A stretch of DNA of 64,000 nucleotides from Thiohalophilus sp. Its GTDB lineage: Bacteria; Pseudomonadota; Gammaproteobacteria; UBA6429; Thiohalophilaceae. Positions 1 to 64,000 of this stretch are shown here, one piece after another. The position numbers and the translations under genes are program-made. The notes below the pieces were generated by a model. It did not search any database. It had not been told where the DNA came from and saw only the letters and a program-made list of their open reading frames with translations. Every line of letters begins with the position of its first letter. Within the stretch, counting starts at the first letter, position 1. The DNA is taken from assembly GCF_034522235.1 (NCBI RefSeq), contig NZ_JAXHLN010000003.1, forward strand, positions 2,356,001 through 2,420,000. Reading direction: 5' to 3'.

Positions 1-131
1 GGTCCAAGCAGGTCAACGACCGTATCGAGCTCATTGGGCAGCCGCTGTTCACGAATAACCCGATCATCATTATCAATTAAGGAGACCAGGCTGTTATTGC
101 TATGCAAATCGATTCCGCAGTACAGTGTCAT
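1..131 (-). CDS. IS110-family transposase, N-terminal fragment (cut by window edge)
   Basis: Reading the minus strand from ATG at 131 gives a protein starting MTLYCGIDLHSNN and continuing through a conserved RLPNELD stretch. GIDLHS contains the first catalytic Asp of the DEDD (RuvC-like) domain of IS110 transposases. A strong ribosome-binding site (GAGGAGG) lies about 7 bp upstream of the ATG. Only 43 codons are inside the window, so intactness cannot be judged. Confidence 0.85.
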   Translation of the reverse strand, partial: MTLYCGIDLHSNNSLVSLIDNDDRVIREQRLPNELDTVVDLLG

Positions 132-217
132 CGTCGCGCCTCCTCTGTTGTGAGCGTAAGCCCACGGAGTTTATCTCTGGATGCCTCCGCAGGGGAGGCG
201 ACGACTTATGATTTTCA
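1..217 (-). mobile_element. IS110-family element, 5' end only (runs off the window)
   Basis: The minus strand carries the start of an IS110-family transposase preceded by about 86 bp of non-coding DNA (132-217). That DNA ends exactly where a palindromic repeat begins at position 218. IS110 elements have no classical terminal inverted repeats. In the IS110 group the non-coding end upstream of the transposase encodes a bridge RNA, so the 132-217 stretch may be part of one; I see no independent proof. The boundary at 217/218 is inferred by comparing this repeat with its complete copies at 2540 and 3427. Confidence 0.7.
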
Positions 218-261
218 GTGACAAACGAGAATCATTCGTACTACTATGTGTCACCGACCCC
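218..261. repeat. Palindromic repeat, copy 1, left arm lost
   Basis: The segment shares its loop (acaaacgagaatcattcg) and right arm (TGTCACCGACCCC) with two complete copies at 2540-2596 and 3427-3482. Its left arm is reduced to GTGACA because the IS110 end abuts it at 217. The complete copies pair GGGGTCGGTGACA with TGTCACCGACCCC around a loop of about 25 nt. It lies against the stop codon of the minus-strand gene ending at 264. It could be a REP-type element or double as a terminator; I cannot decide which. Confidence 0.75.
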
Positions 262-263
262 TT

Positions 264-476
264 TTATTGGAATTGATGAAAGACATGCTTCCCATTTGGA
301 TCGGGTTTGCCTTGAAATATTGTGAACTTCGCCCCCTCGACATCCAAGCGCATGATTTGTCGTACGTCGGTAGGTTTGTTACCTTCACCTTGGTATTGAG
401 CTTGGTAATAGAAAACGTCGGCATGAGCAATACCAGCCACTAATACAGACAAGACCAGAAAAATAATGAATCGCAT
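264..476 (-). CDS. Small exported protein of unknown function, possibly truncated
   Basis: A 70-residue protein starting MRFIIFLVLSVLVAGIAHA has a clear Sec signal peptide (AHA cleavage site) followed by a mature part of about 50 residues. I do not recognise a family. The TAA stop overlaps the first bases of the palindromic repeat at 218-261, so the natural C-terminus may have been replaced when that repeat arrived. An IS256-family element sits 34 bp upstream of the start codon (510) and probably separates the gene from its promoter. The minus-strand frame stays open into the insertion sequence, but the signal peptide marks ATG 476 as the start. Confidence 0.55.
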   Translation of the reverse strand: MRFIIFLVLSVLVAGIAHADVFYYQAQYQGEGNKPTDVRQIMRLDVEGAKFTIFQGKPDPNGKHVFHQFQ

Positions 477-509
477 TGTAGCACCCCATATTTGAAAGCG
501 GCTCGGGAT

Positions 510-1837
510 GAGACTGTAAATTAAATTGTGTAACTGCTCAAAGTCCCATACCCTTGATAATAAAGGAGAAGACACATGAGCAGAAGAACAAAAACCAAAA
601 CCGATCTCGACCCGCAGCTTGAAGAACTGGTCAAGGCAGTCAAAACGCCAGAACAGCTTGCCGCATTGACCCAGCAGCTTCAGCAAAAAGCCTTTGAGGC
701 CATGCTCGAAGGCGAGATGACTGACCATCTCGGCTATCCCAAGCACGCCACAGCCGGCCACAACACCGGCAACAGCCGTAACGGGTATAGCGCCAAAACC
801 CTCAAAGGCGAACAGGGCGCACTGACCCTCGATGTGCCTCGAGACCGTAACGGCGAGTTTGAGCCGCTCATTATTCCCAAGGGGCAGACGCGTCTGCCGA
901 TGTTCAACGATAAAATCCTGGCGCTCTACAGTCGGGGCATGAGTACCCGCGATATCGTTGCCATGCTACTAGAGCTCTACGGCGTCGAGGTTTCCCCTAC
1001 GCTCATCTCCCAGGTCACCGCGCAGGTGATTGAGGAAGTGCAGCAGTGGCAGTGCCGACCGCTGGACGAGATCTATCCCATCGTCTATCTGGACTGCATC
1101 CACATCAAGATCCGCCAGGACAAGCGGGTCAGCAACAAGGCCATCTATCTGGCGCTGGGTATCAACCTGGACGGCCAGAAAGAACTGCTGGGGCTCTGGC
1201 TCAATGAGAACGAGGGGGCTAAGTTCTGGTTGTCCGTGTTGACCGAACTCCAGCAGCGGGGTGTCCGGGATATCTTTATCGCCGCCGTGGACGGTCTGAC
1301 CGGCTTCCCCGAGGCGATCAATACCGTCTACCCCAAAACAAAAATCCAGCTGTGTATCGTCCACATGGTGCGCAACTCGCTGAAGTTCGTGGCCTGGAAA
1401 CAGCGCAAGGCGGTCGCCGCGGATTTGAAAAAGATCTACACCTCCCTGACGGTGGCCGAAGCCGAGCAGGAGCTCGACGCCTTTGCGGCTCGCTGGGATG
1501 ATCAGTTCCCGTCGATCAGTGCCAGCTGGCGGCGACACTGGCCCAACCTGATTACCCTGTTCGACTATCCGGATGACATCCGTCGGGTGATCTACACGAC
1601 CAACGCCATCGAATCACTGAACAGCGTGATCCGCAAGGCGGTCAAAAATCGCAAGGTTTTCCCTAACGATGAATCCGCCCTCAAGGTCGTCTACCTGGCC
1701 ATCCAGGCGGCATCGAAAAAATGGACCATGCCCATTCACCATTGGAAGAACGCGCTCAATCGCTTTATGATTGAATTCCCGGACAGAATGCCGGAGCAGT
1801 TCTAAGCGGGCAGTTACACAGAATTATTTACAGTCTC
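510..1837 (+). mobile_element. IS256-family insertion sequence, copy A, complete
   Basis: The element is 1328 bp. Its ends are imperfect inverted repeats: GAGACTGTAAATTAAATTG at the left, and a right end whose complement reads GAGACTGTAAATAATTCTG; both continue TGTAACTGC. It is flanked by a perfect 8-bp target duplication CTCGGGAT at 502-509 and 1838-1845, the size expected for this family. One intact transposase gene fills the interior. Copy B at 4045-5372 has the same length and encodes an identical protein, so both are recent arrivals. Confidence 0.95.
576..1805 (+). CDS. IS256-family (mutator-type) transposase, copy A
   Basis: The 409-residue protein has the IS256/mutator DDE catalytic set: Asp173 in YLDCIHIK, Asp239 in AAVDGLTGFPEAI, and Glu346 in TTNAIESLNS, with the family's C/H motif (LCIVHMVRNSLK) between. 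Length is normal for the family and there is no frameshift. The ATG follows GGAGAAG by a suitable distance. The enzyme acts on the terminal repeats at 510 and 1837. The protein is identical to that of copy B. Confidence 0.95.
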   Translation: MSRRTKTKTDLDPQLEELVKAVKTPEQLAALTQQLQQKAFEAMLEGEMTDHLGYPKHATAGHNTGNSRNGYSAKTLKGEQGALTLDVPRDRNGEFEPLIIPKGQTRLPMFNDKILALYSRGMSTRDIVAMLLELYGVEVSPTLISQVTAQVIEEVQQWQCRPLDEIYPIVYLDCIHIKIRQDKRVSNKAIYLALGINLDGQKELLGLWLNENEGAKFWLSVLTELQQRGVRDIFIAAVDGLTGFPEAINTVYPKTKIQLCIVHMVRNSLKFVAWKQRKAVAADLKKIYTSLTVAEAEQELDAFAARWDDQFPSISASWRRHWPNLITLFDYPDDIRRVIYTTNAIESLNSVIRKAVKNRKVFPNDESALKVVYLAIQAASKKWTMPIHHWKNALNRFMIEFPDRMPEQF

Positions 1838-1870
1838 CTCGGGATTACAATTTAATCACCCTCATCCCCA

Positions 1871-2224
1871 TCAGCCCGCATGAATCTCAAACTCCGTCGC
1901 CCTCGCTATCGGCACAATCCGCTTGTCTTTCTTTTTCAACTCAACAAACCCATAGCTTTCCAGTGTCCTGAGCGTGCGCGACAGATTACTCGGTTGGCGA
2001 TTAGTTGCCTTTGCCAGGTCCTGCATCGACTCCGGTTTCAGATTTGCAATCACATGCAGCAGATTCCGATTTTTATCACTCAGCACTTCCGCCATTGACT
2101 TCATCGAGGTAAACCAGACTTTGGGTTCGCTTTTTTTAGGCTTGTATTCACCCTTGGCGATTGCCAGCATTCTCTGGCGGATTTTTTCCTGCGGCATAAT
2201 ACCGATCACAATTTTCTTCATCAC
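1871..2224 (-). CDS. HTH protein of the TumA/HVO_A0114 antitoxin-regulator type
   Basis: The 117-residue protein contains a winged-HTH MarR-like region in its second half (residues about 65-110: DLAKATNRQPSNLSRTL then LESYGFVELKKKD). The N-terminus (KIVIGIMPQEKIRQRMLAIA, then a KVWFTSMKSMAEVLSDKNR segment) is typical of the HVO_A0114 family. Members of this family act as antitoxin/repressor (TumA) beside a TumE toxin. No TumE-like gene is visible upstream; a small protein at 2266-2484 occupies that place instead. IS256 copy A lies just downstream. Two adjacent ATGs (2224, 2221) are possible starts. Confident about the HTH, less so about the role. Confidence 0.75.
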   Translation of the reverse strand: MMKKIVIGIMPQEKIRQRMLAIAKGEYKPKKSEPKVWFTSMKSMAEVLSDKNRNLLHVIANLKPESMQDLAKATNRQPSNLSRTLRTLESYGFVELKKKDKRIVPIARATEFEIHAG

Positions 2225-2265
2225 ATCTATCCCGGAATTTTTCAGCCCATGTCCAGTTCTTTGTG

Positions 2266-2484
2266 TTATTGATGCGCGACCGGCCGGAGTTCATAAATCC
2301 GTCCATATTTGGCGGCTGATTCCAAATCCCCGTGTCGCAGGGCATCCCGCACATCGTCCAGTTTGCAGGCATCTTCAACGCTAAGATACGGCGACCACCC
2401 CGTGTCGTCTTCCAGCAATTCAACATCAACCTCGGCCACATACTGGCCTTCATGGACATACTTCGATTTTTTGCGATGTTTCAT
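2266..2484 (-). CDS. Small conserved protein, possible toxin-antitoxin component
   Basis: This 72-residue acidic protein starts MKHRKKSKYVHEGQYVAEV and contains the stretches GWSPYLSVEDACKLDDVR and ALRHGDL. I have an impression of similar small proteins in toxin-antitoxin-like contexts in other Proteobacteria, but I cannot name a family. It lies 41 bp upstream of the HTH gene on the same strand and may be cotranscribed with it. The frame can be read further upstream to 2586 through the palindromic repeat, but the family-like start and composition argue for ATG 2484. Confidence 0.6.
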   Translation of the reverse strand: MKHRKKSKYVHEGQYVAEVDVELLEDDTGWSPYLSVEDACKLDDVRDALRHGDLESAAKYGRIYELRPVAHQ

Positions 2485-2539
2485 CGTTACTGCCTCCGCG
2501 TGAATGTTTGATCCCATCGTCCTGGATCCGGGCGATATT

Positions 2540-2596
2540 AAAGGGGTCGGTGACAAACGAGAATCATTCGTACTACCATGTGTCACCGACCCCTTT
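2540..2596. repeat. Palindromic repeat, copy 2 (complete)
   Basis: AAAGGGGTCGGTGACA pairs with TGTCACCGACCCCTTT across a loop of about 25 nt that matches copies 1 and 3. It begins 3-4 bp after the stop codon of the minus-strand gene 2600-3364. With its run of T after the stem on the minus strand it could terminate that gene. Sequence and size fit a REP-like element. I found no matching transposase gene in the window. Confidence 0.85.
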
Positions 2597-2599
2597 TAT

Positions 2600-3364
2600 T
2601 TATTCATCTGATAACAATAATTGACGGAGCTCTTCGCGCAACCTCTTTTCGCCCACTATTTTCTCAACAAACTCTATTCTCGACTTTGTGCTAATATTAT
2701 GTGTACAAACAAATTGTTTATTTGTCCCTTCGTGATTTAATACCGATTTAGAAGATAAGCCGCACTGCGCGATAGACGCCTCCTCAAACATTGGACTCAT
2801 TATCCCTATATCTTTCTTGTCATTTATTGTTAAGCGATATGAATCAACTGATGATTTTGATATCATTTTATCTATTATTTTTGTTGGCACCGAATTATTT
2901 ATCAAGTACTCCCTGACATTCTCTATAGCTGACTGATGTGATTTGGATATATCTGAGAAGATGTTGTTTTCGTATGCCTTTTTTTCCGGATACGGCCTAT
3001 GAATAAGAATATCTCCAGATCCATATCGAATCGACCCAGCGACAAAAATCAAAAAACACGAACTTGCGCATACCGCATCTTTATCTACCATTGTTATTAA
3101 AGATGCTTTATTAACAACCCTTGCTATGCGTAATGCTTCAGATACTGAGCCCCCTTTGGAATTTAAAACTATAGTTCCAGCCTTTACGAATGTTGCTGGA
3201 CTATTTCTAACCAAACTCATAAAACGGTCATAATCTCCCGCACTAATATTTCCTTGCATTTCAATTTCCAGCGCCTCAGAATCAGTCTTAGTTATAAAGA
3301 ACTCTGCTGCGGATAGACTCTTTGCAAAAAGCAGTAATACTATAATTATCTGTTTACTCCACAT
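2600..3364 (-). CDS. Periplasmic ClpP/crotonase-fold protein (COG3904-like)
   Basis: The 254-residue protein has an N-terminal signal peptide (IIIVLLLFAKSLSAA). It then shows the periplasmic ClpP-like pattern: LNSKGGSVSEALRIARVV around residues 68-85 and CASSCFLIFVAGSIRY around 100-115, followed by ILIHRPY. In the ClpP fold the SS in CASSCF occupies the nucleophile position, and the His in IHRP is the likely second catalytic residue. Substrate is unknown. The gene is distinctly AT-rich compared with the rest of the window and is bracketed by palindromic repeats (2540 and 3427), which suggests horizontal acquisition. Confidence 0.7.
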   Translation of the reverse strand: MWSKQIIIVLLLFAKSLSAAEFFITKTDSEALEIEMQGNISAGDYDRFMSLVRNSPATFVKAGTIVLNSKGGSVSEALRIARVVNKASLITMVDKDAVCASSCFLIFVAGSIRYGSGDILIHRPYPEKKAYENNIFSDISKSHQSAIENVREYLINNSVPTKIIDKMISKSSVDSYRLTINDKKDIGIMSPMFEEASIAQCGLSSKSVLNHEGTNKQFVCTHNISTKSRIEFVEKIVGEKRLREELRQLLLSDE

Positions 3365-3426
3365 GCACGCCCCTTTTTTCTCTACGATAGATTAACGATT
3401 CTTGCGCAACACTCTGCTCACGGCGT

Positions 3427-3482
3427 AAAAGGGGTCGGTGACAAACGAGAATTATTCGTACTACCATGTGTCACCGACCCCC
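3427..3482. repeat. Palindromic repeat, copy 3 (complete)
   Basis: The stem GGGGTCGGTGACA / TGTCACCGACCCC matches copy 2 exactly, and the loop differs at one visible base (attattcg for atcattcg). It lies inside the 3' end of the interrupted membrane-protein gene, so it is translated in that frame. Confidence 0.85.
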
Positions 3483-4044
3483 TTCGATCCCAAGGTTTGT
3501 CATTTATTGAAACAAGTTCAAGCAACCTCAACTGCTCTTCATTTAGTGAATCAATAGGTATGTCATCTATTTTACTGTCGCTAGACAATTTGCTATCACT
3601 TCTAGGCTCTGACTCATTATCCCTGCTTAGCTCATCAGCCAGATCTTTTAATCTTTGTATTTCTGCATTTTTTCTTTCTATCTCATTCTCATGCTCAATT
3701 TCTAGAACCGCCATCTTTCTGCGGATTTTTCTCGACTCCTCATGAGTCAAAGGTGTCTCATCTTCTATTCTTTGTTTTATCTCTTTTAATTCTTTTTGTC
3801 TTTCTCTGGCAAAACTATATACAAGCTTAGCTGGATACGGATAAATAAATATAAAAGCAATCGCCGTGACTAATGGATAGATAGCGCCAATCAATAAGCA
3901 TTTATAGATATCTGGATACAAAAATGTTGATATATAAGTAAATTTCTCATCCACCCTTAAAGATGAGAATATTGTGACCAAAAATTTATAATTCCAAATC
4001 ACCCAAGAAACCGCAAATGTGCCGAATAACGGACTTGTTGTTCT

Positions 4045-5372
4045 GAGACTGTAAATAATTCTGTGTAACTGCCCGCTTAGAACTGCTCCGGCATTCTGTC
4101 CGGGAATTCAATCATAAAGCGATTGAGCGCGTTCTTCCAATGGTGAATGGGCATGGTCCATTTTTTCGATGCCGCCTGGATGGCCAGGTAGACGACCTTG
4201 AGGGCGGATTCATCGTTAGGGAAAACCTTGCGATTTTTGACCGCCTTGCGGATCACGCTGTTCAGTGATTCGATGGCGTTGGTCGTGTAGATCACCCGAC
4301 GGATGTCATCCGGATAGTCGAACAGGGTAATCAGGTTGGGCCAGTGTCGCCGCCAGCTGGCACTGATCGACGGGAACTGATCATCCCAGCGAGCCGCAAA
4401 GGCGTCGAGCTCCTGCTCGGCTTCGGCCACCGTCAGGGAGGTGTAGATCTTTTTCAAATCCGCGGCGACCGCCTTGCGCTGTTTCCAGGCCACGAACTTC
4501 AGCGAGTTGCGCACCATGTGGACGATACACAGCTGGATTTTTGTTTTGGGGTAGACGGTATTGATCGCCTCGGGGAAGCCGGTCAGACCGTCCACGGCGG
4601 CGATAAAGATATCCCGGACACCCCGCTGCTGGAGTTCGGTCAACACGGACAACCAGAACTTAGCCCCCTCGTTCTCATTGAGCCAGAGCCCCAGCAGTTC
4701 TTTCTGGCCGTCCAGGTTGATACCCAGCGCCAGATAGATGGCCTTGTTGCTGACCCGCTTGTCCTGGCGGATCTTGATGTGGATGCAGTCCAGATAGACG
4801 ATGGGATAGATCTCGTCCAGCGGTCGGCACTGCCACTGCTGCACTTCCTCAATCACCTGCGCGGTGACCTGGGAGATGAGCGTAGGGGAAACCTCGACGC
4901 CGTAGAGCTCTAGTAGCATGGCAACGATATCGCGGGTACTCATGCCCCGACTGTAGAGCGCCAGGATTTTATCGTTGAACATCGGCAGACGCGTCTGCCC
5001 CTTGGGAATAATGAGCGGCTCAAACTCGCCGTTACGGTCTCGAGGCACATCGAGGGTCAGTGCGCCCTGTTCGCCTTTGAGGGTTTTGGCGCTATACCCG
5101 TTACGGCTGTTGCCGGTGTTGTGGCCGGCTGTGGCGTGCTTGGGATAGCCGAGATGGTCAGTCATCTCGCCTTCGAGCATGGCCTCAAAGGCTTTTTGCT
5201 GAAGCTGCTGGGTCAATGCGGCAAGCTGTTCTGGCGTTTTGACTGCCTTGACCAGTTCTTCAAGCTGCGGGTCGAGATCGGTTTTGGTTTTTGTTCTTCT
5301 GCTCATGTGTCTTCTCCTTTATTATCAAGGGTATGGGACTTTGAGCAGTTACACAATTTAATTTACAGTCTC
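4045..5372 (-). mobile_element. IS256-family insertion sequence, copy B, complete
   Basis: The element is 1328 bp, the same length as copy A but in the opposite orientation. It is bounded by the same terminal repeats (GAGACTGTAAATAATTCTG on the left, complement of GAGACTGTAAATTAAATTG on the right). A perfect 8-bp duplication GTTGTTCT lies at 4037-4044 and 5373-5380. It splits the gene 3418-5422. Confidence 0.95.
4077..5306 (-). CDS. IS256-family transposase, copy B
   Basis: The 409-residue product is identical to that of copy A (576-1805) and keeps the DDE residues Asp173, Asp239 and Glu346. The identity of both copies points to recent transposition within this genome. Confidence 0.95.
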   Translation of the reverse strand: MSRRTKTKTDLDPQLEELVKAVKTPEQLAALTQQLQQKAFEAMLEGEMTDHLGYPKHATAGHNTGNSRNGYSAKTLKGEQGALTLDVPRDRNGEFEPLIIPKGQTRLPMFNDKILALYSRGMSTRDIVAMLLELYGVEVSPTLISQVTAQVIEEVQQWQCRPLDEIYPIVYLDCIHIKIRQDKRVSNKAIYLALGINLDGQKELLGLWLNENEGAKFWLSVLTELQQRGVRDIFIAAVDGLTGFPEAINTVYPKTKIQLCIVHMVRNSLKFVAWKQRKAVAADLKKIYTSLTVAEAEQELDAFAARWDDQFPSISASWRRHWPNLITLFDYPDDIRRVIYTTNAIESLNSVIRKAVKNRKVFPNDESALKVVYLAIQAASKKWTMPIHHWKNALNRFMIEFPDRMPEQF

Positions 5373-6218
5373 GTTGTTCTTTCATAAAGATGAATTTTTA
5401 TTGAATTTATTAGTTCTTGCATCGAGTTTCTCTACTTTCAAAGAGACCGATAATACACGGTGTATATTTGTGTCACCATGTTTGATCGACCCATTTCATT
5501 ATCAAATATATATTATCCTAACCATCTATCCGCTAGCCTTGCGGGAAATCTTCCTTAATACACCTTTCACCATTACATCAAGCTGGCTATTTTTTTGATA
5601 ATCCCCAGGCACTGCATAATTTACACGATCTTCAGCTATTAATTTTTCAATTTTGTCCTGACTACTAGCTTGATACCAATTATCCACATCAAACACTGCA
5701 ATACTACATCCACCTTGCTCTTTTACTAACCTCATACATGGTATATCAGTATCGCCATCCCCCACATATATCATACGATCAAAAGGGACGGGTCTCCTCT
5801 CGCGTTCTACATACTCATTCACTGACGCATCGTTATAACAGTTAAGCACCCCCTTATTGATACGAAATATGAACTGAGTCTTCGTTGTATAATTAATAGC
5901 TACAGCAGGCCATTTTGCATATCTACTTTTAGGATCATAATGATATTTACACCCGAATATATGTCTAAAGTGTTTAGCAATTGACGTACCCAATATCATC
6001 TCTTCAATTCCACTAGAAACAATATAATGTTCTAGAAGTATATTCTGTGTACTTGCATAGCGATTTATACGTTCAAACCATTCTTCTACTCCAGGGAAAA
6101 GCGGGATTTTAGCTCCGTGAAGCTTCAGCTTTTCAGGCATTAACTCTTCTCGTTTTTTGACAATTCTTGCTTGAAGAGCAAGCATTCCAAGATAGGTTAA
6201 AATCCCGTCAGCATCTCT

Positions 6219-7516
6219 GGTAGTGTTCAGAATTCTGTGTCATTCCATTAAACTGTCTATAAAAGGTATGACACATGAAAAAACAAATCAACTTCGACAT
6301 GGATGCGGCGCTCAAGGCGTTGCGTGAAGGCCAGGACCTCAGTGGCAAGGACGGGGTCCTCACCCCGCTGATCAAGCAGCTCACCGAAGCGGCCATGCAA
6401 GCCGAGCTGGAGACGCATCTGGACGCCCAAGAGACGCCCAATCGCAAAAATGGCAGCACCTCAAAAACCATGAAAAGCGCCGCCGGGCCATTTGAGTTGG
6501 ACACCCCTCGCGACCGGGCCGGGACCTTTGAGCCGCAGCTGGTCAAAAAGCACCAGACACATCTGACCGATGAGCTCGAACGCAAGGTCATTGCGTTGTT
6601 TGCTCTGGGTATGAGCTATCAGGACATCCGCGACCACATTGGTGACATGTACGGCATCGCGCTGTCCAATGGCACCCTCAATGCCGTCACCGACAAGCTC
6701 CTGCCCGAGCTGGCCGCCTGGCGGGAACGGGACCTGGAGGCCATCTATCCGATTGTCTGGCTCGACGCCATCCATTACAAAATCAAGGAGAACGGCCGGT
6801 ATGTTAGCAAGGCCATCTACACCATCCTGGGCCTGAACATCGACGGCAAAAAAGAGCTGCTGGGCCTGTATCTGTCGGACACCGAAGGCGCCCACCACTG
6901 GCTGAGCGTGCTCACCGATCTGCATAACCGGGGTGTCAAGGACATTCTGATCGCCTGCGTGGACGGCCTCAAGGGCTTTCCCGAGGCCATCGAAAGCCTC
7001 TACCCCGATACCGAGATCCAGCACTGCATCATTCACCAGATCCGAAACTCGCTAAAGTACGTCGGCTCGAAAAATCACAAAGCCTTCATGGCCGATCTCA
7101 AAACCGTCTATAAAGCCGCCACCCTCAATGCCGCCGAGACAGCCCTGGATGAACTGGAAGCCAAATGGGGTGACAAGTACCCCATGGTGATCCAGTCCTG
7201 GCGCAGTAAATGGCCTACGCTATCGGCCTATTTCAAATATCCGGACTACGTGCGCACCGCCATTTACACCACCAATGCCGTCGAAGCCGTGCATCGTCAG
7301 TTCCGCAAGCTGACCAAAACCAAGGGCGGGTTCGCCAATGAAAACAGCTTACTCAAATTACTCTATGCCGGTATACTCAAGGCGTCCGAGCGCTGGACGC
7401 ACCCGGTGAAAAACTGGAACCTGACCCTCTCGCAACTGGCGATCCATTTTGAGGGCAGGCTGGAAAAACATATTGAGCTATAAGTGCTTCGGTGACACAG
7501 AGTTTTGAACACCCTC
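6219..7516 (+). mobile_element. IS256-family insertion sequence of a second type, complete
   Basis: The element is 1298 bp. Its ends match as GGTAGTGTTC (left) and GAGGGTGTTC (right, complement), followed by near-identical inner repeats ending TGTGTCA. It is flanked by a perfect 8-bp duplication GCATCTCT at 6211-6218 and 7517-7524. The precise ends were set by the duplication, because the best-matching repeat core starts four bases further in. It is clearly different from copies A and B. Confidence 0.9.
6275..7483 (+). CDS. IS256-family transposase (second type)
   Basis: The 402-residue transposase has the mutator DDE set at Asp164 (VWLDAIHYK), Asp230 (ACVDGLKGFPEAI) and Glu337 (TTNAVEAVHRQ), with the CIIHQIRNSLK motif between. 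It shares the fold and motifs of the copy A/B enzyme but the two are clearly different proteins. It appears intact. Confidence 0.95.
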   Translation: MKKQINFDMDAALKALREGQDLSGKDGVLTPLIKQLTEAAMQAELETHLDAQETPNRKNGSTSKTMKSAAGPFELDTPRDRAGTFEPQLVKKHQTHLTDELERKVIALFALGMSYQDIRDHIGDMYGIALSNGTLNAVTDKLLPELAAWRERDLEAIYPIVWLDAIHYKIKENGRYVSKAIYTILGLNIDGKKELLGLYLSDTEGAHHWLSVLTDLHNRGVKDILIACVDGLKGFPEAIESLYPDTEIQHCIIHQIRNSLKYVGSKNHKAFMADLKTVYKAATLNAAETALDELEAKWGDKYPMVIQSWRSKWPTLSAYFKYPDYVRTAIYTTNAVEAVHRQFRKLTKTKGGFANENSLLKLLYAGILKASERWTHPVKNWNLTLSQLAIHFEGRLEKHIEL

Positions 7517-7894
7517 GCATCTCTGTCTTCCGTCTCATCCGAGACTTTTTCCCAGAATTTTTTGGCATTCGTTATTCCAAGCTCATTCATTAATCCATGT
7601 TCAGCACAATTCCCTTTAGCTAGAGTTCCATCAAAATCATATACAACAGCAGCATTGATTGAATGGCTAATTGATGATGTCATTTTTCTATCTTTTATCT
7701 ATCTGTTTGCTTTAAGGTTGCGACACTTGGTGTCAGAGTAAAATTATTTACAGGAGTGAATAACAACGAGGTTTTACACTACTATCAGATACGCTCTTCT
7801 CTTCTCTTCCCTCACCAAACCCTACCCCACCCAATCCACGAAGAAAATCAGGGTATTCCCTAATACTAGACAAAATTTGCGGGATTTCGAGGAA

Positions 7895-8062
7895 TAGATT
7901 CCGGCCTGCGCCGGAATGACGGAGACACAAAAACAAAAGGGACGCCAAAGCGTCCCTCTGTACTGCAGGTGTGTGGGGGGTTGAATATCCCCTCTCCTAC
8001 CCCCTCCCCCTGGCCCCCTCCCTGAGGGAGGGGGATATATTTTCGGGAGAGGGATCAGGAGA
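7895..8062. repeat. Intergenic palindromic repeats between the island and the pdh operon
   Basis: The 382-bp gap between 7683 and 8066 has no gene. It contains an ATTCCGGC...GCCGGAATGAC hairpin at about 7895-7921. A C-rich palindrome at about 7988-8062 follows, in which CCCTCTCCTAC and CTCCCTGAGGGAG pair with GGGAGAGGG further on. Related sequences recur in many proteobacterial genomes. The second hairpin sits just past the stop of the E2-E3 gene and may terminate it. Confidence 0.6.
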
Positions 8063-8065
8063 GGA

Positions 8066-11000
8066 CTATTTCTTCTTCGCCGCCCTTTTCTCAGCCCGCT
8101 TGAGCCGTGAAGACAGCCGCCGCGCCAGGTCCCCGAACAGCTCGGTCTGGGTCGGGTGCGGGTGGATGGCCTGGCCGACCTGTTCCAGGGTCAGGTCGCC
8201 GGCGACCATCATCACGCCCTCGCCGATCAGGGTGTCGGCGTGATCGGCCAGGAAGTGCACGCCGATGACCCGGTGGCTGGTCTTCTCGGCGACGATTTTG
8301 ATCAGCCCCTGGGTCTCGCCGGTGATCATGGCCTTGGCGTCGACGCTCATCGGCACCTTGATCTCGGCGGCGTCGATGCCCTGCTCTTTGGCCTGGTCCG
8401 ACGACAGCCCGACGAACGCGGCCTGGGGGCGGGTGAAGATGACGCCCGAGTCCCTGGCCTGGTCGTAGGCAGCAGATTCACCCGCCATCGTCATGGCGGC
8501 GACGCGGCCCTGCTGGCCGGCGGTGTGAGCGAGCATTAACCCACCGATGACATCGCCGACGGCGAAGATGTGCGGCACATTCGTGCGGCACTGGGCATCG
8601 GCGCTGATGACACCTTTGTCCGTTTCGACGCCGGCCCTGTCCAGCTGCAGCGGATCCAGCACCGGGCGCTTGCCGGTGGCCATGATCACGTAGTCGCAGC
8701 TGTAGGTGTGGTCCTTGCCGTCACTGCCTTCGTAGACGATCTTCATCTTGCCCGGCTCGCCCTTGAGTTCCTTGACCTTGACGGAAGTCTCGATGCTCAG
8801 GCGCGGGTCGTCATTCAATACGGCGGTGAGGTTTTTGGCCACTTCCGACTCGACTTCGGCCAGGATGCGGTCGTTGCCTTCGAGCAGCAGCACTTTGGCG
8901 CCGAAGTCCTGGAAGATCTGCGCCATCTCGACGCCGATGGCGCCGCCGCCGATCACGCCCAGGCGTTTGGGCGCGTCTTTGAGGCCCCAGACGGTGTCGG
9001 AGGTGAGCACACCGCCATTGTCCACGCCGGTGTCGGCGCCGGGGATTGGCGGCACGAACGGCGGGGCGCCGGTGGCGATGACCGCCGCGCCGAAGGTGAT
9101 CTTCTTGGTGTTCTTGCCGTCGCCCATCGGGGCGCGGGTGTGCGGGTCTTTCTGGTTGCCGCCGGTGTCGACGCTGACGGTGTGATCGTCCTCGAAGCGG
9201 GCGAAGCCCTGGATGACGTCGATCTTCACACCCTTGTCGGTGTTGAGCGCCATCTTGCCGCGCTCTTCGAGCACGCCGCGACGGTGTTTTTCCAGGCTGG
9301 GGAAATCCAGCTCGGGTTTGGCGGTGCCCTTGATGCCGAGCAGCTTGTCGTGGGCGCGATCGCGGATCTTGTCCGCCGCCGCGCGCCACGCCTTGGAGGG
9401 AATGCAGCCGCGCCACAGGCATTCGCCGCCGGGGAACGGCGAGTCGTTGATCATGGCGACCTTGTAGCCGTGGTCTTTCAGATCCCGGGCGCAGTCCTCG
9501 CCGCCGGGGCCGCCGCCGATGACGACCACGTCGTAATCCCAGTCGCCCTCGGGCAGCTTGAAGCTCGGTTCACTGGCCGGGGCGGCGGCGGTCGTGCTGG
9601 CGCTGCCGGTACTGGCCGCCATACCCGCTGCCGGCGCGGCGGCGGCATCCAGCCAGGTCGGGTTCTCGACCAGTTCCTTGAAGGTGCCGAGGAACTTGGC
9701 GGCGTCGGCGCCGTTGACGATGCGGTGATCGGCGGTGATGGTCACCGGCATGCCCTGCGGGCCGACGGTGGCAATCGCGAAGATCGCCGAGGTGCCCGGC
9801 GAGGGAATCGCGTCGAACTGGCTGACGCCCAGCATCCCCATGTTGGAGATGGTGAAGGTCGGGTTGGAGTATTCGTCCGGCTTGAGGCGGCGGGCGCGGG
9901 CGCGGTCCACCAGATCCTTCCAGCCGGCGGCCAGGTCGGCCACCTCGCGGTTGCCGGCATCGCGCAGCACCGGTACCACCAGGCCCATGCCTTCGGTTTC
10001 CACCGCCAGGCCGATGTCGATCTGCTCGCGCTCGACGATGCGATCTTCATGCTGGTAGACGGCGTTGATCACCGGGTGCTTGTCGATGGCCAGCGCGGCG
10101 GCCTTGGCCAGGGTCACGGTCAGCGAGAAGCCCTTGGCCTTGGAGGTGGTCTTCAGCGCGCTCGGATCGATGTGGCTGGTGACGCGGAACAGCGGCATGG
10201 AAACCGAATATTCCATGTTGTGCGCCACGGCCTTTTCCATCGCGGTCATCGGCCGCCCTTCGCCCGGCACCTGGTAGATGCGCTGGGTGGTGGACTTCTG
10301 GATGTTGCTGTTGAGCACGTCGGCGGCGACGATGGCGCCGCCCGGGCCGCTGCCCGGCACGCTGTTGAGATCGATGCCGTGGGCGCCGGCCAGCTGGCGG
10401 GCGTACGGGGTCGCGTTCTTGTTGCTCGGCCGCGGCGCCGGGGTGGCGCCGTGCGGCTGGGCCGCGATGCGGGTCTTGGCCTTGGCGGTGCCGGCCGGCT
10501 CGGATTTGGGTCTCGCGGCCGCGGCGGCCGCCGGGGCGGCACTGCTGGCGGCTTTCTTGCTGTCGACGACCTGGTCCGGTTCGTTGACCAGGTAGGCGAT
10601 CGCCTCGCCCACCGGGATGGTGGCGTCGGTCTCGGCCATGGGGCCGGACAGGTAGCCGTCGCGGAACACTTCCACGTCCATGATCGCCTTGTCGGTCTCG
10701 ACCTGGGCGACCACGTCGCCACGGGCGATCTTGTCGCCGATGGCTTTCTCCCAGCTGACCATGACGCCCTCGGTCATGGTGTCGGAGAGCTGGGGCATTT
10801 TAATGGTGTGGGCGTCCTCGGCCGGGGCCACTTCAACATTCGCAGCTTCGGCGGGCGCGGCGGCCTGTTCGGCCTCGGGGGCGGCGGCTTCCCCGGCCGG
10901 GGCGGCTTCGCCACCGCTACTGGCGACCGGGGCGTCGCCTTCGGAGTGCACCTCGTCGGCACTGGCGACCAGGTAACCCATCGCCTCACCGACCGGGATG

Positions 11001-11203
11001 GTGGCATCCACCGGCTGCAGCGGCCCGGACAGGTAACCCGCGCGGAACACTTCCACGTCCATGATGGCCTTGTCGGTCTCGACCGTGGCGACGATATCGC
11101 CGCGCTCGACCTTGTCGCCGATGTTCTTCTCCCAGCTGACCACCACGCCTTCGGTCATGGTGTCGGAGAGCTGGGGCATTTTAATCGTATAAGCTTCAGC
11201 CAT
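8066..11203 (-). CDS. Pyruvate dehydrogenase E2-E3 fusion (acetyltransferase + dihydrolipoyl dehydrogenase)
   Basis: From ATG 11203 the protein is 1045 residues. It has two lipoyl domains (residues about 3-78 and 132-207; modified Lys45 and Lys172 in ETDKAIMDVEV), a peripheral-subunit-binding domain (about 262-300), an E2 catalytic domain (about 315-518), an Ala/Pro linker, then a complete E3. E3 shows FAD motif GGGPGGEDCA, redox Cys595/Cys600 in GGECLWRGCIPSK, NAD motif GGGAIGVEMA, and catalytic His1016/Glu1021 in HPHPTQTE. The E2 motif DHRIVNG keeps His493, but the usual Asp is Asn497. It transfers acetyl groups to CoA and reoxidises lipoate. An upstream GTG at 11209 is an alternative start; AGGA about 10 bp ahead favours the ATG. 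It follows pdhA and pdhB. Confidence 0.95.
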   Translation of the reverse strand: MAEAYTIKMPQLSDTMTEGVVVSWEKNIGDKVERGDIVATVETDKAIMDVEVFRAGYLSGPLQPVDATIPVGEAMGYLVASADEVHSEGDAPVASSGGEAAPAGEAAAPEAEQAAAPAEAANVEVAPAEDAHTIKMPQLSDTMTEGVMVSWEKAIGDKIARGDVVAQVETDKAIMDVEVFRDGYLSGPMAETDATIPVGEAIAYLVNEPDQVVDSKKAASSAAPAAAAAARPKSEPAGTAKAKTRIAAQPHGATPAPRPSNKNATPYARQLAGAHGIDLNSVPGSGPGGAIVAADVLNSNIQKSTTQRIYQVPGEGRPMTAMEKAVAHNMEYSVSMPLFRVTSHIDPSALKTTSKAKGFSLTVTLAKAAALAIDKHPVINAVYQHEDRIVEREQIDIGLAVETEGMGLVVPVLRDAGNREVADLAAGWKDLVDRARARRLKPDEYSNPTFTISNMGMLGVSQFDAIPSPGTSAIFAIATVGPQGMPVTITADHRIVNGADAAKFLGTFKELVENPTWLDAAAAPAAGMAASTGSASTTAAAPASEPSFKLPEGDWDYDVVVIGGGPGGEDCARDLKDHGYKVAMINDSPFPGGECLWRGCIPSKAWRAAADKIRDRAHDKLLGIKGTAKPELDFPSLEKHRRGVLEERGKMALNTDKGVKIDVIQGFARFEDDHTVSVDTGGNQKDPHTRAPMGDGKNTKKITFGAAVIATGAPPFVPPIPGADTGVDNGGVLTSDTVWGLKDAPKRLGVIGGGAIGVEMAQIFQDFGAKVLLLEGNDRILAEVESEVAKNLTAVLNDDPRLSIETSVKVKELKGEPGKMKIVYEGSDGKDHTYSCDYVIMATGKRPVLDPLQLDRAGVETDKGVISADAQCRTNVPHIFAVGDVIGGLMLAHTAGQQGRVAAMTMAGESAAYDQARDSGVIFTRPQAAFVGLSSDQAKEQGIDAAEIKVPMSVDAKAMITGETQGLIKIVAEKTSHRVIGVHFLADHADTLIGEGVMMVAGDLTLEQVGQAIHPHPTQTELFGDLARRLSSRLKRAEKRAAKKK

Positions 11204-11207
11204 AACC

Positions 11208-11328
11208 ACTAGTTCCTAGTAACGAGTAACGAGGGACGAGGAACGGCACGATGGAGTCTGTCAGAAACGACCGGCTTGTGCATTAACACAGGTCTTTTCC
11301 TCGGCACTCGTCCCTCGTCCCTCGGCCC
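11208..11328. repeat. Inverted pair of heptamer arrays inside the pdh operon
   Basis: Positions 11208-11249 read as successive 7-bp units (CTAGTTC, CTAGTAA, CGAGTAA, CGAGGGA, CGAGGAA types). Positions 11300-11328 hold the complementary sense (CTCGGCA, CTCGTCC). The two can pair over about ten bases (GAGGGACGAG with CTCGTCCCTC). They fill the spacer between pdhB and the E2-E3 gene, and the AGGA ribosome-binding site of E2-E3 lies in the first unit. Confidence 0.85.
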
Positions 11329-11335
11329 TTTTTTA

Positions 11336-12316
11336 TTAGATCTTGCCGAGGGCCTTGAGGGCGCCGTGGTAGACGTCGTCGGCGCTCGGGATCGCGGCTT
11401 TTTCCAGTTTGGCGTTATACGGCACCGGGACGTCGGCGGCGTGGATCCGCACGGGCTGGGAATCGAGGGCGAAGAAGCAGTCCTCGATGATGCCGGTGAT
11501 GATCTCCGAACCGACGCCGACCGGGGCTTCGTCTTCCTCGGCCACCACCGCGCGGTGGGTCTTCTCCACCGAGGTGCGGATGGTTTCGCGATCGATCGGC
11601 TTGAGGGCGCGCAGGTCGACGACCTCGGCGCTGATGCCGTCGGCTTCCAGGCGCTTGGCCGCTTCCAGGCACAGGTGCACGCTGAAGTTGTAACCGATTA
11701 AGGTGATATCACTGCCCTCGCGCACGACCTCGGCGCCTTCCAGCGGACGGAAGAATTCCTCATCCGGAATGTCTTCCTTGAGGTTATACATCTGCTCGTG
11801 CTCGATGATGATCACCGGGTCGTTGGAGCGAATCGCCGATTTGAGCATGCCGTAGGCGTCCAGCGGGCCGCGCGGGGTGACCACGCGCAGGCCGGAAGTG
11901 GACATGAACATGCGCGCCAGGCGGGCCGAGTGCTGGGCCGCCAGCTGATGCGCGGTGCCGCCCGGGGTGCGCATGACGATCGGGCAGGCGATCTGGCCGC
12001 CGGACATGTAACGAATTTTCGCGGCCGCGTTGATCAGGGTATCCAGCGCCAGCAACGCGAAGTTGATGGACATGATCTCGATCACCGGGCGCATGCCGGC
12101 CATGGAAGCGCCGATACCGATCCCGGTATAGGAGTTCTCGGAAATGGGGGTGTCGATGATGCGCTGCGGACCATACTTGTCGTACAGGCCGTAGGTGGCC
12201 TTGTAGGTGCCGCCAACGACGCCGATGTCCTCGCCCATGGCGATGACCATCGGATCGTTCGCCATCTCTTCATCGTGGGCCCGGCGGATCGCTTCCCAAT
12301 ATGCCGTTTCTGCCAT
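11336..12316 (-). CDS. pdhB: Pyruvate dehydrogenase E1 component, beta subunit
   Basis: The 326-residue protein is the transketolase-like beta subunit that, with the alpha chain, decarboxylates pyruvate using thiamine diphosphate. Recognisable segments are MGEDIGVVGGTYKATYGL near the N-terminus, the RIIDTPISENSYTGIGIGAS helix region, and a C-terminal transketolase domain (EGSDITLIGYNFSVHLCLEA). The ATG at 12316 has GAGGA 9 bp upstream, better than the TTG at 12325. It starts 14 bp after pdhA, which fits cotranscription. Confidence 0.93.
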   Translation of the reverse strand: MAETAYWEAIRRAHDEEMANDPMVIAMGEDIGVVGGTYKATYGLYDKYGPQRIIDTPISENSYTGIGIGASMAGMRPVIEIMSINFALLALDTLINAAAKIRYMSGGQIACPIVMRTPGGTAHQLAAQHSARLARMFMSTSGLRVVTPRGPLDAYGMLKSAIRSNDPVIIIEHEQMYNLKEDIPDEEFFRPLEGAEVVREGSDITLIGYNFSVHLCLEAAKRLEADGISAEVVDLRALKPIDRETIRTSVEKTHRAVVAEEDEAPVGVGSEIITGIIEDCFFALDSQPVRIHAADVPVPYNAKLEKAAIPSADDVYHGALKALGKI

Positions 12317-12330
12317 TGTTGTCAATCCTC

Positions 12331-13341
12331 TTATTTATGCAGTGGCCCGACCCAGCGCGGATCCGGGTTATCGTCCAGTACGTATTTGTTCAGATCCTCG
12401 ACCTTCGGTTCCGGACTCTCTTCGGCAAACTTGATGATGTCGTTTTCGATTTCGTCATCGATCGCCTTGTCCATCGCCTTGATCTCATCATCGGTAACGA
12501 CGCCGGCCTCGATCAGCCGCTCACTGTAGAGGCGGATGGGATCGCGCTGCATCCACTCTTCTTCCTCGTCCCTGGTGCGATAGCCCTTGGCGTCGGACAT
12601 GGAGTGGCCGCGATAGCGGTAGGTCATAAATTCAATGAAATAGGGTTTTTGTTCCTTGCGCACGTAATCGACCGCTTCTTTGGCCGCGTCCATCACGGTG
12701 TCGATGTCCATGCCGTCGTGCTGGCTGGCCTTCATGTCATAGGCGCAGATGCGCTTGTACTGATCGCGCACGGCGGTGGAACGATCGATGTGGGTGCCGA
12801 TGGCGTAGAGGTTGTTCTCGCACACGAACAGCACCGGCAGTTCCCAGACCGAGGCCATGTTCAGGGTCTCGTGGAAGGTGCCCTGGTTGTTGGCGCCGTC
12901 ACCCAGAAAACAAATCGCGATCTGTTTGGTGCCCTTGTGCTTGGCGGCCAGCGCCAGGCCGGCGGCCAGCGGAAACGGCTGACCGACCAGGGCGTAACCG
13001 CCCATGAAATTCTGACTGGCATCGAAGATGTGCATGGAGCCGCCGCGGCCCTTCGAGGAACCGGTCTCCTTGCCGTAGAGCTCCGCCATGACTTCACGCG
13101 GCTGGGCGCCGGTCTTGATGGCATGAACATGGTCGCGATAGCCGGTGATGACGTAATCGTTTTCCTGGCCCTTGCCGACATTGGCCATCTCCAGTACCCC
13201 GGTGGCCACGGCTTCCTGGCCCGAGTAGAGATGCAAAAAGCCACCGACCTTGCGTTCCATATAGGCTTCGAACGTGCGATCCTCGAAGCGGCGGAAGAAC
13301 ATCATTTCCCGCAACAGGCGTTTTTTGTCCGCGTCTTTCAT
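12331..13341 (-). CDS. pdhA: Pyruvate dehydrogenase E1 component, alpha subunit
   Basis: The 336-residue protein carries the thiamine-diphosphate motif GDGANNQGTFHETLNMA ending at CENN, and the conserved loop YRYRGHSMSD. It forms the alpha2beta2 E1 with the product of the next gene. Ribosome-binding sequence AAGGAT precedes ATG 13341. It is the promoter-proximal gene of a three-gene operon (alpha, beta, E2-E3). Heterotetrameric E1 is the form common in Gram-positives and mitochondria rather than the homodimeric AceE of enterics. Confidence 0.95.
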   Translation of the reverse strand: MKDADKKRLLREMMFFRRFEDRTFEAYMERKVGGFLHLYSGQEAVATGVLEMANVGKGQENDYVITGYRDHVHAIKTGAQPREVMAELYGKETGSSKGRGGSMHIFDASQNFMGGYALVGQPFPLAAGLALAAKHKGTKQIAICFLGDGANNQGTFHETLNMASVWELPVLFVCENNLYAIGTHIDRSTAVRDQYKRICAYDMKASQHDGMDIDTVMDAAKEAVDYVRKEQKPYFIEFMTYRYRGHSMSDAKGYRTRDEEEEWMQRDPIRLYSERLIEAGVVTDDEIKAMDKAIDDEIENDIIKFAEESPEPKVEDLNKYVLDDNPDPRWVGPLHK

Positions 13342-13600
13342 AGGGATCCTTGTCTATATTTTTGCAGCTAAATGAAGATGTTACGGGTATTCTACCCCAT
13401 CCCCCAATTTAAAGCCGCGTATGATCGACGTTTTACGCGACAAGGTCAAGAAAAATCCCGTCGGCGGACGGATTACAAAGGCATAATTATTCTTTAAAAT
13501 CAGCAACTAAAATTAAAAACTGTGGACCGGTTGGCATCCCGCAAGGGGATAGACCCGACCCGGGCAGACAGTCACACAGTCAGACAAATCGGGTTTTAGC

Positions 13601-13990
13601 ATGTCTCAGGAACAAGCGATCTATCAGTGGCTCGACAACATGAGCAAATCCGTGGCCTTGCAGGATCTGGAAAAACATATGGCCCTGGTCTCGCCCTATG
13701 TCCGGGTCTATGGCGTGCCCGGCCACGAGACCATCGACTATGACGGCTGGTGCCAGCGGCGCAAAAACGAATTCGAGCACGACCTGCTCGCCCGCCTTAG
13801 CTATAAAGTGGTTAGAATCAAGACCCAGGCCCTGCGCCGACTCGCTTTCGAGGTCGAGGAAACCCTGTCCGCCCGCAATGGCAAATCGGTGGTGTTGAAC
13901 AAGGACATCATGCTGGAGCTGGAGCCGGATGAAAAATGGCGTGTCGTGGAAGAGAAAATCCGCGACTGGGAAGTTCGCGAATCAGCCTGA
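13601..13990 (+). CDS. NTF2-like/SnoaL-fold protein, function unknown
   Basis: The 129-residue protein has the length and pattern of an NTF2-like domain: an N-terminal helix pair (AIYQWLDNMSKSVALQDLEKHM), YVRVYGVPGHETIDYDGW, and a C-terminal beta-sheet part ending EKWRVVEEKIRDWEV. There is no signal peptide. It ends 11 bp before fumC and is probably cotranscribed with it. I cannot assign a substrate; the fold call is by pattern only. Confidence 0.6.
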   Translation: MSQEQAIYQWLDNMSKSVALQDLEKHMALVSPYVRVYGVPGHETIDYDGWCQRRKNEFEHDLLARLSYKVVRIKTQALRRLAFEVEETLSARNGKSVVLNKDIMLELEPDEKWRVVEEKIRDWEVRESA

Positions 13991-14001
13991 CAGGAAAATC
14001 G

Positions 14002-15384
14002 ATGAGCCAAGACTACCGAACCGAAAAAGACAGCCTGGGTGAACTGCGGGTCCCGGCCGATGCCCTGTACGGCGCGCAGACCCAGCGCGCGGTGGATAAC
14101 TTCCCCGTCAGCGGACTGGTCATGCCGCGCGCCTTTATCCGCGCACTGGGGCTGATCAAACATGCCTGCGCCGAAGCCAACCGGCAACTCGGCTTGCTGG
14201 ACAGCGCCCGGGCCGAGGCCATAAAAAAAGCGGCCCTGCAGGTCGCCGCCGGCGAGTTTGACGATCAGTTTCCCATCGATGTCTTTCAGACCGGTTCGGG
14301 CACCAGCACAAACATGAACGCCAACGAGGTGATCGCGCACCTGGCCAGTGATGGCACGCTGACGGTACATCCCAACGATCACGTCAACATGAGCCAGAGC
14401 TCCAACGATGTGATCCCCACGGCCCTGCAGGTCAGTGCCGCGCTGGAACTTCACGAGCAACTGTTGCCGGCGTTACAGCACCTGGCCCAGACGATCGATC
14501 ACAAGGGCAACGAACTCAAGGACGTGGTCAAGACCGGCCGCACCCACCTGATGGATGCCATGCCGATTACCCTGCAACAGGAGCTCCATGCCTGGCGGGA
14601 TCAGATTCGCGATGGCATTGCGCGCTTCGAATCCACCTTGCCACGTCTGCAGGCGCTGCCCCAGGGCGGCACGGCCGTGGGTACCGGGGTCAACGCCCAC
14701 GCCGATTTTGGCAAGGGCGTGGCCAACGCGTTGAAACAACAGACCGGCATTGATTTTTGCGCCATGCCCAATGCCTTTGTCGGACTGGCCAGTCAGGACA
14801 CGGCCGTGGAAGTCAGCGGCCAGCTCAAGACCGTCGCCGTCAGCATCATGAAGATCGCCAACGATCTGCGCTGGATGAATAGCGGCCCGCTGGCGGGGCT
14901 GGGCGAGATCGAATTACCGGCATTACAACCGGGCAGCTCCATCATGCCGGGCAAGATCAATCCGGTGATCCCCGAGTCCGCCGCCATGGTCAGCGCCCAG
15001 GTGATCGGCAACGACACCACCATCACCGTCGCGGGCCAGTCCGGTAATTTTCAGCTGAATGTCATGCTGCCGGTGATCGCCTACAACCTGTTACAGAGTA
15101 TCCAGCTGCTGGGCAACACCGCCCGCCTGCTGGCCGATCGCGCCATTGCCGGCTTCAAGGTCAACGAACAACAGATTAAAAGCGCGCTGGATCGCAACCC
15201 GATCCTGGTCACCGCCCTCAACCCGGTCATCGGTTACGAAAAAGGCGCGGCGATCGCCAAACGCGCCTACGCCGAGAACCGCCCGGTGATCGAGGTCGCC
15301 ATGGAAATGACCGATCTGAGCGAGGATGAACTGAAGAAACTGCTGGACCCGGCCGCGCTGACCCGGGGCGGGATCCACGACTGA
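14002..15384 (+). CDS. fumC: Class II fumarate hydratase
   Basis: The 460-residue enzyme interconverts fumarate and malate in the TCA cycle without an iron-sulfur cluster. The superfamily signature GSSIMPGKINPV is present, as are GSGTSTNMNANEV and SQSSNDVIPTA of the active-site regions and the N-terminal GELRVPADALYGAQTQRA. Length and the GELxVPADAL start fit FumC better than aspartate ammonia-lyase or argininosuccinate lyase. ATG 14002 follows AGGAAA; the frame is open upstream to 13936, but that would overlap the preceding gene. Confidence 0.93.
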   Translation: MSQDYRTEKDSLGELRVPADALYGAQTQRAVDNFPVSGLVMPRAFIRALGLIKHACAEANRQLGLLDSARAEAIKKAALQVAAGEFDDQFPIDVFQTGSGTSTNMNANEVIAHLASDGTLTVHPNDHVNMSQSSNDVIPTALQVSAALELHEQLLPALQHLAQTIDHKGNELKDVVKTGRTHLMDAMPITLQQELHAWRDQIRDGIARFESTLPRLQALPQGGTAVGTGVNAHADFGKGVANALKQQTGIDFCAMPNAFVGLASQDTAVEVSGQLKTVAVSIMKIANDLRWMNSGPLAGLGEIELPALQPGSSIMPGKINPVIPESAAMVSAQVIGNDTTITVAGQSGNFQLNVMLPVIAYNLLQSIQLLGNTARLLADRAIAGFKVNEQQIKSALDRNPILVTALNPVIGYEKGAAIAKRAYAENRPVIEVAMEMTDLSEDELKKLLDPAALTRGGIHD

Positions 15385-15390
15385 GTAAAC

Positions 15391-15625
15391 CTCTGTTCAT
15401 CACAGAGGACACAGAGAGACACAGTTGGAAGTATCAGGTAGCGCTGCGCACAACCTGACCTGCTGGATCCGTCACTCGATCACCGGTAGGTCACGTTGAC
15501 AACGTCTACGTGACTCTCGCAGAGTCGCAGAGCTCGCAAAGTCAGATAACGACGGAATACCAATTTGATTGGCAAAAAATCAGTTTGATAATGCTCTGCG
15601 CCTTAGCGTCTCTGCGAGAGTTTTT
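15391..15625. repeat. Mosaic of intergenic repeats between fumC and tag
   Basis: The 273-bp spacer contains several repeats. There is a run of CACAGAG-like units (15391-15424). A TCAGGT...ACCTGA hairpin (15434-15458) is shared with 18698 and 34258. A degenerate GTAGGTCACG...CGTGAC palindrome lies at 15486-15514. An inverted pair of CGCAGAG arrays (15513-15540 and 15592-15620) encloses a short AT-rich centre. No gene is seen. Confidence 0.75.
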
Positions 15626-15657
15626 AGCTTGAAAATTATTCTCTATGGAACAACACC

Positions 15658-16233
15658 ATGCCACACCGCTGCGGCTGGGCCGGGCCCGATCCGATCTATA
15701 TCGACTACCACGACCAGGAATGGGGCGTGCCGGTTTACGATGACCGCTTGCTGTTCGAGTTTTTGATCCTCGAAGGCGCGCAGGCGGGGCTGAGCTGGAT
15801 CACCATTTTGAAAAAACGCGACGCCTATCGCGAGGCTTTCCACAATTTTAACGCGGAAAAGATCGTCCGTTTCTCTCGCACCAAAATAGAGCAATTACTG
15901 CAAAATTCCGCTATCATCCGCAACCGACTCAAAATCGAATCAGCGGTCGACAATGCCCGGGCGTTTTTGCTGTTACGCGAACAATACGACAGCTTTAGTG
16001 ACTACATCTGGCAATTCGTTGATGGACGACCGATTCAAAACTACTGGAAGGACGATCGACAGGTACCGGCCTCGACAAAACGATCAGAAGCCATGAGTCG
16101 TGATTTAAAAAAACATGGTTTTTGTTTTGTCGGCCCGACCATTTGTTACGCCTATATGCAGGCGGCGGGAATGGTCAACGATCACATTACCACCTGTTAT
16201 CGTCACACCCAGGTTAAAAAATTGGGGAATTGA
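15658..16233 (+). CDS. tag: DNA-3-methyladenine glycosylase I
   Basis: The 191-residue enzyme removes 3-methyladenine from alkylated DNA. It closely follows the E. coli Tag pattern: CGWAGPDPIYIDYHDQEWGVP at the start, FEFLILEGAQAGLSWITIL with the catalytic Glu, and KKHGFCFVGPTICYAYMQA. The zinc ligands Cys5, His18, His176 and Cys180 are all present. The next gene follows after 3 bp, suggesting an operon with the HPP protein. Confidence 0.95.
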   Translation: MPHRCGWAGPDPIYIDYHDQEWGVPVYDDRLLFEFLILEGAQAGLSWITILKKRDAYREAFHNFNAEKIVRFSRTKIEQLLQNSAIIRNRLKIESAVDNARAFLLLREQYDSFSDYIWQFVDGRPIQNYWKDDRQVPASTKRSEAMSRDLKKHGFCFVGPTICYAYMQAAGMVNDHITTCYRHTQVKKLGN

Positions 16234-16236
16234 TGG

Positions 16237-17199
16237 ATGAGTATCAGAGATTTTTTTGGTTATTCACCTGAACAGGTCAGTCATGCCGAACGACTCGCCT
16301 CCGGCGCCGGCGGCTTTGTCGGTATCTTTCTGATCGCGGTCGTCAGCTACTATTTCACCGGCTTCGAAGGCGCCGCCATGATCGTACCGTCCATGGGTGC
16401 CTCGGCGGTGCTGGTCTTCGCGGTACCACACGGCAAGTTGTCCCAGCCCTGGAACGTACTGGGCGGTAATGGTATTTCCGCCGTAGTCGGAATGACCTGT
16501 TACCTGTATGTTCCCGATGTATTTCTTGCCGCCGGCCTGGCGGTGGGTATCGCAATTACCCTGATGCATTACATGTCCTGCATTCATCCACCGGGCGGTG
16601 CTTCCGCGCTGGCTGCGGTGATTGGCGGCGACGCCATCCATGCCCTGGGTTATCAATATGTTCTTACGCCAGTATTGCTCAATGCCTTTATCATTTTCCT
16701 GGTCGCCATCGGCTTTAACTACCTGTTCCCCTGGCGGCGCTACCCGGCCAGTCTGATGAAATCTGTTTCAAAAGGCGGCCCGACGCAAAAACAGGAATAC
16801 AATATTCCGAGACTGTCCCAGGACGATCTCGATTACGCAATGCGTAAAATGGATCTGCTGGTGGATATGACCGCTGACGACCTGGTGCAGCTCTATTCAC
16901 TGGCTTCAAAGTATTCCGAAACCAGGCACCTGCAACCGGAAGACATCAAGCTCGGCCACTATTACAGCAACGGGCTGTATGGCAGCCTCTGGCAGGTGCG
17001 ACAGATCATCGACGAATCCCCGCACGAAGAGCCGACCCGTGACAAGGTGATCTACAAGATCGTCAGCGGTCACAACCGTTACACTACCGGCACCGCGACT
17101 CGGGAAGAATTCGCCTACTGGGCGCGCTATGAAGTCGAGCAGCAGGAAAACGACTGGGTCCGGGCCGGGGGAACCATCGAGTCCGATCCGACAGCCTGA
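16237..17199 (+). CDS. HPP-family integral membrane protein
   Basis: The 320-residue protein has about five transmembrane helices in its first 170 residues and the diagnostic CIHPPGGASAL motif of the HPP family. A soluble C-terminal tail of about 140 residues follows. Some HPP proteins have been linked to nitrite transport in chloroplasts and cyanobacteria; the bacterial role here is unknown. It is tightly spaced after tag. Confidence 0.85.
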   Translation: MSIRDFFGYSPEQVSHAERLASGAGGFVGIFLIAVVSYYFTGFEGAAMIVPSMGASAVLVFAVPHGKLSQPWNVLGGNGISAVVGMTCYLYVPDVFLAAGLAVGIAITLMHYMSCIHPPGGASALAAVIGGDAIHALGYQYVLTPVLLNAFIIFLVAIGFNYLFPWRRYPASLMKSVSKGGPTQKQEYNIPRLSQDDLDYAMRKMDLLVDMTADDLVQLYSLASKYSETRHLQPEDIKLGHYYSNGLYGSLWQVRQIIDESPHEEPTRDKVIYKIVSGHNRYTTGTATREEFAYWARYEVEQQENDWVRAGGTIESDPTA

Positions 17200-17306
17200 A
17201 CCCGGGAAAACGCCGGCGTATTCAGTCGTTGCACCATGAGATGATCTCTTCCCTTTTAACCCGGCGTCTCGACGTCCTGCGCACTGCTTCCCGGAACGCA
17301 TGAAAG

Positions 17307-17374
17307 GTAGGAGCGCCTCCGGCGCGACAGGCCTTGTCGCACGGATAGGGCTATCGCGGCTGAGCCGCTCCTAC
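17307..17374. repeat. Palindromic repeat of the GTAGGAGCG...CGCTCCTAC type
   Basis: GTAGGAGCGCCTCCGGCGCG at the left pairs in part with GCGGCTGAGCCGCTCCTAC at the right. A close relative occurs at 45199-45267. It lies in the 263-bp spacer between the HPP gene and pyrC, which holds no other feature I recognise. Confidence 0.8.
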
Positions 17375-17462
17375 GGACCGGGGAATAAAGGGTTTGAATG
17401 TCCTCGTTACCCCGACCTGCCTTTCGCTAGAACACCAACCGGATAAGATGCATAATACCGTC

Positions 17463-18497
17463 ATGGATCAGATTACCCTTACCCGCCCGGACGACTGGCA
17501 CCTGCATGTGCGCGACGGCGCGGTTTTAGCTGACGTGCTGGGCGATACTGCCCGACGCTTCGCCCGGGCGATCATCATGCCCAATCTCAAACCCCCGGTG
17601 ACCACCGTGGAGCAGGCCCTGGCTTACCGGCAACGGATTCTGGCCGCGCTGCCGGAGGGGACGTCGTTCAATCCCCTGATGACCCTGTACCTCACCGATG
17701 ACACCACGGCGGAGGAAATCCGCAAGGCGGCGGCGCATCCGCACGTGCATGCCGTGAAACTCTATCCCGCCGGCGCCACCACCAACTCGGCGGCGGGTGT
17801 CACGGCAATCGAGAAAACCTGGGACGCCATCGAGGCGATGGCCCAGGCCGGCCTGCCGTTACTGATTCATGGTGAGGCCACCGAACCGGAGATCGATATT
17901 TTCGATCGCGAGGCGGTGTATATCGACCGCACCCTGCGGCCGTTACTCGAACGGTTCCCGCCGCTCAAGGTCGTGCTGGAACACATCACCACCCGTCAGG
18001 CCGCCGAGTTCGTCCATGCCGGCCCCGATAACCTGGGCGCGACCATCACCCCGCATCATCTGCTGATGAACCGCAATGCCATGTTCCGCGGCGGCATGAA
18101 TCCACACCACTTCTGCCTGCCGATCCTCAAGCGGGAACAACATCGCCAGGCGCTGCTCAAGGCGGCGATCAGTGACACGGGCAAGTTCTTTCTCGGCACC
18201 GACAGCGCCCCGCATCCGCGCCACGCCAAGGAGTCGGGTTGCGGTTGTGCCGGGATTTACTCCGCCCATGCCGCGCTGGAGCTGTATGCCGAAGCCTTCG
18301 ACGAGGCCGGTGCACTGGACAAACTGGAAGGCTTCGCCAGCCACTACGGCGCCGATTTTTACGGCCTGCCGCGCAACAGCGATCGCATCACCCTGATCCG
18401 CGAAGACTGGACAGTGGCCAGCGGCATGAAGTTTGGCGAGGAAGAGCTGATTCCGCTGCGTGCCGGCGAGGTTGTTCACTGGCGAATGAAAGATTAG
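17463..18497 (+). CDS. pyrC: Dihydroorotase (class II, PyrC type)
   Basis: The 344-residue enzyme cyclises carbamoyl-aspartate to dihydroorotate in pyrimidine synthesis. Metal and active-site residues are visible: His13/His15 in WHLHVRD, Lys99 in AVKLYPAGATTNS (carbamylated), His136 in LIHGEAT, His174 in LEHITT, and Asp247 in LGTDSAPH. Length matches E. coli PyrC (348). I chose ATG 17463, which gives MDQITLTRPDDWHLH; ATG 17448 would add five residues. Confidence 0.95.
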   Translation: MDQITLTRPDDWHLHVRDGAVLADVLGDTARRFARAIIMPNLKPPVTTVEQALAYRQRILAALPEGTSFNPLMTLYLTDDTTAEEIRKAAAHPHVHAVKLYPAGATTNSAAGVTAIEKTWDAIEAMAQAGLPLLIHGEATEPEIDIFDREAVYIDRTLRPLLERFPPLKVVLEHITTRQAAEFVHAGPDNLGATITPHHLLMNRNAMFRGGMNPHHFCLPILKREQHRQALLKAAISDTGKFFLGTDSAPHPRHAKESGCGCAGIYSAHAALELYAEAFDEAGALDKLEGFASHYGADFYGLPRNSDRITLIREDWTVASGMKFGEEELIPLRAGEVVHWRMKD

Positions 18498-18532
18498 TGC
18501 TGAGTGCTGAGTTCTAAGTACTAAGTACCAAG
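18498..18532. repeat. Heptamer array, CTGAG/CTAAG type
   Basis: Immediately after the pyrC stop, five 7-bp units occur in phase (TGCTGAG twice, TTCTAAG, TACTAAG, TACCAAG). The same family is expanded at 59595-59657. Confidence 0.8.
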
Positions 18533-18545
18533 AACTGCCTTTACC

Positions 18546-18726
18546 TGTGGGAGCGGGCGACGCACAGGGAAGTGCTAATGTCGCGGTAGGCAGGACGCCG
18601 GGAGCGACGACGACCGCGACCCCACCATCGCCCGGCAATCGCGCCCGTGGGGCGCTCCCACCAACCGTTAAAAACCGGAACCGGGGTCAAGAGAATGTCA
18701 GGTAGCGCTACGCGCAACCTGACCTA
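18546..18726. repeat. Palindromic repeats downstream of pyrC
   Basis: A long imperfect palindrome runs from TGTGGGAGCG (18546) to CGCTCCCACCA (18664). It is followed at 18691-18726 by the TCAGGT...ACCTGA hairpin also present at 34251-34286 with nearly the same sequence. No gene is seen. Confidence 0.7.
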
Positions 18727-18735
18727 CAGCTGCAC

Positions 18736-18763
18736 CTCGTCACTCGTACCTCGTCCCTGGGCC
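18736..18763. repeat. Heptamer array, CTCGTCC sense
   Basis: Four 7-bp units in phase (CTCGTCA, CTCGTAC, CTCGTCC, CTGGGCC). A GGGCCC...GGGCCC hairpin (about 18759-18778) follows, next to the stop codon of the minus-strand gene 18782-19660. Confidence 0.8.
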
Positions 18764-18781
18764 CTGCCCGAAGGGCCCGGG

Positions 18782-19660
18782 TTAATAGACGGCTTTGACC
18801 CGATAGCCCTGTTCTTCCAGCATGCGTAACAGGCCGACGTCGCCGGGCAGATGCAGGGCGCCGACGGCGATAAAGGCATTACCTTTTGCCAGCTGCGCCT
18901 GCATGGTTTCCAGCATGTTGCGGTTACGTTGTTCGATCAGACTGTCGTTGACCAGCGCACTGACATCCTTACCCGATTTTTCCAGTTCCCGTTCGCTGAA
19001 TGCCAGCAGGCCATCGAGATCGCGCGCCAGGTAAATCTGCAGCATTTCCTCGACCATTTCTTCCAGATGGCGGTGTTCGCGAACCGCGACCCGCAACAGG
19101 TTGATCTGGGTTTTCAGCGGCGTGTTATCGAATAACTCAATGACGTCTTCCGGGGTTTCCAGACCACACAATTGCTTACCCTGTTCCTGCGCGGTTTGAT
19201 ACAACACATAATCGAGAAACATGCCCGATTCGGGTTTGGGAACACTCAGCAGCAAACCGGCCGCCCAGGGTTTGAACATGGGTACCAGCTGTTCGGGAAT
19301 ACCGTAATCGGCGATCAATGTGACGGTTTGTTGATAAAGCTCGGGGCCGATCTGCTGATCCAGTTTCTGACCATTGAGATACATCATCCCCTGGCTCATC
19401 TGGATCTGGGTTGCCGGATCCAGTTGCATTTCGGCACAAAAGATGTCCGACTGATCAAAACGCTTCTGTACCGGTGGAGGTAACCGGGTTACCCGGGGAT
19501 CCTCGCTGTGAATGGTGCCAAGCAGATAGCTCGCCTGGCCCGATTCGGGAGCGATTTCCCACAATATACCCTGCTGTTCCCCGGCCTGAGCAACACCAAG
19601 TGCCAACAACAGCATAGCCGCCGTAACAATACGCGAAATACCGAAATAGACCTGTTTCAT
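18782..19660 (-). CDS. TraB/GumN (TIKI)-family exported protein
   Basis: The 292-residue protein has a signal peptide (ISRIVTAAMLLLALGVAQA). It also has the two conserved histidine motifs of the TraB/GumN superfamily: SYLLGTIHSED near residue 50 and AVGALHLPGDVGLL near the C-terminus. Some eukaryotic members (TIKI) are metalloproteases; the bacterial function is unknown. ATG 19660 is preceded by a G-rich ribosome-binding sequence; an upstream in-frame start at 19714 would bury the signal peptide. Confidence 0.85.
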   Translation of the reverse strand: MKQVYFGISRIVTAAMLLLALGVAQAGEQQGILWEIAPESGQASYLLGTIHSEDPRVTRLPPPVQKRFDQSDIFCAEMQLDPATQIQMSQGMMYLNGQKLDQQIGPELYQQTVTLIADYGIPEQLVPMFKPWAAGLLLSVPKPESGMFLDYVLYQTAQEQGKQLCGLETPEDVIELFDNTPLKTQINLLRVAVREHRHLEEMVEEMLQIYLARDLDGLLAFSERELEKSGKDVSALVNDSLIEQRNRNMLETMQAQLAKGNAFIAVGALHLPGDVGLLRMLEEQGYRVKAVY

Positions 19661-19749
19661 GAAAAACCCGCCCCGTCTCTTTCCTGGCTGCAACGAAACT
19701 GTGATAATACGCACTGCCGCTATTACCCTGCAATGTTCAAGGCTGTCCG

Positions 19750-20358
19750 ATGTCCCGTATTTCCAAACGCTTTCGTGGTTTTCTGCCCGTCGTAGTCGAC
19801 GTGGAAACCGCCGGGTTCGATTGTCACAGCCATGCCCTGCTTGAAATCGCCGCCGTGCCCATCATTATGAATGGTAAGGGCAAGGTCAAACCGGCCGAAA
19901 CCATCGCCTGTCATGTTGAGCCCTTTGAAGGCGCACAGCTGGACCCCAGGGCGCTGGAGTTCACCGGTATCGATCCCTACCATCCGTTTCGCATGGCCAA
20001 ACCGGAAGCCGAGGCGCTGGAACTGATCTTTGAGCCGATCGCCGAGATAGTCCGGGTTCAGCAATGCAGCCGGGCGATTCTGGTCGGGCACAACCCGTTT
20101 TTCGATCTCGGCTTCATCAAGGCGGCCGCCAACCGCCAGGGTTTCAAGAAAATCCCCTTTCACCAGTTCAGCACCTTCGACACCGCCACCCTGGGCGGAC
20201 TCGCCTTCGGCCAGACCGTCCTGGCCCGCGCCGCCAAAGCCGCCGGGATCGAATGGGACAACAACGAAGCCCACTCCGCCGTCTACGATGCCGAACGCAC
20301 CGCCGAGCTGTTCTGCGACATCGTCAACCGCTGGGATGACATGAACACGTCTGAATAA
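19750..20358 (+). CDS. rnt: Ribonuclease T
   Basis: The 202-residue DEDDh 3'-5' exoribonuclease trims tRNA and other stable RNA 3' ends. Catalytic residues are visible: Asp17 and Glu19 in [10 protein letters not shown], Asp in [10 protein letters not shown], and His/Asp in [15 protein letters not shown]. The overall sequence follows E. coli RNase T closely (for example [17 protein letters not shown]). It is divergent from the TraB/GumN gene. Confidence 0.95.
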
Positions 20359-20370
20359 TATTAAAGCTTT

Positions 20371-20502
20371 CACCGCAGAGACGCAGAGGACTTGATAATG
20401 TTGAATGATGAATTTTGAATGTTAAATTCGTAATGAACTTGTAATTCAAAATTCAAAATTCAAAATTATTTTAGCTCCGCGCTCTTTGCGTCTCTGCGGT
20501 TA
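20371..20502. repeat. Nested composite inverted repeat (CGCAGAG outside, TTGAATG heptamers inside)
   Basis: The left outer arm has ACCGCAGAGACGCAGAGG (20372-20389) and the right outer arm GCGTCTCTGCGGT (20488-20500). Between them, 20394-20466 runs in 7-bp phase: TTGAATG, ATGAATT and TTAAATT units on the left and AATTCAA three times on the right, again inverted. The right edge (GGTTAA) supplies the TAA stop of the sensor kinase gene. The same architecture recurs at 23525-23688. Confidence 0.88.
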
Positions 20503-21849
20503 ACCATTCACTTCATTGGATAAAGGTAGTTCTACTACTACTCGCAGGCCGCCGAGCTGTTCGCTATGATCCAGTTGCAGGGTGCCGTGGTAGCTTTCGA
20601 CGACCTGTTTGACGATGGACAGGCCGATGCCGTGGCCGCTGACGGTTTCGTCCTGGCGTTGTCCGCGTTGCAGCAGGGTGGCGGCCTGTTGCGGATCGAT
20701 GCCGGGGCCGTCGTCTTCGACGCTGATACGCAGGTTGTCATCCTGTTCGGAAAATTCAAGACGAATACGGCTATGGGTCCATTTCCAGGCATTGTCCAGC
20801 AGGTTACCCAGCAGTTCGGTGGCATCTTCCTTCTCCAGCGGCAGCAGAGCATCCTCGGCGTTCTGTAGCTCGAGTTCGACCGGTTTGTCCTGATACAGGC
20901 GCTGCAGCGTATCGAGGAGCGGTGGCAGATCCTGTTGCAGATCAAATCGTTTGTGGCTGCGCCTGTCACCGGCCAGACGGGCCCGTTTGAGTTCGCTGTC
21001 GACCCGTTGCTGGATTTGCCGGATCTGCTGCAACACCCGTGCATGGCGTTGTTGTTCCGAATCATCGAGGGATTCATACCACTGATGAATCAGGGCCAGG
21101 GGTGTTTTGATGGCATGCGCCACATCGCCCATGGCATGCCGGGAACGTTCCAGTCGCTGTTGCTGACGCTGCAACAGCCGGTTGACTTCCCTGACCAGCG
21201 GCAACACTTCGGAGGGGACATTCTCGGGCAGCTGGCTGGCCTGCCCGGATTCGAGCTGGCCAATGGCCTGTTGCGCCTGGCGAACCGGTCGCATGGCAAA
21301 ATGGATAATCGCGCTCTGTGCCGCAAGCAAGACGATAATAATCAGCAGAATCGAGGCACCGAACTGTTTCTGAAACCCGTGTATTTCCGCGTAGATGTGC
21401 GAGACATCCTCGGCGGTCACAATCAATAAATCCTGACCCTGTTTTTCATAACGCTGCTGGCGAACGAGCAATGATTGATTACGTGGACCGCTCTGCTGAC
21501 TGATTGCCACCTTGTTCGTATTACCGATATCCGGGACGGTTAATGTTTCATCCCACAGCGAACGGGAATAGTGCGTGTTATTGCCGGCCTGAATGATGAA
21601 ATAGTGGCCGGAAAAGGGCCGATGATAGATATTCTGGATTTTTTTCTCATCCAGTACCAGTTGCCCGTCGTTATCGAAATTAGCGGCAACCAGCAGGCTC
21701 TCGGCATCATGTTCCAGCCGGCTCTGGATATATTCACCGGTGATCTTTTCGGCCGCGAGACCAATCAGGGCCCAGAGCACAACAGCCAGCACAATGATGG
21801 TCACCAGCAGACCGAGATTGAGATTGGCGCGCAGGGAACGGAATATCAT
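20500..21849 (-). CDS. Two-component sensor histidine kinase
   Basis: The 449-residue inner-membrane kinase has two transmembrane helices (residues about 12-33 and 165-187) enclosing a periplasmic sensor of about 130 residues, then a HAMP-like stretch. The dimerisation/H-box is MGDVAHAIKTPLALI (phospho-His), followed by an HATPase domain (N box ELLGNLLDNAWKW, VEDDGPGID, GHGIGLSIV). The H-box layout resembles PhoQ-type kinases. The start overlaps the response-regulator stop by 4 bp, so translation is probably coupled. The last codons lie at the edge of a repeat. Confidence 0.93.
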   Translation of the reverse strand: MIFRSLRANLNLGLLVTIIVLAVVLWALIGLAAEKITGEYIQSRLEHDAESLLVAANFDNDGQLVLDEKKIQNIYHRPFSGHYFIIQAGNNTHYSRSLWDETLTVPDIGNTNKVAISQQSGPRNQSLLVRQQRYEKQGQDLLIVTAEDVSHIYAEIHGFQKQFGASILLIIIVLLAAQSAIIHFAMRPVRQAQQAIGQLESGQASQLPENVPSEVLPLVREVNRLLQRQQQRLERSRHAMGDVAHAIKTPLALIHQWYESLDDSEQQRHARVLQQIRQIQQRVDSELKRARLAGDRRSHKRFDLQQDLPPLLDTLQRLYQDKPVELELQNAEDALLPLEKEDATELLGNLLDNAWKWTHSRIRLEFSEQDDNLRISVEDDGPGIDPQQAATLLQRGQRQDETVSGHGIGLSIVKQVVESYHGTLQLDHSEQLGGLRVVVELPLSNEVNG

Positions 21850-22502
21850 GGCGCGAAGATATAGCCCTGACCACGCCGGGTCTGAATAATGTCCTTGCCC
21901 AGTCGATCCCGCAGGCGACGGACATAAACCTCGATGACATTGCTGTCCCGATCCGTATCCATTTCATACACGTGTTCGGTGAGTCGCGTCTTGGACAGCA
22001 CCTTGCCCGGATTGAGCATGAAATAACGTAGCAAGCGGTATTCGGTACCGGTTAGCTGGAAGCTTTGTTCACCGTTACTCACGGTCTGGGTCTCTTCATC
22101 CAGCAGCCAGCCCCGGCCTTCGAGTTGACTGCCAGCCGACTGATAGCGCCGGCGGATCAGGGCCTGTACCCGGGCCAGTAACTCTTCGCTGTGAAACGGC
22201 TTGGTCAGATAATCATCCGCACCGCTCTGCAGTCCGGTCACCTTGTCCTGCCAGCTGTCCCGCGCGGTCAGGATCAACACCGGCGTGCTGATTCTGGCCT
22301 CGCGCCAGTTTTGCAAGACGTCCAGACCGCTGCGCTGCGGCAGACCCAGATCGAGGATGATGGTGTCGTACTCAAACTCCCGGCCCAGGTATTCACCCTC
22401 GACCCCGTCATGGGCCAGGTCGACGACATACCCGGCGTCGACCAGTTTCGCCTTGAGCGATTCGGCCAGTTGCGTTTCATCCTCGACCAGTAGCAGTCGC
22501 AA
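21846..22502 (-). CDS. OmpR/PhoB-family response regulator
   Basis: The 218-residue protein has a receiver domain (acidic pair VEDE, phosphoacceptor Asp in IILDLGLPQ, Thr in ILTARD, Lys in LTKPF). A winged-helix effector follows (GTEYRLLRYFMLNPGKVLS; VYVRRLRDRLG). It is the partner of the kinase at 20500-21849, and the PepSY gene ends 3 bp upstream of it. Confidence 0.94.
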   Translation of the reverse strand: MRLLLVEDETQLAESLKAKLVDAGYVVDLAHDGVEGEYLGREFEYDTIILDLGLPQRSGLDVLQNWREARISTPVLILTARDSWQDKVTGLQSGADDYLTKPFHSEELLARVQALIRRRYQSAGSQLEGRGWLLDEETQTVSNGEQSFQLTGTEYRLLRYFMLNPGKVLSKTRLTEHVYEMDTDRDSNVIEVYVRRLRDRLGKDIIQTRRGQGYIFAP

Positions 22503-22505
22503 GTC

Positions 22506-22847
22506 TCAGTCCTCTTCCTCGATTTCCAGAATCTTGCCGCTGGCGGCATCCACTTCCAGTTTCATGACCCGATCCTTGTCGGTCAGAATCTCCAGCTCAT
22601 AGATATAGCTGCCGTCTTCACGCTCCAGCTCGGTCTCGATGACCTGGCCGGGATAGTCTTTTTCGACTTGCTTCAAAATTTCCTGCAGGGAAAGGATTTT
22701 ACCCTGCTGACGCAATTCCCGGGCCTCCCGGTAATCCAGTTTATCATCCGCCCGGGCGGAGTCCATCACATCAATCCCCTGACTTGCGAGGATGCCGATA
22801 CCACCGGCCGCCAACAGGCTGAACAGTACTGATTTATAACGCATCAT
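22506..22847 (-). CDS. Exported PepSY-domain protein
   Basis: The 113-residue protein has an N-terminal membrane/signal segment (SVLFSLLAAGGIGILASQG) followed by one PepSY domain (ILSLQEILKQVEKDYPGQV, then IYELEILTDKDRVMKLEVDA and GKILEIEE). PepSY proteins often accompany cytochrome b561 and two-component genes, as here. Binding partner or ligand is unknown. GGAG lies 4-7 bp before the paired ATG codons. Confidence 0.88.
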   Translation of the reverse strand: MMRYKSVLFSLLAAGGIGILASQGIDVMDSARADDKLDYREARELRQQGKILSLQEILKQVEKDYPGQVIETELEREDGSYIYELEILTDKDRVMKLEVDAASGKILEIEEED

Positions 22848-22859
22848 TTCTCTCCTTCT

Positions 22860-23441
22860 CTATTGTTCACTATGTAATGATTTTTTGCCGGTGAACATCG
22901 CGCGCACCAGATTCTCCCGATGCAGCAGACTTTCCAGCAGTACGCCCGCCACATGGATCAACGCCAGCAACAGGGTAAAGTTGGCGAAAAACTCATGGAC
23001 ATCCTCGACCACTTCCCAGGCCGCGGCTTCCTGCGCGATCCAGCCGGCCAGCGGCCCCGCGCCCTCTTCCACCGCATAGGTTGCCAGTCCGCTCAATGTT
23101 GTCACCAGCAATGCGATCAACATCAGCACAATCATGGCACCGCCAACCGGGTTGTGGCCCAGATAACGTTTGGGTCGCAACAGGAACACCTCTTTGAGAT
23201 ACTGCTTGATCTCGGCGGGGCGTTTGACAAAATCACTGAAGCGGGCATGGCGCGTGCCGATCAGGCCCCAGATCAGCCGCAAACTGATCAGCAGCAGCAC
23301 GCTATAACCGGCGAAGGTATGCACTCCCAGCCATTCATCCTCGCTGCTGAGGTAGGCCAGTGTAAAGCTCAGCACCAGCGCCCAGTGAAAAAACCGTACA
23401 AAAATGTCCCAGACCCGGACTTCTTTCTCTGTCTTCATCAT
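22860..23441 (-). CDS. Cytochrome b561-family membrane protein
   Basis: The 193-residue protein has four transmembrane helices with the expected haem-ligand histidines: WDIFVRFFHWALVLSF, GVHTFAGYSVLLL, DVHEFFANFTLLLALIHVAGV. It is the first gene of a minus-strand operon with the PepSY protein, response regulator and sensor kinase. That order suggests the two-component pair responds to a signal tied to this cytochrome, but the electron donor is not evident. GGAGG lies 5 bp before ATG 23441. Confidence 0.9.
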   Translation of the reverse strand: MMKTEKEVRVWDIFVRFFHWALVLSFTLAYLSSEDEWLGVHTFAGYSVLLLISLRLIWGLIGTRHARFSDFVKRPAEIKQYLKEVFLLRPKRYLGHNPVGGAMIVLMLIALLVTTLSGLATYAVEEGAGPLAGWIAQEAAAWEVVEDVHEFFANFTLLLALIHVAGVLLESLLHRENLVRAMFTGKKSLHSEQ

Positions 23442-23524
23442 AACCACCTCCTGACTCTGGGGACACAGTCTAGGCGGTCAAGCTGAAATCAGGCTGAAAA
23501 TAGTAGAGAGACTATCTAAATAAA

Positions 23525-23688
23525 CGCGGAGGACGCGGAGGCGCAGAGGCGCGGAGAAAGTAATAATTTTGAATGTTGAATGTTGAATTTTGAATGGGCC
23601 CGGCTCTGCAACTCAAAATTTAAAATTCAACATTCAACATTATATCTTTGCGAACTCTGCGTCTCCGCGCCTCCGCGTCCTCCGCGTT
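23525..23688. repeat. Nested composite inverted repeat, second copy
   Basis: The outer left arm (23525-23556) is built of CGCGGAGG/CGCAGAGG units and the outer right arm (23646-23688) of the complement. Inside are TTGAATG-type heptamers (23567-23596) and the inverted ATTCAAC/ATTTAAA-type heptamers (23615-23642) around a GGGCCCGG centre. The architecture equals that of 20371-20502 although the sequences differ in detail. Confidence 0.88.
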
Positions 23689-23714
23689 GTTTCCCAGAGC
23701 ATAAGAAAAAGGCA

Positions 23715-23740
23715 CAAAAAACCCGGCCTGGGCCGGGTTT
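23715..23740 (-). terminator. Rho-independent terminator of grxD
   Basis: On the minus strand CCCGGCC-CAG-GCCGGG is followed by a run of T residues, 27 bp after the grxD stop codon. Confidence 0.85.
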
Positions 23741-23766
23741 CGGGTCGTGCGCAAGGCGCTTGCCGT

Positions 23767-24081
23767 TTACTGTGCGGCTTCACCCACCGCCTTCTGCAGG
23801 TCACCCTTCTGGTACATTTCCAGGGTGATGTCGCAGCCGCCGATCAGTTCGCCGTTGATGTAGATCTGCGGGAAGGTCGGCCAGTTCTGGTACTTGGGCA
23901 GGTTTTCCATGATTTCGGGATCGGTCAGGATGTTGACGTGGGCGAATTCCTTGCCGCATTCCATCAGCGCCTGGGCCGCCCGGCTGGAGAAGCCGCACTG
24001 GGGCATGGTGGGTGTACCTTTCATAAAGATCACAACCGGGTTCTTTTTGACAATGTCGTCGATTCGTTCCAATGCATCCAT
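23767..24081 (-). CDS. grxD: Monothiol glutaredoxin (Grx4 type), Fe-S cluster carrier
   Basis: The 104-residue protein has the CGFS active site (Cys29 in PTMPQCGFS), Lys21 of the FMKGTP motif, and the glutathione-binding segments WPTFPQIYINGELIGGCD. Such proteins bind a [2Fe-2S] cluster as a dimer and hand it on. Length is usual. The open frame continues upstream to 24189, but the MDALERIDDIV start and length match the family. It is monocistronic with its own terminator. Confidence 0.94.
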   Translation of the reverse strand: MDALERIDDIVKKNPVVIFMKGTPTMPQCGFSSRAAQALMECGKEFAHVNILTDPEIMENLPKYQNWPTFPQIYINGELIGGCDITLEMYQKGDLQKAVGEAAQ

Positions 24082-24237
24082 TACTCGCACCTCGATATTG
24101 GCGTTTGTGGTCGGCCACGCCGCCTGGGACGCGCCACTAAAATCAGTAATACCTAATATACCCGGTTTGCCAGGCAAATACCATAGCAAAATACTCTGGT
24201 ATAAAAGGGGCGCTGTATTCTTGTAAATGCTGCCGGC

Positions 24238-26043
24238 TCAGCCGTTTTTCAAGGGATCGACGTGGGTCTGAAACCACAGTTCCAGCAGGGCCATATGCCA
24301 GAGCTTGCTGCCGCGCAGGGCCGTAAAGTGTTGATCCGGCGCGGCCAGCAGCTTGTCCACGTACTCCCGCTGGTAGATTCCCCGCGCCCGGCAGGCGTCG
24401 GAATTGACCCAATCCCGCATAAAATCGAGAAACTCGCCACGCACGTATTTGAGTGCCGGCATGGGGAAATAGCCCTTGGGCCGATCGATCACGGCATCCG
24501 GCACCAGTCCGCGGGCGACCCGCTTGAGAATGTGCTTGGGCCCCTCGCCGCCGGGGCCATTGCCCAGTTTGAGCTCGGGTGGCATTTGCGCGGCCAGTTC
24601 CACCAGCTGATGATCGAGGAACGGCACCCGCGCCTCCAGGCCCCAGGCCATGGTCATATTGTCCACCCGTTTGACCGGATCGTCGACGATCAGGGTGGTG
24701 ACATCCATGCGCAGTACCCGATCGATGAACTCGTCGGCCTGGGGCTCGCCCAGCAACGCGGCAATGGTCTGCGAGGTAACATCCGCCCCGCGACAGGGCT
24801 CGGTGACCATCTCGTTGAACTCGCTGTGCGGTCGATCGAAGTAGTAGCGGGCAAAGCGCTCCACGTCCGTGCCTTCCGTATCCTGCTGCATCTGCCCATA
24901 CCAGAAGTAGCCGGCGAACACCTCGTCCGCACCCTGGCCGCTCTGTACCACCTTGACCTCCTGCGAGACCCGCTCGCCGAGCAGGTAAAAAGCTACCGCA
25001 TCCTGGCCGAACATCGGCTCGGCCATTTGCGCCACCGCCTCGGGCAGGCGCGGCAGGACCTCTTCGTTGGGAATATGATATTGCTTGTGCCGGGTCCGGT
25101 AGCGTTCCACCACCTGATCCGAGTATTCAAACTCGCTGCCTTTCTCTTCGGGTTGATCCTCGAAGCCGATCGAAAAGGTGCGCAGATCCTTCACCCCCGC
25201 CTCGTCCAGCAGCGCCACCAGCAAACTGGAATCCAGCCCGCCGGAGAGCAACACCCCGACCGGGACATCGGCCACATCCAGCCGCTTGCGTACGGCATCG
25301 CGCAGCGCATCGTGAATCACACCGGTCCACTCGGCTTCGCTCAACGCTTGCGCCGGCCGCTGCGCCGGCAGATGCCAGTAACGGCGCTCGCGTGGTGATT
25401 CGCCATGGGCGAAGGTGATGGAAGTGCCGGGCACCAGCTTGCGCACACCCTTTAAAATAGTATGCGGCGCCGGGACCACGCCGTGCAGGGTAAACTGGTG
25501 ATGCAGCGCGACCGGATCCACATCGGTATCCACGCCACCGGCCGCCAGAACCGCCTGCAGGTTCGAGGCAAACAACAGGCGGTGATTATCCAGCGAATAA
25601 TAGAGCGGTTTGATGCCCATGCGATCCCGGGCCAGGAACAACGTCCGGTGATTCAAATCCCAGATAGCGAAGGCGAACATGCCGTGCAGATACTCGGGAC
25701 AGCGTTCGCCCCACTTGTGATACGCCTTGAGGATGACTTCCGAATCACCGTCGGAAGAAAATGAATACCCTTCACGGATAAAGTCAGCGCGCAGCTCACG
25801 GTAATTATAGATGGCACCGTTGAACACCAGCACCAGACCCAGTTCGCGATCCACCAGCGGTTGATTGGAGCGTTCGGAGAGATCGATGATCGCCAGCCGC
25901 CGATGCCCCAGCGCGATTTGATCATTCGACCAGCTGTCCTCAAAATCCGGCCCCCGCCGCGCCAATGCCGGCAGCATCCGCTTGACCGTCGCCGGTTGCG
26001 CCGGTCGACCGTCGAGTCTTAATTCGCCGCAAATGCCACACAT
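24238..26043 (-). CDS. asnO: Asparagine-synthase-like amidotransferase, N-acetylglutaminylglutamine amide type
   Basis: The 601-residue protein has an N-terminal class II glutamine amidotransferase domain with nucleophile Cys2 (MCGICGELRLDG; HRRLAIIDLSE; FNGAIYNYRELR). The C-terminal synthetase domain carries the ATP PP-loop VGVLLSGGLDSSL. The opening and length match the family that amidates N-acetylglutaminylglutamine to the osmolyte NAGGN rather than AsnB. The NAGG synthetase that usually sits beside it is not in the neighbouring genes, so the assignment is likely but not certain. Codons upstream of ATG 26043 belong to a heptamer array. Confidence 0.8.
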   Translation of the reverse strand: MCGICGELRLDGRPAQPATVKRMLPALARRGPDFEDSWSNDQIALGHRRLAIIDLSERSNQPLVDRELGLVLVFNGAIYNYRELRADFIREGYSFSSDGDSEVILKAYHKWGERCPEYLHGMFAFAIWDLNHRTLFLARDRMGIKPLYYSLDNHRLLFASNLQAVLAAGGVDTDVDPVALHHQFTLHGVVPAPHTILKGVRKLVPGTSITFAHGESPRERRYWHLPAQRPAQALSEAEWTGVIHDALRDAVRKRLDVADVPVGVLLSGGLDSSLLVALLDEAGVKDLRTFSIGFEDQPEEKGSEFEYSDQVVERYRTRHKQYHIPNEEVLPRLPEAVAQMAEPMFGQDAVAFYLLGERVSQEVKVVQSGQGADEVFAGYFWYGQMQQDTEGTDVERFARYYFDRPHSEFNEMVTEPCRGADVTSQTIAALLGEPQADEFIDRVLRMDVTTLIVDDPVKRVDNMTMAWGLEARVPFLDHQLVELAAQMPPELKLGNGPGGEGPKHILKRVARGLVPDAVIDRPKGYFPMPALKYVRGEFLDFMRDWVNSDACRARGIYQREYVDKLLAAPDQHFTALRGSKLWHMALLELWFQTHVDPLKNG

Positions 26044-26053
26044 ATAAAAACAG

Positions 26054-26506
26054 GTCCGAGTTACGAGGGACGAGTGACGAGGAAAACTCATTCACGCCCT
26101 GCTCAAATTAAAGTCAGTGCCTTGTCACCATAAACAACTGCCAGAGACTAACACGGCACGAAGCTGCGCATCGTACCATTCCACAAAGTTTCAAAAAGCT
26201 TGTTATTCTTCGTGTCTTCGTGACTTGGTGGTTAATACTTTACCTCGTCCCTCAAAAACAGGTCCGAGTTACGAGGGACGAGTGACGAGGAAACACCACA
26301 TTCCCGACCCTCAATTAAAATCAATATCTTTTTATCAGAGACGCTTCCCAAAGACCATCTGCCAGAATAACAGTATGTCTCTTCTGCTCACACATGATCA
26401 GAAAATCCGAAAGCTCGTGGATATAGAGAACGATTTGTTTTCCTTCGTGTCTTCGCGTCTTAATGGTTAATGTTTTTCCTCGTCACTCGTTACTCGTCCC
26501 TCGTCC
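26054..26506. repeat. Three heptamer arrays and duplicated flanks between asnO and hyuB
   Basis: Arrays at 26054-26081 and 26262-26289 are identical (GTCCGAG, TTACGAG, GGACGAG, TGACGAG) and sit in a longer direct duplication beginning AAAACAGG. A short CTCGTCC piece lies at 26242-26253. A third array in the opposite sense (26479-26506) overlaps the 3' end of hyuB. The segment CTTCGTGTCTTCG occurs twice (about 26212 and 26442). The 423-bp spacer shows no gene. Confidence 0.82.
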
Positions 26507-28059
26507 CTTCGTTGCCCATATCCACCCCCGCCGGCCGTCTCAATGGTGAGAATATCTCCAGTCTTGACGCTGATATTGATCTTGCCAGGCAACGACTGTC
26601 CGTTGAGGCGATTGATGCCCGGCTGCCCGGGCTCGCCGCCTTCGAGGCCCCAGGGGGCGTGGGTGCGCCGTTCGGTGAGGAGTGTGACCGAGGCGGGGGC
26701 GAGGAATTCGAATTCGCGGATCAGGCCGTCGCCGCCGCGGCGTTGTCCGGCACCGCCGGAGCCGGTGCGCAGGGCGTAGCGGCGCAGGCGCACCGGGTAG
26801 TTGGACTCGAGGACTTCCAGCGGCGTGTTGCGGGTATTGGTCATGTGGGTCTGCACACCGTCGAGCCCGCCGCCAGCGTGGCCGGCGCCCATGCCGCCGC
26901 CGACGGTCTCGTAATAATCCCAGGCCGGCGTTTCGTGCTCCCCGGCATGGCCCCCCGCATATCCCATAGCCAGGTTGTTCATGCTGCCGTGGCTGGCGGC
27001 GGGAATGCGCTCGGGAATGGCTTGCGCCAGGGCACCCATGACCGCATCAACGATGCGGCTACTGGTCTCCACGTTACCGGCGGCCACCGCCGCCGGACGC
27101 CGGGCATTCACCAGACAACCTTCGGGCGCCTGCAGGGTAATGGGCCGAAAACTGCCGGCACAGGCCGGGGTCTGCGACGGCATCAGGCAGCGGAAGACGT
27201 AATAGACCGCGGCAGCCGCCACCGACAACGGGCAGTTCACATTACCGGGCGTCTGCGCTGCGGTGCCCTGAAAATCCACGCTCACCTGGCCCGCCCGCAC
27301 CTGCAGATTCACCGCGATAGCCAGATCGGTGTGGTCCAGGCCGTCATCATCCAGATAATCGACAAAGGCGTAGTCCCCCTCGGGAATCGCCGCCAGGGCA
27401 CTGCAAGCCAGACGCTCGGCATAGGCATTCAGTTGTACCAGGCCGCTGACAAAGGCCGCCTTGCCCAACGGCGCGATCAGTTCCGCCAGGCGACCGAGGC
27501 CGGCACGATTGGCGCTCATCTGCGCGGCAAAGTCGCCGCGCCCGGTGGCACCGCTGCGCACCTGGCCGACAATCCGCTCCAGCAAGGCGCTGTCCAGCTC
27601 GCCGGCCACCACCAGTTTGGTGGGGGGCAGTACCAGCCCTTCTTCTTCCAGGGTTGAGGAGATGGGCATGGAACCGGGGGACTCGGCACCGATGTCGGCA
27701 TGATGGGCGCGATTGGCAACATAGCCGAGACATTCGCCGGCCACAAACAGGGGCGCGATCACGGTCACGTCGGGGAGGTGGGTACCGCCCAGATAAGGAT
27801 CGTTAACGATCACCATATCGCCCGGCTGCCAGTCGATCTGCCGCACAATATCCGCCATGGCATAGGCCATGCTACCCAGGTGCACCGGGATATGCGCCGC
27901 CTGGGCACAGAGCTGGCCGCCAGCATCGAAGATGGCACAGGAGAAATCGAGCCGATCCCGAATGTTGGGTGAAAAGGCGGCACGCTGCAGCACGGCGCCC
28001 ATTTCGTCGCATACCGCATCCAGTCGGCTGGAAAAAATACTCAGGTCGACAGCATCCAT
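26467..28059 (-). CDS. hyuB: Hydantoinase B/5-oxoprolinase-family protein
   Basis: The 530-residue protein matches the hydantoinase B/oxoprolinase beta family: [53 protein letters not shown], and a glycine-rich C-terminal region ([19 protein letters not shown]). Such proteins work with a HyuA subunit in ATP-dependent ring opening; no hyuA is adjacent. The last 13 residues ([13 protein letters not shown]) are encoded by a heptamer array, so the native C-terminus seems to have been overwritten after [11 protein letters not shown] 28059 is the start. Confidence 0.88.
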
Positions 28060-28234
28060 GAAACACACTACCCTATTTCGCAAGTTGGCGATTGTAGCAC
28101 CCACGGCGAATCCTGACCGGAAGCGGCCTTAAACAGGGGTGACCGCCAGGAGAATACTATAGTAAAATACTCAAAATAAGATCCGCAGAACAATCTAACC
28201 AACACACATCAATATCAGAGGGGAAAAAACCGTT

Positions 28235-28834
28235 ATGAATCCACTCAAGTCGATTACCGGAACGATCGTCTCGGGCATCATCCTGTCGATCATCATCATC
28301 TTTGTGATGGGACGCGGCGGTGCCGTCAATCCATTGGAATTCTGGGTCTGGGTCCACGTCCTCGTCGGGATCGCCTGGATTGGTCTGCTCTATTACTTTA
28401 ACTTCGTTCAGGTTCCGGCACAGGCCGTTGCCACCGCGGACTCTGACGGCCCCGGACCGGCGGCCATTGGCAAGTATGTCGCACCGCTCGCGCTGCTCTG
28501 GTTCCGCTGGGCGGCCGTTGCCACCTGGATCACCGGTGCGCTGGCGCTGGAAGCCCTGCACACGGCGGACGGCTCCGGCTTTGTTGCCGCGTTTACCTTC
28601 CAGCAGGGTTACCAGGTTATCGGCATGGGCGCCTGGCTGGGCACCATCATGCTGTTCAATGTCTGGGTCCTGATCTGGCCGAACCAGAAGAAGGTACTGG
28701 GCCTGGTGGAAGCCTCCGACGCCGAAAAAGCCAAGGCCAAGTTCATCGCCCTGATGGCCTCGCGCACCAACACCCTGCTGTCCATTCCGATGATCCTCGG
28801 CATGACAGGGCATATGCACGGGATGCCGTTCTAA
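28235..28834 (+). CDS. PuuD-like (urate hydroxylase-type) membrane protein
   Basis: The 199-residue protein has four transmembrane helices and conserved segments of the PuuD membrane domain: HVLVGIAWIGLLYYFNFVQVP and NVWVLIWPNQKKVLG. PuuD proteins often carry a C-terminal cytochrome c domain; none is present here, and the protein ends at HMHGMPF. Urate oxidation is therefore uncertain and no purine-catabolism gene is nearby. GGGG lies upstream of ATG 28235. Confidence 0.75.
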   Translation: MNPLKSITGTIVSGIILSIIIIFVMGRGGAVNPLEFWVWVHVLVGIAWIGLLYYFNFVQVPAQAVATADSDGPGPAAIGKYVAPLALLWFRWAAVATWITGALALEALHTADGSGFVAAFTFQQGYQVIGMGAWLGTIMLFNVWVLIWPNQKKVLGLVEASDAEKAKAKFIALMASRTNTLLSIPMILGMTGHMHGMPF

Positions 28835-28841
28835 AACACAG

Positions 28842-28863
28842 GGACGAGGGACGAGGGACGAGG
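28842..28863. repeat. Heptamer array GGACGAG x3
   Basis: Three identical GGACGAG units in phase lie 8 bp after the stop of the PuuD-like gene. An inverted array follows at 28991-29018 beyond a terminator. Confidence 0.8.
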
Positions 28864-28924
28864 CAAACAGCTTCCACCCCTCCCACTCTTTCCTCTCTTT
28901 CCTGACTGAACCTGACAGCAAAAC

Positions 28925-28961
28925 AAAACGGCCCGGTTGTCCCTGACAACCGGGCCGTTTT
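28925..28961 (+). terminator. Strong bidirectional-looking terminator
   Basis: A 17-bp perfect stem (AAAACGGCCCGGTTGTC and its complement) with a CCT loop ends in T5. It lies about 90 bp after the PuuD-like gene. Its A-rich left side would also work on the minus strand. Confidence 0.9.
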
Positions 28962-28990
28962 TATTTAAATCCCGGCCGCGGCAAACCCGC

Positions 28991-29018
28991 CTCGTCACTC
29001 GTACCTCGTCCCCCGGCC
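28991..29018. repeat. Heptamer array CTCGTCA/CTCGTAC/CTCGTCC
   Basis: Four 7-bp units lie in the opposite sense to 28842-28863, on the other side of the terminator at 28925. Confidence 0.78.
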
Positions 29019-29020
29019 CT

Positions 29021-29110
29021 CCCGAAGTCAACGGTTTTGTTGACTTCGGGCCGTGGGGGGCTAGAATTAACGGTTTTCCGGCAGTCCGCGCAGGGCTGCC
29101 GTTTTATTTT
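29021..29110. terminator. Two stem-loops in the argD leader region
   Basis: The first, 29021-29050, is a perfect 12-bp stem (CCCGAAGTCAAC with its complement) with a six-base loop. The second, 29079-29110, pairs CGGCAG with CTGCCG and is followed by TTTTATTTT. It ends about 32 bp before the argD ATG, so it has the form of an intrinsic terminator placed in the leader. Attenuation is possible but unproven. Confidence 0.6.
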
Positions 29111-29141
29111 CCTGGACCGGTAAATTAGCGGAACCTGAAAC

Positions 29142-30314
29142 ATGGCCGATCATTTGATGCACAATTATGCGCCGCTGCCCGTGACTTTTGTCCGTGGCGA
29201 GGGGCCCTGGTTGTGGGATACCGACGAAAAGCGTTATCTCGACGCCCTGAGCGGGGTGGCGGTCTGCGGCCTGGGCCACGCCCATCCGGCGGTCGCCGAG
29301 GCCCTCGCCGAGCAGGCGCGCACCCTGGTACATACCTCCAACTGGTACCACATCGCCAGGCAGGAAACCCTGGCCGCGCGGCTGACCGATCTGGCCGGGA
29401 TGGACAGGGCCTTTTTCTGCAATTCCGGCGCCGAGGCCAACGAGGCGGCGATCAAGCTGGCGCGCCTGCACGGTCGGCAAAAACAGATCGCGAATCCGAC
29501 CATTGTGGTCATGGACGGCAGCTTCCACGGCCGCACCCTGGCCACCCTGAGCGCGACCGGCAACCCGAAAATCCAGGCCGGCTTCGAGCCGCTGGTTCCC
29601 GGTTTTGTGCATGTCGCCTATGACGATGTGGACGCGATCGAACAGCTGGCCGCCCTGCGGGACGACATTGTCGCGGTGATGGTCGAGCCGATCACCGGCG
29701 AAGGCGGCATCCGCATTCCCGCCGACGACTACCTGCCACAGTTGCGCCGGTTGTGCGATGCACAGGACTGGTTGCTGATCGTCGACGAGATCCAGACCGG
29801 CATGTGCCGCACCGGCCGCTGGTTCGCCTTTGAACACAGCGACATCCAGCCGGATATCATCACCCTGGCCAAGGGGCTGGGCAACGGCGTGCCCATCGGC
29901 GCCTGCCTGGCGCGCGGCAAGGCGGCCGGGCTGTTCCAGCCCGGTCAGCACGGCAGCACCTACGGCGGCAATCCGCTGGTCTGTGCCGCCGCCCTGGCGG
30001 TGATCGACACCCTGGAACAGGAGCAACTGGCCGCCCGCGCCGGCTGGCTGGGCCAGCACATGCTCAACGGCCTCTATCACAACCTGGCGAATACCGACGG
30101 GGTGGTGGAATGCCGCGGCAAGGGGCTGATGCTGGCGGTAGAGCTGGATCGGCCCTGCGGCGAACTGATGACCCGGGCGCTCGACCAGGGGCTGCTGATC
30201 AATGTCACCGCCGGTAACACGGTGCGCCTGCTGCCCCCGTTGATTCTCAGCGATGAACAGGCCGAACAGATTGTCACCGACGTTAGCGAACTGATTCAGG
30301 CCTTTCTTGCCTGA
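29142..30314 (+). CDS. argD: Acetylornithine aminotransferase
   Basis: The 390-residue PLP enzyme converts N-acetylglutamate semialdehyde to N-acetylornithine in arginine synthesis. PLP Lys244 lies in [15 protein letters not shown], the phosphate-binding region in [18 protein letters not shown], and the Asp of [15 protein letters not shown] is present. Length and the adjacent argF favour ArgD over related class III aminotransferases. Confidence 0.93.
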
Positions 30315-30337
30315 GGTTCCCAAAGAGGAATTCGAAC

Positions 30338-31267
30338 ATGGTAAAACATTTTCTGACGCTGCTGGACTTCGAAGCACATGTCCTCGATCAACTGATCGAT
30401 CGAGCCATCGAACTCAAACAGATGCAGCAGCGCGGCGCGATTTATGAGCCGCTGAAGAACAAGGTACTGGGGATGATTTTTGACAAGTCTTCCACCCGCA
30501 CTCGTGTCTCCTTTGAAACCGGTATGGTCCAGTTTGGCGGGCATGCGATCTTTTTGTCGCCCCGGGATACCCAGCTCGGCCGTGGCGAGCCGGTGCAGGA
30601 CAGCGCCCGGGTACTGTCGCGCATGGTGGATATCATCATGATCCGCACCTTTGCCCATGACACGGTACAACGCTTCGCCGAATATTCGCGGGTGCCGGTG
30701 ATCAACGCCCTGACCGATCTCTATCACCCCTGCCAGCTGCTGGCGGACATGCAGACGTTTCGCGAGCATCGCGGGGCCATCAAGGGCAAGACCGTGGCCT
30801 GGATCGGGGACGGCAACAACATGTGCCATTCCTATATCAATGCCGCGCGCCAGTTCGATTTTCAGCTGCAGATCGCCACCCCGCCCGGTTACGAACCGGA
30901 GCCGGAGATCGTCGCCGCGGCAGGCGATCGGATTACTGTGAGTAACGATCCCGAAGCCGCCGCGCGTGGGGCGGATCTGATCACCACCGACGTCTGGGCC
31001 AGTATGGGTCAGGAAGAGGAACAGGAACTGCGCATGCAACAGTTCGCCGCCTTTCAGGTCAATGCCCAACTGATGTCACTGGCCAACAAGGATGCACTTT
31101 TCATGCACTGCCTGCCCGCACATCGTGGGGAGGAAGTCACCACCGAGATCATCGACGACCCCAACAGCGTAGTCTGGGAAGAGGCGGGAAACCGCCTGCA
31201 CAGTCAAAAGGCACTACTCGAATATCTGCTGGCCGTGCCGACCGAGCTGGAGCCGCAACGGCGATAG
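30338..31267 (+). CDS. argF: Ornithine carbamoyltransferase
   Basis: The 309-residue enzyme makes citrulline from ornithine and carbamoyl phosphate. It has SSTRTR (residues 51-56, carbamoyl phosphate), HPCQ (130-133) and HCLPAHRG (257-264, ornithine site). AGAGGA lies just upstream of its ATG. It starts 23 bp after argD and is presumably cotranscribed. Confidence 0.95.
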
Positions 31268-31300
31268 GGTTAAACCATTTATTAACCGCACTGGAAATAC

Positions 31301-31683
31301 CTCAGAGGGCGCAAAGGCGCGGAGAACGCAAAGTAGAATTATTTACATGAAAAGCTATGCAGGGTGCGTTCTACGCACCATTACCCGCTCCGAGGCAGAA
31401 GATCGGTGCATAGAACGCACCCTATCCGATTTTGCCACACTCAACATTGCCGCCCCCTTATGAAACCCGCCAATTCATAAAAAACCATTTTCTAACAAAG
31501 CACGCCGCAACGGCAGAGCCGCTTTGTGTCTCGCCGCCAAAGGCAGTCGTAGGCCCGATAAAGCGAAGCGGCATCGGGCAACACCGCCGATTGCCGGACA
31601 CCGCGTTGCTATGTCCGGCCTACCACTGCATAATCTTCATGATCGGACGGATTAATTTTCATTCTCTGCGGTCCTCTGCGCGA
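31301..31683. repeat. Nested mosaic of four repeat families downstream of argF
   Basis: The outer pair is CGCAAAGGCGCGGAG-like (31301-31333) and CTCTGCGGTCCTCTGCG (31664-31680). Inside lie an inverted pair GGGTGCGTTCTACGCACC / GGTGCATAGAACGCACCC (31362-31379, 31405-31422) and a palindrome running from GTAGGCCCGATAAAGC to TCCGGCCTACCAC (31549-31626). The latter is shared with 47846-47940. The 647-bp spacer between argF and the porin holds no gene I can support. Confidence 0.8.
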
Positions 31684-31755
31684 CGTACAGGGATGTACTA
31701 GTGTCACGTGAGTCAGGAAGACGATAGCGACCCTTTGCACCCAGACAACGGGCAT

Positions 31756-31780
31756 AAACGCCTCAGCGTTTTTCTCTTTT
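31756..31780 (+). terminator. Small terminator-like hairpin
   Basis: AAACGC-CTCA-GCGTTT is followed by a T-rich tract on the plus strand. It is a weak stem, but placed to stop transcription coming from argF. Confidence 0.55.
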
Positions 31781-31795
31781 TATGAAAAACAGACA

Positions 31796-31828
31796 CAAAA
31801 AAACCCTGACGCTCTCAGACGTCAGGGT
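31796..31828 (-). terminator. Rho-independent terminator of the porin gene
   Basis: On the minus strand ACCCTGACG pairs with CGTCAGGGT and is followed by seven T residues, about 87 bp after the porin stop codon. Confidence 0.88.
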
Positions 31829-31914
31829 ACTTAAGCACACATAACAACTCTCGGAGCGGGCGACAACGTCCCTGTTGCCGACTTTCCCTGCTCTTTTATT
31901 CTGTTGAATCCGCT

Positions 31915-32895
31915 TTAGAATTTCAGAACCAGGCCGGCGCCGAGGAAGGTGTCATCCGTGATAGTGGCACCGCCCTGTTCTTCGTCCAGGTTGGAGTACA
32001 TCAGATAACCACTGGTCTTCTTGTCGAATTTGTGATCGACACCGATGGCCATCAGAGTACTTTCCACCGCTGACGCTTGGTTATCTTCAGTCGTGATGTA
32101 CTGAGCCTTGAACTTGTTCTTACCACCGAACTTGGTGCTAAAGCTAAGTCCCAGCCAGTCTTCTTCGTCAGTAGACGGAGATACGCCTTCAACACCAGTC
32201 TGATACAGCAGACCCAGCTGCATGTTACCCATCTTGTAGGTACCAACCACGCGAGTAATACTGTTCTCAGAGCCGGCAACAGCACCGGTATCATCGTAGG
32301 AATCCTGCGCCAGAGCCACATACAGCGGGCCGGATTCATAGGCGATAGAAGCTGAAATGCTATCAGCCGGACCGTCGCCAGCGGTTGTGCCGTCGCCTTC
32401 ACCCGGGATCAGCGCAATGGCATACTTGATATTACCGGATTTGCCGAGATAGGCCAGGACATTATCCAGACGATTTTCACCGTCTTCGTCACCGGCGTTC
32501 TTCAGATCCGCATCGGTATCACCGAACTGGTCGAACTTGCCCTGGGCCATTTTCAGCGGCGTGTCATGACGACCAAAACGAACTTCGCCCCAGCCGCCCT
32601 TCAGACCGGCATACATGTTACGGCGATCAAAGCCGGCATCCGTGCCCTGTTCATAATCCACCTGCCATTCGAACTTGTAGATGGCTGACAGGCCATTGCC
32701 CAGATCACGATCACCCTTGACGCCGACGCGAGAAGCGTGACTGCGCAACTGCCAGTTGTCGTTACCACCAGCAGTACCATCTTCAACGTTACCATAGGAC
32801 AGGTGAACTTTACCGTAAACGGTCGGTGCGGCCTGAGCCAGCATCGGAGTCATCAATGCGCCTGTAACGGCCAGTGCAATCAGTTTCTTTTTCAT
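31915..32895 (-). CDS. Gram-negative outer-membrane porin
   Basis: The 326-residue protein has a signal peptide (MKKKLIALAVTGALMTPMLA, cleaved after AQA) and a mature start APTVYGKVHLSYGN typical of trimeric porins. RVGVKGDRDLGNGLSAIYKFEW and MYAGLKGGWGEVRFGRHDTP follow, and it ends in GAGLVLKF with the C-terminal Phe needed for Bam-mediated insertion. Many Asp/Glu residues in the predicted loops suggest cation preference, which is inference only. GGAAGAG lies before ATG 32895; an upstream GTG start at 32946 would bury the signal peptide. Confidence 0.92.
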   Translation of the reverse strand: MKKKLIALAVTGALMTPMLAQAAPTVYGKVHLSYGNVEDGTAGGNDNWQLRSHASRVGVKGDRDLGNGLSAIYKFEWQVDYEQGTDAGFDRRNMYAGLKGGWGEVRFGRHDTPLKMAQGKFDQFGDTDADLKNAGDEDGENRLDNVLAYLGKSGNIKYAIALIPGEGDGTTAGDGPADSISASIAYESGPLYVALAQDSYDDTGAVAGSENSITRVVGTYKMGNMQLGLLYQTGVEGVSPSTDEEDWLGLSFSTKFGGKNKFKAQYITTEDNQASAVESTLMAIGVDHKFDKKTSGYLMYSNLDEEQGGATITDDTFLGAGLVLKF

Positions 32896-32927
32896 ATCTC
32901 TTCCCCAAAAAGTTTGTGGTAACAACG

Positions 32928-32939
32928 CAACACGTGTTG
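32928..32939. promoter_or_regulatory. 12-bp perfect palindrome upstream of the porin gene
   Basis: CAACACGTGTTG lies about 33-44 bp ahead of the porin start codon, where a regulator could act. I do not recognise the binding factor. Confidence 0.4.
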
Positions 32940-33113
32940 TGTGCAAAATGACAAAGGCGAGTTTGTGCGTGGTGTCTTACAGTAACGTTAAAAGTCGGTG
33001 AAGTTTTTGTGACCATTGGCGGACAAAAGCCCCGCATGCGCAGACGGAGGCTTACGCTCCGCGGCGAATCTGATATGATTCAGACCTGAATCGATTGCAT
33101 ATCAAGGTGTTGC

Positions 33114-34160
<1,047 letters not shown>

Positions 34161-34165
34161 AACAG

Positions 34166-34490
34166 GGACAAGTTACGAGGGCCGGGCAACGAGGCAGAAT
34201 AAACGCGTAGCTCACGCTGGCGTTAGCCTGCGTGACACCTCACCGATACAGAGAATGTCAGGTAGCGCTGCGCGCAACCTGACCTACTCTACTTCTCCCA
34301 CCAGAACGGTGAAAACCGATAGCAGGCGCCGATCCTCAAGCCGGGTTATGTCCCCGGCGGATGCCGGACACCGCGGCGCTTTGTCCGGCCTACTCCCGGA
34401 ACAGGGACGAGTTACGAGGGCCGAGTGACGAGGCTGTGCGTGGAACACACCCTGCTTCTGCCATCTGCCAACTGTCTTCTGCCAACTTAT
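34166..34490. repeat. Repeat mosaic between the FbpC-like gene and phoU
   Basis: In order: a heptamer array (34166-34193; GGACAAG, TTACGAG and similar); a palindrome GCTCACGCTGGCG...CCTGCGTGACACC (34205-34239), also at 45326; the TCAGGT...ACCTGA hairpin (34251-34286); part of the GCCGGACACCGC...GTCCGGCCTAC repeat (34359-34394); a second heptamer array (34405-34432); and a CTGCCAA/CTGCCAT-type heptamer array (34456-34490) that overlaps the phoU stop codon. No gene is seen. Confidence 0.82.
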
Positions 34491-35203
34491 TTTTTTCTCG
34501 CATCCCGCTCGACCTGCTCCAGGCTGATGTGACGCACATCCTTGCCCTTGACCAGGTAAATGACGTATTCACAGATGTTCCGGGCGCGGTCGCCGATGCG
34601 CTCCAGGGCGCGGGCGGACCACATCATGTTGATGACCTCGGGGATGGAACGGGGATCTTCCATCATGTAGGTCATCAGCTCGCGCAGAATGCTCTCGTAC
34701 TGTTTGTCAATCTTGAGATCCTGGCGCGCAACATCAATGGCCATATCCGCATCCATGCGGGCGAAGGTATCCAGCGAGTCATGCAGCATCTTGTGCACCC
34801 GTTCACCCATATGGATGAGACCCGTAATCATTTTATTATCACTGCCGGATTCGGCAAAGTGCATTGCCATGCGGCCGATGCGTTCGGCTTCATCACCGAT
34901 GCGTTCCAGGTCGGTAATAGTCTTGATAACCGCGATGACCAGACGCAGATCGCTGGCAGCAGGCTGGCGCTTGGCGATAATCCGGGTACATTCCTCGTCA
35001 ATCTGGACTTCGAGGGCATTGACCTTGTAATCGCTGGTAACAACGAGTTCGGCCAGTGCTTCATCCCGATCCGTCAGAGCCTTGATGGCATCACCGAGTT
35101 GCTGCTCGACGATGCCGCCCATTTGCATGACGAGGTTGCGTATATCTTCCAGCTCTTCGTCAAACTGGTGTGAAATATGATGACCTAGATCAGCTTTATC
35201 CAT
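34487..35203 (-). CDS. phoU: Phosphate uptake regulator PhoU
   Basis: The 238-residue protein has the two PhoU repeats of three-helix bundles, each with a conserved metal-binding E/DxxxD pattern (ITDLERIGDEAERIGRMA and ARALERIGDRARNICEYV). It damps PhoR signalling through contact with the Pst transporter. It is the last gene of pstC-pstA-pstB-phoU. GAGGA precedes ATG 35203. The stop codon falls in a heptamer array. Confidence 0.95.
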   Translation of the reverse strand: MDKADLGHHISHQFDEELEDIRNLVMQMGGIVEQQLGDAIKALTDRDEALAELVVTSDYKVNALEVQIDEECTRIIAKRQPAASDLRLVIAVIKTITDLERIGDEAERIGRMAMHFAESGSDNKMITGLIHMGERVHKMLHDSLDTFARMDADMAIDVARQDLKIDKQYESILRELMTYMMEDPRSIPEVINMMWSARALERIGDRARNICEYVIYLVKGKDVRHISLEQVERDARKK

Positions 35204-35283
35204 GTTAGAATCCTCTGTAATATTCCCGCGCGCGGCATAAAGTTGCAAAAACACTGCCCATAAGGTGAGACCGGGCCCGCATG

Positions 35284-36165
35284 CTAACCGTAACGTCCGG
35301 TAATGTAATCCTCGGTCTTCTTCACCGAAGGATTTGTAAACAGCGTATTGGTGTCGTCAAACTCGAGCATCTCACCCAGATACATAAAGGCGGTATAATC
35401 GGAGATACGCGCCGCCTGTTGCATATTATGCGTAACAATCAGAATAGTATATTTTTCCTTCAACTCGTAAATCAGCTCTTCGATCTTCAGCGTGGCGATG
35501 GGGTCCAGCGCCGAGGCCGGCTCATCAAGCAGGATGACTTCGGGCTGGATGGCAATTGCCCGGGCAATAACCAGACGTTGCTGCTGGCCACCTGACAGTC
35601 CGAAGGCATTCTGGTCCAGTCGATCCTTGACTTCGTCCCATAGTGCCGCACTCTTGAGAGAACGCTCGACCACTTCATCAAGCACACGCCGATTATTAAC
35701 ACCCTGCAGACGCAGACCGTATGCGATATTTTCGTAAATGGATTTGGGGAACGGGTTGGGCTTCTGAAACACCATACCAACCCGTCGGCGCAATTCAGCC
35801 ACATCCGTCAGCTTGTCATTAATATCTTTCCCATCAAGAGTAATATTCCCCTCGATACGACAGTTATCGATCAGATCATTCATACGATTAAAGCATCGTA
35901 GCAGCGTGGATTTTCCACAACCGGAGGGCCCGATAAATGCAGTGACCCGATTCTTCGGCAGGCGCAGATTGATATCCTTGAGTGCCTGTTCCTGGCTGTA
36001 AAACAGGTTCAGGTCCCTGACGTTAATGATGATTTCTTCATCATCAAAACTGAGCCTCTCGTCTGCCTCGTTCGTAAACAAATCAGTACCGAGACCATGG
36101 GTCCTGGTTTGATCTTCATCCTGAGCGGTAGTGTTGTCATTCATATCAGCATTTCTCATAGTCAT
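35284..36165 (-). CDS. pstB: Phosphate ABC transporter ATP-binding protein
   Basis: The 293-residue ATPase has Walker [21 protein letters not shown] (the FNRMND run is characteristic of PstB), signature [11 protein letters not shown], Walker [14 protein letters not shown] and H-loop VTHNMQQA. An acidic N-terminal extension of about 45 residues precedes the ABC domain. Three in-frame ATGs lie at 36165, 36159 and 36144; none has a clearly best ribosome-binding site. Confidence 0.96.
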
Positions 36166-36185
36166 TGCGTCAGTATCGTTTCGGT

Positions 36186-37853
36186 TTAATCATTCGCGCT
36201 CTTGTATTTTTCACGCAGATGGTTACGGATGCCAATCGCAGTCAGGTTCAGTACCAGGATCAGCATGACCAATATCAGCGCTGTAGCATAAACCAGCGGC
36301 CGGGCGGCCTCCACGTTCGGACTCTGGAATCCGACGTCATAAATATGGAAGCCCAGGTGCATTATCTTGCGTTCCAGGTGGACGAACGGCGCATAACTGT
36401 CGACCGGCAGGCTGGGTGCCAGCTTGACGACACCCACCAGCATCAGAGGCGCCACCTCACCAGCCGCACGCGCCACTGCGAGAATCATCCCGGTCATCAT
36501 CGCCGGCGTAGCCAATGGCACCACGACCTTCCAGAGCGTCTCCGCCTTGGTGGCCCCGAGTGCAAAACTGCCCTCGCGCAGGGTACGCGGAATACGTGCC
36601 AGCCCCTCTTCCGTTGCCACGATAACGACCGGCAAGGTCAACAGCGCAAGAGTCAACGATACCCAGAACAGCCCCGGGGTCCCGAAAGTGGGCGCCGGCA
36701 GGGCTTCGGGGAAGAACAGTTGGTCAATATTCCCCCCGAGAAAGTAAACAAAAAATCCCACGCCGAATACGCCAAAGACAATCGATGGCACACCCGCGAG
36801 ATTATAGACCGAGATGCGGATGATCCGCAGTATCGGCCCCTGTTTGGCGTACTCGCGCAGATACAGCGCGGCCAATATGCCGAAGGGGGTCACAAATACG
36901 GTCATCAGCAAGACCATCGTCACCGTACCAAAGATGGCGGGAAAAATTCCGCCCTCGGTATTGGCCTCACGCGGCTCATCAGTGATGAATTCAACAAAAC
37001 GCTCTATGTAATACCCAATCTTGTCAAACAGGCTCATAGCATTGGGCTGTGTCGCACGCACGATATTTTTCAGCGGTATTTTGACCTGGTTACCATCCAT
37101 GACTTCCGCCACCAGGACATCGCGAGAGACTTTCTTATCCAATTCGGCAAGTTCAGCACGTAAAGCATCGTACTGTTCAGTAAGCGGCTTGCGTTTCGCT
37201 TCAATCTCCGCCTTGAGTTCGCGTTTTTCCTGATCTGACAGTGCGTTATTCAATTCGACTCGCCGCTCTTCCAGACGCAATTGTTCCTGACGGTAATTTA
37301 TATCGCCGATGTCATCACGTTCGATCTCACGAATACGTGCAAACAAATCATTACTACGCTCCAGTCGCTCCAGCAGTTCCGTCCAGACTGCCTCGCCCTG
37401 CGCAACGCTCTGACCGGCCTCGAGTAGCTCGACAGGATATCCGTAGAAATTACCCCATTCGCGGCGTTCCAGCATGATCACGTTGTCGGGTGTCTTCCAC
37501 TCGGGATCCAGCCGGGATTCCAGGTACCAGACAAAGTCACGCCCTGCTATATCGCGATTTCCCTGTTTGAACAGATAGCGGCGGACAAATTTTTTATCTT
37601 CCGCAACAGGGATACCCGCCGACTTCGCTGCCGCGGCAGTCAGTACCTCCTCATCAGCTACCTCGCCAAGCACGCGCTGCACCTTGCCACCGGGTTCGCT
37701 CCAGTTCGTCTCGATGACTGGTGATGCCCAGAAATGAGCAAAGCCATTCACGGCAATCAATCCGAGCAGTCCAACCACCATAACGATACTCAGGCTCAGC
37801 GCACCGGCATTGAGCCATACCCAGGGCGTATCGCTTTTAAACCAATTTTTCAT
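36186..37853 (-). CDS. pstA: Phosphate ABC transporter permease PstA, enlarged form
   Basis: The 555-residue protein is almost twice the length of E. coli PstA (296). After the first transmembrane helix (about residues 18-38) there is a soluble insertion of about 260 residues rich in charged coiled coil ([39 protein letters not shown]). The normal permease core follows, with the EAA-loop region ([19 protein letters not shown]). The insertion would lie in the periplasm. The spacing to pstC and pstB is 20-21 bp. Confidence 0.93.
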
Positions 37854-37874
37854 AACCTGATTTCCCCCGAGCCA

Positions 37875-40178
37875 TTAAAGCGACGCATAGCGGCGGCGTA
37901 ACCGTTGCCGCACGACTTCGGCAACCGTATTGATAATAAAAGTAAATATAAACAGCACCAGCGCCGCGAGAAACAGGATTCGATAGTGACTGCTATGCAC
38001 GGCGGTCTCCGGCAACTCCACGGCAATGTTTGCCGACAGGGTACGCATACCCTCGAAAATATTGAAGTTCATGATCGGGCTGTTACCCGTCGCCATTAAT
38101 ACGATCATCGTCTCGCCGATGGCGCGACCAAAGCCGATCATGAGCGCGGAGAAAATGCCGGGACTGGCGGTCGGCAGCACCACGCCAACGACAGTCTGCA
38201 TGGGTGTGGCACCGAGCGCGAGCGAGCCCTGGGTGAGATGTTTGGGTACGCTGAATATCGCATCCTCGGCTATCGAGTAAATGGTTGGTATCACCGCGAA
38301 ACCCATCGCCACACCCACAACCATGGCGTTACGCTGGTCATAGGTGATACCCACATCAGTCAGCCATTGCCGCATGCTGCCATCGAAAAACCATAATTCG
38401 ACGTAGGGGCTCATCACTACACACACCCAACCGACCAGAAAAATAATCGGAATAAGGGCGACGGCTTCCCAGCCCGGCGGAAAAGTACGTCGTACCAGCA
38501 CCGGCATATGCTGCCAAAGTCCGGCAATGATCAGAAAGGCCAAGGGCATCAGGATTAGAATACTGAATATCGCGGGCAGATTGTTCTCCATGTAGGGCGC
38601 CAGCCACAGCCCGGCGAGGAAGCCCAGAATCACCGTCGGTAGCGCCTCCATCACCTCAATCGTAGGTTTGACGTAACCGCGCAGTTTCGGACTCATAAAA
38701 TAGGCCGTGTAGATCGCGGCAAGGATCGCCAGCGGCATGGCAAACAACATGGCGTAAAACGCCGCCTTCAAAGTCCCCAGCGACAAGGGGACCAGGCTGT
38801 ATTTTGGTTCAAATTCATCCGTCCCTGACGAAGCCTGCCAGATATACTCGGGTTCGGATCGCCCCTCATACCATACCTTCTCCCATAGTACGCTCCATGA
38901 CACGTCGGGATGCTCATTATCCACCGAGTAGAACTCGGCCTTGCCGTGATCATCGACGACCAGCATCGCCTTGTTCGGCGGCGTAAAGCTAATATGCCGG
39001 ATCGGCTCATCAAACAACTTGCGTTCCAACACCGTGTTCTCGGATGTCGCAAAATGAATGGCCAGGTTGCCGTTGGCATCGCCGGTAGCAAAACCTTTGC
39101 GCGGATGTTCAGGCCCAATCGCGGTTATCGCGGCCGAATGCGCCGGAAAATCGCGTACGAAGGTCGGATGATAAATATTCTTGTCATCACGGATCAGAAA
39201 CCACTGAGACACACTGCCATCGGAGCCGCCGACAATCAGGGACACCGTACCAACCAGAAACTCGGCTGCCGTTACCTGCTCTCCTTCCGGAACCACGCGG
39301 ACTGATTCGACCAACGGTGCCGGATCGCGCTCGCTGACATCGTAATAGTGCATCTGGCCCTGCTTGTCGAACACAAACAGACTGAGCAGGCGATTGTCCA
39401 CCAGCATGTGGGCGATTTCACCCGGCGGGAGAGAAAGCTTGACGTCATAGGGCGTGACCTCGACCTCACCGGTCATAAAATTCGATGAGGTTTCCAGTAC
39501 TTTCATGAGCAATCGACCGTCGGCGGTCCTGGCAGCGATGGCATAACCCGTATCACTTTTTTGCACTGCGAGATATGTCAGGGCATAGCCCTTGTCATCA
39601 ACGACAACAGGCTCTTTGCCCAGGGGATACTCGATTTCACCGTTGATATGGCGCACATCGCCCTCGAACTCAAGTCCAAAAGCATGTTCGGCAATCAATG
39701 CCGAACCATCGGACAGACCATATGCGACCACATTACTGCGGGGCTCGCCGGCGGCAAAACTCGTAATCGTGGTATCCGTCGGCAGAGGCAGGTCGATATG
39801 GCTACGCGTGCGCGCATTGACCATGTCAACCAGCGTCGCCTTGCCGTTGAGGCCATATACCACGCCGACCTCTTCATAGCGCTCAACGGCGGCATACCCG
39901 ATATCGGCGGGGGCGGCACCGGTGAGACCGGAAATATTGAGTTCCTTGCGCAGCTCAATATCAGCGCCGCTGAACATTGGTGCCACTTCACTGAAAAGAT
40001 AGATAAACATCAGCGCCAGGGCGAACACGACGCCGCCACCGCCGATCCCCACGCTGTAACGGGATAGGCCGTCCTTCAGGTTGCGCCAGCGGCGCAGTCG
40101 CAGACGGCGTTCCTTGCTCGGCAGCAGATCAGGGGCTGCGGAGTCAGCCGGCAAAGGCTGCGTGGTGGGGTCTTGCAT
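37875..40178 (-). CDS. pstC: Phosphate ABC transporter permease PstC, enlarged form
   Basis: The 767-residue protein combines a first transmembrane helix (about 46-66) and a large periplasmic region of about 380 residues with beta-propeller-like repeating segments. The permease core is in the C-terminal 300 residues (GYVKPTIEVMEALPTVILGF; QGSLALGATPMQTVVGVVLP; GFGRAIGETMIVL). E. coli PstC has 319 residues. It starts the pstCAB-phoU operon, 67 bp downstream of a Pho box. Confidence 0.93.
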   Translation of the reverse strand: MQDPTTQPLPADSAAPDLLPSKERRLRLRRWRNLKDGLSRYSVGIGGGGVVFALALMFIYLFSEVAPMFSGADIELRKELNISGLTGAAPADIGYAAVERYEEVGVVYGLNGKATLVDMVNARTRSHIDLPLPTDTTITSFAAGEPRSNVVAYGLSDGSALIAEHAFGLEFEGDVRHINGEIEYPLGKEPVVVDDKGYALTYLAVQKSDTGYAIAARTADGRLLMKVLETSSNFMTGEVEVTPYDVKLSLPPGEIAHMLVDNRLLSLFVFDKQGQMHYYDVSERDPAPLVESVRVVPEGEQVTAAEFLVGTVSLIVGGSDGSVSQWFLIRDDKNIYHPTFVRDFPAHSAAITAIGPEHPRKGFATGDANGNLAIHFATSENTVLERKLFDEPIRHISFTPPNKAMLVVDDHGKAEFYSVDNEHPDVSWSVLWEKVWYEGRSEPEYIWQASSGTDEFEPKYSLVPLSLGTLKAAFYAMLFAMPLAILAAIYTAYFMSPKLRGYVKPTIEVMEALPTVILGFLAGLWLAPYMENNLPAIFSILILMPLAFLIIAGLWQHMPVLVRRTFPPGWEAVALIPIIFLVGWVCVVMSPYVELWFFDGSMRQWLTDVGITYDQRNAMVVGVAMGFAVIPTIYSIAEDAIFSVPKHLTQGSLALGATPMQTVVGVVLPTASPGIFSALMIGFGRAIGETMIVLMATGNSPIMNFNIFEGMRTLSANIAVELPETAVHSSHYRILFLAALVLFIFTFIINTVAEVVRQRLRRRYASL

Positions 40179-40245
40179 GTGCCGTCACCTCGTTGTTATG
40201 CGTGGCGTGTAAAATCTGGAATTCGCGGGGTGAATATATTACCGA

Positions 40246-40266
40246 AATATGACACTAAAATGACAA
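40246..40266 (-). promoter_or_regulatory. Pho box upstream of pstC
   Basis: On the minus strand two 11-bp half-sites follow each other, TTGTCATTTTA and GTGTCATATTT, close to the PhoB consensus of direct TGTCA repeats at 11-bp spacing. They lie about 67 bp before the pstC start. Confidence 0.85.
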
Positions 40267-40284
40267 GAGCCGCCGGAGCGGCTC
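40262..40284. terminator. Hairpin between the lipoprotein gene and pstC
   Basis: GACAAGAGCCGC pairs with GCGGCTCTGTC around CGGA. It stands 16 bp after the stop of the lipoprotein gene, and its outer bases overlap the pstC Pho box. A T5 tract is on the plus-strand side only, so termination of the minus-strand transcript may be partial. Confidence 0.6.
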
Positions 40285-40299
40285 TGTCAGATTTTTCTC

Positions 40300-40893
40300 T
40301 TAAATTCCATGTACTTCGCGAAAGCGCTCCATCAGCGCATCAACCTTGGCCTTGTCGCCCTTGGTCTTTTTGTTGCGCACGACGGTGACTGTCGCCCCTT
40401 CCGGCCCCTTACCGATATAAGTGAAGATATAGGGTGCCTCGCCTGTCTTGATGTATTCCTGCATATCATGCCAGTCATCGAACACATAAAAACGGCCATC
40501 CCTGACCACCTCACCATAGAAACTGTCGGCGGGCTGGGCCTTACCTGTATAAAGGTTGATATAATCGACTTCGTCAACCTTCATTTTGGTGTCGGCCTTG
40601 GTCATGCCGAAGGTCAGCGTCTGGCGTTGCGGTCCCGCACCGATCCGGGTCAGGATATAGGCCGGTTCCATATGGTTGAGAAAGTTGTTGTATATCTTGC
40701 GATCACCGAAAGCATAGAATCGACCATCCTTGTGAAATACGGTGAAAAGTTCCCGCACTCCGGACTTCTCGGCGGCTTTTGCTGTAGTGGCCGACGTCTC
40801 TGCCTTGTTGCCTTCCTGGCTCACGCATGCGCTGCTGGACAGTGCCGCCACGGCGATAACGGTAATGAGCGTAATTGCTCTTAACGGATTCAT
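40300..40893 (-). CDS. Putative lipoprotein with two internal repeats, in the phosphate locus
   Basis: The 197-residue protein has a lipoprotein-type signal peptide with Cys23 (ALSSSAC). It also has two copies of a domain of about 45 residues: residues about 58-88 (GRFYAFGDRKIYNNF then EPAYILTRIGAGP) and 133-164 (GRFYVFDDWHDMQEY then APYIFTYIGKGP). I do not recognise the family. Its place between pstS and pstC, downstream of the pstS Pho boxes, suggests a role in phosphate uptake or sensing at the envelope. Confidence 0.75.
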   Translation of the reverse strand: MNPLRAITLITVIAVAALSSSACVSQEGNKAETSATTAKAAEKSGVRELFTVFHKDGRFYAFGDRKIYNNFLNHMEPAYILTRIGAGPQRQTLTFGMTKADTKMKVDEVDYINLYTGKAQPADSFYGEVVRDGRFYVFDDWHDMQEYIKTGEAPYIFTYIGKGPEGATVTVVRNKKTKGDKAKVDALMERFREVHGI

Positions 40894-40936
40894 GATTTGT
40901 GCTCCTGTTTATACTTGGCTCGTAGAGTTTTGGCTA

Positions 40937-40967
40937 ACAACCCTCCCGCGCGGCGGGATGGTTGTTT
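40937..40967. promoter_or_regulatory. Stem-loop between pstS and the lipoprotein gene
   Basis: AACAACC-CT-CCCGC pairs with GCGGG-AT-GGTTGTT around GCG. There is no T tract, so it looks more like an mRNA-stabilising or processing structure that lets pstS be expressed above the downstream gene, as known for E. coli pstS. That role is inference. Confidence 0.65.
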
Positions 40968-40977
40968 AGCAATCGCG

Positions 40978-41955
40978 TTACTCGATTCCGAGCTTTTTAC
41001 GCTCGCGTTCCGCAACAGCAGCCGGCAGCGGGATATAACCGTCACGAATCACGGTTTCCTGACCCTGCTTGGAGAGCACCATCTTGAAGAACTCACGCTC
41101 CAACGGCGGCAACGGCTGACCGGGTTTCTTGTTGACATACACATACAGCATGCGGGCCAGCGGGTACTTGCCGTTGGCTGCATTTTCCGGAGTCGCTCCA
41201 TAGGCGGGGTTACCGTCTTTCTCTGCAAGCGGCACTGCACGCACACCGGAAGTGATATAACCGATGCCGGAATAGCCGATACCGTTCAGGGACTCGGTCA
41301 CACCCTGCACAACAGATGCTGAGCCCGGCTGTTCATTGATGGAAGCCTTGTAATCACCATCACACAGGGCATGTTTCTTGAAATAACCGTAGGTACCGGA
41401 TACAGCATTACGGCTGTAGAGCGTCATGTCACGCGATGCCCAGGCACCGGTCATACCGAGCTGGCCCCAGCGGGTGATATCTTCCTTGTAACCACAGCGG
41501 CGGGTCGCGGAGAATACGGCATCGACCTGCGGGATTGACATACTCTTGATCGGGTTATCCTTATTGACATAGACCGCCAGAACGTCGATAGCGGTTGCAA
41601 CAGGCGTCGGCGGATAGCCAAATTTCTTTTCAAAGGCTTCGACTTCCTTGCCTTTCATTTGACGGCTCATCGGCCCAAAGTTTGCGGTACCTTGCGCGAG
41701 GGCCGGCGGCGCAGTAGAAGAACCCGCACCCTGAATCTGGATGTTGACGTTGGGATAGAACTTGGCATAGTCCTCTGCCCACAACGTCATGAGGTTATTC
41801 ATGGTATCGGAACCGATACTGGAGAAGTTGCCGGAAACACCACTGGCGCTCTGGTAGTCCGGAAGATTGGAATCGACTTTGGCTTGCGCAAAAGCCTGGC
41901 CGGAGACAAAGCTCAGTGCCAGTAGCGAGGCCAGAAGCTGCTTTTTCTTGAACAT
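40978..41955 (-). CDS. pstS: Periplasmic phosphate-binding protein
   Basis: The 325-residue protein has a signal peptide ([17 protein letters not shown]) and PstS-type ligand segments: [43 protein letters not shown], and SGTYGYFKK. It delivers phosphate to PstCAB. AAGGAGAG lies before ATG 41955. Four phased PhoB half-sites stand 50 bp upstream. Confidence 0.93.
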
Positions 41956-42005
41956 GGATGCTCTCCTTACGAGAATTGTGTTTTGTTGCGGGTACTGTAT
42001 AAACC

Positions 42006-42050
42006 GGTTGTGACAAGGTTATGAACTAAATATGACGGCAATATGACAAC
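42006..42050 (-). promoter_or_regulatory. Tandem Pho boxes upstream of pstS
   Basis: On the minus strand four 11-bp half-sites lie head to tail: TTGTCATATTG, CCGTCATATTT, AGTTCATAACC and TTGTCACAACC. That equals two full PhoB-binding boxes about 50-95 bp ahead of the pstS start codon. Confidence 0.88.
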
Positions 42051-42070
42051 GCCCCGGGCTCCGCCCGGAG

Positions 42071-42165
42071 GCGAGTAACGAGGGACGAGTGACGAGGACC
42101 GAGGGGAAACCATTACACCGCGCAGCAGTATGCTGTCCTCGTCACTCGTACCTCGTACCTCGTCC
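42071..42165. repeat. Inverted heptamer arrays between pstS and phoR
   Basis: 42071-42105 holds GCGAGTA, ACGAGGG, ACGAGTG, ACGAGGA and CCGAGGG. 42138-42165 holds the opposite sense (CTCGTCA, CTCGTAC twice, CTCGTCC). The second array overlaps the 3' end of phoR and supplies its last residues and stop codon. Confidence 0.85.
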
Positions 42166-43464
42166 CTGTTCGTCAGCATGACGAACGATTTCGGGAGGAA
42201 AGTCGCAGATAAAGGTACTGCCCCGCCCTACTTCACTGTCGATCCGCAAACTACCGTTATTGCGCTGCATGGCGTGTTTGACGATGGCCAGGCCCAGGCC
42301 GGAGCCGCCGGTATGGCGCGAGCGGCCCTCGTCCACGCGATAGAAGCGTTCGGTCAGGCGTGGAATATGGTGCTGGGGGATACCGATGCCGGTGTCATTG
42401 ACTTCGAAATGGGCGCCCTTGTCGTCTTCGAACCAGCGAATGCGAATCGCGCCACCGCTGGGCGTGTAATTGACGGCGTTGACGACCAGGTTGGTAAAAA
42501 TACTGTCCAGTTCACGCTGCTCGCCCAGCAGACAAAGCCGGGGCTCGGCTTCCAGCAGGATGGTGTGATTACGTTCAGCGCTGAGGATTTCGGCCTGCTC
42601 CCTGAGGCTGCTCAGCATTTGCGGCACATCAACCACCACCTGCTTGCGTTCCCGACGCTGGTTCTCGTAACTGGACAACAACATCAGATCTTCGGTCAGC
42701 TGCTGCATTCGTCGGGTCTGCTGCTGCATCACCTTGAAGGTATGTTGCATTTGTTCGTCGTCGGCGTTCTCTTCCAGCAGGCTTTCCATATAACCGCTTA
42801 GCACCGTCAGGGGCGTGCGCAACTCATGGGAAATGTTGCTGATGAAATCACGCCGCATCTGCTCGACCTGCTCGAACAGGGTAACGTCGCGAACGATCAC
42901 CAGGGTCTGGTTCTTGCCGTACTCAACCATCCGGATACTGAGTCGGGTTGCATCATCATACGGTGAATTGATGGTCACCTGCTCATCCGGCCATTCACCC
43001 CGCCAGTAAGCGGAGACATCCGGGTGACGCAGCAGGTTGGCCAGCCGCAGTCCCACGTCCTGCGGATATTTGAGGCGCAACAGTCGCCCGGCCTCGGCGT
43101 TCCACCATTCGATTTCACCTTCCTCGCGCAGTACCGCCACCCCGTCGGGTAAGGCCGCGGTGGTCTCACGAAAACGTTTGATCGCCTTGACCAGGCGTTT
43201 ATTTCGCTTGCGGGCCCGTTGCTGCAAACGGTAAATCGCGGTGAAAACCTCACCCCATAATCCGCTCGAAAGCGGCGGTTCCTGTTTGCGATCGAAACGT
43301 AGCCAGTGATCCAGCTTCTTCAAACGCAAAAAATAGATAGCAAACCAGAACGAGACCGCCAGCAACAGTGCAGGCAGTATCTTGTTGAACACCCAGCCAA
43401 AAAACACGGCCAGAGCCAGACTCGCCAGAATCCGCCACAGTTCGCTGATCCAGTTGTAGTGCAT
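42142..43464 (-). CDS. phoR: Phosphate regulon sensor kinase PhoR
   Basis: The 440-residue kinase has two N-terminal transmembrane segments without a large periplasmic loop (residues about 8-46). A PAS domain follows (about 95-190; GVAVLREEGEIEWWNAEAGRL), then the H-box FISNISHELRTPLTVLSGYM and an ATPase domain (NLVVNAVNYTPSGG, NDTGIGIP, GSGLGLAIVKH), the classical PhoR layout. The C-terminal GRGTRYE and the TGA stop are encoded by a heptamer array. It starts 3 bp after phoB. Confidence 0.95.
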   Translation of the reverse strand: MHYNWISELWRILASLALAVFFGWVFNKILPALLLAVSFWFAIYFLRLKKLDHWLRFDRKQEPPLSSGLWGEVFTAIYRLQQRARKRNKRLVKAIKRFRETTAALPDGVAVLREEGEIEWWNAEAGRLLRLKYPQDVGLRLANLLRHPDVSAYWRGEWPDEQVTINSPYDDATRLSIRMVEYGKNQTLVIVRDVTLFEQVEQMRRDFISNISHELRTPLTVLSGYMESLLEENADDEQMQHTFKVMQQQTRRMQQLTEDLMLLSSYENQRRERKQVVVDVPQMLSSLREQAEILSAERNHTILLEAEPRLCLLGEQRELDSIFTNLVVNAVNYTPSGGAIRIRWFEDDKGAHFEVNDTGIGIPQHHIPRLTERFYRVDEGRSRHTGGSGLGLAIVKHAMQRNNGSLRIDSEVGRGSTFICDFPPEIVRHADEQGRGTRYE

Positions 43465-43467
43465 AGC

Positions 43468-44166
43468 TCAGACCTGTTTTGAGAACCGGTAGCCGGCACC
43501 GCGCACGGTCTGCACATGCCGGTCAAAGCCATGCGGGGCCAGCGCCTTGCGCAGCCGGCGAATATGCACGTCGACAGTGCGGTCCTCGATATACACCTGA
43601 TTGCCCCAGACCTGATCGAGCAGTTGATCGCGGCTGTAAACCCGTTCGGGATGGGTCATGAAAAAGTGCAGCAGGCGAAATTCCGTGGGCCCCAGATTGA
43701 TGGGTTCGCCGTTGAGGCTTACCCGGTGACTGGCGGTATCCAGGGTCAAACCGGCAATCTCGATTGTTTCGGACGCTTCCTGGCCGGCACTGCTGCGGCG
43801 CAGGACCGCGCGGATCCGCGCCACCAGTTCCTGGGTGGAAAACGGTTTGGTTACATAATCGTCAATGCCGGCTTCATAGCCGCGCAATTTGCTCTCCTCC
43901 TCGGTGCGGGCGGTCAGCATGATCACCGGCAGATCCCGGGTTGCCTCATCCCGGCGCAACCGTTTGGCAAACTCGACCCCGCTGATACCCGGCAGCATCC
44001 AGTCCAGCAGCACCAGATCGGGCTTTTCCTCGGCCAGGCGCTCGCCCGCCTCGCGGGCATCACCGGCCTCGATCACCCGAAAACCGGCCCGCGCCAGGGT
44101 AAATTCGAGCATTTCGCGGATGGCCGCTTCGTCCTCGACCACCAGGAGCGTAATATCCTGACTCAT
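43468..44166 (-). CDS. phoB: Phosphate regulon response regulator PhoB
   Basis: The 232-residue regulator has a receiver with acidic residues VEDEAAI, phosphoacceptor Asp in [10 protein letters not shown], Thr in MLTARTEE and Lys in VTKPFS. A winged-helix DNA-binding domain follows ([35 protein letters not shown]). The WMLPG run is typical of PhoB. It is autoregulated by a Pho box 69 bp upstream. Confidence 0.96.
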
Positions 44167-44235
44167 GGGATTATGACATCCGGGTGATAATAACGGTTTG
44201 CCTCTGCCTCTTTCACGCCGGCATTACAGCCGAAG

Positions 44236-44257
44236 AATATGACAACCATATGACAAC
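44236..44257 (-). promoter_or_regulatory. Pho box upstream of phoB
   Basis: On the minus strand two nearly identical 11-mers, TTGTCATATGG and TTGTCATATTC, form a textbook PhoB box about 69 bp ahead of the phoB start. Confidence 0.9.
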
Positions 44258-44420
44258 GCCCTGACGGATGCCAGACACCGGGATTGCCGGCCGCCGTCAG
44301 CAAAATGTGATTTGGCACGCACCGGGCTAATCGCGCTAGACTATACAATCGCTATCCGGGCCGGATTCCGCCGGTACAATATATATTAGAGCACAAACCA
44401 CCGCAGGACCGAAATTGACC

Positions 44421-45080
44421 ATGAGATACTTGCTCATCACCCTGGCGCTGTTCGCCGCCACCGCTTCCGCCGTACAGGCCGCCGAATACCAATATGTATC
44501 GGACCAGTTGATCATCACCCTGCGCAACGGCCAGGGTAACTCGTATCAGGTCCTCAAGACCCTGCCGACCGGCACCAGGCTGGAAGTACTGGAGAAAACC
44601 GACCAGGGTTATACCCGGGTGCGTACCAGTGACGGCACCGAGGGTTGGGTGCGCAGCCAGTATCTGATGGACGACTCCACCTCGGCCATGCAGCTGGAAG
44701 AAGCCACCCGCAAACTGAACAACCTTCAGGAAGAAAACGAAAAACTGCGCAGCACCCTCAGCGAAATCCAGGAAGAACGCGCCCAACTGGCCAGCGAGCG
44801 GGACGAACTGCTCGGCAAGACCGAAGAAGTCGAAAAGCAGCTGGATCATCTCAATGAGGTCGCCGCCAAACCGCTCGTACTGGACCGGGAAAACCGTGAA
44901 TTACAGCAAAAAAACGTGGCCCTGGAAAAAGAGCTGCAGATCCTCAACCAAGAAAACCAGGTGCTCAAGGATCGCGCCGAACGCGAGTGGTTCATCGCCG
45001 GTGCCGGGGTCCTGCTCGGCGGCCTGCTGCTGGGCCTGCTGATCCCCCGCATCCGCTGGAAAAAACAGAGCAGTTGGTGA
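44421..45080 (+). CDS. SH3-domain, coiled-coil, membrane-anchored protein (YgiM-like)
   Basis: The 219-residue protein has a signal peptide (MRYLLITLALFAATASAVQA). A bacterial SH3 domain follows (residues about 22-88, ITLRNGQGNSYQVLKTLPTG and TSDGTEGWVRSQYL), then a long coiled coil (about 95-180) and a C-terminal transmembrane anchor (AGAGVLLGGLLLGLLI) with a basic tail. This matches the SH3-and-anchor family that includes E. coli YgiM. It is divergent from phoB. ATG 44421 is preferred to the TTG 6 bp upstream. Confidence 0.88.
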   Translation: MRYLLITLALFAATASAVQAAEYQYVSDQLIITLRNGQGNSYQVLKTLPTGTRLEVLEKTDQGYTRVRTSDGTEGWVRSQYLMDDSTSAMQLEEATRKLNNLQEENEKLRSTLSEIQEERAQLASERDELLGKTEEVEKQLDHLNEVAAKPLVLDRENRELQQKNVALEKELQILNQENQVLKDRAEREWFIAGAGVLLGGLLLGLLIPRIRWKKQSSW

Positions 45081-45088
45081 CAACACAG

Positions 45089-45498
45089 GGCCGAGGGCCG
45101 AGGGACGAGTTACGAGTGACGAGGAACAACATCGGTCTCGCTGGCGACAACCTGCCGAATCACCCCGTACTTCGTAACTCTCCCTGGGCAATTCCCATGT
45201 AGAAGCGCCTCCGGCGCGACATTTCCTGCGCTAACGCAAGTCCCTTCGCGGCGCAGCCGCTCCTGCCCGACTTCGGGATTTGATCTGACTCGTCCCTCGG
45301 CCCTTCTCAATACTGGAATAGAGCTGCGTAGGTCACGCTGGCGACAGCCTGCGTGACACCACCTCGAAGCAGCGCCTGCCATCCTTCAGGTTTTGATCTA
45401 CCTCGTACCTCGTCACTCGGCCCTCGGCACTTCCCAAAGCCGGAGAAGAGTTTTACTACTCCCACTGCTCATAGCCCTGGTTCCCAGTACCTAGTATC
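45089..45498. repeat. Repeat mosaic between the SH3 gene and argA
   Basis: The 471-bp spacer holds a five-unit heptamer array (45089-45123; GGCCGAG twice, GGACGAG, TTACGAG, TGACGAG). A GTAGAAGCG...CGCTCCTGC palindrome follows (45199-45267). A two-unit reverse array lies at 45289-45302, and a GTAGGTCACGCTGGCG...GCGTGACACC palindrome at 45326-45360. A reverse array lies at 45402-45429. A more degenerate 7-bp-phased stretch (45464-45498, with CAGTACC, TAGTATC) lies just ahead of argA. No gene is seen. Confidence 0.8.
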
Positions 45499-45551
45499 TG
45501 TCCGATATGTCATACTACCGTCAGATAATAACTCCTGACTCGACACGGCAA

Positions 45552-46883
45552 ATGGCTCCCAAAGCACCCCCCACCGACACCGATTTTGTCCGCTGGTTTC
45601 GCGACTCCTCGCCCTATATCAATGCCTTTCGCGGCAAGGTGTTCGTGATCGCCTTTGGCGGCGAGATGCTGGCGGACGAGCAGTTCGCGCCGCTGGTGCA
45701 CGATCTGGCCCTGCTCAATAGCCTCGGGGTCAAGCTGGTGCTGGTGCACGGCACCCGCCCGCAGATCGAAACCTGCCTGAAAGGCCGCGATGCCGAGCTG
45801 GTTTATGTCAACGGCCTGCGGGTCACTGACACCACGGCGCTTAATTGTGTCAAGGAAGCGGCCGGCAGCGTGCGGGTCGATATCGAGGCGCTGCTTTCCA
45901 TGGGGCTGGCCAACTCGCCCATGGCCGGGGCGCGTATCCGGCTGGTGTCGGGGAATTTTGTCACTGCCCAGCCGCTGGGCGTGCGCGACGGCGTGGATTA
46001 TGGCCACACCGGCGAGGTCCGGCGGGTGGACCGGGATGCCATTCGCCAGCATCTGGATAACAACGATCTGGTCCTGCTCTCGCCCATCGGGTATTCGCCC
46101 ACCGGCGAGGTCTTCAACCTCAGTGCCGAGGATGTGGCCACCGCCGCCGCCAGCCAGTTGCAGGCCGACAAACTGATCCTGCTGATCGATAGCAAGGGAA
46201 TTATCGACAACCGCAAACGGCTGTTACGCGAGCTGACGCCCGACAGGGCCGAGGCCCTGCTGGCGGGAAGCAATAAACTCAATAGTGAACAACAACAGGC
46301 CCTGCGCAGCGCGATCCATGCCTGCCGCCGCGACGTCAATCGTGCGCATATCATCAACCGACATACCGGCGGCGCCCTGTTGCTGGAGCTGTTCACCCGC
46401 GACGGTTGCGGCACCCTGATCAGTAACGATCCCTACGAGGATCTGCGCCGCGCCACTATTGACGACATCGGTGGCATCCTGGAATTGATCAAACCGCTGG
46501 AGACGGACGATATCCTGGTGCGCCGCTCGCGCGAACGCCTGGAAACCGAGGTGGATCATTTCACCGTGGTCGAACGCGACGGCATGATCATCGGCTGCGC
46601 CGCCCTGTATCCGTTCATCGATGAACAGGTCGGCGAGCTGGCCTGCCTGGCGGTCCATCCTGATTACCGTAACCAGGGCCGGGGGGACGCCCTGTTACAG
46701 TATCTGGAGAAAACCTGTCGTCAGCTCGGCGTGCGGCAACTGTTCGTATTGACCACCCGCACCGCCCACTGGTTTCGCGAACGCGGCTTCAAACCGGAAG
46801 ATATCAAAAATCTGCCGGTCAAACGCCAGCAACTGTATAACTACCAGCGCCAGTCCAAGGTGTTCATCAAGGAACTGGACTGA
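45552..46883 (+). CDS. argA: Amino-acid N-acetyltransferase (N-acetylglutamate synthase)
   Basis: From ATG 45552 the protein has 443 residues, exactly the length of E. coli ArgA. The N-terminal amino-acid-kinase fold (FVIAFGGEMLADEQFAPLVHD; VSGNFVTAQPLGVRDGVDYG) binds arginine for feedback control. The C-terminal GNAT domain (RRATIDDIGGILELIKPLE; LAVHPDYRNQGRGDALLQ) performs acetyl transfer. An upstream ATG at 45507 would add 15 residues within repeat-derived sequence. It overlaps dam by one base. Confidence 0.94.
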   Translation: MAPKAPPTDTDFVRWFRDSSPYINAFRGKVFVIAFGGEMLADEQFAPLVHDLALLNSLGVKLVLVHGTRPQIETCLKGRDAELVYVNGLRVTDTTALNCVKEAAGSVRVDIEALLSMGLANSPMAGARIRLVSGNFVTAQPLGVRDGVDYGHTGEVRRVDRDAIRQHLDNNDLVLLSPIGYSPTGEVFNLSAEDVATAAASQLQADKLILLIDSKGIIDNRKRLLRELTPDRAEALLAGSNKLNSEQQQALRSAIHACRRDVNRAHIINRHTGGALLLELFTRDGCGTLISNDPYEDLRRATIDDIGGILELIKPLETDDILVRRSRERLETEVDHFTVVERDGMIIGCAALYPFIDEQVGELACLAVHPDYRNQGRGDALLQYLEKTCRQLGVRQLFVLTTRTAHWFRERGFKPEDIKNLPVKRQQLYNYQRQSKVFIKELD

Positions 46884-47752
46884 TGGCTGTCCGCTCCGAC
46901 GCTGTGGCCCCCCTGCGCAAAGCCGGTCGACCAGCACGACCGATGCCCCGGCGACCATTTCTCAAGTGGGCGGGCAACAAGTTCCGGATTCTGGAACACA
47001 TCATCCCGATGCTGCCAGAGGGCAAACGCCTGGTGGAACCGTTTGCCGGCTCCGCCGCGCTGTTTCTCAACAGCGATTACGACCGCTATCTGCTTAGCGA
47101 TCGCAATGCCGATTTGATCAGCCTGTACAACCTGCTCAAGCAGGAAGGCGCCGAATTCATCGACTATTGCGCGCAATACTTCATTGCGCGCAACAACCAG
47201 GAAAAGCGTTACTACCGGCTGCGCGAACAGTTCAATGCGTGCGACGAACCACACCTGCGCGCCGCGTTGTTTATCTACCTGAACCGCCACGGCTACAACG
47301 GCCTGTGCCGCTATAACGCCAGCGGCGGTTTCAACGTCCCCTTCGGCCGTTACAAGCGCCCCTACTTCCCGCAAAAGGAGATGCTCGCCTTTCATCACCG
47401 GGCACAGCGCGCCGAGTTCCTGCTGGGAGATTTTGAACAGACCATGCAACAGGCCAGACCGGGCGATGTGATCTATTGCGATCCACCCTACGTGCCGCTG
47501 TCGACCTCCGCCAACTTCACCACCTACAGCGCCGGCGGCTTCAGCCTCGATGATCAACAAACGCTAGCCGAACTGGCACAGGCCTGCGCGCAGCGCGGCG
47601 TCCCGGTGTTGATCTCCAACCACAATACCGCCTACACCCGCAAAATCTACAAACCTGCCACTCGGCGAAAGCCTTTTCAGGTCCAGCGCTACATCAGTTG
47701 CAACGGCGAAAAGCGCAACACTGCCGGCGAGATCCTGGCGTTGTTCAAATAA
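46883..47752 (+). CDS. dam: Dam-type DNA adenine N6-methyltransferase (GATC)
   Basis: The 289-residue enzyme has the AdoMet-binding motif I FLKWAGNKFR, the LVEPFAGSAALFLNSDY segment and catalytic DPPY (IYCDPPYVPLS), in the order of the D12-class family. YNGLCRYNASGGFNVPFG matches the Dam DNA-contact region, hence GATC specificity is likely. No restriction enzyme is adjacent. It is translationally coupled to argA. Confidence 0.92.
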   Translation: MAVRSDAVAPLRKAGRPARPMPRRPFLKWAGNKFRILEHIIPMLPEGKRLVEPFAGSAALFLNSDYDRYLLSDRNADLISLYNLLKQEGAEFIDYCAQYFIARNNQEKRYYRLREQFNACDEPHLRAALFIYLNRHGYNGLCRYNASGGFNVPFGRYKRPYFPQKEMLAFHHRAQRAEFLLGDFEQTMQQARPGDVIYCDPPYVPLSTSANFTTYSAGGFSLDDQQTLAELAQACAQRGVPVLISNHNTAYTRKIYKPATRRKPFQVQRYISCNGEKRNTAGEILALFK

Positions 47753-47771
47753 CCACACAGAGCAATAGTAC

Positions 47772-47940
47772 CGTAGGCTCGATAAAGCGAAGCGATATCG
47801 GGCAACTCGAAGTAAGCTTCACAACACGAGAGCCGGGGTGTACTGCAGGCCCGATAAAGCACCCTGCGGGCATAAACTCTGCGGTATCGGGCAACACCTC
47901 CGATTGCCGGACACCGCTTTGCTATGTCCGGCCTACCACT
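47772..47940. repeat. CCCGATAAAGC/GTCCGGCCTAC palindromic repeats downstream of dam
   Basis: 47772-47808 has GTAGGCTCGATAAAGCGAAG pairing with ATCGGGCAAC. 47846-47940 repeats the motif and continues CGATTGCCGGACACCGC... to TATGTCCGGCCTACCACT, nearly the same as 31549-31626. The 308-bp spacer has no gene. Confidence 0.8.
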
Positions 47941-48060
47941 GAGGGATGTGCCTGGCTCCCAACAGGTTCTAAACCCGTCCTCACCGGGGTAAATTGGCGG
48001 GAACGGCAGTCCGCCACGCATCGCCCACGGGGCTACCAGGTGCAGCCCCACACCCCTGTG

Positions 48061-48876
48061 TCAGCCCCGAATCAAATCAATATCCGTTCTCGCCCAGGGT
48101 GAGGATTGAAAAAACGTCAACAGATCATCCCATTCAGTCACCCGACCACACGCGCAATCGTCAACCGACCGATATGGCGGGGCGGACTCCTCAACCGCCC
48201 AGCGCATCAGCGCGGCGATATGCCGGCCGATCCCGGCTACCGCTTCAATCTCATCCCGACCCGCCATCAACACCGCTTCAACGCTGCCAAAATGCGCCAG
48301 CAACCTCGCCGCGCGCGCCGGGCCAATCCCGGGCAACCCCTGCAACAGATAAGATTGCAAGGCGCGCTTGCCCGTCGGGCGTTTTCCCTGCCGTGGCAGG
48401 CCACCGCTGGCGACTGTCCGCCCCTGACGCGCCGCAAAAAGCATGACGCGTGCTGTCTCCCGGGCACAGCGGGTACGCAACAACGGCAGACCGATGAACA
48501 GGGACACAGTAACAAGCGCCCCCTGTATCGCCTCCCGGCACATACCGCTGCCTTCAATATCCCTGGCAGTCCCCTCCAGTATCATCGCGGTTCGCCATGA
48601 CTCCACCCCGGCAAGCCGCAATGCCTGTTGAAACAACCGCCCAGAAGCTATCGAGGCCACCAGATCAGGCAAGGTTTTGCGCTCGAACAGAAAACGGTTA
48701 TCCACCCGATAGTCCCCGACGGATAACCGCTCAACACCGACGGAAAACTCCGGCATGCCACGCAAAATATCAATCATGCCACCCCGCGCCTCGCGATCAT
48801 CCGCAATGATCGAAACGGGGTTCCCGGAATGAGTCGATGAAGAACGACGCGAAGCTGTGCCTTTTTCCATTTTCAC
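48061..48876 (-). CDS. XPF/ERCC4-type structure-specific nuclease with HhH domain
   Basis: The 271-residue protein has the ERCC4 nuclease signature: IIADDREARG (residues 23-32), GDY (54-56), FERK (64-67) and Asp71, followed by SIASGRLFQQ. A tandem helix-hairpin-helix region lies at about 175-230 (LPGIGPARAARLL; VAGIGRHIAALM). There is no helicase domain, so the layout resembles short crenarchaeal XPF. Such enzymes cut branched DNA. Start GTG 48876 has GGGAG 9 bp upstream; ATG 48870 is an alternative. It lies downstream of an isolated CRISPR-like repeat. Confidence 0.88.
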   Translation of the reverse strand: MKMEKGTASRRSSSTHSGNPVSIIADDREARGGMIDILRGMPEFSVGVERLSVGDYRVDNRFLFERKTLPDLVASIASGRLFQQALRLAGVESWRTAMILEGTARDIEGSGMCREAIQGALVTVSLFIGLPLLRTRCARETARVMLFAARQGRTVASGGLPRQGKRPTGKRALQSYLLQGLPGIGPARAARLLAHFGSVEAVLMAGRDEIEAVAGIGRHIAALMRWAVEESAPPYRSVDDCACGRVTEWDDLLTFFQSSPWARTDIDLIRG

Positions 48877-48986
48877 ACTTTACCGCTCCCTGTAATCATC
48901 GCTGCCTCTTCCAGCAAAGTGCGATTACGCCGGAATCAGGCAAACGGAAACCCTCGTCTCACAGTCGATCCGGGTGAATTCCAGCT

Positions 48987-49014
48987 TTTCTAAGCTGCCT
49001 GTGCGGCAGTGAAC
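48987..49014 (-). CRISPR. Single type I-F-like CRISPR repeat with leader-like sequence
   Basis: Read on the minus strand, this 28-bp segment begins GTTCACTGCCGCACAGG and ends GCAGCTTAGAAA, which agrees over its whole length with the type I-F repeat consensus as I know it. It contains the CTGCC...GGCAG stem. The AT-rich DNA on its 5' side (49015-49158) resembles an I-F leader, including CTCTTTAACAATT. No second repeat follows at the expected 32-bp spacer distance, and no cas gene is in the window, so this is a relic or solo array. Confidence 0.72.
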
Positions 49015-49037
49015 ACCAATATTACATACAAAAAATA

Positions 49038-49102
49038 AGTTACAACAACCACTTAACGTATTTTTGGGCTTTTTACCCGAATTTTCGTGCGTTGTTGTAA
49101 CT
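49038..49102. repeat. 12-bp perfect inverted repeat in the leader-like region
   Basis: AGTTACAACAAC (49038-49049) and GTTGTTGTAACT (49091-49102) are separated by 41 bp. It lies between the I-F-like repeat and the antitoxin gene and could be a protein-binding or insertion-footprint site. Confidence 0.6.
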
Positions 49103-49158
49103 AATTGATAATAATGCGAATTGTTAAAGAGCGATTTTTATTGGTTATCTGATGGGAA

Positions 49159-49437
49159 TCAGGCCGCGTGTGATATCTCCAGATTCACTTTATAGCCAAC
49201 CGCCGAGAGCATGTTCACCAGGCGATCGATGGTGCATTTTTCGATTCTGCCTTTGAGCACATCATTGAGCCTCGGCTGGGTTATGCCAAGCTTCTTTGCC
49301 GCTTCGGCCTGAGTCAGGCCGGATTGTTTGACATAGTCGGCGACTTCCATCATTAACCGGGCGCGCAGTTTCAGATTTGCGGCCTGCACCTGATCGTTTT
49401 CAATCGCGTCCCAAACACTGTCGAATTCCTTTACCAT
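49159..49437 (-). CDS. XRE-family antitoxin (HTH_37 type)
   Basis: The 92-residue protein has a Cro/C1 HTH (SGLTQAEAAKKLGITQPRLNDVLKGRIEKC) in the form usual for antitoxins paired with Gp49-like toxins. It would neutralise the toxin and repress the operon. It starts 2 bp after the toxin stop codon, toxin first, as in higBA-type modules. Confidence 0.88.
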   Translation of the reverse strand: MVKEFDSVWDAIENDQVQAANLKLRARLMMEVADYVKQSGLTQAEAAKKLGITQPRLNDVLKGRIEKCTIDRLVNMLSAVGYKVNLEISHAA

Positions 49438-49439
49438 GA

Positions 49440-49763
49440 TTAACGGTACCTCTTGACCACTTCCTTAAACCTGTTTCTCGCTATCTCAATGTCTGACTGA
49501 CGGGTCTTCTGCGTTTTTTTCTCAAACACATGCAGGATATGAACCTTCATGTCAAACTTCGCGATATAAACAACCCGAAATTGCCTGCCTGTCTGTATCC
49601 GGAGCTCGCGTACACCTTGACCAATGGTTGGAAACGGTTTCCAGTTTTCCGGCACCTTGTCCCGTTGTACGCGGTCAATCTCATAACCGGCACGATGACG
49701 CGCATCGCCCGGTAACGCACGAATTACGTCCAGGGAATCGCCCTCGAATACGACCTTTCTCAT
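49440..49763 (-). CDS. RelE/HigB-superfamily toxin (phage Gp49-like)
   Basis: The 107-residue basic protein has the Gp49-like pattern: VIRALPGDARHRAGYEIDRV, GVRELRIQTGRQFRVVYIAKF, and VHILHVFEKKTQKTRQSDIEIA. The family includes ribosome-dependent mRNA endonucleases. It is first in a two-gene operon behind a palindromic operator. Confidence 0.88.
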   Translation of the reverse strand: MRKVVFEGDSLDVIRALPGDARHRAGYEIDRVQRDKVPENWKPFPTIGQGVRELRIQTGRQFRVVYIAKFDMKVHILHVFEKKTQKTRQSDIEIARNRFKEVVKRYR

Positions 49764-49782
49764 GATAGTCCCTTATCCTGAA

Positions 49783-49800
49783 TATATCAAGTTTGATATA
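49783..49800. promoter_or_regulatory. Palindromic operator of the toxin-antitoxin operon
   Basis: TATATCAAGTTTGATATA has two perfect 8-bp arms around a 2-bp centre. It lies about 20 bp before the toxin start codon, where the antitoxin is expected to bind. Confidence 0.75.
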
Positions 49801-49815
49801 ACTTGTTGCGCAGCT

Positions 49816-50421
49816 CTATCTCACAGGCCTTGCACATTTATCCCCACGTGCGTGGGGAACACGCATTATTGCCGGCCAGTAACCGGCGAGCCAGTCCTGC
49901 AGATCGTCTTCGTCACCTGTGACAATAGCGAAAAAATAGTCACACAGCAGTCGTCCGGCCCGCTCGCCGGACATCAACCCGAGAATCATCACCGCATGCA
50001 GCGGCAGCCACCAGGCCTCATCGTTTGCCTCATCCCAGTAAGGCCGGGTTTGCAGCAAAGACTCCAGTTCATCCAGATGGCATCGCCGCGGCGGGCGCAT
50101 TCGTCGATGAGATTGCGCGGCACGCGATCGCCGTTTTCCGCCAGGCTGTCGAGCAACCCCGACTCCGACATCGCCGCCAGTTCAGTACCCTCATAAACGG
50201 GGGATGAGGGAAGAAAATCCTCAATGTCCAGGCCCAGCATTGCGTTGACATGCTCAATATCAAAATAGGCCGGGTCGAATTCCTCCCCGAGCCATTCCTG
50301 CGCATCGTCATGCGCTTCGTGCGCCTTCACCGGCGAGGCAGCGGGGATAGGCCGCCTCCGCTTCGGGCTCCAGGATCGTTTCTATACGCAGACTGATATT
50401 GATCCGGTAGATATCATTCAT
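49816..50421 (-). pseudogene. Decayed pRiA4b ORF-3-like protein gene
   Basis: Starting at ATG 50421 the frame reads MNDIYRINISLR, then directly a segment like the late part of pRiA4b ORF-3 domains (PEAEAAYPRCLAGEG). It then stops; a different frame continues with AHDDAQEWLGEEFDPAYFD and SLAENGDRVPRNLIDECARR. A further 1-nt shift near 50080 leads to LDELESLLQTRPYWDEAND and WWLPLHAVMILGLMSGERAG. So there is a large internal deletion and two frameshifts. The last residues (MRVPHARGDK) come from the CRISPR-like repeat at 49837-49862. Confidence 0.75.
49837..49862 (-). CRISPR. Single type I-E-like CRISPR repeat
   Basis: On the minus strand the segment reads GTGTTCCCCACGCACGTGGG and continues GATAAA, the type I-E repeat form with its CCCCAC...GTGGGG stem. 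The last bases after GATAAA (TGTG) depart from the usual CCG, as expected for a leader-distal degenerate repeat. No second copy is found and no cas genes are present. It is fused to the pRiA4b-like pseudogene. Confidence 0.7.
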
Positions 50422-50460
50422 TGGAACACCTCGTTCGTTTTGTGCCCTGCCCTCAGATCA

Positions 50461-51531
50461 CTAGCGTAGCGGAATAACACGATCACCCTGATGGCGATAA
50501 AGCCGCCAGTCATCATCGCCATTATTGCAGGCGCCGAAGCGAAACGGGACATTGCGGGTATCGCCCAGAATAAAACGGTGATCCTCGTACCAGGCACACA
50601 GCCCCTGTTCGCGCTGTTCAATGCGATACAACGCGGGAAACAGCATGAACTCGCGAATGTCTTTTAACACATCCTGTTCCCAGACATCCTGCGCCAGTTT
50701 CTGTCCGATTCCCTCACCGTAACGGGGTAAAGTTTGCCAGGCGACATTGTCCAGCGGGCGGTAGATTGCGTTGATGCGGGCGAACATACCGGCCTGTTCA
50801 TCCGGCTCCGGAACCACCTGCTCGCGATGCAGGTTTACATAACTCACGTGATAGTGCTGTGGCTGCTCGATCACGATCTTCCAGTTAAACGGCGACAGGG
50901 GTTGTGGCAGGGCGTGCACTTCGGCCTGCTCCAGTCCCTGGTGTCGGACATACTCCCGACCCAGATCGCGCGCCTCCCAGGCCTGGTAATGTTGAAAACC
51001 GACATATAACGCCAGCGTGGCCAGGCCGGTCAGCGCCAGCTGTTGCCCCTGCCGGCGCCAGACCCAGGCGGCAATCAATGCCAGCACAATGATGCCAGTG
51101 AACCAGAAATCGATAATAAAGGTAGACGGCAGGGAAAACTTGGCATGGCTGAACGGCGCCAGGATCATGGTGCCAAACGAGGTAATCACATCCCCGAAGA
51201 TATGAATCCCCAGGCTCATGACACACACGGCATAAAAGGCTTTCCAGTGATACTGGCCGCGCCATAACAGCATAAACAACAGCGACAGCAGCCCGGCCCA
51301 TAACGGCAGCATCAATACAGAGTGCGTCACGCCGCGGTGATATTTCAGGTAGGACAGGGGCCCGTCGATCAGCCGCAGCAGAAAATCGCTGTCCGGGAAG
51401 ATGCCGGCGAGAAACCCCGCCGCCAGGCGGGTACGCAGAGAGAGGGTCCGGCTGTCCGCAAAACGGCGGGATTCGGGGGCTGTGGCCCGTGCCAGCAGGA
51501 CACTGCTCAGGCCATGCGTCAGTGTATCCAT
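50461..51531 (-). CDS. DUF457 (YdjM-like) membrane-bound metal-dependent hydrolase
   Basis: The 356-residue protein begins MDTLTHGLSSVLLARA and contains LAGIFPDSDFLL, KYHRGVTHSVLMLP and SLGIHIFGDVITSFG. The His and Asp residues of these motifs, with four or five transmembrane helices, define the DUF457 family. The C-terminal 160 residues are soluble. Substrate is unknown. Confidence 0.88.
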   Translation of the reverse strand: MDTLTHGLSSVLLARATAPESRRFADSRTLSLRTRLAAGFLAGIFPDSDFLLRLIDGPLSYLKYHRGVTHSVLMLPLWAGLLSLLFMLLWRGQYHWKAFYAVCVMSLGIHIFGDVITSFGTMILAPFSHAKFSLPSTFIIDFWFTGIIVLALIAAWVWRRQGQQLALTGLATLALYVGFQHYQAWEARDLGREYVRHQGLEQAEVHALPQPLSPFNWKIVIEQPQHYHVSYVNLHREQVVPEPDEQAGMFARINAIYRPLDNVAWQTLPRYGEGIGQKLAQDVWEQDVLKDIREFMLFPALYRIEQREQGLCAWYEDHRFILGDTRNVPFRFGACNNGDDDWRLYRHQGDRVIPLR

Positions 51532-51692
51532 GATGTTGTTTTACCGCTTAATCATTGCCGGGCCGCTAAACCCGTGCATAGGTCACATCCAGCTCAGCCG
51601 GTACTCAAGGTCGGCCATTTCACCGCCGATGTATACGCCATGAGTGTGGCATTACGCCATTTTACCAAATTAAATCAACCGGATATTTGTCT

Positions 51693-52100
51693 ATGGCCAG
51701 AGCTCAAACAAATCACCAGGGAACCCTCCTGATTCTCGAAAAAGACGCCCATACCGCCTACCTGCTGGACTATCTGTTGAGTCGCGAAGGATACAACGTG
51801 GTCTGCACTACCTCTTGCGAAACCGCCTCCGCGCTGCTGAGCAGAATGCCGCCTGCCAGCATGATCTTCCTGGATGTGGCGTTCGTCAGTGACGGGCAGT
51901 GCCGGTTCATCGATACCCTGCACAGGATCCCCGGCTGGCGCGACACACCGGTCCTGCTGCTGGCGGAACACTATACCATGGAGGATGTCAGCAGCGGTCT
52001 GCAGCTTGGGGCCGATGATTACATTGTCCAGCCCTTTAACCATGCGGAACTCCTTGGCCAGATCCAGCGCTATTCAGTGAAATTGTGCCAGGCCTCGTAA
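51693..52100 (+). CDS. Stand-alone receiver-domain protein, degenerate
   Basis: The 135-residue protein is a single receiver domain. Asp61 (MIFLDVAF) is in the phosphoacceptor place and EKD (16-18) replaces the usual acidic pair. The switch Thr is Ala91 (LLLAEH) and the conserved Lys is Gln113 (DYIVQPF). Loss of Thr and Lys suggests altered or no phosphorylation-driven switching. ATG 51693 is preferred to TTG 51687. It is convergent with the GspE-like gene; the partner kinase is unknown. Confidence 0.8.
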   Translation: MARAQTNHQGTLLILEKDAHTAYLLDYLLSREGYNVVCTTSCETASALLSRMPPASMIFLDVAFVSDGQCRFIDTLHRIPGWRDTPVLLLAEHYTMEDVSSGLQLGADDYIVQPFNHAELLGQIQRYSVKLCQAS

Positions 52101-52150
52101 GGAGGCGTTCCAGTATTGCCTGCCGCTTTTCAGACAGCAGAAATTAATTT

Positions 52151-53935
<1,785 letters not shown>

Positions 53936-53939
53936 TATA

Positions 53940-56210
53940 TTATTTACCTGCGCGAATCAAACCGCCCATGCCCGCCTCTTCCAGTTGTGTATTGAGGTAG
54001 CGGCGGATTTCATGCACGTCTTCCATCACCAGCACTTCGCTGAGAATCTCCGAAGCCCGCTCCCGGCTGAGATTACGAATCACCCATTTTACCCGCAGCA
54101 AACTGGAGACGCTCATACTCAGGCTGTGGATGCCCATCCCCAGCAGCAGGATTGCCGCCGCCGGATCACCCGCCATTTCACCACAGACGCTCACCGGTTT
54201 GTCGTGAACTCGCGCACTGTCCACCACCTGCAAGATGGCGCGGATCACCGCCGGATGGAGGGAATCGTACAGCTCGGCGACACGGGAGTTATTGCGGTCC
54301 ACCGCCAGCAGATACTGGGTCAGATCATTGGTGCCGATGGAGAGAAAATCGACCCGCTTGGCCAGATTGCCCGCCTGATACACCGCCGAGGGCACCTCGA
54401 TCATTACGCCGATCTTGGGCATGCGGATATCCTGCCCCTCTTCCAGCAGCTCTTCGTAAGCCTGATGAATCAGACTCAGGCTGTCGATCAGCTCGCTGAC
54501 ATCGCTGATCATCGGCAACAGGATGTTCAGATTACCCAGCCCGGCGCTGGCCAGCAGCATGGCACGGATCTGCACCAGAAAAATTTCCGGGTGATCCAGG
54601 GTAATACGGATCCCGCGCCAGCCCAGAAACGGATTCTCTTCCTCGATGGGGAAATAGGGCAACGCCTTGTCGCCGCCCACATCCAGGGTACGCAATACCA
54701 CCGGCCGCGGTGCAAAGGCTTCCAGGACCTGCCGGTAGTTGACACGTTGCTCGTCCTCGCCGGGGAAACGCTGGCGGATCATGAACGGAAACTCGGTTCG
54801 GTAAAGCCCGATCCCCTCGGCGCCGCTTTCCCGGGTCGGTGTCATATCCGAGATCAACCCGGTGTTGGCATACAGGGGAATATGCTCGCCATCCAGGGTT
54901 TCCGAGGGCAGCTCGCGCAGTGCCTTGAGTTCCTCGGTCAGTTCGACCTCCTGGTCGACCAGCCGCCGGTATTCCTCAAGGATGGGCTGGGCCGGTGCCA
55001 CATAGACCCGGCCGCTGTAGCCGTCGGCGATCACCTCGGCGCCGTCCATGCGCGATACAGGCAGATCGGTGGCGCCCATCACCGCCGGCACACCCAGCGC
55101 GCGGGCCAGGATTGCCACGTGGGAGGTGCGTGAGCCGCGTACCGAGATCACTCCGGCCAGTTTTTCCGGCGGCACCTCGGCGAGCATGGCGGCACTGATC
55201 TCCTCGCCGACCAGTACCGTTTGCTCGGGATACTCCAGCGGGCGCTGAGAATCCTGTTGCAGATGGGACAGAATGCGTTGCCCCAGATCGCGCACATCAT
55301 CGACCCGCTCGCGCATGTAACTGTCTTCCATCTCGCGGAAAATCCGTTCGTGATCGTAGATCGTCTGGCGCAGCGCCCCCTGCGCCCAGTTACCGGCCTC
55401 GATGCGCTCCCGGGTCTGGCCCGCCAGGCTGTCGCTGTCAAGCATCAGCATATAGACATCGAACAGGGCGTGATCCTCGGGCGGCAACTTGTCGACAAAC
55501 TGCTTCGACAGGGATTTGATATCTTTTTTCACCGCATTGAGCGCCGCGTTAAACGCCATGATCTCCGCATCGGGATTACTGGTGCGCCGATCCGGCACCG
55601 CATTGATATCGGCCAGGGTGTAGACCACCTTGGCGGTCCCAATGGCCACCCCGGGGGCACCCGGCTGGCCGCTGATCGGACGGCTGTCATGCGACTGGGA
55701 AGAGACCTGACCGACAATGTCCACCTCACCACTGGCCTCGGCATGGGCGATGGCGCCGGCCAGCTGCGCAGCAATGGTGATCAAAAAGGTGACGCTGTCT
55801 TCATCGAATTTTTCTGAGCCGTGCTGCTGGACCACCAGCACGCCGACGACCTTGCGGTGATGAATGATCGGCACGCCCAGAAAGGCGTGATAGGGCTCCT
55901 CGCCGGATTCGGGGAAATAGCAAAAACGGTGATGTTCGGGGGCGTTATCCAGGTTGACCGGTTCGGCGCGCTTGGCCACCAGTCCGACCAGACCGCGTTC
56001 CTGGCTCAGGCGCACCTTGCCGACGCTGCTCTGGTTGAGGCCGTCGGTCGCCTTCAGCACATAATATTCATTGTCCTGATCGGTCAGATAGACCGAACAG
56101 ACATCCACCTGCATGGCCTGTTTGACGCGGCGCACGATGATTCCCAGCGCCTGCTCGAGATTGCGCGCCAGATTCACCTCTTCGATTAAGCGACGTAAGG
56201 TATCAAGCAT
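53940..56210 (-). CDS. ptsP: Phosphoenolpyruvate-protein phosphotransferase, nitrogen PTS enzyme I
   Basis: The 756-residue protein has an N-terminal GAF domain (residues about 1-160) followed by enzyme I domains: GAPGVAIGTAKV, the phospho-His loop RGSRTSHVAILARALGVPAV, LYRTEFPFMIR, GTNDLTQYLLAVDR and catalytic Cys in SVCGEMAGDP. The GAF domain distinguishes PtsP from sugar-PTS PtsI. It starts the PTS-Ntr phosphorelay. rppH lies just upstream, the arrangement seen in enterics. Confidence 0.95.
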   Translation of the reverse strand: MLDTLRRLIEEVNLARNLEQALGIIVRRVKQAMQVDVCSVYLTDQDNEYYVLKATDGLNQSSVGKVRLSQERGLVGLVAKRAEPVNLDNAPEHHRFCYFPESGEEPYHAFLGVPIIHHRKVVGVLVVQQHGSEKFDEDSVTFLITIAAQLAGAIAHAEASGEVDIVGQVSSQSHDSRPISGQPGAPGVAIGTAKVVYTLADINAVPDRRTSNPDAEIMAFNAALNAVKKDIKSLSKQFVDKLPPEDHALFDVYMLMLDSDSLAGQTRERIEAGNWAQGALRQTIYDHERIFREMEDSYMRERVDDVRDLGQRILSHLQQDSQRPLEYPEQTVLVGEEISAAMLAEVPPEKLAGVISVRGSRTSHVAILARALGVPAVMGATDLPVSRMDGAEVIADGYSGRVYVAPAQPILEEYRRLVDQEVELTEELKALRELPSETLDGEHIPLYANTGLISDMTPTRESGAEGIGLYRTEFPFMIRQRFPGEDEQRVNYRQVLEAFAPRPVVLRTLDVGGDKALPYFPIEEENPFLGWRGIRITLDHPEIFLVQIRAMLLASAGLGNLNILLPMISDVSELIDSLSLIHQAYEELLEEGQDIRMPKIGVMIEVPSAVYQAGNLAKRVDFLSIGTNDLTQYLLAVDRNNSRVAELYDSLHPAVIRAILQVVDSARVHDKPVSVCGEMAGDPAAAILLLGMGIHSLSMSVSSLLRVKWVIRNLSRERASEILSEVLVMEDVHEIRRYLNTQLEEAGMGGLIRAGK

Positions 56211-56281
56211 AAGGTTCCATACAATGAATCAGGTCTGTACCTGTCTCAGGAAGGGTACCACATGACGGCCGGATTCCGGCG

Positions 56282-56788
56282 TCAGGCGAGTCGCCCGGCG
56301 GAGAGTTTACCGGTCACTTTTATCAACAACGGCCCCAGTTCCTCCAGCGCGCGCCGGTACACCTGGCGCTTGAACGGCACCACTTCGCAGACCGGCTCAT
56401 TCGGCGCGATCCAGCGCCAGCGGTCGAACTCGGGGCTGCCGCTGGCCAGCAGATTGACCTTGCTTTCATCGCCCAGCAGGCGCAGCAAAAACCAGCGCTG
56501 CTTCTGACCAATACAGACCGGCTCGCGATGATACCGGATCAGGTGTTGCGGCAGGCGATAGCGCAACCACTCGCGGGTCGCCCCGATGAGTTCCACGTCC
56601 TCGCAACCGAGACCGATCTCCTCGCCCAGCTCCCGATAGAGGGCCTGCTCGGGGGTTTCGTGGGCGCGAATACCGCCTTGCGGGAACTGCCAGGCCTGCT
56701 GACCGATACGCCGGGCCCAGAACAGATGCCCGGCGGGATTACACAGAATGATACCCACATTGGCTCTGTACCCTTCTGAATCAATCAC
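56282..56788 (-). CDS. rppH: RNA pyrophosphohydrolase
   Basis: The 168-residue Nudix hydrolase removes pyrophosphate from 5'-triphosphate mRNA and so starts decay. The Nudix box [20 protein letters not shown] is complete, and [18 protein letters not shown] and [10 protein letters not shown] match E. coli RppH. It is followed by ptsP on the same strand after 71 bp. Confidence 0.95.
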
Positions 56789-57028
56789 TTGCAGCTCCCT
56801 CTTGTGACACTACTCAAGATTCTTTCACAGCCCCCGGACAACCGCAAATTCTTGCGTCACGGAGCACATATTTGCTGATTTTTCATAGAGTTAAATAATT
56901 CAGACGGAGCTCATAGACGCCACGCCATCCCGCCCCGCGGCGCACCCAACCGCTTCTCCTCGCACCGGGGACGGTTTGCGTTATCATGCCCCCTTTTGTG
57001 CAACCCTGAATAACCGGAGGCAACCTGC

Positions 57029-57685
57029 GTGGCGCTGGCAATCTTTGATCTGGACAATACCCTGCTCGACGGTGACAGCGATTATCTGTGGGGCCGTTTT
57101 CTGGTCGAACAGGGCCGGGTCGACGGCGACACCTACGAGCGGGAAAACCACCGCTTCTACGAGGAGTACCGGCGCGGTCAGCTCGATATCCAGGAGTTTC
57201 TCGCCTTCAGCCTCAAACCGCTGAGCGAAATCCCGCCGACGGAACTGAGCGAACTGCATCGCCAGTTCATGGAAAGTGAAATCCGTCCGCGTATCACCCG
57301 TCCCACGCGTGATCTGCTCGCCCGACACCGAGCAAAGGGAGATTTTCTGCTGATCATCACCGCCACCAACCGCTTTATCACCGCGCCCATCGCCGAAGAG
57401 CTGGGGGTCGATGACCTGCTGGCCACCGATCCGGAGCAGATCGACGGCCGCTACACCGGCCGGGTCAGCGGCATTCCCTGTTTTCGCGAGGGCAAGGTCG
57501 AGCGGCTGGAGCAGTGGCTCAAACAGACCGGTCTCAACCTGGCCGACAGCTGGTTTTACAGCGACTCGCGCAACGACCTGCCCCTGCTGGAGCGGGTGGC
57601 TCACCCGGTCGCGGTCGACCCCGACGAAACCCTGACCGATCACGCCACGGCCCGGGGCTGGCCGATTATCAGCCTGCGCGTGTGA
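57029..57685 (+). CDS. HAD-IB family phosphatase (SerB-like)
   Basis: The 218-residue protein has HAD motif I AIFDLDNTLLDGDSD, motif II LIITATNRF, a conserved Lys (REGKVERL) and motif IV FYSDSRNDLPLLE. This is the IB subgroup that includes phosphoserine phosphatase-like and histidinol-phosphatase-like enzymes. GTG 57029 is the start with GGAGG 8 bp upstream. Its stop overlaps or abuts the btuC-like gene. Confidence 0.9.
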   Translation: MALAIFDLDNTLLDGDSDYLWGRFLVEQGRVDGDTYERENHRFYEEYRRGQLDIQEFLAFSLKPLSEIPPTELSELHRQFMESEIRPRITRPTRDLLARHRAKGDFLLIITATNRFITAPIAEELGVDDLLATDPEQIDGRYTGRVSGIPCFREGKVERLEQWLKQTGLNLADSWFYSDSRNDLPLLERVAHPVAVDPDETLTDHATARGWPIISLRV

Positions 57686-57693
57686 GCATTCAC

Positions 57694-58674
57694 ATGTTTG
57701 CACGCCACCCACTGGGATTACTGCTGTTGCTGGGGCTGTTATGTCTGCTCAGCCTGGGCGTCTCACTCTCCAGTGGCAGTATGGCGCTAAGCACCGGTCA
57801 GGTGTGGGATGCCCTGTGGTCGCCGGGCACGGATATCGGCTCGCAACTGGTCCGCGAGCTGCGCCTGCCGCGCAGCCTGGCCGCCCTGACCACCGGCGCC
57901 CTGCTGGCGGTGGCCGGTTGCCTGATGCAAGTGCTGGTGCGCAACCCGCTGGCCGATCCTTATATATTGGGCATCTCCGGCGGCGCCTCGGTGGCCGCCC
58001 TGCTCGCCATGCTGGCCGGGGTAAGCGGTAACTTACTGACCGGCAGCGCCTTTGTCGGGGCGCTGGTGGCCATGTTGCTGGTGTTCGTGCTCTCGCGCGG
58101 GCACGGCCAGTGGAACAGCAACCGCCTGCTGCTGACCGGCGTGGTACTGGCCGCCGGCTGGGGTGCGGCCATCGGCTTTATTCTCAGTCTGACACCGGAC
58201 AGCAGCCTGCAGCGGATGATGTTCTGGCTGATGGGGGATCTCGGCTTTGCCCGCGCCAGCGGTCTGCCCTCGCTCGTGCTGATCGTGGGCCTGCTTGCCA
58301 GTTTGCTGCTGGCCCGCCAGCTCAACGTCCTGACCCGGGGCGAACTGGTGGCCGGATCGCTGGGCATTCGTACCGATCTCCTGCACCTGGCGATTTATCT
58401 GATCGCCTCGCTGCTGACCGCCACCGCCGTCACCCAGGCCGGCAGCATCGGCTTTGTCGGACTGGTGGTGCCGCACCTGATCCGACTGCTGGGCTATCAC
58501 GATCACCGCATTCTGCTGCCCGCCGCCGCCCTGCTCGGGGCCAGCCTGCTGCTGCTGGCCGACACCGCCGCCCGCACCCTGCTGGCCCCGCAGCAACTGC
58601 CGGTCGGGATCCTCACCGCGTTTATCGGTGTGCCGCTGTTTTTGTATCTGCTCTATCGGGGGGCGCGCCAGTGA
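57694..58674 (+). CDS. btuC: FecCD/BtuC-family ABC transporter permease (probable cobalamin)
   Basis: The 326-residue protein has about nine transmembrane helices with family segments LRLPRSLAALTTGALLAVAG, RNPLADPYILGISGGAS and GSIGFVGLVVPHLIRLLGYH. It forms a transporter with the next gene product. Cobalamin is inferred from the nearby btuB, riboswitch and adenosyltransferase; siderophore uptake is the alternative. GTG 57682, overlapping the HAD stop, is another possible start. Confidence 0.88.
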   Translation: MFARHPLGLLLLLGLLCLLSLGVSLSSGSMALSTGQVWDALWSPGTDIGSQLVRELRLPRSLAALTTGALLAVAGCLMQVLVRNPLADPYILGISGGASVAALLAMLAGVSGNLLTGSAFVGALVAMLLVFVLSRGHGQWNSNRLLLTGVVLAAGWGAAIGFILSLTPDSSLQRMMFWLMGDLGFARASGLPSLVLIVGLLASLLLARQLNVLTRGELVAGSLGIRTDLLHLAIYLIASLLTATAVTQAGSIGFVGLVVPHLIRLLGYHDHRILLPAAALLGASLLLLADTAARTLLAPQQLPVGILTAFIGVPLFLYLLYRGARQ

Positions 58675-59435
58675 AGCTGCAACTTGAGCAACTGCAACTG
58701 CAGCGCGGGCTGCGGCGACTTTGTCAGCCGTTTGATCTGAGCATCGAAGACGGCCAGTGCTGGGGTATCCTCGGCAGCAACGGCAGCGGAAAGACCACAT
58801 TGCTGCACACCCTTGCCGGATTGCACCACGATTACACCGGCCGTATCTATCTGGACGGCACCCCCATCGATCAGATCCCGCGCAAACAGTTCGCCCGCCA
58901 GGTTGGCCTGTTACTGCAAACCAACGAAGAAGCCTTCCCCGGCAGCGCCATTGAAACCGTCCTCACCGGCCGCCACCCCCATCTCAAGGCCTGGCAGTGG
59001 GAAGGCGAGCAGGATATCGCCCTGGCGCGCGAGACCTTACACCAGGTGGATCTGGCCGGTTTTGAACAACGCAACCTGCTGACCCTCTCCGGCGGCGAAC
59101 GCCGCCGCTTGTATATCGCCACGCTGCTGGCACAACAACCGCAGCTCTATTTGCTCGACGAACCGGCCAACCATCTAGACCTGCGCCATCAGCATCAGAT
59201 CCTCGGCCTGTTACAACGGCTTTGCAGCACACAAAACAGGAGCGTCATCATGGTGCTGCACGATCCCAACCTCGCCGCCCGTTACTGCGATCATGTGTTG
59301 TTATTGCACGAAGACGGCCGCGTCGAAGGCGGGCCGGGTGAAGCGCTGATGACGCCGGACAGGCTGAGTGCGTTGTACGGCCATCCGATCAAACAGGTTG
59401 AGTCACAACAGCAGACGGTCTTTGTGGCGGGGTGA
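58671..59435 (+). CDS. btuD: ABC transporter ATP-binding protein (BtuD/FecE type)
   Basis: The 254-residue ATPase has Walker A GILGSNGSGKTTLLHTLAGL, signature LTLSGGERRRLYIA, Walker B LYLLDEPANHLDL and H-loop MVLHDPNLAAR. The GTG start at 58671 overlaps the permease stop by 4 bp (GTGA), a sign of translational coupling. A btuF-type binding-protein gene is not adjacent. Confidence 0.9.
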   Translation: MKLQLEQLQLQRGLRRLCQPFDLSIEDGQCWGILGSNGSGKTTLLHTLAGLHHDYTGRIYLDGTPIDQIPRKQFARQVGLLLQTNEEAFPGSAIETVLTGRHPHLKAWQWEGEQDIALARETLHQVDLAGFEQRNLLTLSGGERRRLYIATLLAQQPQLYLLDEPANHLDLRHQHQILGLLQRLCSTQNRSVIMVLHDPNLAARYCDHVLLLHEDGRVEGGPGEALMTPDRLSALYGHPIKQVESQQQTVFVAG

Positions 59436-59451
59436 AAAGTGCTGAAGAGAA

Positions 59452-59482
59452 AGTTGGCAGTAGGCAGTTCTCAGTTGGCAGG
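59452..59482. repeat. Heptamer array, AGTTGGC type
   Basis: Four 7-bp units (AGTTGGC, AGTAGGC, AGTTCTC, AGTTGGC) follow the btuD-like stop. The complement of this family (CTGCCAA) is at 34456-34490. Confidence 0.8.
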
Positions 59483-59503
59483 ATAAACCACCGCCGACTC
59501 TCC

Positions 59504-59580
59504 TCGTCATGCCGGCGAAAGCCGGCATCCAGTCTCGAATGGGGGCACACCGCTGGATTCCGGCTCAAGACCGGAATGAC
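59504..59580. repeat. GCCGGAATGAC-type dispersed palindromic repeat
   Basis: A hairpin TGCCGGCGAAAGCCGGCA (59513-59530 region) is followed by TGGATTCCGGCTCAAGACCGG and AATGAC. It is related to the element at 7895-7921. Confidence 0.75.
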
Positions 59581-59594
59581 ATGCAATGCTCCTT

Positions 59595-59657
59595 ACTGAA
59601 TACTGAGAACTGAGTACTGAGTACTGAGTACTGAGTACTGAGTACTGAGGACTAAGG
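59595..59657. repeat. Heptamer array, CTGAGTA type, nine units
   Basis: Nine consecutive 7-bp units. The middle five are identical (ACTGAGT), and the outer ones drift (ACTGAAT, ACTGAGA, ACTGAGG, ACTAAGG). It is the longest and most regular array in the window. Confidence 0.92.
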
Positions 59658-59747
59658 TTCGTAGGCACGTTTCAGGAAAACAGACATAAGAAAGAGAGAA
59701 GGTATTAAATATTTGCGTGTGAATCAGATGCGTGCCGCGCACCCTAT

Positions 59748-59789
59748 TAGCTATCAGTCCCTAGCAACTAGCCCCTAGAGACTAGCACC
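59748..59789. repeat. Heptamer array, TAGCNNC type
   Basis: Six units in 7-bp phase (TAGCTAT, CAGTCCC, TAGCAAC, TAGCCCC, TAGAGAC, TAGCACC), ending 6 bp before the parA-like stop codon. Confidence 0.8.
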
Positions 59790-59794
59790 TGGTT

Positions 59795-60481
59795 TCACGG
59801 CGCATGCCGCTGCTGCGCCGTCACGGCGGCACGGCGGTCTTCCAGCCATTCGAAGATATTGACCCATTGCAGGCGATCTTCCTCGGCGCGCCTGTCCCAC
59901 AATTCGTGCACACCGATGCCGCGTTCGACGGCATGAACATAGTGCTGGGTATCGCGCAGGGTCCCCAGCAACGGCAGGCGCAGGGAATTGAGAAAACGTT
60001 CCAGGGATTGATAGACGAGCGTATTCTTTTTGGCCCGGTTGGCGATCACGCCAACCCGCACCCCGGCGCTGCGCACCTTGCCGATCAACAGCAGGTCCTT
60101 GATGAAGTGAGTCGCGGCATGAATATCGATCGGCGACGGCAACACCGGCACCAGGATGGTATCCACCCGCTGCACGTAATTGACCAGTTGCTGACCGCTG
60201 ATCCCGGCGGGGGCATCCAGGATCACCCGCTCGGTCTGTGGCGGTAAACGCAACTGCCAGACGCTGGTCTGGGCGCCGCCGGCCCGCTGCCAGGCGCGTA
60301 CCCCGTGGATGGCCGGCTTGTCCTGCGGCCGCAGGCTGTGCCAGCGCGTGCTGGAGCCCTGCGGATCGTAGTCCATCAACGCCGTGGCAAAGCCATAGCC
60401 GGCATACAGGCTGGCGAGATTGGTGGCAATCGTCGTCTTGCCACAGCCGCCCTTGGAGTTGAGGACCAGGATTCGTTGCAT
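59795..60481 (-). CDS. ParA/MinD-family ATPase, orphan
   Basis: The 228-residue protein has the deviant Walker A KGGCGKTTIATNLA (Lys9 signature), switch I DYDPQGSSTRW and switch II VILDAPAGISG. No parB gene or parS-like site was noticed beside it. It therefore resembles orphan ParA proteins that position protein cargo, rather than a partition locus. It lies between btuD and the riboswitch but on the opposite strand. Confidence 0.87.
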   Translation of the reverse strand: MQRILVLNSKGGCGKTTIATNLASLYAGYGFATALMDYDPQGSSTRWHSLRPQDKPAIHGVRAWQRAGGAQTSVWQLRLPPQTERVILDAPAGISGQQLVNYVQRVDTILVPVLPSPIDIHAATHFIKDLLLIGKVRSAGVRVGVIANRAKKNTLVYQSLERFLNSLRLPLLGTLRDTQHYVHAVERGIGVHELWDRRAEEDRLQWVNIFEWLEDRRAAVTAQQRHAP

Positions 60482-60696
60482 CGTCGGCTTCCGTTGCTTG
60501 TCTATTCAGACTACACCAGCGGTCAGTCATTAACCAGTCAGCATCGTCGATCGCGGTGTGTTCTGCTTCACGTTTCGCGGTTCAATTTTCCGCTGACCTT
60601 TATAAGTTTATATAACAAATCAACATAAATCATTGTTTTAAAAGAGGTCTATATCTTGTGGTTGACACCGGCTCGAATACCCAGATAATGTGCGCA

Positions 60697-60890
60697 CACT
60701 TTCAGGTGCCCCAGTAAAGTCGTACTGGGGTGAAACGGGAAGCCGGTGAGTCGCTCGCGACGAGTCCGGCGCTGCCCCCGCAACGGTGATTGAGTCAAAG
60801 GTCGTCACTGCGCCACTGCATATTCATGTGGGAAGGCGACGACCCCGGAAGTTTCTTCCACTCATAAGCCCGGAGACCGGCCTGAAAGCG
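60697..60890 (+). ncRNA. Cobalamin (AdoCbl) riboswitch
   Basis: The leader contains TTCAGGTGCCCCAG at the 5' side, GGGAAGCCGGTGAG, GCTGCCCCCGCAACGGTG, the core B12 box GCGCCACTG with GTGGGAAGGCG, and closing CCCGGAGACCGGCCTG. These are the conserved blocks of the B12 element in the right order and spacing. It sits about 120-320 bp ahead of btuB and should lower its expression when cobalamin is plentiful. Confidence 0.95.
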
Positions 60891-61013
60891 AACGGATGTG
60901 TCGCGGAGGGCGACGCCGAAGGCGTGCTGTAATTTTTTTACCCTTCCGAATTCCCCTCTGTGCCACCACACAACAACCACGACGCGGGTGAGCGTCCAAC
61001 AGGGGAATTTAAC

Positions 61014-62867
61014 ATGCGAGTATCATCCTGCCGCCGCACAGTCAGTGCGGCTGTTGCCTTATTTATAACTAGCCCGCTGGTCCAGGCAGCCGAAACCGCA
61101 GACACCATTCAGGTCACGGCGACACGCACCGCCCAGACCGCGGATGAAAGTCAGGCCTCGGTCACGGTGTTAACCCGGGAGGATATTGAAGCCAGTCCGG
61201 CCCAGTCCATTGATGAACTGCTGCGCAATGTACCCGGCATCGACATTACCCGCAACGGGGGCTATGGCAAGAATACCTCGGTATTTATGCGCGGGACCGA
61301 ATCAGACCATGTACTGGTTCTGGTCGACGGCGTGCGCGCGGCTTCCGCCACCCTGGGCAGTTTCGCCTGGGCAAATTTCTCCCTGGATAATATCGAACGG
61401 ATCGAGGTAGTACGTGGCCCTCGCGCCGCACTTTATGGCTCGGACGCCATCGGCGGCGTCATCCAGATTTTTACCCGCGAGGCCGAACGGACCTCGCTTA
61501 AAATCACCGGCGGCAGTCATCGCACCCGCGAAGCCACTTTTACTACTGCCGGTGGCAAAGACTGGCGCTATAACCTCGAAGCCGGGCGCAGCATTACCGA
61601 CGGCATCCCGACCAATCCCACATTGACAGAAGATCATGGCTTCACCAACAGCCATGCCAGTCTGGCAATCCGGGGGAACCTTTCCGAGGCCGACCGATTG
61701 AATTTACGGGTGAATCACAACGAGGGGAAAAACGAACTGGATCCCTCCACTGGCGACAGCCGGTACACCAACCAGACCGTCAGCAGCAAGCTGACCCACA
61801 CCAGCAGTCCCAACTGGATGCAGCAGTTCCTGCTGGGCTATACCCTGGACCGGAGCGAGTCCTTCAGTCCGACGATACCTTCCACCATCACAACCAAACG
61901 CTACAGTGCCGGCTGGCAAAACGACATAGACTGGTCCGGGGGATTGACCTCCGTCGGGATCGATTTCTGGCAGGATAATGCCACCAAGGACGACAGCGGC
62001 ATCATCGATGAAAGTATTGATAACCAGGCCTTATTTATTCAACATCAGACAAATGCCACCCGTTATGGCGAACTGACCGCCAGTGCACGCGTCGATGATC
62101 ACAGCGATGCCGGCACGAATGAAACCTGGAGCCTGGGCTGGAGTAAAAAGGTCGGCAATCTGCGTTATCTGGCCTCTTACGGCACGGCTTTTAAAGCGCC
62201 TTCGATCAATGATCTCTACTGGCCCAACAGTACCAGTACCTTCCTGGGCACCACCTATATCAGCGAAGGCAATCCGGACCTCGAACCGGAAGAGAGCGAC
62301 ACGCTGGAACTGGGGTTACGCCACCAGCTCACTGCCAACAGTCGGTATGAGGTTTCCATCTACCAGACCAACCTCGACAACCTGATCGACTGGCAAACCA
62401 CCCAGACCGGCGCCGACGAATTCACAACCACGCCCAGCAACATAGAAAACGCGACGATTCGTGGTCTGGAATTGATTGCTGCCACGCGGCTGTCGAACTG
62501 GGAACTGTCCGGCTCGTTCACCCTGCTGTCGGCCAAAAACGATGCCACGGGGGTACAACTGGATAACCGGCCCAGGGAAAAAATGAAGCTTCAGGCGCTG
62601 TGGAGCGAAGATGATAAAAAACTGACCATGGAGTTGCTTGGCGCGGGAACGCGCAAGGACCGGGATGGCAGTGTCGAGCTGGATGGCTATCACATCTTCA
62701 ATCTCAACTACCAGTGGGATTATGCCAAACAGGCCACCGGCCGGATTCGTTTCGAGAATCTGTTTGACGAGGAGTATGTGCTCTCCAGCAGTTACGGTGG
62801 AGACTACAACACTATCGGACGCAGCATGTTTATCGACTTTATCTACTATTTCGATAACCGGAAATAG
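61014..62867 (+). CDS. btuB: TonB-dependent outer-membrane receptor for cobalamin
   Basis: The 617-residue protein has a signal peptide (to VQAAETA), a TonB box (DTIQVTAT, residues about 30-37), a plug domain (SVTVLTREDIEASPAQSIDE; VLVLVDGVRAASATLGSF; IERIEVVRGPRAALYGSDAI) and a 22-strand barrel with typical motifs (AFKAPSINDLYWP; EGNPDLEPEESDT; LFDEEYVLSSSY). BtuB identity is supported by the riboswitch upstream and size. AGGGGA lies before ATG 61014; 3 bp separate it from the next gene. Confidence 0.93.
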   Translation: MRVSSCRRTVSAAVALFITSPLVQAAETADTIQVTATRTAQTADESQASVTVLTREDIEASPAQSIDELLRNVPGIDITRNGGYGKNTSVFMRGTESDHVLVLVDGVRAASATLGSFAWANFSLDNIERIEVVRGPRAALYGSDAIGGVIQIFTREAERTSLKITGGSHRTREATFTTAGGKDWRYNLEAGRSITDGIPTNPTLTEDHGFTNSHASLAIRGNLSEADRLNLRVNHNEGKNELDPSTGDSRYTNQTVSSKLTHTSSPNWMQQFLLGYTLDRSESFSPTIPSTITTKRYSAGWQNDIDWSGGLTSVGIDFWQDNATKDDSGIIDESIDNQALFIQHQTNATRYGELTASARVDDHSDAGTNETWSLGWSKKVGNLRYLASYGTAFKAPSINDLYWPNSTSTFLGTTYISEGNPDLEPEESDTLELGLRHQLTANSRYEVSIYQTNLDNLIDWQTTQTGADEFTTTPSNIENATIRGLELIAATRLSNWELSGSFTLLSAKNDATGVQLDNRPREKMKLQALWSEDDKKLTMELLGAGTRKDRDGSVELDGYHIFNLNYQWDYAKQATGRIRFENLFDEEYVLSSSYGGDYNTIGRSMFIDFIYYFDNRK

Positions 62868-62870
62868 GCC

Positions 62871-63572
62871 ATGGTGGAGCGCTGGCAACCACAGTCACGG
62901 CAACGCCTTGTCTTGCTGCTGCCACTCTCGCTGGCGCTCCACCTGCCCCTGCTCGCCTATTTTACCGCGCCGGTGATCCTGCCCGTCGCCGACTCGGCGC
63001 CGGGCATGTCTGTACGGATCGCGGCAAGCGCCACACACAACCGGACCGCGGACGACTCCGAGGCAAAAACCGTCGCCAGGCAAAAAATGCCATCTGAAAC
63101 AGAACCAGAACCGGTAAATCACAAGCCAGAACCAACACCTGAGCAACAGGACAAGGATTCTCAGAAAAAGGAACAGCAACGCCAATCCGAAACGATTAAG
63201 ACACCCGATCAAAAACAGAACAGGCAGATAAAAAAGACCGAGACCTTACACGCAGAACCAACACCGGCAGAACCGACCACCGACAGGGCACTGGTACAGC
63301 AGCGTTTGCAACAGGAAATGCCCAATCATTTCTATTATCCGCGCCTGGCGCGCCGCCAGGGCTACCAGGGCACGGTCACCCTGGGAATCGAACTGCATCG
63401 GCAAGGGTATATCGCCGAGATTCAGATCCTGAAAAGTTCCGGCTACCGGATCCTCGATCTGGCCGCCAGAGACGCGGCTAGTCGCATGGCGGTCGGTTGG
63501 GCGAACCAACTGGTGCATGAGCCCAGCGTCAAAATAAAATTACCCATCCAATACATCCTCACGGAGGGCTGA
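62871..63572 (+). CDS. TonB-family energy-transducing protein
   Basis: The 233-residue protein has one N-terminal transmembrane helix (LVLLLPLSLALHLPLLAYF). A Pro/Glu/Lys-rich spacer crosses the periplasm (residues about 70-140), and a TonB C-terminal domain follows (YYPRLARRQGYQGTVTLGIE; ILKSSGYRILDLAARDA). No ExbB/ExbD are adjacent. It is probably dedicated to the BtuB encoded 3 bp upstream. Confidence 0.9.
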   Translation: MVERWQPQSRQRLVLLLPLSLALHLPLLAYFTAPVILPVADSAPGMSVRIAASATHNRTADDSEAKTVARQKMPSETEPEPVNHKPEPTPEQQDKDSQKKEQQRQSETIKTPDQKQNRQIKKTETLHAEPTPAEPTTDRALVQQRLQQEMPNHFYYPRLARRQGYQGTVTLGIELHRQGYIAEIQILKSSGYRILDLAARDAASRMAVGWANQLVHEPSVKIKLPIQYILTEG

Positions 63573-63574
63573 AC

Positions 63575-64000
63575 ATGGGACACCGCTTATCGAAAATTTA
63601 CACCCGCACCGGCGATCAGGGCGAAACCGGCCTGGGCGACGGCAGTCGGGTCAGCAAGACTCACCCGCGCGTGGAAACCTTCGGCACGGTGGATGAACTC
63701 AACAGCCTGATCGGCATGATCCTGGCGCATGAGCTGCCGCAGGCCGTGCGTGACTGCCTGGTGGCGATTCAGCACGATCTGTTCGATCTCGGCGGTGAGC
63801 TGAGCGTGCCCGGCTACGAAGCCGTCGATGCAAGTTATGCAGAGCGTCTGGAAACCGAGCTGGACAAATTCAACGACACCTTGCCGGCCCTCAAGGAGTT
63901 CATTCTTCCCGCCGGGGGCATCGCTACTTCCACCTGCCATCTGGCCCGCGCGGTCTGCCGCCGCGCTGAACGCGACGCTGTGGCCCTGGCCGCCAGTGAA
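63575..64000 (+). CDS. PduO-type ATP:cob(I)alamin adenosyltransferase, 5' part
   Basis: The window ends inside this gene after 142 codons. The start shows the family ATP-binding motif KIYTRTGDQGETGLGDGSRV and continues VETFGTVDELNSLIG, then FILPAGG and CHLARAVCRRAER. The enzyme adds the adenosyl group to cob(I)alamin. GGAGG lies 8 bp before ATG 63575. It completes a riboswitch-controlled btuB-tonB-adenosyltransferase operon. Confidence 0.93.
   Translation, partial: MGHRLSKIYTRTGDQGETGLGDGSRVSKTHPRVETFGTVDELNSLIGMILAHELPQAVRDCLVAIQHDLFDLGGELSVPGYEAVDASYAERLETELDKFNDTLPALKEFILPAGGIATSTCHLARAVCRRAERDAVALAASE

Follow-up and report, generated by a model that had tools for sequence, protein, structure and literature searches.

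Toxin-antitoxin (TA) genes have been described inside CRISPR-Cas loci. In Pectobacterium, according to the available part of one study, they lie between the cas genes and the arrays of type I-F and type I-E loci, and RelE/ParE and HigB toxins are named beside the I-E loci (PMC6963963). A ParDE pair is placed in a type II-C locus in the accessible portion of a further report (PMC8092290), and the available text on CreTA modules situates them around cas6 (PMC10097628); a review on CreTA makes no mention of HigB in its accessible part (PMC12737573). Solitary repeats act as RNA anti-CRISPRs (Racr), as the available section of one paper states (PMC10651486), and an excerpt of another describes E. 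coli strains that have repeat regions but lack cas genes (PMC12736100). CRISPR relics as such are already known, and the site described here adds one more example. As in those E. coli strains, going by the same excerpt, CRISPR parts have been left without cas genes, repeat regions in the strains and one repeat here (PMC12736100).

The DNA analyzed here (the window, 64,000 nucleotides) contains a lone type I-F repeat, GTTCACTGCCGCACAGGCAGCTTAGAAA, at positions 48987 to 49014 on the minus strand, which was recognized both by Rfam and by mismatch searches. Rfam CRISPR-DR4 matched all 28 of its 28 positions with 50.1 bits (gathering score, 35; E value, 3.5e-10), and GTTCACTGCCGCACAGGCAGCTTAGAAA had a single match at up to three mismatches in the window and none in 100 dinucleotide shuffles. 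The original prediction, made from the letters alone, had claimed a 28/28 agreement with the I-F repeat and had named as points against itself a poor match to curated I-F repeats and recurrence of the 28-mer across the genome. The agreement is upheld by the CRISPR-DR4 alignment, with a score well above the cutoff of 35, and the 28-mer does not recur: the exact sequence at up to two mismatches matched once in the whole genome, as did a one-base variant at up to three mismatches in the 3,055,478-base genome. The further claim that the repeat stands alone, with none following after 32 bp, also proved correct, as the next repeat register has mismatches at 24 of 28 positions. The best candidate for a second repeat within 400 bp had 16 mismatches, which was reached or beaten by 1,000 of 1,000 shuffles, and the repeat together with the 37 nt behind it folded no better than shuffled sequence (125 of 200 shuffles folded equally well). 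The site thus has the family repeat of a type I-F array, and a leader beside it, with one repeat where an array has at least two.

A real array that collapsed to one repeat in the assembly would look the same, and arrays are hard to assemble; in one of the genomes compared below (G169), the contig ends inside the first repeat. The repeat described here, however, lies inside a 2.49-Mb contig of a three-contig genome from which Cas6f and Csy3 are missing too, and we regard an assembly artifact as very unlikely. Within two mismatches, the 28-mer was found in 31 of 369 genomes of the class, which were drawn evenly from a larger group and included four members of the window's family; the reversed control gave zero among the matches listed. 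Four of the 31 had one copy of the repeat (the window's genome, G000, together with G169, G177, and G316). Besides the broken contig of G169, these include G177 and G316, where about 3 kb holds 13 and 25 repeats, respectively, at up to four mismatches, leaving G000 as the only genuinely lone copy among the four single-copy genomes of this sample.

The DNA at 49015 to 49139 (minus strand) next to the repeat is a true I-F leader, judging from its homology to leaders of the family and of G265 and from leave-one-out scoring. The original prediction had called it AT rich and leader-like and had pointed to CTCTTTAACAATT within it. This description is supported by a G+C content of 0.31 for 49015 to 49158, compared with 0.57 for the window, and by 75 to 82% identity to other I-F leaders: the flank plus repeat shared 75 to 77% identity over 149 to 164 bp with three family relatives (G035, G013, and G015) and 82% over 153 bp with G265. 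A leader-only query against 40 genomes of the order matched G000, G035, G013, and G015, and a 291-bp query spanning the site matched 6 of 58 relatives, own genome counted. For scoring, a profile was built from 14 aligned I-F leaders, chosen from loci in which sequence upstream of the first repeat is present; left out of it were G265 and loci L112, L126, and L134, which have other or short flanks. With the repeat included, the leave-one-out score of G000 was the highest of the 14 (145.9); for the leader alone it was second (92.4, compared with 92.5 for G013), and when family members were excluded from the profile, its rank was third, after G013 and G035. Shuffled versions of the G000 leader scored −81 on average and −26 at most. 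By these scores the leader has not decayed.

The leader contains an inverted repeat at 49034 to 49106 on the minus strand, with arms at 49034 to 49049 and 49091 to 49106, and similar arms are found at the equivalent place in the leaders of G015, G013, and G265. CTCTTTAACAATT lies at 49119 to 49131 (minus strand), and CTCTTTAA (or, in two leaders, TTCTTTAA) is present in 12 of 15 leaders examined, that of G000 counted. We take CTCTTTAACAATT to resemble the boxA of rRNA operons; a literature search found no such likeness of a CRISPR leader in print. A promoter scan of the leader found no site on the minus strand, and on the plus strand one promoter-like and one terminator-like site, about the number given by shuffles. 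The case for transcription from the leader is therefore one of leader homology. If the leader still starts a transcript, this would run through one repeat hairpin, which no Cas6f would be there to cut, and on towards the ERCC4 gene described below.

Comparison with intact loci shows where a leader of this kind belongs. A block of 815 bp (49800 to 48986) comprising higB, higA, leader, and repeat aligned with a locus of G282, a member of another family, over 819 columns with 72% identity. The order in G282 is cas1-cas2/3-csy1-csy2-csy3-cas6f-higB-higA-leader-array; every cas gene is above its Pfam cutoff, and the genome has 82 repeats. In G265 the order is csy3-cas6f-higB-higA, followed by about 480 bp, the leader, and 49 repeats. 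G013 has cas1 and cas6f, then the C-terminal stump of a HigA (a reading made by eye, without a score) between cas6f and the leader, and 7 repeats up to the end of the contig; in G015, csy3, csy4, and cas3 accompany 107 repeats. The window corresponds to the central part of such a locus. Its higB, higA, leader, and first repeat share homology and order with those of the intact I-F loci of G282 and G265, but there is no cas6f before the block, nor any other cas gene beside it, and no array behind it.

Searches with two I-F Cas proteins, Cas6f and Csy3, found no match for either anywhere in the window's genome. The original prediction had called for a genome-wide search for I-F cas genes and for arrays with the same repeat; for these two proteins there were none, and the repeat has no other copy. 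The sole Cas1 in the genome belongs to another system, as a Cas4-Cas1 fusion. This fusion lies with a GSU0053-type cas gene and a regular 23-repeat array at about 1322000 to 1341000 of contig C3 (L079), a system that we take to be type I-G.

Because the block is homologous to the loci of G282, G265, and G013, and because neither Cas6f nor Csy3 was found, the site is, very probably, the relic of a lost type I-F CRISPR-Cas locus, which no longer has its cas genes and whose array has shrunk to the leader-proximal repeat, with higBA, leader, and repeat remaining in an island. It would be a clear-cut example of piecewise CRISPR-Cas loss and of what such loss leaves behind. The array may have been lost by recombination between repeats, which would be the simplest route, and the loss could have happened within this lineage or could predate the arrival of the island in it. 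Addiction to HigBA could plausibly have kept this part in place. Counting against the relic are the undecayed leader and the 110 bp behind the repeat, which have no trailer homology to any of the fetched loci.

It is also conceivable that leader and repeat were kept as a landing site, that is, as a minimal array that could be extended by Cas1-Cas2/3 coming from outside; the perfect repeat and a leader that ranks second of 14 would suit this role. However, the genome has no I-F Cas6f or Csy3 and only the Cas4-Cas1 of another type, and an undecayed leader fits recent loss as well as retention. We consider a landing site unlikely. The original prediction had left the choice between a collapsed array and a solo repeat kept as a landing site; the collapsed array is favored, since in the intact loci the block runs into the array after cas6f, and the landing site has nothing positive to its credit beyond the undecayed leader. 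In the relic reading, the lone repeat and its leader would be mostly the product of ordinary decay and most likely inert, beside a TA pair that is probably active.

The pair next to the leader consists of a higA-like antitoxin gene of the HTH_37 family at 49159 to 49437 (minus strand; Pfam, 79.1 bits; cutoff, 27) and a higB-like toxin gene of the Gp49/RelE-ParE type at 49440 to 49763 (minus strand; Pfam, 81.5 bits; cutoff, 23.9). The name HigBA is given by likeness, since the NCBIfam HigA model scored the first gene at 19.5 bits, below its cutoff of 47.7, and TIGR02683 scored the second at 28.9 bits, also below cutoff. Adjoining toxin and antitoxin genes of fitting Pfam families place the pair among the type II HigBA-like TA systems; the only PADLOC matches were two borderline ones, to higA and higB. 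A palindrome before higB, TATATCAAACTTGATATA (49783 to 49800, minus strand), is exact in G287 and G162 and has one change in G282, and the block alignment with G265 spans its position; it is likely a HigA operator. That higBA belongs to the same block as the repeat had not been part of the original prediction and was seen from the block alignment. On plasmids, HigA and HigB matched 206 and 191 records, respectively, and on phages HigA matched 71 records, all at less than 60% identity; viral contigs gave three short segments at 39 to 61% identity.

Close relatives of this HigA recur beside cas6. A search of the 369 class genomes at an E value of up to 1e-15 found HigA in 30 genomes at 31 places, with identities of 100% for G000, 77% for G265, 74% for G282, 73% for G287, and 66% for G162; all others were at 53% or less. 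In three of the four genomes other than G000 with at least 66% identity, the pair lies directly behind cas6 (cas6f twice and cas6e once), and G013, with its stump behind cas6f, is a fifth genome. In G162 (L184, 8730 to 11000), the higBA-like pair follows cas6e and precedes cas1 within a type I-E operon whose cas3, cse1, cse2, cas7e, cas5, cas6e, and cas1 genes are above Pfam cutoffs, and an array of 84 repeats follows. G287 has no array within 12 kb, and its HigA gene is 0.8 kb from the end of the contig. The more distant HigA relatives lack this link. Fetched with about 1.5 kb on each side, 25 of the 26 places with HigA at 53% identity or less showed no regular array, and one of the 25 loci (L179) had an I-E-like site, with 8 mismatches. 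In 22 loci from named genomes there was no CRISPR array in flanks of up to 10 kb; two had short repeats of other kinds. G286 and G256 do have I-F arrays, with the distant HigA on another contig or megabases away. In a tree of 43 HigA rows, from which one row with a stop, two rows of insufficient length, loci L102 to L107, and one unfetched place were omitted, the four CRISPR-linked rows, the window counted, need two changes, a value reached by 2 of 500 shuffles. The unlinked G287 falls among the linked rows, and the node that joins these five has a support of 86/94, below the tool's stricter mark.

The HigA clade linked to cas6 is possibly new; in a literature search over titles and the starts of abstracts, we found no report of a TA pair of the HigBA kind adjoining cas6. 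The Pectobacterium TA loci, to judge from the available part of that study, sit in intact CRISPR systems, whereas the pair in the window has outlived its locus, and the close HigA clade of the window recurs directly behind the cas6 of two subtypes, unlike the case described there (PMC6963963). Possibly, the HigBA-like pair is a portable protein TA system associated with cas6 neighborhoods. A more far-reaching idea, which we hold to be possible but doubtful, is that the clade is a portable guard behind cas6f and cas6e, so that loss of the CRISPR operon would release the toxin, and that in the window it outlived its system and kept leader and first repeat as a seed for regrowth. If the clade does guard cas6 neighborhoods, CreTA would have in it a protein-based counterpart acting in two CRISPR subtypes.

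CreTA, as far as its description is available, resembles the pair in being a toxin-antitoxin unit adjoining cas6; it is RNA based, with two degenerate repeats and an antitoxin that guides an effector, whereas the pair in the window is protein coding and such parts were not found (PMC10097628). A module of this kind, in which the repeat would guide an effector that silences the neighboring toxin, is suggested by the toxin gene beside the repeat and by the position of CreTA modules around cas6, as given in the same partial text (PMC10097628). Two degenerate repeats around a spacer that matches the toxin promoter would mark it. The second degenerate repeat was not found, the spacer place shares no match of at least 9 nt with the rest of the island, searches for Cas6f and Csy3 gave no I-F effector, and the toxin has a protein antitoxin of its own, which together make a CreTA-like module extremely improbable.

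The 32 bp at 48955 to 48986 (minus strand), where a spacer would be, show a weak likeness to aspS. A plasmid search gave 11 records; the two best of the matches listed carry an aspS annotation (E values, 0.08 and 1), and another record, which is unannotated, contains what reads as this aspS motif too (E value, 4). In each of the three, the match is preceded by CC, which we take to be the I-F protospacer-adjacent motif (PAM). The likeness is no more than suggestive. A 35-nt query on the spacer place gave 10 phage records at an E value of 4, the exact 32-mer and the aspS-like core had no exact match in viral contigs, and the 110 bp behind the repeat had no phage match at an E value of up to 1 and two plasmid matches at 0.9. 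The comparison with phages and plasmids proposed in the original prediction thus yielded no phage match of note and, on plasmids, the aspS likeness. Self-targeting of the genome's own aspS was considered and is unsupported, because the 32-mer differs from that gene at 11 of 32 positions, which is no rarity: 122 of 1,622 window 32-mers match it as well or better.

A solitary repeat unit that acts as an RNA anti-CRISPR would likewise appear as one repeat without an array or cas genes, and the single repeat near a helix-turn-helix gene agrees with the accessible section of the report on such units (PMC10651486). Those units, in that section, are on viruses and plasmids (PMC10651486), whereas the repeat in the window has a full CRISPR leader and the site is homologous to chromosomal CRISPR loci, as part of a block shared with I-F loci. 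The leader-repeat junction pattern had no match in viral contigs, neither the ERCC4 gene nor the 110-bp flank matched phages, and searches of the genome for Cas6f and Csy3 gave no I-F effector to be inhibited. We judge this explanation to be highly improbable. For the arrangement favored here, a leader kept with a single repeat, the literature search (titles and starts of abstracts) found no report.

The relic lies in an island at 47753 to 50466 between dam and ydjM. The congener G001 lacks the island: its alignment with the window runs up to 47752 and picks up again at 50467, and G001 has 13 bases between these points; dam and ydjM are adjacent in G005 too. Besides the relic and higBA, the 2.7-kb island includes an ERCC4-HhH gene, a lone type I-E-like repeat, and small open reading frames without Pfam matches. 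The first gene downstream of the I-F repeat, at 48061 to 48876 (minus strand), is this orphan nuclease gene of the ERCC4-HhH (Hef/XPF-like) kind, which matched Pfam ERCC4 with 58.6 bits and was below the cutoff of NCBIfam Hef. It had a whole-length match in its own genome only among 58 genomes searched, 155 plasmid records at less than 60% identity, and no phage match. An Rfam naRNA4 match below the gathering score lies at 47848 to 47933, near short direct repeats.

The I-E-like repeat, GTGTTCCCCACGCACGTGGGGATAAATG, at 49835 to 49862 (minus strand), is 34 bases before the edge of the higBA block and had not been part of the original prediction. It had no match in 100 shuffles, Rfam did not recognize it, and we label it type I-E-like from the I-E consensus and from its resemblance to the arrays of G016 and G162. 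The pattern occurs in a single copy in the genome rather than in a multicopy array; at up to three mismatches it was found in 3 of 40 genomes of the order. G025 and G016, members of the window's family, have one exact I-F repeat each, without this leader, and relics are thus not rare in the family. Together with the lone I-E-like repeat in the same island, these lone repeats fit repeated decay.

The lone I-F repeats of G025 and G016 (L066, 819 to 846, and L067, 13041 to 13068) lie within about 0.4 kb of arrays of other types, as does a lone I-E-like repeat in G020 (L143, about 9437 to 9464). In G035 (L065, 10829 to 11294), about 410 bp of other sequence separates a leader and its first repeat, which has one mismatch, from a degenerate repeat, and the next copy further on is more degenerate still; this locus is, by all appearances, another decaying I-F array.
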